Of a stretch of DNA of 36,632 bases, positions 1-36,632 are shown piece after piece; positions within the stretch are counted from its first letter, which is position 1, and the number at the start of each line of letters is the position of its first letter. Location: NCBI GenBank assembly GCA_025465035.1, contig JAODMH010000098.1, positions 1 to 36,632 on the forward strand, written 5' to 3'. The position numbers and the translations under genes are program-made. This DNA is from Microbacteriaceae bacterium. GTDB lineage: Bacteria; Actinomycetota; Actinomycetes; Actinomycetales; Microbacteriaceae. The notes beneath the pieces are model-generated. The model saw only the letters and a program-made list of their open reading frames with translations. It was not told where the DNA came from and did not search any database.

Positions 1-1976
1 GCCCGGCCGGCGGCGGCGGTCGTGGTCGTGGACCTGGCGGTGGCACCGCTGGTGCCTTCGGTCGCGGCGGCGGTAAAAGCAAGGCTCGCAAGTCCAAGAG
101 GACGAAGAGAGCAGAATTCGAACTGCGCGAAGCCCCGTCGCTCGGTGGCGTCAGCGTTCCCCGCGGCGACGGCAAGTCGGTCATCCGTCTCCGTCGCGGT
201 GCGTCCATCACGGACTTCGCGGACAAGATCGACACCAGTCCCGGAAACCTCGTGACGGTGCTGTTCCACCTGGGACAGATGGCCACGGCGACCGAGTCCC
301 TCGACGAGGCAACGTTCGACATCCTCGGTGACGAGCTCGGCTTCAAGATCGAGATGGTCTCGCCTGAGGATGAGGACCGCGAACTGCTCGCCGGCTTCGA
401 TCTCGACCTCGATCAGGAACTCGAAGACGAAACGGACGAGGACCTCGTCGCCAGGCCCCCCGTCGTGACCGTCATGGGCCACGTCGACCACGGCAAGACG
501 CGTCTTCTCGACGCGATCCGCAATGCGAACGTCGTCGCCGGTGAGGCGGGTGGGATCACCCAGCACATCGGTGCCTACCAGGTCGTCACGGAGCATGAGG
601 GCCAGGAACGCGCCATCACCTTCATCGACACACCGGGCCACGAGGCGTTCACCGCCATGCGTGCCCGTGGTGCTCAGGTGACCGACATCGCGATCCTCGT
701 GGTCGCGGCGGATGACGGGATCATGCCGCAGACCATCGAGGCTCTGAACCACGCACAGGCGGCGAATGTGCCGATCGTGGTCGCGGTCAACAAGATCGAT
801 AAGGAGGGGGCCAACCCCGCCAAGGTGCGCCAGCAGCTCACCGAGTTCGGTCTCGTCGCCGAAGAATACGGTGGGGACACCATGTTCATCGACGTGTCTG
901 CGCTCAACAAGATCGGCATCCCCGAGCTTCTGGACGCGGTGCTGCTCACTGCGGATGCCGGGCTCGACATGCGCGCGAACCCCAACAAGGATGCGCGCGG
1001 CGTTGCCATCGAGGCCAAGCTCGACAAGGGGCGCGGCGCCGTTGCGACAGTGCTCATCCAGTCGGGAACCCTCGAGGTCGGAGACGCGATCGTCGCGGGT
1101 ACGGCATACGGACGGGTCCGTGCGATGTTCGACGAGAACGGTGGCGCCGTGCAGTTCGCGACGCCTGCTCGTCCGGTATCGGTGCTCGGACTCACCTCCG
1201 TTCCCCGTGCGGGCGACACCTTCCTGGTCACCGACGACGACCGCACCGCCCGTCAGATCGCCGAAAAGCGTGAAGCCGCGGAGCGTAACGCCCTGCTCGC
1301 CCGCAGCCGCAAGCGGATCAGTCTCGAGGACTTCACCAAGGCCCTCGAAGACGGCAAGGTCGAGTCGCTCAACCTCATCATCAAGGGTGACGTTTCCGGT
1401 GCCGTCGAGGCGCTCGAGGAATCGTTGCTCAAGATCGAGGTCGACGACAGCGTTCAGCTGCGCATCATCCACCGCGGTGTCGGTGCGATCACGGAGAGCG
1501 ACGTCAACCTCGCGACCATCGACAACGCGATCATCATCGGGTTCAACGTGCGTCCGGACACCAAGGCTCGCGAGCGCTCCGCTCGCGAGGGCGTCGACGT
1601 GCGTTTCTACTCGGTGATCTATGCGGCCCTCGAGGATGTCGAAAACGCGCTCAAGGGAATGCTCAAGCCAGAGTTCGAAGAGGTCCAGTCCGGTGTCGCC
1701 GAGGTCCGCGAGATCTTCCGTTCCTCCAAGATCGGAAACATCGCGGGTGTCATCGTGCGAAGCGGAACGATCACGAGAAACGCCAAGGCGCGGGTCATCC
1801 GCGACGGCGTCGTGGTCGGCGACAACCTCGCGATCGAGTCGCTGCGCCGGTTCAAGGATGACGTCACAGAGGTTCGCACGGACTTCGAGGCAGGCATCGG
1901 ACTCGGTAAGTTCAACGACATCCAGGTCGGCGACGAGATCGAGACGATCGAACTGAAAGAGAAGCCGCGGGTCTAA
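1..1976 (+). CDS. infB: Translation initiation factor IF-2, 5'-truncated by window edge
   Basis: Frame 3 is open from the window start ([10 protein letters not shown]...[28 protein letters not shown]...). It carries [18 protein letters not shown] and NKID G-motifs and the IF-2 C-terminal domains. The ORF-track start at 252 is internal. Confidence 0.97.
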
Positions 1977-1986
1977 CTCAGGCACC

Positions 1987-2027
1987 CGGTGAGCGAGCCT
2001 GTTGAGAATCGGCAGGCTCGCTCACCG
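1987..2027. repeat. Perfect inverted repeat/hairpin in infB-rbfA spacer (15-bp arms, 11-nt loop)
   Basis: CGGTGAGCGAGCCTG (1987-2001), loop, CAGGCTCGCTCACCG (2013-2027). No T-tract follows. Confidence 0.85.
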
Positions 2028-2046
2028 CAGCTCAAAGGAGAACAAC

Positions 2047-2481
2047 ATGGCTGATCCGGCACGCGCCGCCAAGATGGCGGACCGCATCAAGGTGATCGTG
2101 GCCAAGACGCTGGAGCGCGGACTCAAAGACCCGCGCTTGGGGTTCGTGACGATAACGGACGTCAAGGTGACAGGCGACCTGCAGCACGCCTCGATCTTCT
2201 ACACGGTGTACGGCACCGACGAGGAGCGGGCAGACTCGGCCGCGGCACTCAAATCCGCCACTGGGATGCTGCGCAGTGAGGTCGGCAAGAACATCACCGC
2301 CCGCCTCACGCCGTCGCTCGAGTTCATCGCTGACGCGATCCCCGAGAACGCGAAGCACATCGAGGCGCTGCTCGCCGAGGCCCACACTCGCGACGCCGAA
2401 ACCGAGACGCTCAAGAGGTCGGCGCAGTATGCCGGCGACGAGGATCCCTACGTCAAGCCGCGGGTCATCGACGAGGACTGA
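2047..2481 (+). CDS. rbfA: Ribosome-binding factor A
   Basis: ATG at 2047 with upstream AAAGGAG. MADPARAAKMADRIKVIVAKTLERGLKDPRLGFVTITDVKVTGDLQHASIFYTV is characteristic of RbfA, and it follows infB. Confidence 0.95.
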   Translation: MADPARAAKMADRIKVIVAKTLERGLKDPRLGFVTITDVKVTGDLQHASIFYTVYGTDEERADSAAALKSATGMLRSEVGKNITARLTPSLEFIADAIPENAKHIEALLAEAHTRDAETETLKRSAQYAGDEDPYVKPRVIDED

Positions 2482-2483
2482 CT

Positions 2484-2501
2484 CCGCTCATACACGAGCG
2501 G
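2484..2501. terminator. Short hairpin between convergent rbfA and NAD(P)-binding gene
   Basis: CCGCTC-ATACAC-GAGCGG fills the convergent gap. Confidence 0.4.
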
Positions 2502-3224
2502 TCATGCCTGCGCCGGAGCTTTCTGCTGGTCCGGCTTGCTGCCCGCCTCTTTCAGGAAGAACTGGAGGAGGCTGGGCTGCGCCGAGACCGTCGCGACGGC
2601 CATCACCTTACGCACGTAGTCGGGGCTCTCGACCTGGGCGAGCATCGAGCTCGCCAGATCCGCCCGCGAGGTGAACTTGCCCGCGACGTACCGTTCGGCC
2701 GTTTGGTAGTCGGTGACTCCAGGCGTGTCGAAGAGACCGGACGGGCGGATGATGGTCCAGTCGAGATGGCTGTCTCTCACGATCGCTTCCATTCGGGTCA
2801 TGTCGGCGTAGAGGGTCTTGCCCAGTACCCCGACCACGAATGGCTGAAGCACCTTCTCGAAGAAGAATCCACCGTGCGGCCCCGCGCCGGGGTCGACGGC
2901 GCTCGAGGTGACGCAGATGAGGCGTCGGGTTCCGCTGCGCTCCATGGCCCGGATGATGTTGGTCATGCCTTCCGAGTACACAGTGATCGGTTCCTTGCCG
3001 AAGGGAACGCCGAGGCTCGAGAGAACGGCGTCCTGGCCTTCGACCGCCCGGTCGACGGACACCTGGTCGTACACGTCGCCCGCGAGGACGGTGAGCCGGT
3101 CGCCGTGGGTCGGGAAATCTTCCGGGTGGCGGGTCACCGCGGTGACCGTGTGCCCGGCAGCGAGCGCCTGGTCGGTGACCAGTCGACCGGTCGGACCGTT
3201 CGCTCCGAATACTGCAATCCTCAT
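2502..3224 (-). CDS. NAD(P)-binding (NmrA/SDR-type) oxidoreductase
   Basis: MRIAVFGANGPTGRLVTDQALAAGHTVTAVTR Rossmann motif. SD-like GGAGGGAG upstream. Confidence 0.85.
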   Translation of the reverse strand: MRIAVFGANGPTGRLVTDQALAAGHTVTAVTRHPEDFPTHGDRLTVLAGDVYDQVSVDRAVEGQDAVLSSLGVPFGKEPITVYSEGMTNIIRAMERSGTRRLICVTSSAVDPGAGPHGGFFFEKVLQPFVVGVLGKTLYADMTRMEAIVRDSHLDWTIIRPSGLFDTPGVTDYQTAERYVAGKFTSRADLASSMLAQVESPDYVRKVMAVATVSAQPSLLQFFLKEAGSKPDQQKAPAQA

Positions 3225-3284
3225 TGTGGTGCTCCCTCCGGTACGCTGTGTTCAGCAGACCATACAATATAGAAACCGTATCAT

Positions 3285-3761
3285 ATGAAATCCGAAACAA
3301 ATACGTCCAAGGACCCACGACGAACAGTCGCCGAGCTGAAGGCGGCCATGCGCGATCTGCGCGTGCAGCTCTCCTTGCTCAATCACCACGTCGGTTCGCA
3401 GGCGGATCTCAAGGATGCCGACCTCGACTGCCTCGACCTCATCTCGATTTATGCGCCGATCAGTCCCAGCGCACTCGCCAAACGGGCTGGTCTTCACCCC
3501 GCGACCATGACCGGCATCCTCGACAGGCTGGAGAGAGGTGGCTGGGTCGCTCGTGAACGCGACGCGAAGGACAGGCGTGCCATCGTCATTCGGATGCTTC
3601 CGGAACGCAACCGGGAGATGTATCGCCTCTACGCCGGCATGGACTCGCTCATGGACGAGATCTGTGACGGCTACGACAACGACCAGCTCGAGCTGATCAC
3701 CGGGTTCTTCCGCCGGGCCACCGGCGCCGGACAGCTCGCCACGGAACAGTTCGAGGTCTAG
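3285..3761 (+). CDS. MarR-family transcriptional regulator
   Basis: Winged-helix segment ISPSALAKRAGLHPATMTGILDRLERGGWVARERDAKDRRAIVIRMLPE. Divergent from 2502-3224. Confidence 0.85.
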   Translation: MKSETNTSKDPRRTVAELKAAMRDLRVQLSLLNHHVGSQADLKDADLDCLDLISIYAPISPSALAKRAGLHPATMTGILDRLERGGWVARERDAKDRRAIVIRMLPERNREMYRLYAGMDSLMDEICDGYDNDQLELITGFFRRATGAGQLATEQFEV

Positions 3762-3785
3762 GCGACTTCCGCGCGAGCAGGCAGG

Positions 3786-4646
3786 CTACTTGAGCAGGCG
3801 TGACAGTACCCGATCGGCGAGCGGCTTGCCCGCGGTCTGGCAGGTCGGGCAGTACTGCAGAGTCGAATCGGCGAAGATGACCTGGCGTACGGTGTCACCG
3901 CAGACCGGGCACGCCTCGCCGGTGCGTCCGTGCACCTGAAGGTTGGACTTCTTCTCCTTCTTGAGCTCGGATGCCGCGAGACCGTCAGCGCGCGCGATGG
4001 CGGCTCTCAGCGTCCCCTGCATGGCGTCGTAGAGCCGCGCGATCTCCGGAGGCGCCATCGATGCAGGCTTGAACGGCGACATCTTCGCCGCGTGAAGGAT
4101 CTCGTCGGAGTAGGCGTTGCCGATGCCAGCGATGATCGACTGGTTGCGCAGCACTCCCTTGATCTGGGATCGTCCGGCGGTGCTCAGAATGTCCGCGAAG
4201 CGCTGTTCGGTGAACGCCTGGCTGAGTGGATCCGGGCCGAGGCGCGCGATACCCGGCACATCCGACGGGTTGGCGACGACATAGATCGCGAGACTCTTCT
4301 TGGTGCCGGCCTCGGTCAGATCCAGACCAGAACCGCCCTCGAGCACGAGCCGGGCCGCGAGCGGCCCCTTACCCGGGCGGCCGGATTGCATGGGTGCCCC
4401 CTCCCGCCAGCGGATCCATCCTGCTCGCGCCAGATGCATCACGAGATGCAGCTCGCCCACAGTGATGTCGAGGAACTTGCCGTGCCGGGACACGCCTTCG
4501 ATGAACTGGCCGGCGAGGGCCGAAACAGGCGGGTCGAAGGTCTTGAGCGCGGCGAAGGACACGACGTCGAGCCGCTCGACCCTGCTCCCGTTGAGACGCG
4601 TGCCCAGGTCGATCACGAGGGCATGTACTTCGGGAAGTTCTGGCAC
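3786..4646 (-). CDS. Fpg/Nei-family DNA glycosylase
   Basis: GTG at 4646 gives (M)PELPEVHAL, the conserved N-terminus carrying the catalytic Pro/Glu. C-terminal zinc finger CPVCGDTVRQ...CPTCQTAGK. The ORF-track start at 4682 is too far upstream. Confidence 0.92.
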   Translation of the reverse strand: MPELPEVHALVIDLGTRLNGSRVERLDVVSFAALKTFDPPVSALAGQFIEGVSRHGKFLDITVGELHLVMHLARAGWIRWREGAPMQSGRPGKGPLAARLVLEGGSGLDLTEAGTKKSLAIYVVANPSDVPGIARLGPDPLSQAFTEQRFADILSTAGRSQIKGVLRNQSIIAGIGNAYSDEILHAAKMSPFKPASMAPPEIARLYDAMQGTLRAAIARADGLAASELKKEKKSNLQVHGRTGEACPVCGDTVRQVIFADSTLQYCPTCQTAGKPLADRVLSRLLK

Positions 4647-4705
4647 CGCTACAGTCTCCGCCAGGCCGCGATATCTGTCCATGGTGAATTGGTTATGCTG
4701 ACGAC

Positions 4706-4987
4706 GTGCTCTACGTCACCTTCTACGCGAGCGAACTCACCCAGCTGCATCGCATCGGCGAGGTATATCCCAGACATCGCGCCTACGTCGACGAATTCGC
4801 CCTCGGTGGCCAGATCTGGATGATCGGCAACTTCGGCGATCCCGCAACCGAGGGTGCGATGTGCATTTTCCGTTCGCGCGAGGCGGCAGAACAGTTTCTC
4901 GCCGGAGACCCGTTCGTGCTCGAGGGATTGGTCGCGGCGTCGACGATCCGGGAGTGGGACCCGCTCGTCTACGAGGGCAGTTCGTAG
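4706..4987 (+). CDS. YciI-like domain protein
   Basis: 93 aa, MLYVTFYASELTQLHRIGEVYPRHRAYVDEFALGGQIWMIGNFGD...GDPFVLEGLV. TATGCT lies 6 nt before GTG. Confidence 0.75.
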   Translation: MLYVTFYASELTQLHRIGEVYPRHRAYVDEFALGGQIWMIGNFGDPATEGAMCIFRSREAAEQFLAGDPFVLEGLVAASTIREWDPLVYEGSS

Positions 4988-5838
4988 CCGTCCACAGGAC
5001 TGCCGACGACGAGACCATCCCGCAGTAGGCCGGCCATGGCCCTCTCGAACTGGGCGTCATCCGCCCGGACCGACGCCATCTCGGCGACCGTGACCGGCAC
5101 GTCCGACGCTCGCAGTTCGGCGAGGATCAACCCTCGCACCTGCCGATCGGAGCCCTCGAACTTCTTCTGCACGGCCTTCCTCGCCCCGAGATACTCCGGA
5201 TAGCCGGCGGCACGCCAGGCGCACTGCTCGGCGATCGGACAGGCGTCGCAGCGCGGCGAACGGGCGGTGCAGACGACCGCGCCGAGTTCCATGATGCCGG
5301 CGTTCGTCATCCGCGCCTCGGCGGGATCCGTTGGCAGGATCGCCTCCATCGCGGCCAGGTCGCGCTTCGAGGAGGGCGGCCCGGGTTCGCCATGACCGTC
5401 GATGGCACGGGCGATGACCCGCCGCACGTTGGTGTCGACGACAGGATGCCGATGGCCGTACGCGAAGGCGGCGACGGCGCGCGCCGTGTAGTCGCCGATC
5501 CCCGGCAGGGCTAGCAAGTCGTCGACGTCATGCGGAACCACGCCGCCGTGCCGTTCGGTGATCGCGACAGCGGTGGCGTGCAGGTTCAGCGCGCGGCGCG
5601 GATAGCCGAGTCGTTCCCAGGCTCTCACCGCCTCACCGGAGGGCACGGCGGCGAGGTCGGCGGGTGTCGGCCAGCGGCCGAGCCACTCCTCGAGCCGAGG
5701 GATCACCCTGGCCACCGGCGTCTGCTGCAGCATGAATTCGCTCACCAGCGTGCCCCAGGCGGTGAAGCCGGTACGTCTCCAGGGCAGGTCGCGGCCGTTT
5801 GCCACGAACCAGTCGTTGACCGCGCGCGCGATGTTCAC
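4969..5838 (-). CDS. mutY: A/G-specific adenine glycosylase
   Basis: MLQQTPVARVIPRLEEWLGRWPTPADLA, LPGIGDYTARAVAAFAYG, and the CTARSPRCDACPIAEQC Fe-S cluster. Confidence 0.93.
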   Translation of the reverse strand: MNIARAVNDWFVANGRDLPWRRTGFTAWGTLVSEFMLQQTPVARVIPRLEEWLGRWPTPADLAAVPSGEAVRAWERLGYPRRALNLHATAVAITERHGGVVPHDVDDLLALPGIGDYTARAVAAFAYGHRHPVVDTNVRRVIARAIDGHGEPGPPSSKRDLAAMEAILPTDPAEARMTNAGIMELGAVVCTARSPRCDACPIAEQCAWRAAGYPEYLGARKAVQKKFEGSDRQVRGLILAELRASDVPVTVAEMASVRADDAQFERAMAGLLRDGLVVGSPVDGYELPS

Positions 5839-5891
5839 GAGACCACTCTAGGTATACGGATGGCCGCCAACTCGCGGCGTAGTCTGGGCAC

Positions 5892-6506
5892 ATGGCCAGA
5901 TGGGCACCCGAAAAGAACGACACCCTCGATGTACTCGCCGCCGAGATTGTGCACAACTACGGGGTGGGTCGGTCGATCGTGGCGGTGGACGGTACGTCGA
6001 CGGCTGGCACGGGGCCCTTTGCGGACGGCATCGCCCAGCAACTGCGCAAGGACGGACACAGGGTGTTCCGTGCGTCCATCGCCGACTTCCACAGACCGCG
6101 CACGGCCTGGGCGGGCCCTGACGGCTCACCTCGGACCTATTATGCAGACGCATTCGACTACTCGGTGTTTCGACGCATACTCATCGACCCGTTCCGTGCG
6201 TCCGGCAGCACGGGTTTCGTGCTCGCGGCATACGACTCCAGACGCGAGACGGCGATCCAGCCCAGGTGGATGAGTGCGGGGGCCGACGCCATCCTCATCG
6301 TCGACGGTGTCTTCCTCAACCGCCCCGAGCTCTCGGGATTCTGGAACTATTCGGTCTTCGTCGAGGTGCCGGTCGAGGAGTCGAGCGTCGAGACGAGCGC
6401 GGATGCCCTGTACGTCGCGGAGGTTCGTCCGCGTTCCACCGCCTCGGCCATCATCGACAACAGCGATGACGAGCATCCCAGAAGAGCGTTTGCCGATTCC
6501 TGCTAG
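5892..6506 (+). CDS. Uridine kinase-like P-loop protein with degenerate Walker A
   Basis: IVAVDGTSTAGTGPFADGIAQQLRKDGHRVFRASIADFHRPR resembles actinobacterial uridine kinases but lacks the GK[ST] lysine. Confidence 0.75.
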   Translation: MARWAPEKNDTLDVLAAEIVHNYGVGRSIVAVDGTSTAGTGPFADGIAQQLRKDGHRVFRASIADFHRPRTAWAGPDGSPRTYYADAFDYSVFRRILIDPFRASGSTGFVLAAYDSRRETAIQPRWMSAGADAILIVDGVFLNRPELSGFWNYSVFVEVPVEESSVETSADALYVAEVRPRSTASAIIDNSDDEHPRRAFADSC

Positions 6507-7495
6507 CTCCTGACCGGAGCCTTCACCCGCGCGATGACATCGTCCGGCGTGATGAAGCCGTCATGTTCCACCTCGTGCACCATTGTCACCAGCAGTTCGT
6601 TCACGGGTGTCGGCACCCCGAGGACTCTGCCGTGATGCACCGTCGCGCCGTTGAGGAAGTCGATCTCGGTCGGCTGGCCGCGGCGGATGCTCTGCAGCGT
6701 CGATCCCGGATTGGGGCGTCTACCCATCCGAGCCGCCATGACCAGGGGCAGCAGCTGACCGATGGACGCCGGAAGTCGCAGGAGCATTCGCAGGATGCCG
6801 TTGGAGAGTCCCTGCACCTTCTCGAAGACAACCCCATTCGCGATGCCGACACGTACCGCTTCGCGCATGCTCTCGGTCATCAGGATGCGCAAGCGCCGAT
6901 CGGACACCACCTCCTGCACGCTCATCCCGGTGATCGCAGGCAGGGCGTTCACGTGGTTGACGATCAGTTTTGTCCACTGGGCGCCCTCGAAGTTGCCGGT
7001 GACGATCGTCGGCATGACCGCGCCCAAGATCTTCGAGGCGTAGACCGCCGGAAGTAGTTCGCCACCGAGGTAGGTCGACCCGCCGACCGTCACGGTGACC
7101 TGGCCGGGGGAGAGGAAGGATGCCGCGTAGAGCGCGAGGCCGCCGACGATGTCCGATCGAGGGGCTCCGCGATGCGCGCTCTGGATGCCCTCGAGCCCGT
7201 TCTGCATGACGACGACGGGGATGCCGACCAGAAAGGCCGCATTGGCCCTGAGCGCGGCTTCGGCATCCTGTGCCTTGGTCGCGACGATGACGAGATCCTG
7301 GCTTCTGGTCAGCAGATCACCGGCACTGACGTGTGCCAGATACTCGCCCCAGACGCCTGTCAATCGAATACCGTCGCGCGCGATCGCCGCGAGATGGTCA
7401 CCCCGAGCCGTTACCTGCACCTCGTGCCCGGCGCGGGCGAGGAGAGCCGCGATAGTGCCGCCGACCGCGCCGGCGCCGATAACCCCAACCCTCAT
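6503..7495 (-). CDS. 2-dehydropantoate 2-reductase family (ApbA/PanE)
   Basis: ATG at 7495: MRVGVIGAGAVGGTIAALLARAGHEVQVTARG, ApbA/PanE Rossmann motif. C-terminal TEIDFLNGATVHHGRVLGVPTPVNELL. Confidence 0.9.
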   Translation of the reverse strand: MRVGVIGAGAVGGTIAALLARAGHEVQVTARGDHLAAIARDGIRLTGVWGEYLAHVSAGDLLTRSQDLVIVATKAQDAEAALRANAAFLVGIPVVVMQNGLEGIQSAHRGAPRSDIVGGLALYAASFLSPGQVTVTVGGSTYLGGELLPAVYASKILGAVMPTIVTGNFEGAQWTKLIVNHVNALPAITGMSVQEVVSDRRLRILMTESMREAVRVGIANGVVFEKVQGLSNGILRMLLRLPASIGQLLPLVMAARMGRRPNPGSTLQSIRRGQPTEIDFLNGATVHHGRVLGVPTPVNELLVTMVHEVEHDGFITPDDVIARVKAPVRS

Positions 7496-7532
7496 GCTCG
7501 GAATACTACTTGGCGGAGCGATCGGCCCCGCG

Positions 7533-8963
7533 TCAACGCACCCTGACGGTGCGCCCAGACGGAAGCAGCACCGCGATGACTGCCGAGCCCAGCAGCACCG
7601 CCGCTCCGACGGTGATGGCCGGGATCGCGGCATCCACGTATCCGGTGGGGGTCAATTCGCCGCCGGCGCCGGTGAAGACGGCGGTGAGCACGGCGATGCC
7701 CAGGGCGACACCGATCTCTCGTAGGGTGGAGTTCGTGCCGCTCGCCTTGGCGCGGTCGGCATCGACGATGTTCGCGAGCACCGCGGTGGATGACGGCGCG
7801 AACACGAGCCCCATTCCGACCCCTGCCAAGATGAACGCGCCGAGAATGTCGACGTATGACACGTCGGCGGACATCGTGCGCGACAGCCAGAAGATACCCG
7901 CCGACTGGAGGAGCAGGCCCACGACGATGAGGTTGCGCGTTCCGATGCGCGAGGCGAACAGGCCGGCGAGGGGAGCGACCACCATGGGCGCGAGTGTCCA
8001 TGGCATCGTCATTACGCCCGCTTCGAGCGGCGAGTGCCCCTGCACGATCTGCAGGAACTGGATCAGGATGAAGACCGATCCGAAGATGCCGAAGCTGAAG
8101 GCGATACCGACCACATTCGCGACACTGAAGCTTCGGTCGCGGAATAGGCGGAGCGGCAGCAGCGGAGCCTTCGCGCGAGCCTCCCAGGCCACGAAGGCGA
8201 CGAGGAGAACACCGCCGCCGACGAGCGAGCCGAGCACCTCCAGACTGTCCCAGCCCGCGTCGTTGCCGCGGACGATCCCGTAGACGAGGCCGAGCACGCC
8301 GACACCGACCAGCAGTAGGCCGAGCAGGTCGGCGCGCAGTCGTGCTCCGAAGCTGTTCGGCAGTGCGAACAACACCAGCGGCACGCTCACAATGCCGACG
8401 GGAACGTTGAGCCAGAAGATGGCCTGCCAGTTCCAGCCTTCGACCACGGCACCGCCGATGAGCGGGCCAAGCGCCACACCGAGCCCGGAGATGCCGCCCC
8501 AGATGCCGATTGCGAGCGGCCGGAATCGCGTGCTCACAGATCCGACGAGGAGGGTGAGCGAGAGTGGCATCAGCGCCGCGGCGCCGACGCCCTGCACCGC
8601 CCTGGTGACGATGAGCATCCACGGCTCGGTGCTGAGTGCCGAGAGGGCGGAGGCGATGGTGAAGATCGCGATACCGATGACGAAGACCGTGCGACGGCCG
8701 AGCCGGTCACCGAGCGCGACCGCCATGAGCATGAAGGTGGCGAAGCTCAGCGTGTAGGCGTTCACGAACCACTGCAGCTCGTCGATGCCGGCGTTCAGGT
8801 CGGTGCGGATGACCGGAAGCGCACTCGTCATGACGAGGTTGTCGAGGGTGGCCATGAACATCGGCAGGGACGCGGCGATGATGGCGAGCCAGATCGGCAC
8901 CCGGCGCCGGGGGCTGACCTCACTTTCGTCGATGGTTTCTGTACGGGTTTCGATGGTGCTCAT
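7533..8963 (-). CDS. MFS drug transporter (DHA2/EmrB-QacA type, about 14 TM)
   Basis: FMATLDNLVMTSALPVIRTDLNAGIDELQWFVNAYTLSFA and GDRLGRRTVFVIGI. SD GGAGG before ATG. Confidence 0.92.
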   Translation of the reverse strand: MSTIETRTETIDESEVSPRRRVPIWLAIIAASLPMFMATLDNLVMTSALPVIRTDLNAGIDELQWFVNAYTLSFATFMLMAVALGDRLGRRTVFVIGIAIFTIASALSALSTEPWMLIVTRAVQGVGAAALMPLSLTLLVGSVSTRFRPLAIGIWGGISGLGVALGPLIGGAVVEGWNWQAIFWLNVPVGIVSVPLVLFALPNSFGARLRADLLGLLLVGVGVLGLVYGIVRGNDAGWDSLEVLGSLVGGGVLLVAFVAWEARAKAPLLPLRLFRDRSFSVANVVGIAFSFGIFGSVFILIQFLQIVQGHSPLEAGVMTMPWTLAPMVVAPLAGLFASRIGTRNLIVVGLLLQSAGIFWLSRTMSADVSYVDILGAFILAGVGMGLVFAPSSTAVLANIVDADRAKASGTNSTLREIGVALGIAVLTAVFTGAGGELTPTGYVDAAIPAITVGAAVLLGSAVIAVLLPSGRTVRVR

Positions 8964-8999
8964 GCGGTCCTCCGGCAGACAGGATTGAGGGATCGATTG

Positions 9000-9042
9000 G
9001 TTATTGGATGATTACTTAGCACACTAGTTATCGACTGATAAC
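9000..9042. promoter_or_regulatory. Candidate TetR operator region with two related palindromes
   Basis: Perfect GTTATC-GACT-GATAAC (9027-9042) and a 12/16-matching copy GTTATTGGATGATTAC (9000-9015), 27 bp apart, between divergent MFS and TetR genes. Confidence 0.7.
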
Positions 9043-9681
9043 ATGTCAAGCATGACGAACGAGAGTGGGGCCAAGGGCACGAGGATGCGCGCCGAGGACC
9101 GCAGGGAACACATCCTCAAGGCGGCGACAGAGGTCTTCGGCGATTACGGCTATTTCGGCACGACGACCGCTGTGGTCGCACGAGCCGCCGGTGTCAGCCA
9201 GCCATACGTCGTGCGCGTATTCGGCACGAAGGAGAAGCTCTTCCTCGAGGTGCTGCAGCGAGCTCTCGACCTGTTGATGCGCGAGTTCCGCGCCGCGCTG
9301 GCGGAGGAATCCGATGTTCCCCTCGCCGACAGGATCGGCCTCGCCTACGTCGGCCTCGCGTCCAATCGCGGGCTCCTGCTCTCGTTGATGCACGGATTCG
9401 TGCTCGGCCGGGACCCCGAGATCGGTCCGGAAGCCAGGAGGGGGTTCATGTGCGTCTACAGATTCCTGCGCACCGAGGCGGGGTTCGACGCCGACGAGTC
9501 GGAACGCTTCCTCGCGGGTGGCATGATGATCAACACGATGATCGGCCTGCGGATGACCGATGACTTCGACCGTGACGCAGACGTTCGCGAATTGCTGCGT
9601 GCGGCCTTTCCTCAGAAACTCGACGTGCTGCTCGCCCTCGCGGAGCCGCCCATCGCCGAGAGGAACGGAGCGCGGTCGTGA
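9043..9681 (+). CDS. TetR-family transcriptional regulator
   Basis: RREHILKAATEVFGDYGYFGTTTAVVARAAGVSQPYVVRVFGTKEKLFLEVL HTH. Divergent from the MFS gene. Confidence 0.92.
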   Translation: MSSMTNESGAKGTRMRAEDRREHILKAATEVFGDYGYFGTTTAVVARAAGVSQPYVVRVFGTKEKLFLEVLQRALDLLMREFRAALAEESDVPLADRIGLAYVGLASNRGLLLSLMHGFVLGRDPEIGPEARRGFMCVYRFLRTEAGFDADESERFLAGGMMINTMIGLRMTDDFDRDADVRELLRAAFPQKLDVLLALAEPPIAERNGARS

Positions 9682-10592
9682 GGCAATCGAGCGGCCAGAG
9701 CGGCATCCTTCTCATCGACAAGCCCGCCGGTCTTACCAGCCACGATGTCGTCGCCCGCACGAGGAAGCGGGCCGGCACTCGCAAGGTGGGCCACGCGGGC
9801 ACCCTCGACCCGATGGCGACCGGCCTGCTCATGCTCGGCCTCAATAGCTCGACGCGACTGCTGACCTACCTGGTCGGCCTCGACAAGGAGTATTTCGCCA
9901 CCGTCAGGCTCGGGCAATCCACCACCACGGACGATGCGGAGGGAGAAACGCTGCGAACGGCGACGGCAGAGATCATGGCGGCCATCGATGCGGGCGCCAT
10001 ACGCAACGGTCTCCGCGCGCTCAGCGGCGTGATCAGCCAGGTGCCGAGCAGCGTGAGCGCCATCAAGGTGGACGGCAGGCGGGCGTACGCGCTGGTACGG
10101 GCGGGCGAGACCGTCGAACTCGCCGCACGGACCGTTACCGTTTCGGAGATCGAACTCCTCGACTCCCGCGCCGTTGATGGGTTCGTCGACCTCGATGTGC
10201 GGGTGGAGTGCTCATCCGGCACCTATATCCGCGCCATCGCCCGCGACCTCGGGGAGTCACTGGGGAGCGGCGGTCACCTCACCGCGTTGCAGCGCACGAA
10301 GATCGGCCCATTCTCGGTGTCGGATGCCGCTGAGCTCGAGACTCTCGACGTCGCGGCATCCATGCTCGGCCCCGCGGAGGTCGCCTCGCGGCTGTTTCCC
10401 GTGTACGAATTGAGCGCGGCGGAGGCCGTTGATCTCGGACACGGCAAGCGCCTCGCGGCCGATCGCCCGGCGGAGGGCGACGGACCAGTGGCCGCCGTCG
10501 CACCAGACGGGCGCCTCGTCGGACTCGTCGAATTCAGCGGCGGGGTGGCGAGACCTCTCGTGAACTTCCCCACCGATGAGGAGCTCACGTGA
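9678..10592 (+). CDS. truB: tRNA pseudouridine(55) synthase
   Basis: GILLIDKPAGLTSHDVVARTRKRAGTRKVGHAGTLDPMATGLL. GTG start overlaps the TetR stop. Confidence 0.96.
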   Translation: MRQSSGQSGILLIDKPAGLTSHDVVARTRKRAGTRKVGHAGTLDPMATGLLMLGLNSSTRLLTYLVGLDKEYFATVRLGQSTTTDDAEGETLRTATAEIMAAIDAGAIRNGLRALSGVISQVPSSVSAIKVDGRRAYALVRAGETVELAARTVTVSEIELLDSRAVDGFVDLDVRVECSSGTYIRAIARDLGESLGSGGHLTALQRTKIGPFSVSDAAELETLDVAASMLGPAEVASRLFPVYELSAAEAVDLGHGKRLAADRPAEGDGPVAAVAPDGRLVGLVEFSGGVARPLVNFPTDEELT

Positions 10593-10957
10593 TCGAGTGG
10601 TTCACCTGGGCACAGGTGGCGGTCGCCGTGCTGGCTGGTCTGTTCTGCCTCGCGTACGGTCTGGCCGGCCGCGTGCCCAACGACTACAGCCTGGGTGCCA
10701 CACTGCTCGTGGAGCTATTGCTGATCGCGCAGCTCGTCGTCGCGATCGTCGCACCCCTGGCGGGAAATCCGCCCTCCGGCAGCCTGCCCGAGTTCTACAT
10801 CTACCTGATTTCGGCACTCCTCCTGCCGCCGCTCGCCGGTTTCTGGGCTCTCATCGAACGCAATCGCTGGAGCACGGTCATTCTCGGGGTCGCCTGCCTC
10901 GCTATCGCCGTGATGGTCTACCGCATGTATCAAATCTGGGCGTTCCAGGTGGCCTAA
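10589..10957 (+). CDS. Small integral membrane protein, unknown function
   Basis: 122 aa with about 4 hydrophobic segments. SD GAGGAG upstream and 4-bp overlap with truB. Confidence 0.75.
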   Translation: MIEWFTWAQVAVAVLAGLFCLAYGLAGRVPNDYSLGATLLVELLLIAQLVVAIVAPLAGNPPSGSLPEFYIYLISALLLPPLAGFWALIERNRWSTVILGVACLAIAVMVYRMYQIWAFQVA

Positions 10958-10967
10958 TCTTGATCTG

Positions 10968-11414
10968 ATGGCAACAACTACTTCTTCCCGTGCGGTCGGC
11001 GTCGGACGCGTTCTGGTCGCGGTCTACGGGATCCTCGCGCTCGCTGCCACCGGGCGCTCCGTCTTCCAGATCATCGACCGCTTCGGCGAGGCGCCGATCG
11101 CCTTCACGCTCTCCGCGCTCTCCGCCGTCGTCTACATCGTCGCAACGGTCGCACTCTTGCTGCCTGGCTGCACCTGGTATCGCGTGGCCTGGTTCACGAT
11201 CGGATTCGAGCTGGTCGGCGTGCTCGTCGTCGGCACCATGAGCGTCGTCGCGCCGTCCGTCCTCGGCCTGCACAGCGTGAACCCGTTCGGCCGCGACGCC
11301 ACGGTGTGGTCGGGCTACGGCCTCGGCTACCTCCTTGTACCGCTCGCGTTGCCCGTCCTGGGGATGCTGTGGCTCTATCGCCGTCGGCCGACCGTCCTGC
11401 CAGAGGCGGCATAG
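10968..11414 (+). CDS. Small integral membrane protein, unknown function
   Basis: 148 aa with several hydrophobic segments. TAATCT lies 7 nt before ATG. Confidence 0.75.
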   Translation: MATTTSSRAVGVGRVLVAVYGILALAATGRSVFQIIDRFGEAPIAFTLSALSAVVYIVATVALLLPGCTWYRVAWFTIGFELVGVLVVGTMSVVAPSVLGLHSVNPFGRDATVWSGYGLGYLLVPLALPVLGMLWLYRRRPTVLPEAA

Positions 11415-11416
11415 CG

Positions 11417-12376
11417 ATGCACTACTTCGGCTCTCTCGCGGAACTGCCGGACGACTTCGGTCCTTCGGCGGTGACTATCGGAAAGTTCGACGGCGTGCAC
11501 GCCGGCCACCGCCGCGTCATCGAGCAGCTGCGCGAATCGGCGGAGGCTGCGGGACTGGTATCGACAGTGCTCACATTCGATCGGCATCCGCTCGCCCTGC
11601 TCGATCCGGCGAAGGTGCCTGTGAGCCTGACGAGCGCCGCCCAAAAGCGCGAAGTGCTCGAGGGCACCGGCGTGGATGCCGTCGTCATGGTGGCGTTCAC
11701 CAGGGAGTTCAGCCGCCTGAGTGCCGAGGATTTCATCCAGCGGGTTCTGGTCGAGGCGGTGCACGCGCGCCTCGTCTTCGTCGGTTCGGACTTCCGCTTC
11801 GGGCGGGAGGGACGCGGCAACGTGGAACTCCTCATCGAAAGCGGCCGCGAGAACGGCTTCGAGGTGCGCATCGTCGAAGCGGTGCGACCCGAGGGGGATC
11901 GAGTGATCTCCTCCTCCTGGATCCGCGACCTGCTCTCCGATGGGCGCGTCGACGAAGCCGCGACGCTGCTCGGACGCCGGCCATCCGTGCGTGGCGAGAT
12001 CGTTCGTGGCGAGCAACGGGGCCGCGAACTCGGGTACCCGACCGCGAACCTGTCCGCGAATCTGGAGGGCTTCATCCCCGCCGACGGAGTGTACGCGGCG
12101 TTCGCCACCGTCGACGGTCGCACCATGCCTGCGGCGGTCTCGATCGGCAATAATCCCACTTTCGTCGGCGTGCCGGACAAGCAGGTCGAGGCCCACCTCC
12201 TCGACGAGGATCTCGACCTCTACGGCAAGATGATGGAGGTCTCCTTCGTCGAGTTCATCCGGGGCATGGCCAAGTTCGCCGACGTCGGCGAACTGGTCAG
12301 CCAGATCGGCCGAGACGAGCAGCGTGTCCGCGAGATCCTGCACGTGCCGGCCCGGCCGACGGCGACGCGTGGCTAG
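11417..12376 (+). CDS. ribF: Bifunctional riboflavin kinase/FAD synthetase
   Basis: ATG at 11417: VTIGKFDGVHAGHRRVIEQL, GSDFRFGREGRGNVELL, GRELGYPTANL. Start moved from 11306. Confidence 0.95.
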   Translation: MHYFGSLAELPDDFGPSAVTIGKFDGVHAGHRRVIEQLRESAEAAGLVSTVLTFDRHPLALLDPAKVPVSLTSAAQKREVLEGTGVDAVVMVAFTREFSRLSAEDFIQRVLVEAVHARLVFVGSDFRFGREGRGNVELLIESGRENGFEVRIVEAVRPEGDRVISSSWIRDLLSDGRVDEAATLLGRRPSVRGEIVRGEQRGRELGYPTANLSANLEGFIPADGVYAAFATVDGRTMPAAVSIGNNPTFVGVPDKQVEAHLLDEDLDLYGKMMEVSFVEFIRGMAKFADVGELVSQIGRDEQRVREILHVPARPTATRG

Positions 12377-12416
12377 AGCGGGGTACGAGGCAGCCCCCGC
12401 CGATAGTATGGGGAGA

Positions 12417-13652
12417 ATGCCCGATCCTCGTCCACTCCCTCTGTGGGCAGGCCGTACCGTCGCCCTGCTGGGCATTCTGCTCGTCGCGCTGAACCTTCGT
12501 ACAGCGGTTGCGGTGATCTCGCCGATCGTCGCGGAAATCAACGTGGACATCCGGCTCGACAGCGTCGGCCTCGGCATTATCGGAGCCGTACCGCCGATCG
12601 CCTTCGCGCTCTCGGCACTGTTCGGCGCGCTGATCGCCAGGCGGACCGGGCTCGAGCGTCTGCTCGCCCTGGCGATCGTCGCCATGATCGTGGGCCAACT
12701 GCTCAGATCGGCCGCGACGAATTTCGCCGTCCTGCTGATCGGAAGTCTCATCGCGATGATCGGGGCCGGCATCGGAAATGTCCTCCTCCCACCCCTCGTG
12801 AAGCGGTACTTTCCCGATCGCATCGGACTGATGACATCCCTCTACGCGACACTGTTGGCGATCGGGACGGCGGTGACGGCGGCGCTCACCGCTCCGATAG
12901 CGAATTCGGTCGGCTGGCGGACGTCGCTTGCGGTCTGGTCGATCATGGCACTGACCGCGCTCGTCCCCTGGGTGACGATCCTGCTCAGACATCGTCGTGA
13001 TCGTGCCGCCGTCGCGGCAGACGAGGTCTCCGACCTCGAGGAGCCGTCGGCCGACGCGATCGGTCGCATCTGGCGCTCGAAGACGGCCTGGACGGTCGCG
13101 ATCGTCTTCGCGCTGTCGGCGTTCCACGTTTACGTGGCCTTCGCCTGGCTGCCCCAACTCCTCGTGGACATCGTGGGCGTTTCGCACGTTCAGGCGGGTG
13201 GCCTGCTCGCGCTCTACAGCATCGTCGGCCTGCCGTCAGCGCTGGTGGTTCCGCTGCTCACGGCGCGACTGAAGAACGTCGGCTGGGTCATCCAGAGCGG
13301 CGTGGCGGCATTCGTGCTCGGCTATCTCGGACTGCTACTGCTGCCGACGGTCCTGCCGTGGCTGTGGGTCGTGCTCATCGGCGCCGGCCCACTGCTCTTT
13401 CCCGCCGCGCTGACCCTCATCAATCTGCGCACGAGAACCCACGAGGGATCGGTGGCGCTGAGCGGGTTCGTGCAGACGGTCGGCTACGGGATTGGCGCCC
13501 TCGGACCCCTGCTCGTCGCGATGCTGCGCGGTCTCACCGGCGGCTGGACGGCCGTGCTCATCCTGCTGATCGTCACGGCGCTCCTCTGCGCTGTGGTCGG
13601 CGCCCGTTTGACGAAGCCGACCTTCGTCGAAGACGACGTGGCGCGTCCCTGA
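12417..13652 (+). CDS. MFS transporter (CynX/NimT-like)
   Basis: MPDPRPLPLWAGRTVALLGILLVALNLRTAVAVISPIVAEI, about 12 TM. TAGTAT lies 7 nt before ATG. Confidence 0.85.
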   Translation: MPDPRPLPLWAGRTVALLGILLVALNLRTAVAVISPIVAEINVDIRLDSVGLGIIGAVPPIAFALSALFGALIARRTGLERLLALAIVAMIVGQLLRSAATNFAVLLIGSLIAMIGAGIGNVLLPPLVKRYFPDRIGLMTSLYATLLAIGTAVTAALTAPIANSVGWRTSLAVWSIMALTALVPWVTILLRHRRDRAAVAADEVSDLEEPSADAIGRIWRSKTAWTVAIVFALSAFHVYVAFAWLPQLLVDIVGVSHVQAGGLLALYSIVGLPSALVVPLLTARLKNVGWVIQSGVAAFVLGYLGLLLLPTVLPWLWVVLIGAGPLLFPAALTLINLRTRTHEGSVALSGFVQTVGYGIGALGPLLVAMLRGLTGGWTAVLILLIVTALLCAVVGARLTKPTFVEDDVARP

Positions 13653-13681
13653 GGGTCTGCGCTACCGATCGTGCTTCCGGC

Positions 13682-13802
13682 GGCGGAGAAAAACCGTCGC
13701 GCGGCGGAGGTAAGCTCTCGCGGCGGAGATAGTGCCTCGGATGGCGGAGACACGTTCTCGCGGAGGGCGATATGACTCCCTCCGCGACGCGGTTTCTCCG
13801 CC
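13682..13802 (+). repeat. 121-bp structured intergenic element, copy A
   Basis: GGCGGAG at 13682, 13703, 13722 and 13743 (steps 21/19/21), then a hairpin ending in CTCCGCC at 13796-13802. By hand about 97/121 identical to the inverted copy B at 26553-26673, with no gaps. Confidence 0.9.
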
Positions 13803-13829
13803 GCCACTGCCCGCGTTCGGCGAGTGGCG

Positions 13830-14762
13830 CTACGCGACCAGTTGGGCGCGGTGCACGAGTGCCGCGGCACCGACCAGCGGTCCGTCGCTGGAGAGACCGG
13901 ATGGCACGATCTTTACCTTTGTGACAAAGGCGAACTGTCTGCGACGCGCGACAGCGGTTCTCATGTGATCGAAGAGGTCGGGAGTGACCTGAGAGAAACC
14001 GCCGCCGATCGCGACGACCTCGAGGTCGACGAGGGCCGTCGCCGAGGCGATGGCCTGCCCGATGGCGCGTCCGGAGCGTTCGATGGCGGCGGCGGCGACG
14101 GGGTCGCCCGCGCGGTAGCTCGCGCCCAGTTCTTCGCCTGTGTTGCCGGTCCAGCCATGACGGCGCGCCCAGGCGACGGTATGAGGGCCGGAGGCGATCG
14201 CCTCGACGCAGCCGATCCCGCCACACGGGCACGGATCGTCGAAGCCGGCAACCTCGATGTGCCCGATGTGACCGGCATTCCCGGTGGGGCCGGAGACGGT
14301 GTTGCCGTGCAGCACGAGTCCTCCGCCGATACCCGTCGAGATGATCATTCCCATCACATTGTCGTAACCGCGACCCGCGCCGACCCAGTGTTCTGCGAGG
14401 GCGATGCAGATCCCGTCCATCCTGAGGGTCACGGGGATGTCGGGTAGCGCCGCGACGATCTGGTCGCGCAACGGGTACTCGCGCCAGGCGGGAAGGTTGA
14501 GCGGCGACACCCGGCCTTCGGCTTCGTTGATCGGCCCAGCCGATCCCACACCCGCGCCGATGAGACTCGCGCCAGGCGGGACGGCGCCGAGGACGCTGCC
14601 GATGACCTCGTCGACCGACACGGCAAGCTGATCGGAACTGCGCTCTGGGCCCGTCGGTGCGCGAAACCGGCTGCCCGGCAGCACCCTTCCGGCTGGGTCG
14701 ACGAGGGCGGCCTCGACCTTGGTACCTCCGAGGTCGATGGCGATGGCGAAGTTCTGGGTCAC
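13830..14762 (-). CDS. ROK-family sugar kinase/regulator (glucokinase-like)
   Basis: FAIAIDLGGTKVEAALVDPAGRVL, GAGVGSAGPIN, GTGIGGGLVLHG, and ROK motif CPCGGIGCVEAIASGP. Confidence 0.92.
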   Translation of the reverse strand: MTQNFAIAIDLGGTKVEAALVDPAGRVLPGSRFRAPTGPERSSDQLAVSVDEVIGSVLGAVPPGASLIGAGVGSAGPINEAEGRVSPLNLPAWREYPLRDQIVAALPDIPVTLRMDGICIALAEHWVGAGRGYDNVMGMIISTGIGGGLVLHGNTVSGPTGNAGHIGHIEVAGFDDPCPCGGIGCVEAIASGPHTVAWARRHGWTGNTGEELGASYRAGDPVAAAAIERSGRAIGQAIASATALVDLEVVAIGGGFSQVTPDLFDHMRTAVARRRQFAFVTKVKIVPSGLSSDGPLVGAAALVHRAQLVA

Positions 14763-14916
14763 GAAACAGTCCTTGATGCGATGAAGAGAATCACGTAGTG
14801 AGGGAGGAACGTCGCGATGATCGGCCAGAAGCTGGGTTTCCGCGGCCGGTAGTGGAGGCGGACGTCGTCATCACGCTGAAAGCTTATGGGAACTTTCCCG
14901 GCGTAGAGTTACAGCC

Positions 14917-15402
14917 GTGTCAGCCGCAGACCTGCTCTTCGAGCGCCAACTGGACCTGCCGCGCGTCATCGTCTTCGACGCACTCATCGACCCGGATCTC
15001 GTGGCCGGCTGGCTCGCACGAGCGAGCATCGAGCCCGTTTCCGGTGGCCGCTACGACATCGAATGGCTGGAACCGGATGCGCCCCCCGCGACCTCTGGGA
15101 TCGTCGTCGAAGTTAACCCGCCGGCGTCCCTTTCGATCCAGACCGACGACCATGGCCTGATCGATTTCGCCCTCGGCGTGCTGGAGGGCGGCTCGCGCGG
15201 GAGCGGGACGCGGCTGACGCTTCGCGTCCGGCTCGCGATGGAGCCGGTATTCTCCGGCCGGGTTCGCGAGGACTGGGAGACCAGGCTCGACCGGCTCGAG
15301 GAGCTGCTGCGCGGGCATCCCGTCGACTGGGCGCGCCTCCCGAGGACGGATGCGGTCCAGCCGCCCGAAGCGGATGGCCGGTTCCGCGGGACTCCCGGCT
15401 AG
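14917..15402 (+). CDS. SRPBCC/AHSA1-like domain protein
   Basis: 161 aa, LLFERQLDLPRVIVFDALIDPDLVAGWLARASIEPVSGGRYDIEW. TAGAGT lies 7 nt before GTG. Confidence 0.65.
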   Translation: MSAADLLFERQLDLPRVIVFDALIDPDLVAGWLARASIEPVSGGRYDIEWLEPDAPPATSGIVVEVNPPASLSIQTDDHGLIDFALGVLEGGSRGSGTRLTLRVRLAMEPVFSGRVREDWETRLDRLEELLRGHPVDWARLPRTDAVQPPEADGRFRGTPG

Positions 15403-15499
15403 CTGCTCGAATGCGCGGGGGATGCCCGGCTTGCTGCTCATATGAGCAGATCATCCACATCTGTTGATAGACCGAGGCTGTGCGCCTACGCTTGATCCG
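15403..15499 (+). promoter_or_regulatory. Promoter and operator of the deo-type operon
   Basis: Perfect 16-bp palindrome CTGCTCATATGAGCAG (15434-15449), degenerate copy CTGCTCGAATGCGCGG (15403-15418), -35 TTGATA (15464-15469), 17-bp spacer, -10 TACGCT (15487-15492), 7 nt to ATG 15500. Confidence 0.75.
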
Positions 15500-16462
15500 A
15501 TGAACGGCATGAGCATGACCGCAAGCGACGAACTGCTCTCGGTGCGCGCCGCCGAGCTGTACTACGAAGACGTCAAGACCCAGGATGAGATCGGCTCGCT
15601 GCTCGGCATCACCCGCTGGAAGGTCGGACGGCTGCTCGCCCAGGCGCGCGAACTCGGCATCATCCGCATCGAAATCGTGCATCCGCGTGCTCGGCGTCTG
15701 CCACTCGAACGTGAACTTCGCGAACGCTTCGGACTGAACGATGCCGTTGTCGTGCCGGTGCCCCCGGAAATCTCGACCCTGCAGTTACGCGTCGCCGAGG
15801 CCGCGGCCGACTACCTCCAGGCGCTGAGACCCGTACCGAAGACGCTCGGCGTGAGCTGGGGCAGGACCCTCGACGACGTCGGGGCGAGCCTTCCCGAAGG
15901 CTGGGCACGCGGCGTCGATGTGGTGCAGATCAACGGCGGCGTGAGTCTGAACAGGCGGGCCAGCACCGCCGCAACCACCGCGGTGACCATCGCGCGTCGT
16001 GGGGGAGGGCACGCGACGCTGCTGCCGAGTCCGGCCATCCTGGAGCGACGGGAGACCCGCCTCGCCATCGAGGCGGACCGCACGGTCGCCGGCGTTCTCG
16101 ACCTGGCCGCGTCGGCATCCGTCTATCTCTATAGCGCCGGTGTCGCATCCGCGAGTTCCGTGCTGGTCGAGAGTGGTTATCTGAGCCCGGATGACGTGGC
16201 CGAGCTGGTGCGCAAAGGCGCGGTGGGCGACGTGGTCGGCCGCTACATCGACGCGAATGGCAACATCGTCGACCCGGGGTTGGACGAGCGCACCGTCGGC
16301 CTCGGACTCGATCAGCTCCGGTCGGCGACGACCAGCATCGCCGTGATCGCCGGCGAGGCGAAACATCACGTTGCCCGCGCGGTCGCGAGCAGCTCACTGT
16401 GCACAGTTCTCGTCACGGACGAGGAGACCGCACTCGCAGTACTGGAGGAAGGCAGACAATGA
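15500..16462 (+). CDS. Sugar-binding transcriptional regulator (SorC/DeoR-type)
   Basis: LLSVRAAELYYEDVKTQDEIGSLLGITRWKVGRLLAQARELGIIRIEI HTH plus sugar-binding domain LGVSWGRTLDDV. The promoter supports ATG 15500 over 15464. Confidence 0.9.
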   Translation: MNGMSMTASDELLSVRAAELYYEDVKTQDEIGSLLGITRWKVGRLLAQARELGIIRIEIVHPRARRLPLERELRERFGLNDAVVVPVPPEISTLQLRVAEAAADYLQALRPVPKTLGVSWGRTLDDVGASLPEGWARGVDVVQINGGVSLNRRASTAATTAVTIARRGGGHATLLPSPAILERRETRLAIEADRTVAGVLDLAASASVYLYSAGVASASSVLVESGYLSPDDVAELVRKGAVGDVVGRYIDANGNIVDPGLDERTVGLGLDQLRSATTSIAVIAGEAKHHVARAVASSSLCTVLVTDEETALAVLEEGRQ

Positions 16463-17463
16463 CCGTCGAACAATCGATAGCCCTCGCACCCGCCGAGCGA
16501 GCCAACCAGCTCATCGGGGGTGAACTCACCGAGAAGAGCCTCAGGCTGCACCTGGAGGGACTGCCGGGCGTCGACGCCGTCGGTCTGGAGGCGCGCGCCT
16601 CGGATCTCGGCACTCGCTCCATCAAGACCACCTCGAAGGCCTGGGCGCTCGACAGGATCATCGGTCTGATCGACCTCACGACCCTCGAGGGCGCGGACAC
16701 ACCAGGCAAGGTGCGGTCCCTCGTCGCCAAGGCGATGACGCCCGATCCGTCCGACCTCAGCACGCCCCGCGTCGCGGCGGTGTGCGTCTACGGCGACATG
16801 GTTCTGCACGCTGTCGAGGCGCTCGGCGCCGCCGGTGGACCCGGCGGCGTTCAGATCGCCGCGGTGGCGACCGCGTTCCCGAGCGGGCGTGCCGCGCTGC
16901 CGGTGAAGATCGCCGATACGAAGCATGCGGTCGCGGCCGGTGCCGACGAGATCGACATGGTCATCGACCGCGGTGCCTTCCTCTCCGGCCGCTATGGTGT
17001 GGTCTTCGACCAGATCGTCGCTGTGAAGGAGGCCTGCCGCAGGGACGACGGTACGTATGCCCACCTCAAGGTGATCCTTGAGACGGGGGAGCTCACGACC
17101 TACGACAATGTGCGCCGGGCGTCCTGGCTCGCAATCCTTGCTGGCGGCGACTTCATCAAGACCTCGACCGGCAAGGTGGCACCCGCCGCGACCCTGCCCG
17201 TCACGCTGCTCATGCTGCAGGTCGTGAACGACTGGCACCGGCTCACCGGCGAGAAGATCGGCGTGAAACCGGCCGGCGGCATCCGTACCTCCAAGGATGC
17301 GATCAAGTATCTCGTGACCGTCGCGGAGACGGTCGGGGAGGAATGGCTGCGGCCGAGCCTCTTTCGCTTCGGCGCCTCCAGCCTGCTCAACGACGTGCTG
17401 CTGCAGCGGCAGAAACTGACAACCGGCCACTACAGCGGCCCCGACTACGTAACGGTGGATTGA
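16459..17463 (+). CDS. deoC: Deoxyribose-phosphate aldolase
   Basis: IIGLIDLTTLEGADTPGKVRSLVAKA, EIDMVIDRGAFLSG, GGDFIKTSTGKVAPAATLPV, VKPAGGIRTSKDAI. SD GGAGG before ATG 16459. Confidence 0.95.
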   Translation: MTVEQSIALAPAERANQLIGGELTEKSLRLHLEGLPGVDAVGLEARASDLGTRSIKTTSKAWALDRIIGLIDLTTLEGADTPGKVRSLVAKAMTPDPSDLSTPRVAAVCVYGDMVLHAVEALGAAGGPGGVQIAAVATAFPSGRAALPVKIADTKHAVAAGADEIDMVIDRGAFLSGRYGVVFDQIVAVKEACRRDDGTYAHLKVILETGELTTYDNVRRASWLAILAGGDFIKTSTGKVAPAATLPVTLLMLQVVNDWHRLTGEKIGVKPAGGIRTSKDAIKYLVTVAETVGEEWLRPSLFRFGASSLLNDVLLQRQKLTTGHYSGPDYVTVD

Positions 17464-17465
17464 CC

Positions 17466-18944
17466 ATGCCCTTTCTCGACTACGCACCGGCTCCAGAGTC
17501 GACCGCGATCCTTCATCTCCGCGAGAGCTACGGGCTCTTCATCGACGGTGAGTTCGTGGACGGTCACGGTGCCTCGTTCCAGACCATCTCGCCCGCGACG
17601 GAGGTGAAGATCGCCGAGATCTCCGCCGCGAACGCGCAGGATGTGGATGTCGCCGTCGCCGCAGCGCGTCGCGCCTATGACCGCACCTGGTCGCGCCTGA
17701 GCGGCGCGGACCGCGGCAAGTACCTGTTCCGCATCGCTCGCCTGGTGCAGGAGCGCGCCCGCGAACTGGCGGTCGCCGAGAGCCTCGACAACGGCAAGCC
17801 GATCAAGGAGAGCAGGGATGTCGACGTTCCACTCGTCGCCGCCTGGTTCTTCTACTACGCGGGCTGGGCCGACAAGCTCGACTACGCCGGCCTCGGACCG
17901 AACCCGCGAGCCCTCGGTGTCGCCGCACAGGTGATCCCGTGGAACTTCCCGCTCCTGATGCTCGCCTGGAAGATCGCCCCGGCGCTCGCCGCCGGCAACA
18001 CCGTGGTGATCAAGCCGGCAGAGACGACGCCGCTCACGGCGCTCATCTTCGCCGAGATCCTCCAGCAGGCGGATCTCCCTGCCGGGGTCGTCAACATCAT
18101 CACGGGCGCCGGAGACACCGGCTCACTGCTCGTCAACCACCCAGGCGTCAACAAGGTCGCCTTCACCGGCTCGACAGCCGTCGGCCGTGCCATCGCCAAG
18201 TCCACGGCGGGCACGGGCAAGAAGCTCACGCTGGAACTCGGCGGCAAGGCGGCGAACATCGTCTTCGACGATGCACCCATCGACCAGGCGATCGAGGGCA
18301 TCGTCAACGGCATCTTCTTCAACCAGGGCCACGTCTGCTGCGCCGGATCGCGGTTGCTCGTGCAGGAGAATGTCCAGGACGAGGTCGTCGATCGGCTCAA
18401 GGCCCGCCTGTCGACCCTTCGACTCGGCGACCCGCTGGACAAGAACACCGACATCGGGGCGATCAATTCGCGCGAACAGCTCGACCGCATCCGCGAACTC
18501 TCCGACGTCGGCGAGCAGGAAGGCGCGGAGCGCTGGACCGCCGATTGCGTCATCCCGAAGGACGGTTTCTGGTTCGCGCCGACGATCTTCACCAACGTCT
18601 CGACGAGCCACCGTATCGCGCGCGAAGAGGTCTTCGGACCGGTGCTGAGCGTGCTGAGCTTCCGCACGCCGGCCGAGGCGATCTCGAAGGCGAACAACAC
18701 GCCATACGGCCTCTCAGCCGGCATCTGGAGCGACAAGGGCAGCCGCATCCTCGGTGTCGCCGACAAGCTCCGCGCCGGTGTTGTTTGGGCGAACACCTTC
18801 AACCAGTTCGACCCGTCGTCGCCCTTCGGCGGCTACAAGGAGTCGGGCTACGGTCGTGAGGGCGGACGCCACGGGCTCGCCGCCTACCTCGAGTCCTCCG
18901 GCTGGCATTCGCCGGCCGCAATCAGCAAGGGAGCACGCAAGTGA
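17466..18944 (+). CDS. Aldehyde dehydrogenase, full length
   Basis: VIPWNFPLLMLAWKIAPALAAGNTVVIKPAE, FTGSTAVG, LELGGKAANIVFDDA, FFNQGHVCCAGSR (catalytic Cys). Confidence 0.95.
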   Translation: MPFLDYAPAPESTAILHLRESYGLFIDGEFVDGHGASFQTISPATEVKIAEISAANAQDVDVAVAAARRAYDRTWSRLSGADRGKYLFRIARLVQERARELAVAESLDNGKPIKESRDVDVPLVAAWFFYYAGWADKLDYAGLGPNPRALGVAAQVIPWNFPLLMLAWKIAPALAAGNTVVIKPAETTPLTALIFAEILQQADLPAGVVNIITGAGDTGSLLVNHPGVNKVAFTGSTAVGRAIAKSTAGTGKKLTLELGGKAANIVFDDAPIDQAIEGIVNGIFFNQGHVCCAGSRLLVQENVQDEVVDRLKARLSTLRLGDPLDKNTDIGAINSREQLDRIRELSDVGEQEGAERWTADCVIPKDGFWFAPTIFTNVSTSHRIAREEVFGPVLSVLSFRTPAEAISKANNTPYGLSAGIWSDKGSRILGVADKLRAGVVWANTFNQFDPSSPFGGYKESGYGREGGRHGLAAYLESSGWHSPAAISKGARK

Positions 18945-19795
18945 GCCGCCTCACCGTCCTCAAGACCTACAAGCTCTACATCGGCGGCACGTTCCCGCGC
19001 AGCGAGTCGGGGCGGGTCTACGAGGTCGCGACCGCGAAGGGTGCGTTCCTCGCCAACGCGGCGAAGGCATCCCGCAAGGACGCGAGGGACGCGGTGCTGG
19101 CCGCCCGCGCCGCAGTAGGAGGCTGGTCGGGGGCCACCGGCTACAACCGGGGCCAGGTGCTGTACCGCATCGCCGAGTTGCTCGAGGGCCGTCGTGCGCA
19201 GTTCGTCGAGGAGCTGCGGCAGAGCGAGGGCATTTCAGCGGCTGCCGCTGAGAAACAGGTAGATGCGGCGATCGATGTCTGGGTCTGGTACGCCGGCTGG
19301 GCGGACAAATACGTGCAGGTCGCGGGCAACGGGAACCCGGTGAGCGGGCCGTACTTCAACGTCTCAACACCGGAGCCGACCGGAGTCGTCGCCGTGATCG
19401 CACCACAGGAGTCATCCCTCCTCGGACTCGTGAGTGTCGTGGCACCCGCGCTCGTCAGCGGCAACGCCGTCATCGTGGTGGCAAGCGAACGGGCGCCCCT
19501 CGCGGCGATCAGCCTGAGCGAGGTGCTCGCGACCAGCGACGTGCCCGGTGGTGTCGTCAACATCCTGACCGGCTCTCCGGCGGAGATCGCGCCGTGGCTT
19601 GCCAGCCACGCGGATGTCAACGCCATCGATCTCGCCGGCGCCGGTTCCCTCGACTGGGTCGACCTGCAGATCGCGGCGGCGGAGACCCTCAAGCGCGTGC
19701 TCCCGCCGGAGGACGGCGTTCCTTTGCCATCCGTCGAGCGCGTCACCTTCTTCACCGAGACGAAGACCGTCTGGCACCCCAAGGGACTGATCTAG
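18941..19795 (+). CDS. Half-length aldehyde dehydrogenase-like protein lacking the catalytic half
   Basis: 284 aa ALDH N-terminal/cofactor domain (GVVAVIAPQESSLLGLVSVVAPALVSGNAVIVVAS...DVPGGVVNILTG), ending after DLAGAG with no catalytic Cys segment. SD GGGAG before GTG, overlapping the previous stop. Confidence 0.85.
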   Translation: MSRLTVLKTYKLYIGGTFPRSESGRVYEVATAKGAFLANAAKASRKDARDAVLAARAAVGGWSGATGYNRGQVLYRIAELLEGRRAQFVEELRQSEGISAAAAEKQVDAAIDVWVWYAGWADKYVQVAGNGNPVSGPYFNVSTPEPTGVVAVIAPQESSLLGLVSVVAPALVSGNAVIVVASERAPLAAISLSEVLATSDVPGGVVNILTGSPAEIAPWLASHADVNAIDLAGAGSLDWVDLQIAAAETLKRVLPPEDGVPLPSVERVTFFTETKTVWHPKGLI

Positions 19796-19815
19796 CGCGG
19801 GCGTAATGCGCCGAG

Positions 19816-19864
19816 TTGCATGGTGCCGCCCTTCGGAGGGGTTGCGAAGGGCGGCACCATGCAA
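19816..19864. terminator. Perfect 20-bp-arm hairpin downstream of the deo-type operon
   Basis: TTGCATGGTGCCGCCCTTCG - GAGGGGTTG - CGAAGGGCGGCACCATGCAA. No U-tract. Lies 20 nt after the last stop codon. Confidence 0.75.
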
Positions 19865-19943
19865 GTCACTGCGAACGGGGTGGCGTGCCGCCTCCCCCGA
19901 TGTGGGGCGGGCCCGGCTCGGCGACGACATTTAGGCTGGGAGA

Positions 19944-20807
19944 ATGACCATCGGGGGAGCGTCGCGGGGGCGAGGTGTTCGGTTCGCCGTGCTCGTGACG
20001 ATCCTCTCGGTTCTCGGGCTCAGCTCCATCGGGGCGACCAGCGCATCCGCGACGGAGTCCGACACCATCGCCTCGCTCGTCAATCAGGCCAGGGCGGCGG
20101 CCGGGCTTCCGGGGCTCGCGCACAACCCCGCAATGGATGCCGTGGCAGAGCGGTGGGCACAGCAGATGGGCGCGGCCAACACCATGAGCCACAACCCGAG
20201 CTATGCCAGCCAGATCCCCACCGGCTGGACCAGAGCCGGCGAGAACGTTGCCATGGGCCAGCCGACGCCCGCCGCCATGCACGACGCGTGGATGAACTCC
20301 GCGGGCCACCGGGCGAACATCCTCGGCGACTTCACGGACATCGGCATCGCCTTCGTCATCGTCAACGGCGTCACCTGGGGAGTTGAGGACTTCGGTAAGT
20401 ATGCCGGTCACGCGAGCGCCCCGGTGCAAACGGCCGTCCCGGCCACTGCACCTCCCGCGGCCAAGGCCGCCGCGCCGGTCGCCGCGGCTCCTGTGCCCGT
20501 CGCGCCGGTGCCTGCGGCTCCTCCAGTTCCGGCCGCGGCTCTTCCCTCGGCCGCGCCGAGCTCCGCCCCGGGGACGATCCCTGGTGCGGACGTGGGCGCA
20601 GTTCCGCGACCGTCAGCCTCGGCATCCGTCTCCCATGATCCGTTGGCGACCCAGAAGACCGAGAAGTTCATCGCCACCGCACGGAAGACCGCGCCGAGCT
20701 TTCCCGTCGCATACGGTGTCGGAATCGTGCTCGTGGTACTCGGTCTCGTCGTCGGCAGCTACAGGCAGCTGCTGCACCGGCGCGCCAGGCGATCCGCCGA
20801 GAATTAA
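19944..20807 (+). CDS. CAP/SCP-domain secreted, membrane-anchored protein
   Basis: Signal-like N-terminus; LVNQARAAAGLPGLAHNPAMDAVAERWAQQM...MSHNP...GENVAMGQ...AWMNSAGHRANILGDFTDIGIAF; Pro/Ala-rich linker; C-terminal TM plus basic tail. Confidence 0.9.
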   Translation: MTIGGASRGRGVRFAVLVTILSVLGLSSIGATSASATESDTIASLVNQARAAAGLPGLAHNPAMDAVAERWAQQMGAANTMSHNPSYASQIPTGWTRAGENVAMGQPTPAAMHDAWMNSAGHRANILGDFTDIGIAFVIVNGVTWGVEDFGKYAGHASAPVQTAVPATAPPAAKAAAPVAAAPVPVAPVPAAPPVPAAALPSAAPSSAPGTIPGADVGAVPRPSASASVSHDPLATQKTEKFIATARKTAPSFPVAYGVGIVLVVLGLVVGSYRQLLHRRARRSAEN

Positions 20808-20913
20808 CCGACGGGCATAGGCCGCGTAACCCAATTTCACTGGCGTTTCATGGCGCGGCGAGCGATCATGGAATGACGCGTCGTGTCAACGGCGCCGCCA
20901 TGGAGGTCACGTA

Positions 20914-21501
20914 ATGACTGCAGACACGGTTCTTTTTCTGGGGGACAGCATCACGCAGGGTGGCGACTGGGCGACCTGGTTTCCCGAACTCAATACACTC
21001 AACTTCGGCGTCGGCGGCGACACCACTGAGGACGTGCTCGCCCGCCTCGACACGGTCGTCGAAGCCCAGCCGGACGAGATCGTGCTCCTCATCGGGACCA
21101 ACGATCTCGGATTGAGGCGCAACGTCGAGACTCTGGTGCGCAACGTCCAGTCGATCCTCGTCGATCTTCGTCGTGACCTGCCGGGATCACGGATGCTGGT
21201 TCAGTCCGTGATGCCGCGCGGCAGGGAATTCGCCGACCGCATCCGTGAGGCCAACATCCATCTGCGCCAGTTCTCCGCCACGGTGCATGCCCAGTTCCTG
21301 GACCTCTGGCCTACGATGGCCCTCGAGGATGGCGAGATCAATCCCGCCTTCTCCGACGACCGGCTTCACCTCAACGGTGCAGGCTATGAGGCCTGGCTCT
21401 CCGAGTTGCGGCCCGCGATGGAGCGGTTGCGCGAGGAACCACCCATGAGCCGGCCCATCCAGGCCATCATCTTCGACGAGTACGCCCGCCCGAGTTCCTA
21501 G
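20914..21501 (+). CDS. SGNH/GDSL-type hydrolase
   Basis: VLFLGDSITQGGDWATWFPELNTLNFGVGGDTTEDVLARL, LLIGTNDLG, DDRLHLNGAGYEAWL. SD GGAGG before ATG. Confidence 0.9.
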   Translation: MTADTVLFLGDSITQGGDWATWFPELNTLNFGVGGDTTEDVLARLDTVVEAQPDEIVLLIGTNDLGLRRNVETLVRNVQSILVDLRRDLPGSRMLVQSVMPRGREFADRIREANIHLRQFSATVHAQFLDLWPTMALEDGEINPAFSDDRLHLNGAGYEAWLSELRPAMERLREEPPMSRPIQAIIFDEYARPSS

Positions 21502-21506
21502 GAGCC

Positions 21507-22832
21507 TCAGAGTTTGCCGACGAGGGCGGTGTAGAAGGCGACCCCGCTGAGGAAGGTCGAGGTGTGCATCCGCTCGTTCCTCGCGTGCAGTGTTCCCCGC
21601 TCCTCCTTCGACATCTCGAACGGGCTGAACCGGTAGACATGCTCGCTGATGCGCGTGTAGTAGCGGCTGTCGCTCGCCGCCATCATCACGTAGGGGGTGA
21701 CGATCGTGCCGGGGAAGGCATCTTCGATCGAGGCCTTCAGCAGTTCCCAGGCGGCACCGGTGGTCGGCGAGATCGGTGACGGCTCGTTCGGATGCTGCAC
21801 TTCGATCGTCACGAGCGGGTCGGCGACGGCACGGCGGACGTGCTCGACCGCCTCGGCGACCGACGAATCGATCGACACCCGGATGTTCACGGTGGCGACC
21901 GCCCGCTCAGCCAGCACATTCGCGGCCTGGCTGCCCTGCAGCATGGTGACAGCCTGCGTCGTGCGGATCAACGAGTTCGTCTCGGCGCTGAGCCGCCCGA
22001 AGAGCCAGAGCAGCAGCGGCCTGGTCAGCCAGAGGTTCGTGAACACTGCCCGGAACGGGTTCCTGGCATGCGAGCCGAGCGTACTGATCATCTCGACGAC
22101 GGGCGACGTGAAACTCGCACGGAACGGCCGCTTGTTGAGCCGGACGATGGCCGTGGCGAGCCGGGCTGTCGCGGACAGCTTCGGCGGCATCGAGGCATGC
22201 CCGCCATCCTGCTCGACGGTGAGGGAGAGGCTCAGGATGCCCTTCTCGCTTACCCCGACGACGGCGATCGGACCGCTCACCCCCGGGAAGATACCCTCGA
22301 CGATCGCGCCGCCCTCGTCGATCACGATGGCGGGACGGATGCCGCGAACCTCGAGCAGGTCGACGATGGCGCGCGCACCGCTTCCGACCGTCTCCTCATC
22401 GTGCCCGAAGCTGAGGTAGATGTCATGCTCAGGACGGTGACCCGCGAGCACATTGGCCTCAACCGCCTCGAGCACGCACACGAGCGAACCCTTGTCATCG
22501 AGGGTTCCACGGCCAACGATGAGTTGCCCGACGCCGTCGTCGACCAGTTCAGCCGCGAACGGTGGGTGGTCCCAGCCGTCCGGGGTCGCCGGCACCACGT
22601 CGTAGTGCGCCATGAGTACCGTGGGCGGCCCGTCCGACCGGCCCTTCCAGCGGTACAGCATGGAGTACTCGTTCACGAGTTCCCGCTCGAGGGCGGAATG
22701 GGTAGCTGGATAGAGCTCGGGGAGCAGCGCGATGAACTGACGGAATGGTTCCCAGTCGGTGTCCTCCACGGGGAGCCGCGACATGGTGGGCAGGCGCACG
22801 AGGGACTGCAGATTGGCGATCGGATCCGGCAT
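21507..22832 (-). CDS. M20-family metallopeptidase
   Basis: ATG at 22832. LMAHYDVVPATPDGWDHPPFAAELVDDGVGQLIVGRGTLDDKGSLVCVLEAVEA and FGHDEETVGSGARAIV. Confidence 0.92.
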   Translation of the reverse strand: MPDPIANLQSLVRLPTMSRLPVEDTDWEPFRQFIALLPELYPATHSALERELVNEYSMLYRWKGRSDGPPTVLMAHYDVVPATPDGWDHPPFAAELVDDGVGQLIVGRGTLDDKGSLVCVLEAVEANVLAGHRPEHDIYLSFGHDEETVGSGARAIVDLLEVRGIRPAIVIDEGGAIVEGIFPGVSGPIAVVGVSEKGILSLSLTVEQDGGHASMPPKLSATARLATAIVRLNKRPFRASFTSPVVEMISTLGSHARNPFRAVFTNLWLTRPLLLWLFGRLSAETNSLIRTTQAVTMLQGSQAANVLAERAVATVNIRVSIDSSVAEAVEHVRRAVADPLVTIEVQHPNEPSPISPTTGAAWELLKASIEDAFPGTIVTPYVMMAASDSRYYTRISEHVYRFSPFEMSKEERGTLHARNERMHTSTFLSGVAFYTALVGKL

Positions 22833-22870
22833 GGAGCAATTGTGCCCCACCGTCGCGACAGAATAGGACG

Positions 22871-23224
22871 ATGACGTCCTATCCAACCCCAGAGTTCCGG
22901 CGCACGGCACTCGCCCCCGGAATCCTCGGCGCAATCGTGTTGCTGGCCGGCCTCGCCCTGCTCGACAACGCCGGCGGCTACCTCCTCATCCGGTTCGCGG
23001 TGAGCATTCTCGCGCTGATCATGTGCGTGTTCTCTTGGCAGGGGAAGCAGTGGTGGTGGATCATCGCACTGCTCGCGATCGCCGTGTTGTGGAATCCGGT
23101 GGCGCCGTTTGCCTTTCATGGCCAGGGTTGGGTTGCGCTCCAGTTCGTTGGCGCCATCGTGTTCATCGTCGTCGGCATCCGCGTGAAGATCAAGAATCCG
23201 GACGACCGCAACCAGCGCCGCTGA
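22871..23224 (+). CDS. Small membrane protein, unknown function
   Basis: ATG at 22871: MTSYPTPEFRRTALAPGILGAIVLLAGLALLDNAGGYLLIRFAVSILALIMCVFSW. CAGAAT lies 6 nt upstream. Confidence 0.75.
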   Translation: MTSYPTPEFRRTALAPGILGAIVLLAGLALLDNAGGYLLIRFAVSILALIMCVFSWQGKQWWWIIALLAIAVLWNPVAPFAFHGQGWVALQFVGAIVFIVVGIRVKIKNPDDRNQRR

Positions 23225-23233
23225 AGCACCTAT

Positions 23234-23251
23234 CCGGGCGGGTCCGCCCGG
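23234..23251. terminator. Short GC hairpin CCGGGCGG-GT-CCGCCCGG
   Basis: 8-bp perfect arms just after the stop at 23224. Confidence 0.5.
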
Positions 23252-23265
23252 AGTACGGTGCGAGC

Positions 23266-24747
23266 ATGACTTCGCTCTGGCTCGACACCGCGCGCACGAT
23301 TGACACGGACTCCTTCAGCCCCGACGCCGACTACGACCTCGTCGTCGCGGGGGCCGGGCTCACCGGGCTGGTGACCGGGCTGCTCTTCGCGAGGGCGGGG
23401 ATGCGGGTCGCGGTCCTCGAGGCGCGTCATGTCGGCGCCGCGGCATCCGGCAACACGACGGCCAAGCTCAGCCTGCTGCAGGGCAAGCACCTCTCCGAGA
23501 TGCTCCGCCACACGACGCGGGCCACCGCCCGGGCGTACGTCGAGGGCAATCGAGAGGGCATGATGTGGCTGCTGCGCTACTGCGAGGAGCACCGCGTGTC
23601 CGTGCAGCGTAGGGATGCCTTCAGCTATGCTGCGAGCCCGGCGGGGGTCGAGAGGGTCGATGAGGAGTACCGCGCAGACCTCTCGCTGGGTCTCGACGTC
23701 ACGCGCGAATCGTCGCTGGACGTCCCCTTTCCGGTCTACGGTGCGGTTCGTTTGGCCGAGCAGGCGCAGTTCAATCCAATGGACGTGCTTCGCGCGCTCG
23801 CCGCGGACTTCCGTGCCCACGGCGGACTGCTGGTCGAGGACGCGCGGGTGCTGCGGGTCAAGCCCGGCGATCCCAGCGTGGTCACCACCAATCGCGGCAC
23901 GGTGTTCTCGGACAGGGTCGTGCTCGCGACCGGCACCCCGTTCATGGACCGTGGCCTCTACTTTCTCAAGCAGGAAGCGTCGCGGTCCTACGCTCTCGCA
24001 TTCCGCGTTCCGGGCGTCACGCCCGAAGGGATGTACCTCTCCGTGGATACGCCCACTCGGTCGATACGCACCACGCCGGTCGGTGGCGAGGAGCGGCTCC
24101 TGATCGGCGGAAACGGGCATCCGGTTGGCCGGCATCCCTCGCCCCTGAGTCTCGTCCACGATCTCACCCGCTGGACGGAGGAGTTTTTCCCCGGTGCGGA
24201 ATGTACCCATTCCTGGTCGGCCCAGGACTATCGACCCGCCGGCCGCATTCCCTTCACCGGATGGCTTCCTCACGGCCGTGGACGTGTCTTTATTGCGACC
24301 GGCTATGACAAGTGGGGGATGACGAACGCCGTGGCGGCGAGTCTCACGCTCGCGGCCGACATCCTCGGCGGTCATCAGCCGTGGGCGCTGAAACTGCACC
24401 GTCGCGTCACGACCCCGGCGGATGCCGGCTCGTTCCTCGGCGCGAATGCCGCGGTCGCCGTCGCCGCGACGAAGGGATATTTCGGCGCCTGGTTCACGGC
24501 GAGGCCGAGCGGCCCGCCCGCCGACGGCGGCGGCATCGTGACCCACGACCGGTTGCGACCGATCGGCGTCTCGACGGTCGACGGCGCGACCTGCACCGTC
24601 TCGACCGTCTGCACACACCTTCGCGGGGTGCTCAGCTGGAATGATGCCGAGCTCTCCTGGGACTGTCCGCTGCACGGCTCCCGCTTCACCGCGGATGGGC
24701 GGGTGCTCGAGGGACCGGCGAGGAAGGATCTTCGCAGGCTTGCCTAG
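23266..24747 (+). CDS. FAD-dependent oxidoreductase with C-terminal Rieske [2Fe-2S] domain
   Basis: YDLVVAGAGLTGLVTGLLFARAGMRVAVLEA FAD motif and C-terminal CTHLRGVLSWNDAELSWDCPLHGSRF Rieske motif. TACGGT lies 6 nt before ATG 23266. Confidence 0.92.
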   Translation: MTSLWLDTARTIDTDSFSPDADYDLVVAGAGLTGLVTGLLFARAGMRVAVLEARHVGAAASGNTTAKLSLLQGKHLSEMLRHTTRATARAYVEGNREGMMWLLRYCEEHRVSVQRRDAFSYAASPAGVERVDEEYRADLSLGLDVTRESSLDVPFPVYGAVRLAEQAQFNPMDVLRALAADFRAHGGLLVEDARVLRVKPGDPSVVTTNRGTVFSDRVVLATGTPFMDRGLYFLKQEASRSYALAFRVPGVTPEGMYLSVDTPTRSIRTTPVGGEERLLIGGNGHPVGRHPSPLSLVHDLTRWTEEFFPGAECTHSWSAQDYRPAGRIPFTGWLPHGRGRVFIATGYDKWGMTNAVAASLTLAADILGGHQPWALKLHRRVTTPADAGSFLGANAAVAVAATKGYFGAWFTARPSGPPADGGGIVTHDRLRPIGVSTVDGATCTVSTVCTHLRGVLSWNDAELSWDCPLHGSRFTADGRVLEGPARKDLRRLA

Positions 24748-24837
24748 GAACTCCGCGGCGTTCTCGCGATCCGCTCGGGGCCGCAATAGAGCCGGAATCG
24801 AGCTCACAGGTGGCAGCGCTAAAATATCCAGCAGCTT

Positions 24838-26523
24838 GTGGCCCGCGCCGACACGATTGGCAGGCGAGTCAGGCTCGAGAGATTGGGCCGAACAGTGACC
24901 GACATCCACCACCCAGCAGTCCCGAACACCATGGTTCCGACCACCGTCGTGCCGAGAACTCTGCCCATTACCGCCGCACCGGAGACCGGGTTCCCGACAT
25001 CGTCGATGGCGACACGTGCCGATCTCGTGCCGAGCAATGACAAGTTCGCCATCCTCAACGAACGGCTGACCCCTCGCGAGGCGATGGTCGAGGATCTGCT
25101 GTTCATCCGCAGGGTGTTGGAGAGTGCCGACATCGACTATCTGCTCATCCGCGGCAATGACACGCGACCCGTCATCGCCGTTGACCGCCGCGCGCGCAAG
25201 GCCCTACGCCGCGCTCTCGCGGCCGCCTGCGCGGAGGAGCCGTTCTATTCGAAGCCGGCCGACGGGGTACACGGACCAACGGTCCCGCTCGCCGATGGCA
25301 AGCTCGCCGCCGACAAGTCGACGCGTGCCTTCATCCTGTTCCGTCCGCGAATCACGCCGAACGGCGAACTGCGCTATGGGGCCGCAGCCGGCGTCCGCCT
25401 CGAACTCTGGACCTACGACTCGGAATTCATCACCGCACCCACCGAGAACTCGCTCATGAGGTTCGTGCTGCCCCGCACGGAGGCTCTGCGCGACACCGTC
25501 GAACTGCACGGCGAAAGTTGGCCGACACTCGCCGGCATGTTCGATCCGCAGGCCCGTGACATCGACTTCGACATCGACATCGTGTTCTCCTGGGTCGACG
25601 GTGCCGCGATCGAGTGGCAACGGGCCAGAGCCAGGCGGATGCGCAGTTACGTCGTCGGAGAGGGCGACGACTCGCAGGCCCGCTTCCGCCAGCTCGACGA
25701 GCTGAAATATGCCCTGCGTTCGGTCTACCTCTTCGCCCCCTGGGTGCGAAACATCTACGTCGTGACCGACTCGCCGAAGCCGGACTGGCTGGCCGAGCAT
25801 CCACGGGTCACGTTCGTGCCCAGCGAGCAGTTCTTCGCCGACCCCTCCGTGCTTCCCACTCACAACTCGCACGCCGTCGAGAGCCAGCTGCACCACATCC
25901 CGGGTCTCAGCGAGCACTTCCTCTATTCCAATGACGTCATGTTCTTCGGCCGCCCGGTCGGACCCGATCTGTTCTTCTCTCCCGGGGGCGTCACCAGGTT
26001 CATCGAGGCGACCACTCGCATCGGCATGGGGGACAGCAACATCGAGCGCAGCGGCTTCGAGAACGCGGCTCGGGTCAACCGACGCCTGCTGCGCGAACGC
26101 TTCGGACACACCATCACGCGGCATCTCGAGCACACCGCCGCCCCGCTGCGGAAGTCGGTGCTGCATGAGCTCGAGGCCGAATTCCCGGAGGACTTCGCCC
26201 GCACGGCTGCGAGTACCTTCCGGGCCGCGACGGACATCTCGGTGACGAACTCGCTCTACCACTACTACGCCCTGCTCACCGGGCGCGCGGTATTGCAGAC
26301 GGAGGCGAAGGTGCGTTACGTCGACACGACGATGCGCGTTGGGCTCACCGACATGACGAGGCTGTTGAGACGTCGGGATGTCGATCTGTTCTGTCTCAAC
26401 GACGGAAGCTTTCCCGAGCTGACCGTCGAAGAGCGCGCGGGTGCTGTGCGGGCGTTCCTCGAGGCCTACTACCCGATTCCGGCGCCATGGGAGCGTATTC
26501 CGGGCACGCCGACGGCCGTCTAG
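24838..26523 (+). CDS. Stealth-family phosphotransferase (capsular polysaccharide-type); start codon uncertain
   Basis: DIDIVFSWVDGAAIEWQRARARRM, ELKYALRSVYLFAPWVRNIYVVTDSPKPDWL, THNSHAVESQLHHIPGLSEHFLYSNDVMFFGRPV, consistent with Stealth conserved regions. Confidence 0.85.
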   Translation: MARADTIGRRVRLERLGRTVTDIHHPAVPNTMVPTTVVPRTLPITAAPETGFPTSSMATRADLVPSNDKFAILNERLTPREAMVEDLLFIRRVLESADIDYLLIRGNDTRPVIAVDRRARKALRRALAAACAEEPFYSKPADGVHGPTVPLADGKLAADKSTRAFILFRPRITPNGELRYGAAAGVRLELWTYDSEFITAPTENSLMRFVLPRTEALRDTVELHGESWPTLAGMFDPQARDIDFDIDIVFSWVDGAAIEWQRARARRMRSYVVGEGDDSQARFRQLDELKYALRSVYLFAPWVRNIYVVTDSPKPDWLAEHPRVTFVPSEQFFADPSVLPTHNSHAVESQLHHIPGLSEHFLYSNDVMFFGRPVGPDLFFSPGGVTRFIEATTRIGMGDSNIERSGFENAARVNRRLLRERFGHTITRHLEHTAAPLRKSVLHELEAEFPEDFARTAASTFRAATDISVTNSLYHYYALLTGRAVLQTEAKVRYVDTTMRVGLTDMTRLLRRRDVDLFCLNDGSFPELTVEERAGAVRAFLEAYYPIPAPWERIPGTPTAV

Positions 26524-26552
26524 GCGCCGCGAGGGTCGACACAATCTCCGGC

Positions 26553-26673
26553 GGCGGAGAAACCGCGTCGCGGACAGAGTAATAACCCCCTCCGCGACAA
26601 CGTATCTCCGCCGGTCGCGACACTTGCTCCGCCGCGGTCGGTTTACTCCGCCGCGGGGAGCTTTTTCTCCGCC
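26553..26673 (-). repeat. 121-bp structured intergenic element, copy B (inverted relative to copy A)
   Basis: CTCCGCC at 26606, 26627, 26646 and 26667 (steps 21/19/21) plus hairpin GGCGGAGA (26553-26560)/TCTCCGCC (26605-26612). Same total length and layout as copy A. Confidence 0.9.
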
Positions 26674-26688
26674 GCGATTGTCGGTCGG

Positions 26689-27633
26689 CTAGACCGTCGC
26701 GAGTTCCCGCGTCGGCGGATGCAGCTCTTCGTCCGGGGCCAGCGGTGGGGTACCGCTTTCCGGGATGACCACGCCGTTCGCGGCGAGGATGCGTGCTGTC
26801 TCTTCCGCCGTGACATACGAGACCGGCGCGTATTCACCGATCGGCACGACCGAATGCAGCACGGTGTTCTCGTAGACGTGGATGAGGTTGTAAGCCTGCG
26901 CTCCGTCCCGTCCGCGTGTTCCGCCCACCGGCACATTGAGGTCTTGTGTATAGCAGGTCGCCGAGGCGACGGAGACCGGCACACCGGCAAAAGTGGCGGT
27001 GGTCGAATAGTGCAGGTGGCCCGCGATAATGCCGCGGACATCCGAACCCTGGATGACCTCGGCGAGTCCATCCTGGTCACGCAACTCCACGAGAACCGCG
27101 AGATCGAGCACGCTCGGAACCGGCGGATGGTGCATGGCGATGATGGTTCCGTGCGGAGCTGGGATCGCGAGCTCCTCAGCGAGCCAGTCGAGCTGCGCGC
27201 CGGTCACCCGCCCGTAGTGGGACCCTGGCACCGTCGAGTCGAGGGCGATGATGCGCAGACCGTTGACGTAGTGCACGCGGTCGACCGGCGCGGTGGAGGG
27301 ATACTGGCCGAGCAGCCCTTCACGGAAGTGGCCCCTGTCGTCGTGGTTGCCCATCACCCAGATGACCTTGGCGCCCATGCGCGCCGCCACCGGATCGACG
27401 ATCGCCCGCAGCTTGGAGTATGCCTCCGGGTCGCCGTGGTCGGCGAGATCGCCGGTGAACACGATCGCCTCGGGACGTGACCCGGAGGCTTCGAGTTCGT
27501 CGAAGATCTGGCGGAGATGCGCCTCGCTGTCCACGGAACCGTAGAGGGGCCCCGGTCCGGCAACGAAATGCGTGTCGCTGAAGTGAAGGATGAAATGGTC
27601 GGGCCTCGAAAACTGGGCCGTATAACCGGTCAT
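26689..27633 (-). CDS. Metallophosphoesterase (CpdA-like phosphodiesterase)
   Basis: FILHFSDTHFVAGPGPLYG, VFTGDLADHGDPEAY, VMGNHDDRGHFREGLL, IAMHHPPVPS, IIAGHLHYSTTATFAGVPV. Confidence 0.92.
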   Translation of the reverse strand: MTGYTAQFSRPDHFILHFSDTHFVAGPGPLYGSVDSEAHLRQIFDELEASGSRPEAIVFTGDLADHGDPEAYSKLRAIVDPVAARMGAKVIWVMGNHDDRGHFREGLLGQYPSTAPVDRVHYVNGLRIIALDSTVPGSHYGRVTGAQLDWLAEELAIPAPHGTIIAMHHPPVPSVLDLAVLVELRDQDGLAEVIQGSDVRGIIAGHLHYSTTATFAGVPVSVASATCYTQDLNVPVGGTRGRDGAQAYNLIHVYENTVLHSVVPIGEYAPVSYVTAEETARILAANGVVIPESGTPPLAPDEELHPPTRELATV

Positions 27634-27951
27634 ATACCTATCTCACCATGACAATCTGACCAGGAGGTGAACGGGGCGCGGCGATCCGTACCCCCAATTG
27701 GGAGGTCGCTATGCGTGCGAAACATTCGACGGAGGCCTAAACTAGCTCCAGCACCCGGCTAACCCGTTCATCGTCTCGACCCCGGTACTTGAGTAATCAC
27801 TCGGTACTGAGTTGCTCGAGTCAGGGTTGGTCGAAGCGGGGTTGGTCGCAGCAGTAGTTGGCAGCGGTCGACGCAGTTCGCCGACAACCGGTTCTCTCAT
27901 CCGAGTGATTCCGCCGCAGTCGGTTCGGTGCCCAGAAGATGCAGGAGAAGT

Positions 27952-30141
27952 ATGGCTCGGTCCGGCCAGGGGCAATCGGCGCAGGATAAGGCGGGCGGCA
28001 AGGCGACGCAGCGCAAGCAATCGTCGCGCAAGCCGGCCCAGCGCCAGTCGCAGCAGCGCCGTTCGAGAGGCACGGACGACACGGGCGTGATCCCCGTGCT
28101 CGCGCGCGCCGTTCGCGAGGTCGAGGGTGCCGCGGAGCGTGGCAAGGTCGGGCCGTCGAACCGCACCAAGTTCCAGGTCATCGCGCTGCTCATGCGGGAG
28201 GAGCGAGCACGGGCCAAGAACGACAAGGAGATAACGGATGCCGAGCGCACCGAGCTCCTCAAACGGCTCGACGGCGTCGCGACCATCCTCGCCAAGACCG
28301 CGGCGCGGGACACCTCCCTCATCCAACTACTCGCCGAGGAGACAGCGGTGACGGATGCGGCGCGCACCCTCCGCCGCGACATGCTCATCGCCGCCGGCGC
28401 CGAGCTGTCTCCCGATGAGCTCATCATCGTCAAGGAACCGGATCCGGTCGCGCCCGCCGCGGAGCGCCAGGTCGTTCCCCAGTCCGTCATCGCCCGCCAA
28501 CTCTCCAATCCCTTCCTCGCCCCGGACTTCACCCAGGTCGTTAAGGCGCAGCCGGTCACCCGTCGTCTTGCCAACTGGGAGCTTCTCGAGCCGCTCTTCC
28601 GCGCCTTCGAATACGGCTCGGGTGGCAACGTCGCGAGCATGGACCTCCCAGAGCCGACCGCCGCCGACCGCAGGGTGCCGGAGAACCTCGAACTCTTCAA
28701 CCACCAGGCCGCGTTCGTGGCCAGCGCTCGAGAGGGACATCGCAGCTACCTCTTGGCCGACGAGCCGGGCCTGGGGAAGACCGCGCAGGCGCTTCTCGCC
28801 GCGCAGGTCTCGAATTCCTATCCCTTGCTCGTCGTCGTCCCCAACGTGGTGAAGATGAATTGGGCGCGCGAGGTCGACCTCTGGACGCCGAACAAGACCG
28901 CGACCGTCATCCACGGCTCCGGCGAGAACCTCGACGCCTTCGCGGATGTCGTGATCGTCAACTACGACGTGCTCGACCGTCACGTCGGCTGGCTCGGGAC
29001 CCTGGGGTTCAAGGGCATGGTCGTCGATGAGGCACACTTCATCAAGAACCGCGAGTCGCAGCGCTCGAAGCACGTGCTGGCCCTGGCTCAGAGCATCCGG
29101 TCCCGCTCACGCAACGCACTCATGATCGCGCTCACCGGCACACCGCTCATCAACACGATCGAGGACTTCCGCGCCATCTGGCAGTTTCTCGGTTGGATCG
29201 ACGGCGAGAAGCCGACCGCGCAACTCATGGGGCGGCTAGAGGAGAATGGCCTGACCCCCGCCGACTTCGGCTTCTTCGCCGAAGCCAGGCAGACCGTTAT
29301 CGACATGGGCATCGTGCGCCGCAAGAAGCTGGATGTCGCGGCCGACCTGCCGAGCAAACGCATCGCCGACCTCCCGGTCGAACTCGACGACGATCTCGGC
29401 CGGTCCATTCGCCAGGCGGAGCACGACCTGGGGATCCGGCTGCTCTCGCGTTACCGGGCATTGCTCAAGGCCCGTACCGAAAGCGCCGATATCCCGCATC
29501 CGGAACTCGTCCGCATGGTTGCCAGGGCAGAACTCGAGGAGTCGAAGGCCGCGAAGACCGGCGAGAACGTGTTCACGATGGTGCGCAAGATCGGCCAGGC
29601 CAAGGCCGTGCTCGCGGCCGACTACACCGCCCAGCTGGCACGTTCGGTCGGCAAGGTCGTGTTCTTCGCCAAGCACATCGACGTGATGGATGCGGCGGAG
29701 GAGACCCTCGCCAGGCGCGGTCTCAAGACCGTCTCGATCCGCGGCGACCAGACGGCGGCGTTTCGGCAGAACCAGGTGGACGCCTTCAACAACGACCCTG
29801 ACGTGTCGGTCGTCGTCGCATCGCTCACCGCTGCGGGAGTCGGCCTCAACCTGCAGGCAGCGTCGAACGTCGTGCTCGCCGAACTCAGCTGGACGAGCGC
29901 GGAACAGACTCAGGCCATCGACCGCGTTCACCGCATCGGTCAGGCCGAGCCGGTCACCGCTTGGCGCATCATCGCCTCACAGACCATCGATGCGAAGATC
30001 GCGGAGCTCATCGATAGCAAGGCGGGCCTCGCGGCGCGCGCGCTCGACGGTGACGACTCTGAGATCGCCGCGGAGTCCAGCGTGCAACTCGATGCCCTCG
30101 TGCATCTGCTGGAGCAGGCCATCGCCGACGCGGGGGATTAG
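27952..30141 (+). CDS. SNF2-family DEAD/DEAH-box helicase
   Basis: ATG at 27952 with AGGAGAAG upstream. LADEPGLGKTAQALLAAQ, VVDEAHFIKNRESQRSKH, ALTGTPLINTIED, ASNVVLAELSWTSAEQTQAIDRVHRIGQ. Confidence 0.93.
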   Translation: MARSGQGQSAQDKAGGKATQRKQSSRKPAQRQSQQRRSRGTDDTGVIPVLARAVREVEGAAERGKVGPSNRTKFQVIALLMREERARAKNDKEITDAERTELLKRLDGVATILAKTAARDTSLIQLLAEETAVTDAARTLRRDMLIAAGAELSPDELIIVKEPDPVAPAAERQVVPQSVIARQLSNPFLAPDFTQVVKAQPVTRRLANWELLEPLFRAFEYGSGGNVASMDLPEPTAADRRVPENLELFNHQAAFVASAREGHRSYLLADEPGLGKTAQALLAAQVSNSYPLLVVVPNVVKMNWAREVDLWTPNKTATVIHGSGENLDAFADVVIVNYDVLDRHVGWLGTLGFKGMVVDEAHFIKNRESQRSKHVLALAQSIRSRSRNALMIALTGTPLINTIEDFRAIWQFLGWIDGEKPTAQLMGRLEENGLTPADFGFFAEARQTVIDMGIVRRKKLDVAADLPSKRIADLPVELDDDLGRSIRQAEHDLGIRLLSRYRALLKARTESADIPHPELVRMVARAELEESKAAKTGENVFTMVRKIGQAKAVLAADYTAQLARSVGKVVFFAKHIDVMDAAEETLARRGLKTVSIRGDQTAAFRQNQVDAFNNDPDVSVVVASLTAAGVGLNLQAASNVVLAELSWTSAEQTQAIDRVHRIGQAEPVTAWRIIASQTIDAKIAELIDSKAGLAARALDGDDSEIAAESSVQLDALVHLLEQAIADAGD

Positions 30142-31538
30142 GACAGCACGGAACGTTCGACCAGTCGCGTGATCGCCTCGGTCGGTATGGCCAGCCAGTC
30201 GGGACGGTTGCGCGCTTCATAGACGGCCTCGTAGAGCGCCTTGTCGATTTCGAAGGCGTCGAGGACGGCGCGGTGTTCGCGCAGGTCGCGCCCGGATCCC
30301 GCGATGTAGCCGTCGAGAAAGGCGCCCTGGCAATCCGCGGCCCAGCTGCCCGCGGAATGGCCGCCCGCGCGGGCGAAGGAGCCGGCCACGTAATCGAAAG
30401 AACGCAGCATGCCCGCGACGTCGCGCAGCGGGATATCGGGCAGCGATCGTTCCCGCATCGGCCGCATCGGCTCGCCCTCGAAATCGAGAACCACCCAACC
30501 TCTCCCCGGCACGGCGAGGACCTGCCCGAGGTGGAGGTCCCCGTGGATACGCTGCAGCGCTGGCCACGGGCTCATCCTGGCGCGCGAGTAGACCTCCTCC
30601 AGCGCCTCCCGATGGTCGGCGAGCGTCGGTACCTCCTTCGCCGCGAGCTCGAAACGCCGACGCATGCCCGCAATCACGGCGGCGATATCGGCCGGGATGG
30701 TGGTTCGGGAGGGAAGTGCGCCGGCCAGCGTCCTGTGCATGGCTGCCGTCGTCTGGCCAAGTGCGCGTGCGCGGTCGCTGAAGTCTTCACCGATCTCGAT
30801 GGCCCGTACCGCAACACGCCACGCATCCTCGACGCCGGGGATGAACTCCTGCGCGAAGGCGAGATGGCCGGTGGCGATGCCGTGCGGATCCCCTGCGTCG
30901 TGCCACCGTCCGGTGACATGCCCGATCGCCCTCGGCACGATCGCGGACCCGGCCTCCCCGAGCACCGCAGTGAGCACGACATCCGGATTCTCGCCGTCGT
31001 GCAGTGCGCGAAACAATTTGCAGATGACGGGAAACGACCGCTCGCCGTTCTCGGTCGTGATGTCGTAGACGATCGATGTGTTCGACTGCTCGCCGCTGAG
31101 CACTCGGGACGAGCGGATCGTCGCGCCATCGTCGCCGAGGTTGCGGCGGCCCCTGGCGACGATGCGGTCCGAGCCGTCGGCTGCCAGCACCGTGCCCTCA
31201 TCGAGGATGAGCCTGAGCAGCGATTCCGCGAAGGCGGGGTCGTGGGGCCCGTCGTAGATCCACGTCGTGTCGGTGCCATCCCCGCGGGTCGCGATGAGCG
31301 CACGCTCCGCCCCCTCAAGTGGGACGCGTCGTTCCGTGAGCGGGACCTGGTAGAGCAGCGGATGCTCCGCACTGTCCAACACGAATTGAACGCTGATCGA
31401 CACGGCATCGTCCGCACTGTCGAGGCGGAACCCGTCGATGAACTCGAAGCGGGGCGCGCGCGCCTTGCCCGCGTACCAGCGCTGTCGCGTCATCCATGCC
31501 GCGAGATAGCCGGGAACCTCGTCCACGACCACCTCCAT
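30138..31538 (-). CDS. Maltokinase-like aminoglycoside-phosphotransferase-fold protein; start 31538 or 31526
   Basis: N-terminal cap YLAAWMTRQRWYAGKARAPRFEFIDGFRL; kinase motifs LQRIHGDLHLGQVLAVPGRGWVVLDFEGEPMRPMRERSLPDIPLRDVAGMLRSFDY. Confidence 0.88.
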   Translation of the reverse strand: MEVVVDEVPGYLAAWMTRQRWYAGKARAPRFEFIDGFRLDSADDAVSISVQFVLDSAEHPLLYQVPLTERRVPLEGAERALIATRGDGTDTTWIYDGPHDPAFAESLLRLILDEGTVLAADGSDRIVARGRRNLGDDGATIRSSRVLSGEQSNTSIVYDITTENGERSFPVICKLFRALHDGENPDVVLTAVLGEAGSAIVPRAIGHVTGRWHDAGDPHGIATGHLAFAQEFIPGVEDAWRVAVRAIEIGEDFSDRARALGQTTAAMHRTLAGALPSRTTIPADIAAVIAGMRRRFELAAKEVPTLADHREALEEVYSRARMSPWPALQRIHGDLHLGQVLAVPGRGWVVLDFEGEPMRPMRERSLPDIPLRDVAGMLRSFDYVAGSFARAGGHSAGSWAADCQGAFLDGYIAGSGRDLREHRAVLDAFEIDKALYEAVYEARNRPDWLAIPTEAITRLVERSVLS

Positions 31539-31615
31539 CGGCAAACCGGGCCCGTCGCCCACGCATCACCCTACGCAGCGGGTGGGCGATGGACCAGCCC
31601 TGGCCGCGACCAACG

Positions 31616-31684
31616 TCGACAGCGGAGGTTTGGCGCGACCGCCGCGCGCCGCGCGGCGCGCTCACGCCGAACCTCCGCTGTCGA
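31616..31684. repeat. Large hairpin with nested 18-bp GC palindrome between divergent genes
   Basis: TCGACAGCGGAGGTTTGGCG (31616-31635) pairs with CGCCGAACCTCCGCTGTCGA (31665-31684), one G-U. The 29-nt loop contains GCGCGCCGCGCGGCGCGC (31644-31661). Confidence 0.85.
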
Positions 31685-31924
31685 GCGCAGGGAACGGCGC
31701 GCCCCTCGATCGAGGGAGACCCGCTCTGGGGGCATACAGGTGACACGCAACCGGGATACTCTCCTAACCAGCAACACAGGGGGAACCTGGGTGGCGGCGA
31801 CTTCGCGAGAGTCGAATGCGGATACGGGGGTATACCGGCTTCGAGCACTCGCAGAACAATGAGGTCGCCGTCCCTACCAGGAACCTTCGGCCACCCCGTC
31901 CGGTGCGGCGGAGATAATGGTTAG

Positions 31925-32332
31925 ATGCTCTCCAGAGATCTCGCGTTGGCGCTACAGGATGCAGGGGTACGGTGGCGTCCGGTTTCCGGCGATGCGTTCG
32001 TCATCACGCGGGAGGGATTCGAAGGCGACGTCTTCGTGGTCAGTGACATGACGATCGAGTCGCATGAGTTCGAAACCGGTACCATTCTTGGATTCAACGG
32101 AACGACCGAGTGGGCGCTGGATTCCGTGGCCCTCGAGAACGCTCTCTGGCTCCCTCACGAGCACCAGCTGCGCGAACTGCTCGGCGGCACCTTCCACTCG
32201 CTCAGCCGTAGTGCGGCCGGGTACCGCGTCGATTTTGCCATCAACGGTGAGCCGGCATCCCATGAGGCGGTGGAAGTCGCCGACGCCTACGGGGGCGCGC
32301 TGCTCGATCTGGCCCGCGCCGCCTCTGACTAG
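31925..32332 (+). CDS. Conserved hypothetical protein, 135 aa
   Basis: Good coding character, and GATAAT lies 6 nt before ATG. No catalytic family recognised. Confidence 0.75.
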   Translation: MLSRDLALALQDAGVRWRPVSGDAFVITREGFEGDVFVVSDMTIESHEFETGTILGFNGTTEWALDSVALENALWLPHEHQLRELLGGTFHSLSRSAAGYRVDFAINGEPASHEAVEVADAYGGALLDLARAASD

Positions 32333-33219
32333 TCGCGCAGCGACTGTAGATGGGCGTTGATGCTGGCGGAGAGTTCCCTATCCACGCGGAACGTCGCGCC
32401 GTCGAGCTCGCGCACCGGGGCAGCGAGCCGCACGCTCGACACCAGCCACGCGGCATCGGCGAGGCGCAGTTTCTCTGGTGACAGCTGCTCGAAGCCGGTC
32501 TCGAAGCCGACGCTCTCGGCGTAGCGGAAGATACTCGCCTGGGTCGTGCCGTCGAGGATCCCGAGGCCCGTGCCCGGCGTGAGCATCCGATTGCCGACCC
32601 GGTAGACGACACTCGAGCTCGGCCCCTCGAGGACGAAGCCATCGCTGGAGACGAAGATCACGTCGTCGGCCCCGCGCCGGGCGGCCTCGCGTAGCACGGA
32701 GCGGTTGATGGCGTAGCTGAGGGTCTTGGCCCCGGCGAGCAGCCACGGGGAGGTCCGCTCGACGTCGTGCCGATAGCCGCGGTCCAGCGTCACGACGCGA
32801 AGACCCTCGACGCGTACCCGTGAATAGTCCGGCGAGTGGGTTGCGAAGACCCAGCCGGTCGGACGTCCGTCGCCCTCGACGCCCCGGGTCAGCACGGTCT
32901 TGACCGATGACTCGTCCGCGGGTTCCAATTCGCCAACCGCCGCGAGGATCGCCGATCGCCAGGCGTCCACATCGGGCGTCGGCAGTTCCAGGGCGGCCGC
33001 CGAGTGGATGAACCGGCGCAGGTGGTGTTCCAGCGCCTGCGGGCGTCCATTGCCGACGCTGATGGTCTCGAAGATTCCGTCGCCGCGCGTCGCGCCCAGG
33101 TCGAGGGCGGTCAGCAGGGGAGCGGCCGGGTCGAAGAATGCGAACGGGGCAGCCATCGAACTGTGGGGCGGTGCATCCGACGATGGCTGGTTGAGTACGA
33201 TGAGGACCTGTGTTGGCAC
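32329..33219 (-). CDS. Aminotransferase class IV (aminodeoxychorismate lyase/BCAT-like)
   Basis: LGATRGDGIFETISVGNGRPQALEHHLRRFIHSAAAL and GADDVIFVSSDGFVLEGPSSSVVYRVGNRMLTPGTGLGILDGTTQ. GTG 33219 supported by CAGAAT 6 nt upstream. Confidence 0.92.
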   Translation of the reverse strand: MPTQVLIVLNQPSSDAPPHSSMAAPFAFFDPAAPLLTALDLGATRGDGIFETISVGNGRPQALEHHLRRFIHSAAALELPTPDVDAWRSAILAAVGELEPADESSVKTVLTRGVEGDGRPTGWVFATHSPDYSRVRVEGLRVVTLDRGYRHDVERTSPWLLAGAKTLSYAINRSVLREAARRGADDVIFVSSDGFVLEGPSSSVVYRVGNRMLTPGTGLGILDGTTQASIFRYAESVGFETGFEQLSPEKLRLADAAWLVSSVRLAAPVRELDGATFRVDRELSASINAHLQSLRD

Positions 33220-33256
33220 CCCACCATTCTGCCCGGTCACGTGCAGACGACGGCGA

Positions 33257-33784
33257 TCACTGGGCGAGAGCCGCTTCGAAGGCGTCGAAGACGGCGGCGT
33301 TGACGAGGACGAACCGCACCACGCCGATACTGCCGCCCGCCCCGTGGTCGACGATCCGGGACACTGTCGACACAGCGATGCGAGCGGCGTCGGCGATCGG
33401 CCAGCCGTAGACGCCCGCCGAAACGGCCGGGAACGCGATGCTCGTCGCGCCGAGTTCTGCGCCGACCCTCATCGACTCGCGGTAGGCGCTCGCGAGCTGG
33501 TCGCTATGGTCGATCGATTCGGCCCAGACCGGACCAACAGTGTGGATGACCCATCGCGCCGGCAGCCGTCCAGCGGTCGTTGCGACAGCCTGCCCGGTCG
33601 GCAGTCCATCGGGAAGGATCGTTGCGCGCAGCTCTTTACATGCGGCGAGGATCTCCGGACCGCCGGCACGATGGATCGCGCCATCCACCCCGCCACCTCC
33701 GAGCAGCGAATGGTTCGCCGCATTGACGATCGCGTCGACGCGCTCTGTCGTGATGTCGCCCAGGCGCAACTCGATTCGCGTCAC
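33257..33784 (-). CDS. Macrodomain protein (O-acetyl-ADP-ribose deacetylase-like)
   Basis: IELRLGDITTERVDAIVNAANHSLLGGGGVDGAIHRAGGPEILAACKELR and FPAVSAGVYGWPI. Confidence 0.94.
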   Translation of the reverse strand: MTRIELRLGDITTERVDAIVNAANHSLLGGGGVDGAIHRAGGPEILAACKELRATILPDGLPTGQAVATTAGRLPARWVIHTVGPVWAESIDHSDQLASAYRESMRVGAELGATSIAFPAVSAGVYGWPIADAARIAVSTVSRIVDHGAGGSIGVVRFVLVNAAVFDAFEAALAQ

Positions 33785-33787
33785 GAC

Positions 33788-35278
33788 TCAATCCTGTCGC
33801 TGTACCGGGATGCTGGCGGTGTTGCCGTAGGCCCTGTTGCGGCGCGGAATGAAGAGGGCGAGGATCACGCCGGCCAGGGCGACGGCCGAGCCCATGGCGA
33901 ACACGATCTGGAATGCAACGCTGGTGGGTATCGGTACACCGCCGGAGAGCACGAAGTTGGAGGCGAGGATCACCCCGACGATGGTGGCTGCGACCGTTGA
34001 GCCGAGCGTGCGCATGACCGAGTTCAGGCCGTTGGCGGCGGCCGTCTCCGTCGGCGGCACGGCACGCATGATGAGCGTCGGCATCGCGGCGTACGCGAAA
34101 CCGACGCCGAAACCCACGATCGTCGACGTGAGGATGACGTGCCAGATCTGGGCATGCAGCACCACCGCGAGAGCGAAGGCGATCGTGATGATGATGCCGC
34201 CGAGAATGAGGCTGGTGCGCGGTCCGCGGGAGTTCGACAGCCGGGCCGCCACGGGTGACATGAAGAACATCACCAGCCCGAGCGGCGTGAGGCACAGGCT
34301 CGAGATGATCAGGGTCTGTCCGAGCCCTACGCCCGTGGCGGTCGATGCTTCGAGCAACACCGGCAGCGCGGCCGTCGTGATGAAGAACGCGAAGCCAACC
34401 GAGATGGACGCTAGGTTCGTGAGCAGCACCGGTCTGCGCGCGGCTACCCGAAGATCGACGAGTGGGTCCTTCGTCCGAAGTTCGACGAAGCCCCAGATCA
34501 GGAGAACCACGATGCCGCCGATGAACAGCCCGAGAGTGAGTGGACTTCCCCAGCCCCATTCGCTGCCCTTCGAGACGGCGAGCAGGATGCCGACCAGGCC
34601 GAGTCCGAATCCAAGCGCTCCGACGAAATCGAATCGCCCGCCGACGCGCAACGTGCTCACGGGGATGATCGTCGCGACCAACACGATCGCCAGGATCGTG
34701 AGAAGCGTTGCGAGCCAGAACAGATAGTGATAATCGAAGTTCTGCGCGATGATCGCGGCGATCGGCAGTCCGACGGCGCCACCGACGCCGAGCGTCGCAC
34801 TCACCAGAGCTACGGCACCACCAAGGCTCTTCGGGTGTAGAACGTCGCGAAGGATGCTGATGCCGAGAGAGATCACGCCGAGCCCAACGCCCTGGAACAC
34901 CCGGCCGATGACCATCGGGATGAGCGTGCTGGAGAACGCACAGATGATCGAGCCGGCCGCCATGAGAATGAGCAGCGTGAGCACGATGCGCCGCTTGCCG
35001 TACATGTCGCCGAGGCGTCCGCTGATGGGGGTCGAGATCGCGGCGGCGAGGAGTGTGGCGGTCAGCACCCAGGTGGCGTCGGCGCTTGTCGCGTGAAGGA
35101 ACTTCGGCAGTTCGGGGATGATCGGCGTGACAAGGGTCTGCATGAAGGCGGCGATGAGACCGGTGAGCGCGAGGGTTGTGGTAACGGCCCGATCGCTCGG
35201 CCGCCGGGTGAGGCGAGCCCGCTCCGCTGCTGTCGGTGACCTGTCGGCCCGGCCTTCGGAGAAATCGTCTGAACTCAC
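33788..35278 (-). CDS. MFS transporter (DHA2-like)
   Basis: ALTGLIAAFMQTLVTPIIPELPKFLHATSADATWVLTATLLAAAISTPISGRLGDMYGKRR. TAGAGT lies 6 nt before GTG 35278. Confidence 0.92.
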   Translation of the reverse strand: MSSDDFSEGRADRSPTAAERARLTRRPSDRAVTTTLALTGLIAAFMQTLVTPIIPELPKFLHATSADATWVLTATLLAAAISTPISGRLGDMYGKRRIVLTLLILMAAGSIICAFSSTLIPMVIGRVFQGVGLGVISLGISILRDVLHPKSLGGAVALVSATLGVGGAVGLPIAAIIAQNFDYHYLFWLATLLTILAIVLVATIIPVSTLRVGGRFDFVGALGFGLGLVGILLAVSKGSEWGWGSPLTLGLFIGGIVVLLIWGFVELRTKDPLVDLRVAARRPVLLTNLASISVGFAFFITTAALPVLLEASTATGVGLGQTLIISSLCLTPLGLVMFFMSPVAARLSNSRGPRTSLILGGIIITIAFALAVVLHAQIWHVILTSTIVGFGVGFAYAAMPTLIMRAVPPTETAAANGLNSVMRTLGSTVAATIVGVILASNFVLSGGVPIPTSVAFQIVFAMGSAVALAGVILALFIPRRNRAYGNTASIPVQRQD

Positions 35279-35306
35279 CGTCCAACTCTAGGCGCGCCGG
35301 ACGACA

Positions 35307-36461
35307 CTAGCGCTGGAGTGTGTAGCTGCCCCAGTCGTCGACGCGCCAGTTGATCCAGCCGTTGACTCGCTGCAGGCTCACCGTCACCTCATAGGACTCG
35401 CCCGAGCTGCTCTTCGCCGCACACCCGAACTGCTGACCGACGAGCACCGGAGGAATGGTCGGGCAGGTGACATCGAGCTTCGCGCCGATGATCGAGGCCT
35501 CCGAGACGACTGACTGCTGGGCTTCGATGCTGAACACGCCGGGGATGACGGAGATCAGCAGTCCTGGCACGACGAGAACCGAGCCGATCTGCAGAAGGAC
35601 GAGCGCGACCCACACGAGGAGAGGAGCGAGACCCAGCCGCCCGACCCTGCTGAGGCTCGCCGATCGGGCGAGGAGATAGACGGGCGCGGTCAGCAGCGCC
35701 CAGGCCCAACTGGCCCGGTGCTCATAACCCGCCTGCTTGAGCAGGACGCTGTCCACTATCGCGAGAATCACCACGATCAGATAGGAGCCGCCCCAGACAG
35801 CGCCCGTCGCCACGGGCCCGAGCGTCGCGCCGAATCCGAGTAGCAGAAGAAGGCTGACGACGAGCAGCAGGAGCGGAATGAGTGCGATGATCCAGACCGG
35901 CGTCGTGTAGGCCGGAATGCGGCTCGGCGACGACCTTCGTCGATTCACGGTGGGGACCTTCGGCTTCGACTCCTCGTCTGCCCTGGCCGGAACCGGGACG
36001 GGGGGAGCGGAGACAGCGGACGCGGCGGCCCGCGGGGCAAAGGCCGAGACTGCCTCCTCGATCGGATCGAGGTCATCGTCGTCGATCGGCTCCGCACTCA
36101 TGCTGATCGATTCGCCGACCGGGGTCGGTTGATCGACATCGATAGTCAGCGGCAATGGAGGGTCGAGTTCCTTGAGTTCGACCGAGAGCGGTGCCTGCGC
36201 GCTGGCGGCATCACGGGCATCGCTCTCGTCGGTCGCGAGTTGCGCGTACTGTTCGTCGCGTTCACGCTGTTCGCGCTGCTGGCGCCGGGTGGGCAGCTCC
36301 TCGTCCGCATAGGCGAGGCGTGTCGGCTGCTGCATCACAAGCGGTGGGCGGGCCTCCGTCGTGAGCTCGGTCCACGCGTGGTTGTTCCACCAGCGAAGCT
36401 GTGGAAGTCCCATCGGGTCCGGATACCAACCAGCGGGTACTGTGACGTCGTCTTCGAACAC
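35307..36461 (-). CDS. DUF2510 domain membrane protein
   Basis: VPAGWYPDPMGLPQLRWWNNHAWTELT is the DUF2510 signature, followed by several TM segments. GTG 36461 has SD GGGAGG; the ORF-track start at 36476 is TTG. Confidence 0.82.
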   Translation of the reverse strand: MFEDDVTVPAGWYPDPMGLPQLRWWNNHAWTELTTEARPPLVMQQPTRLAYADEELPTRRQQREQRERDEQYAQLATDESDARDAASAQAPLSVELKELDPPLPLTIDVDQPTPVGESISMSAEPIDDDDLDPIEEAVSAFAPRAAASAVSAPPVPVPARADEESKPKVPTVNRRRSSPSRIPAYTTPVWIIALIPLLLLVVSLLLLLGFGATLGPVATGAVWGGSYLIVVILAIVDSVLLKQAGYEHRASWAWALLTAPVYLLARSASLSRVGRLGLAPLLVWVALVLLQIGSVLVVPGLLISVIPGVFSIEAQQSVVSEASIIGAKLDVTCPTIPPVLVGQQFGCAAKSSSGESYEVTVSLQRVNGWINWRVDDWGSYTLQR

Positions 36462-36591
36462 GCCCGCCTCCCGCAATACTCGCTGTGAAAGCTCAGATTA
36501 GTGGGAAACTGTCGTCACCGCATTCCCCCCGTTGGCGTGCCTTCTGTGGAGTCTCGAAGACTGCTCACAGCGCTAATGCGGGCAGCCGGGC

Positions 36592-36632
36592 TACCGTTGC
36601 CCCATGCATGAGGTCCACGGGGTACAGGCGCG
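36592..36632 (+). other. Putative leaderless promoter and first codons of a gene running off the window
   Basis: TACCGT (36592-36597) + 6 nt + ATG 36604 (MHEVHGVQA...), open to the window end. Too short to identify. Confidence 0.45.

Follow-up and report, generated by a model that had tools for sequence, protein, structure and literature searches.

Two copies of a structured element between convergent genes

The window, a stretch of 36,632 nucleotides from a Microbacteriaceae bacterium, carries two copies (A and B) of an intergenic element, each lying between convergent genes. Their features are as follows, with the evidence in brackets.

12417-13652, + strand: MFS transporter gene, converging on copy A from the left (Pfam MFS_1)
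13679-13691, + strand: left terminal inverted repeat of copy A, GGCGGCGGAGAAA (position check)
13682-13702, + strand: outermost unit of copy A, 21 bp, GGCGGAGAAAAACCGTCGCGC (position check, unit-spacing walk, 121-column alignment)
13703-13721, + strand: middle unit of copy A, 19 bp, GGCGGAGGTAAGCTCTCGC (position check, unit-spacing walk, 121-column alignment)
13722-13742, + strand: core-adjacent unit of copy A, 21 bp, GGCGGAGATAGTGCCTCGGAT (position check, unit-spacing walk, 121-column alignment)
13743-13802, + strand: 60-nt palindromic core of copy A, GGCGGAG-N8-TCGCGGA-N16-TCCGCGA-N8-CTCCGCC (covariance model, 74.0 bits; core alignment)
13793-13805, + strand: right terminal inverted repeat of copy A, TTTCTCCGCCGCC, with a conserved T-tract inside (position check)
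13830-14762, - strand: ROK family gene, converging on copy A from the right (Pfam ROK)
24895-26523, + strand: Stealth-domain protein gene, converging on copy B from the left (Pfam Stealth_CR1-CR4)
26553-26612, - strand: 60-nt palindromic core of copy B (covariance model, 69.5 bits)
26613-26633, - strand: core-adjacent unit of copy B, 21 bp (position check, unit-spacing walk)
26634-26652, - strand: middle unit of copy B, 19 bp (position check, unit-spacing walk, ortholog comparison)
26653-26673, - strand: outermost unit of copy B, 21 bp (position check, unit-spacing walk)
26689-27633, - strand: metallophosphoesterase gene, converging on copy B from the right (Pfam Metallophos)

An earlier note on this DNA had described copy A as four GGCGGAG units, the last of them opening a hairpin, with inverted repeats at the ends and a partner copy further on. 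This description proved accurate to the base. The heptamers start at 13682, 13703, 13722 and 13743 (+ strand) and the closing CTCCGCC lies at 13796-13802; the end repeats are exact reverse complements, and the palindrome was confirmed at 13743-13802. The second 121-bp copy, at 26553-26673, has the same structure on the opposite strand with zero indels relative to copy A, and a recount of the spacer identities gave the same figures (10/14, 6/12 and 7/14). Copies A and B align without gaps at 80% identity, and their flanks align poorly. Folding compared to dinucleotide shuffles gave z = -5.8 and -8.4 for A and B, respectively, and the TCGCGGCGG...CCGCCGCGA ends were found again in other copies. 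The architecture of the two copies is not a chance pattern. The true conserved unit is the 60-nt palindrome at 13743-13802, and the upstream units form an arm of variable number.

The null explanation raised by the note was a segmental duplication, in which a single intergenic region of the window, flanks included, would recently have been copied. A and B, 12.8 kb apart, are the most similar non-orthologous 121-bp pair, as such an event would predict. However, their flanking genes are unrelated, 31 further cores lie elsewhere in the genome, and the site of copy A is empty in relatives (see below). This explanation was therefore rejected, and we give it practically no credence.

Size and distribution of the family

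The window's genome (G000) is a MAG of 2.99 Mb in 229 contigs, 92% complete with 4.1% contamination. G206, a close relative of the same genus, is the MAG 'Microbacteriaceae bacterium isolate RYN_102' (JAODMW). Both MAGs have two diverged pdxT-yebC loci (contigs C60 and C207 of G000, C28 and C104 of G206), those of G000 being 84-87% identical, which means that G000 and G206 are mixtures of related genotypes and that the copy counts given here are for the mixture.

GGCGGAG pairs 8-25 bp apart numbered 51 in G000, against 12 for a reversed control pattern. The exact three-unit 21/19 array was found 8 times in G000, and neither in the control nor in 199 other family genomes. A genome-wide search extended to related genera, as the note had proposed, yielded 33 cores in G000 with the covariance model (66 strand hits), and more in relatives. 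Over 23 copies, 23 of the 60 core columns are invariant and the remainder vary at constant length. With the same model, 7 of the 13 genus genomes carried cores (G000, G206, G193, G202, G203, G076 and G204); none was detected in the six other members among the best 150 candidates scored per genome, so that their absence is not absolute. Matches to the model were present in 4 of 110 family genomes (G000 and G076 from this genus, G022 and G053 from two other genera), and to the exact palindrome pattern in 7 of 400. Scanning GTDB R220 with the exact core pattern returned RYN_102 only, the window's own genome being possibly absent from that scan.

No Rfam family was found above the gathering threshold in the window, and the literature on palindromic repeats in Microbacteriaceae and actinobacteria yielded no description of a core-plus-arm family. 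The 60-nt core with its 21/19 arm is a repeat family without an earlier name. Mobile-replicon cargo was rejected, as neither plasmids searched with copy A nor viral contigs searched with the exact core pattern gave a match. A dispersed 7-mer of the uptake-sequence type was also rejected, GGCGGAG being found 326 times outside the elements compared to 280 expected.

Elements are placed at gene 3′ ends

Genes were called with a simple codon-model caller (91% coding). Of the 30 G000 elements for which both neighbours were available, 14 are flanked by convergent genes, 15 by codirectional and 1 by divergent ones. The corresponding numbers for element-free intergenic regions of at least 60 bp, drawn from contigs partly chosen for carrying elements, are 20, 135 and 64, which corresponds to an enrichment at convergent positions (Fisher test, p = 1.9×10−6) and a depletion at divergent ones (p = 0.0014). 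The remaining G000 elements were called inside a gene (one) or at contig edges (two), and the placement of L064 was re-assigned by hand because yebC, which runs forward, had been mis-called. The location at gene 3′ ends is that expected for an intrinsic terminator.

The cores of G053 read GCAAGCGGAGGGAGC-TACA-GCTCCCTCCGCTTGC-TTTTTT between GCGGGAGAAA and TCTCCCGC arms, that is, a stem of 15-16 bp followed by T6. A terminator pattern scan was positive in 3 of 4 G053 loci tested. In the negative one, L232, the A and T tracts are able to pair with each other, and this symmetric form was probably hidden from the scan for that reason. By its sequence, the G053 core has the textbook form of an intrinsic terminator. 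The G000 cores have an inner stem of 12 bp or slightly longer, their first TTT (conserved, columns 51-53) lies 1-5 nt below it, and no TTT follows the stem in 24 of 58 strand-readings; the terminator scan of the window left copy A uncalled. The role suggested in the note, that of a bidirectional terminator, is supported by the position at 3′ ends, the convergent genes and the canonical terminators of a related genus. We infer that the ancestral core was probably a bidirectional terminator, and that the G000 copies may still act as 3′-end hairpins, possibly with lower precision or with the help of a protein acting on the arm. Termination of transcription is predicted for the G000 copies.

Pairing in the core is backed by two-sided changes across the genus

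Covariation was analysed in 74 cores, mostly from seven genus genomes, plus one G022 copy. The core of L115/L157 (G203, contig C13) was left out; the 320 bp displayed around it seem to form an almost perfect inverted repeat, which probably arose when the assembly folded back on itself. Two-sided changes were found in 21 of the 29 pairs, with 152 two-sided cells compared to 91 +/− 9 after shuffling, a value that 0 of 500 shuffles matched. All five pairing measures were above shuffles, and slid controls were lower. Each core segment was paired above shuffles (the A-tract at p = 0.049 only), and the inner core spacers were mostly unpaired. Pair 23/38 was seen as G-C, C-G and U-A; L119 of G204 has ACCCAG/CTGGGT in place of AGGGAG/CTCCCT, and the orthologs L172 and L074 have GGATGG/CCATCC and GGACGG/CCGTCC, respectively. 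The commonest two-sided change genus-wide, at pair 6/55 (A-T in G000, G-C in G193 and others), may represent few events. In the 23 cores of G000 and G206 alone, paired cells and two-sided changes were no higher than in shuffles, so that the covariation is strong and two-sided in the genus-wide set only. Since a dyad protein site, or palindrome repair during replication, also gives paired change, these results back the symmetry strongly and RNA less.

A tandem arm with rigid spacing

In most G000 copies, GGCGGAG units of about 20 bp each stand in tandem on one side of the core. Counting outward, their spacing is 21 (34 of 35 cases), 19 (25 of 26), 21 (21 of 24), and mixed beyond. Among the 47 elements of G000 and G206, 12 have no extra unit, 9 have one, 2 have two, 17 have three and 7 have four. 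Seventeen copies from the two genomes, four of which are the orthologous pdxT-yebC copies and some of which have a fourth unit further out, align gap-free over exactly 121 columns, and the median identity of the 121-bp copies is 68%. The arm spacers are near random (median identity 0.39, versus 0.30 expected from composition) and the heptamers are kept. The note had suggested from the spacing that binding might occur on one face of the DNA; the 21/19 alternation makes a 40-bp period of about 3.8 helical turns, a non-integer number. Read by eye, the tandem units of L127 (G204) are spaced about 20/22/20/22 instead, and the G193 array at the site of copy B resembles repeated half-cores. When the whole 121-bp consensus was folded, the core formed and, besides it, just a single weak hairpin between units; the arm was devoid of covariation. 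Two unlinked elements, L044 (6199-6219) and L051 (8298-8318), have the identical unit GGCGGAACAACCGCTCTGGGC, which suggests exchange or copying between elements.

Our best guess for the unit array is a putative protein-binding or alternative-pairing module working together with the hairpin. Alternatively, the whole element could be a protein-binding array, for a nucleoid protein, a segregation factor or an orphan transposase, made of dyad half-sites and 40-bp direct repeats, and its symmetry would then be that of DNA, not of an RNA hairpin. Heptamers that are invariant amid spacers random in sequence and fixed in length fit this proposal, and so do the unpaired core spacers and the null covariation within G000 and G206; the change at pair 6/55 could even be a single switch of binding specificity. 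It agrees poorly, however, with two-sided changes spread over 21 pairs, loop-proximal and spacer positions included, with a heptamer hardly enriched outside the elements, and with the homologous T6 terminators of G053, which binding alone hardly accounts for. We consider such an array quite unlikely.

Occupied and empty orthologous sites

G000 has the element at the MFS/ROK junction (site A). G206 does not: its two stop codons overlap there as CTAG. In G193 and G204 the spacers are short and the element is absent (L207, L208 and L210 for the G206, G193 and G204 set). With three relatives empty at this site, the simplest view is that copy A was gained in the lineage of G000. The Stealth/metallophosphoesterase junction (site B), occupied in two relatives, has 3 units in G000, 1 in G206 (40 bp, or two units, shorter) and an array in G193; the element is absent there in G203, G202, G076, G140 and G200. 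The pdxT-yebC junction is occupied by 3-4 units in four genotypes, two per MAG, and the element is absent in G140. For most G206 copies, the orthologous G000 site is occupied.

Other palindromes were seen at these junctions. L209 (G201), the site A ortholog 3′ of the MFS gene, has a different palindrome with TTTCGGGACGA/TCGTCCCGAAA ends, and unrelated palindromes are thus found at the MFS gene junction in different species. Upstream of yebC, L082 (G202) and L085 (G203) have another hairpin, TTTCGGCGGG...CCCGCCGAAA, between pdxT and yebC. A distinct palindromic repeat family, TCCGAAATGACGGAGATTCTGC...AATCTCCGTCATTTCGGA, is present in G200, another species of the genus (L105, L098, L108 and L111), with one copy just upstream of yebC, near the site of the G000/G206 element.

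Signs of mobility

The note had proposed a non-autonomous repeat of the REP or MITE kind. A non-autonomous dispersed repeat is what the 33 cores and the occupied and empty sites indicate. The REP part did not hold: the Y1/RAYT transposase (PF01797) was found in 0 of the 13 genus genomes (G000 being 92% complete), compared to 5 of 14 control genomes, and a RAYT-associated REP/REPIN was rejected on this basis. As in MITEs, terminal inverted repeats (GGCGGCGGAGAAA and TTTCTCCGCCGCC in copy A) stand at the element ends. Flanking direct repeats of 47 elements, sought as target-site duplications, did not exceed in length those of shuffled pairings (p = 0.23), with only a weak GCGCTAC repeat in the site A flanks, and inverted repeats extending into the flanks were weak (p = 0.04). 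As in BOX elements, a constant module is joined to a variable number of units (0, 1, 3 or 4, rarely 2), which also differs between orthologous loci (3 against 1 at site B, 3-4 at pdxT-yebC).

These data bear on the possibility of a purely selfish MITE- or BOX-like element, moved by a transposase, without host function and kept at 3′ ends since insertion is harmless there. It would explain the patchy distribution by covariance model (7 of 13 genus genomes, 4 of 110 family genomes), the empty orthologous sites and the terminal inverted repeats, and excerpts of PMC3049150 report the same convergent-gene bias for BOX, RUP and SPRITE. Nevertheless, the 47 elements gave no target-site duplication signal, near-identical recent copies were not found (the 68% median identity of the 121-bp copies), the sites orthologous to most G206 copies are filled in G000, and heptamers and lengths are frozen amid near-random spacers, which suggests lasting constraint. 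In our view, a purely selfish element is somewhat unlikely.

Discussion

Each property of the family is matched separately by BOX, SPRITE or BrickBuilt, as far as excerpts of PMC3049150 and PMC4596501 describe them. BOX elements of Streptococcus pneumoniae combine constant end modules with internal modules varying by strain and are over-represented between convergent genes. Like the present elements, they are dispersed, intergenic, structured and modular; however, they belong to another phylum and consist of boxA, boxB and boxC modules, not of ∼20-bp 21/19 units beside a 60-nt palindrome (excerpts of PMC3049150). There, it is SPRITE, not BOX, that is likened to a terminator: it resembles a Rho-independent terminator, is strongly enriched between convergent genes and has about 30 copies. 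It differs in its 18-bp duplex followed by a U-rich tract, with no tandem heptamer arm in the excerpted description, whereas the T-tract is off the stem in G000. The BrickBuilt MITE of Porphyromonas gingivalis, with 19 intergenic copies, shares a tandem minisatellite (23 nt) within a dispersed inverted-repeat element, but has a single repeat period, leader and tail subunits, and no terminator-like core in the excerpts of PMC4596501. REP/REPIN are also multi-copy extragenic palindromes, associated with RAYT; the present genus lacks a Y1/RAYT gene, and units, size and architecture are unlike (PMC3116915, PMC8266576). Our literature search turned up no family in which a terminator core carries a rigid 21/19 arm, and none described in Microbacteriaceae. 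With properties known singly and a combination not found in the literature, this is a new form of small dispersed structured bacterial repeat.

Our best reading places the family among BOX/MITE-like dispersed elements, as a new one: its core would be a terminator-like hairpin that works in both directions and, in this genus, has departed from the canonical form. These small non-coding elements are dispersed at the 3′ ends of genes, in one genus of the Microbacteriaceae and in two other genera of the family. Their 60-nt imperfect palindrome would form a GC-rich hairpin on either strand, with A-tract and T-tract arms alongside, and would end or trim transcripts coming from both directions; such a two-way stop would place the element between convergent genes and keep it away from divergent promoters. 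The GGCGGAG units, in rigid 21/19 alternation, would expand or contract, by a 40-bp pair at one orthologous site, and new copies presumably arise by copying into new sites. This scheme of 3′-end hairpins acting both ways, with an expandable arm, is one that we would accept or doubt in equal measure. A bolder version, a mobile modular terminator in which the phased 40-bp array recruits a lineage-specific factor, the element spreads to convergent junctions, and motif and factor co-evolve between species, seems improbable to us.

How transcripts end in GC-rich actinobacteria and how small bacterial repeats originate are both poorly known, and this family connects the two. Its core appears as a canonical terminator in one genus; in another it is found in many copies, as a modular repeat equipped with a rigid tandem arm. 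With orthologous sites at which the element is present, absent or different by 40 bp, termination and dispersal both become testable.
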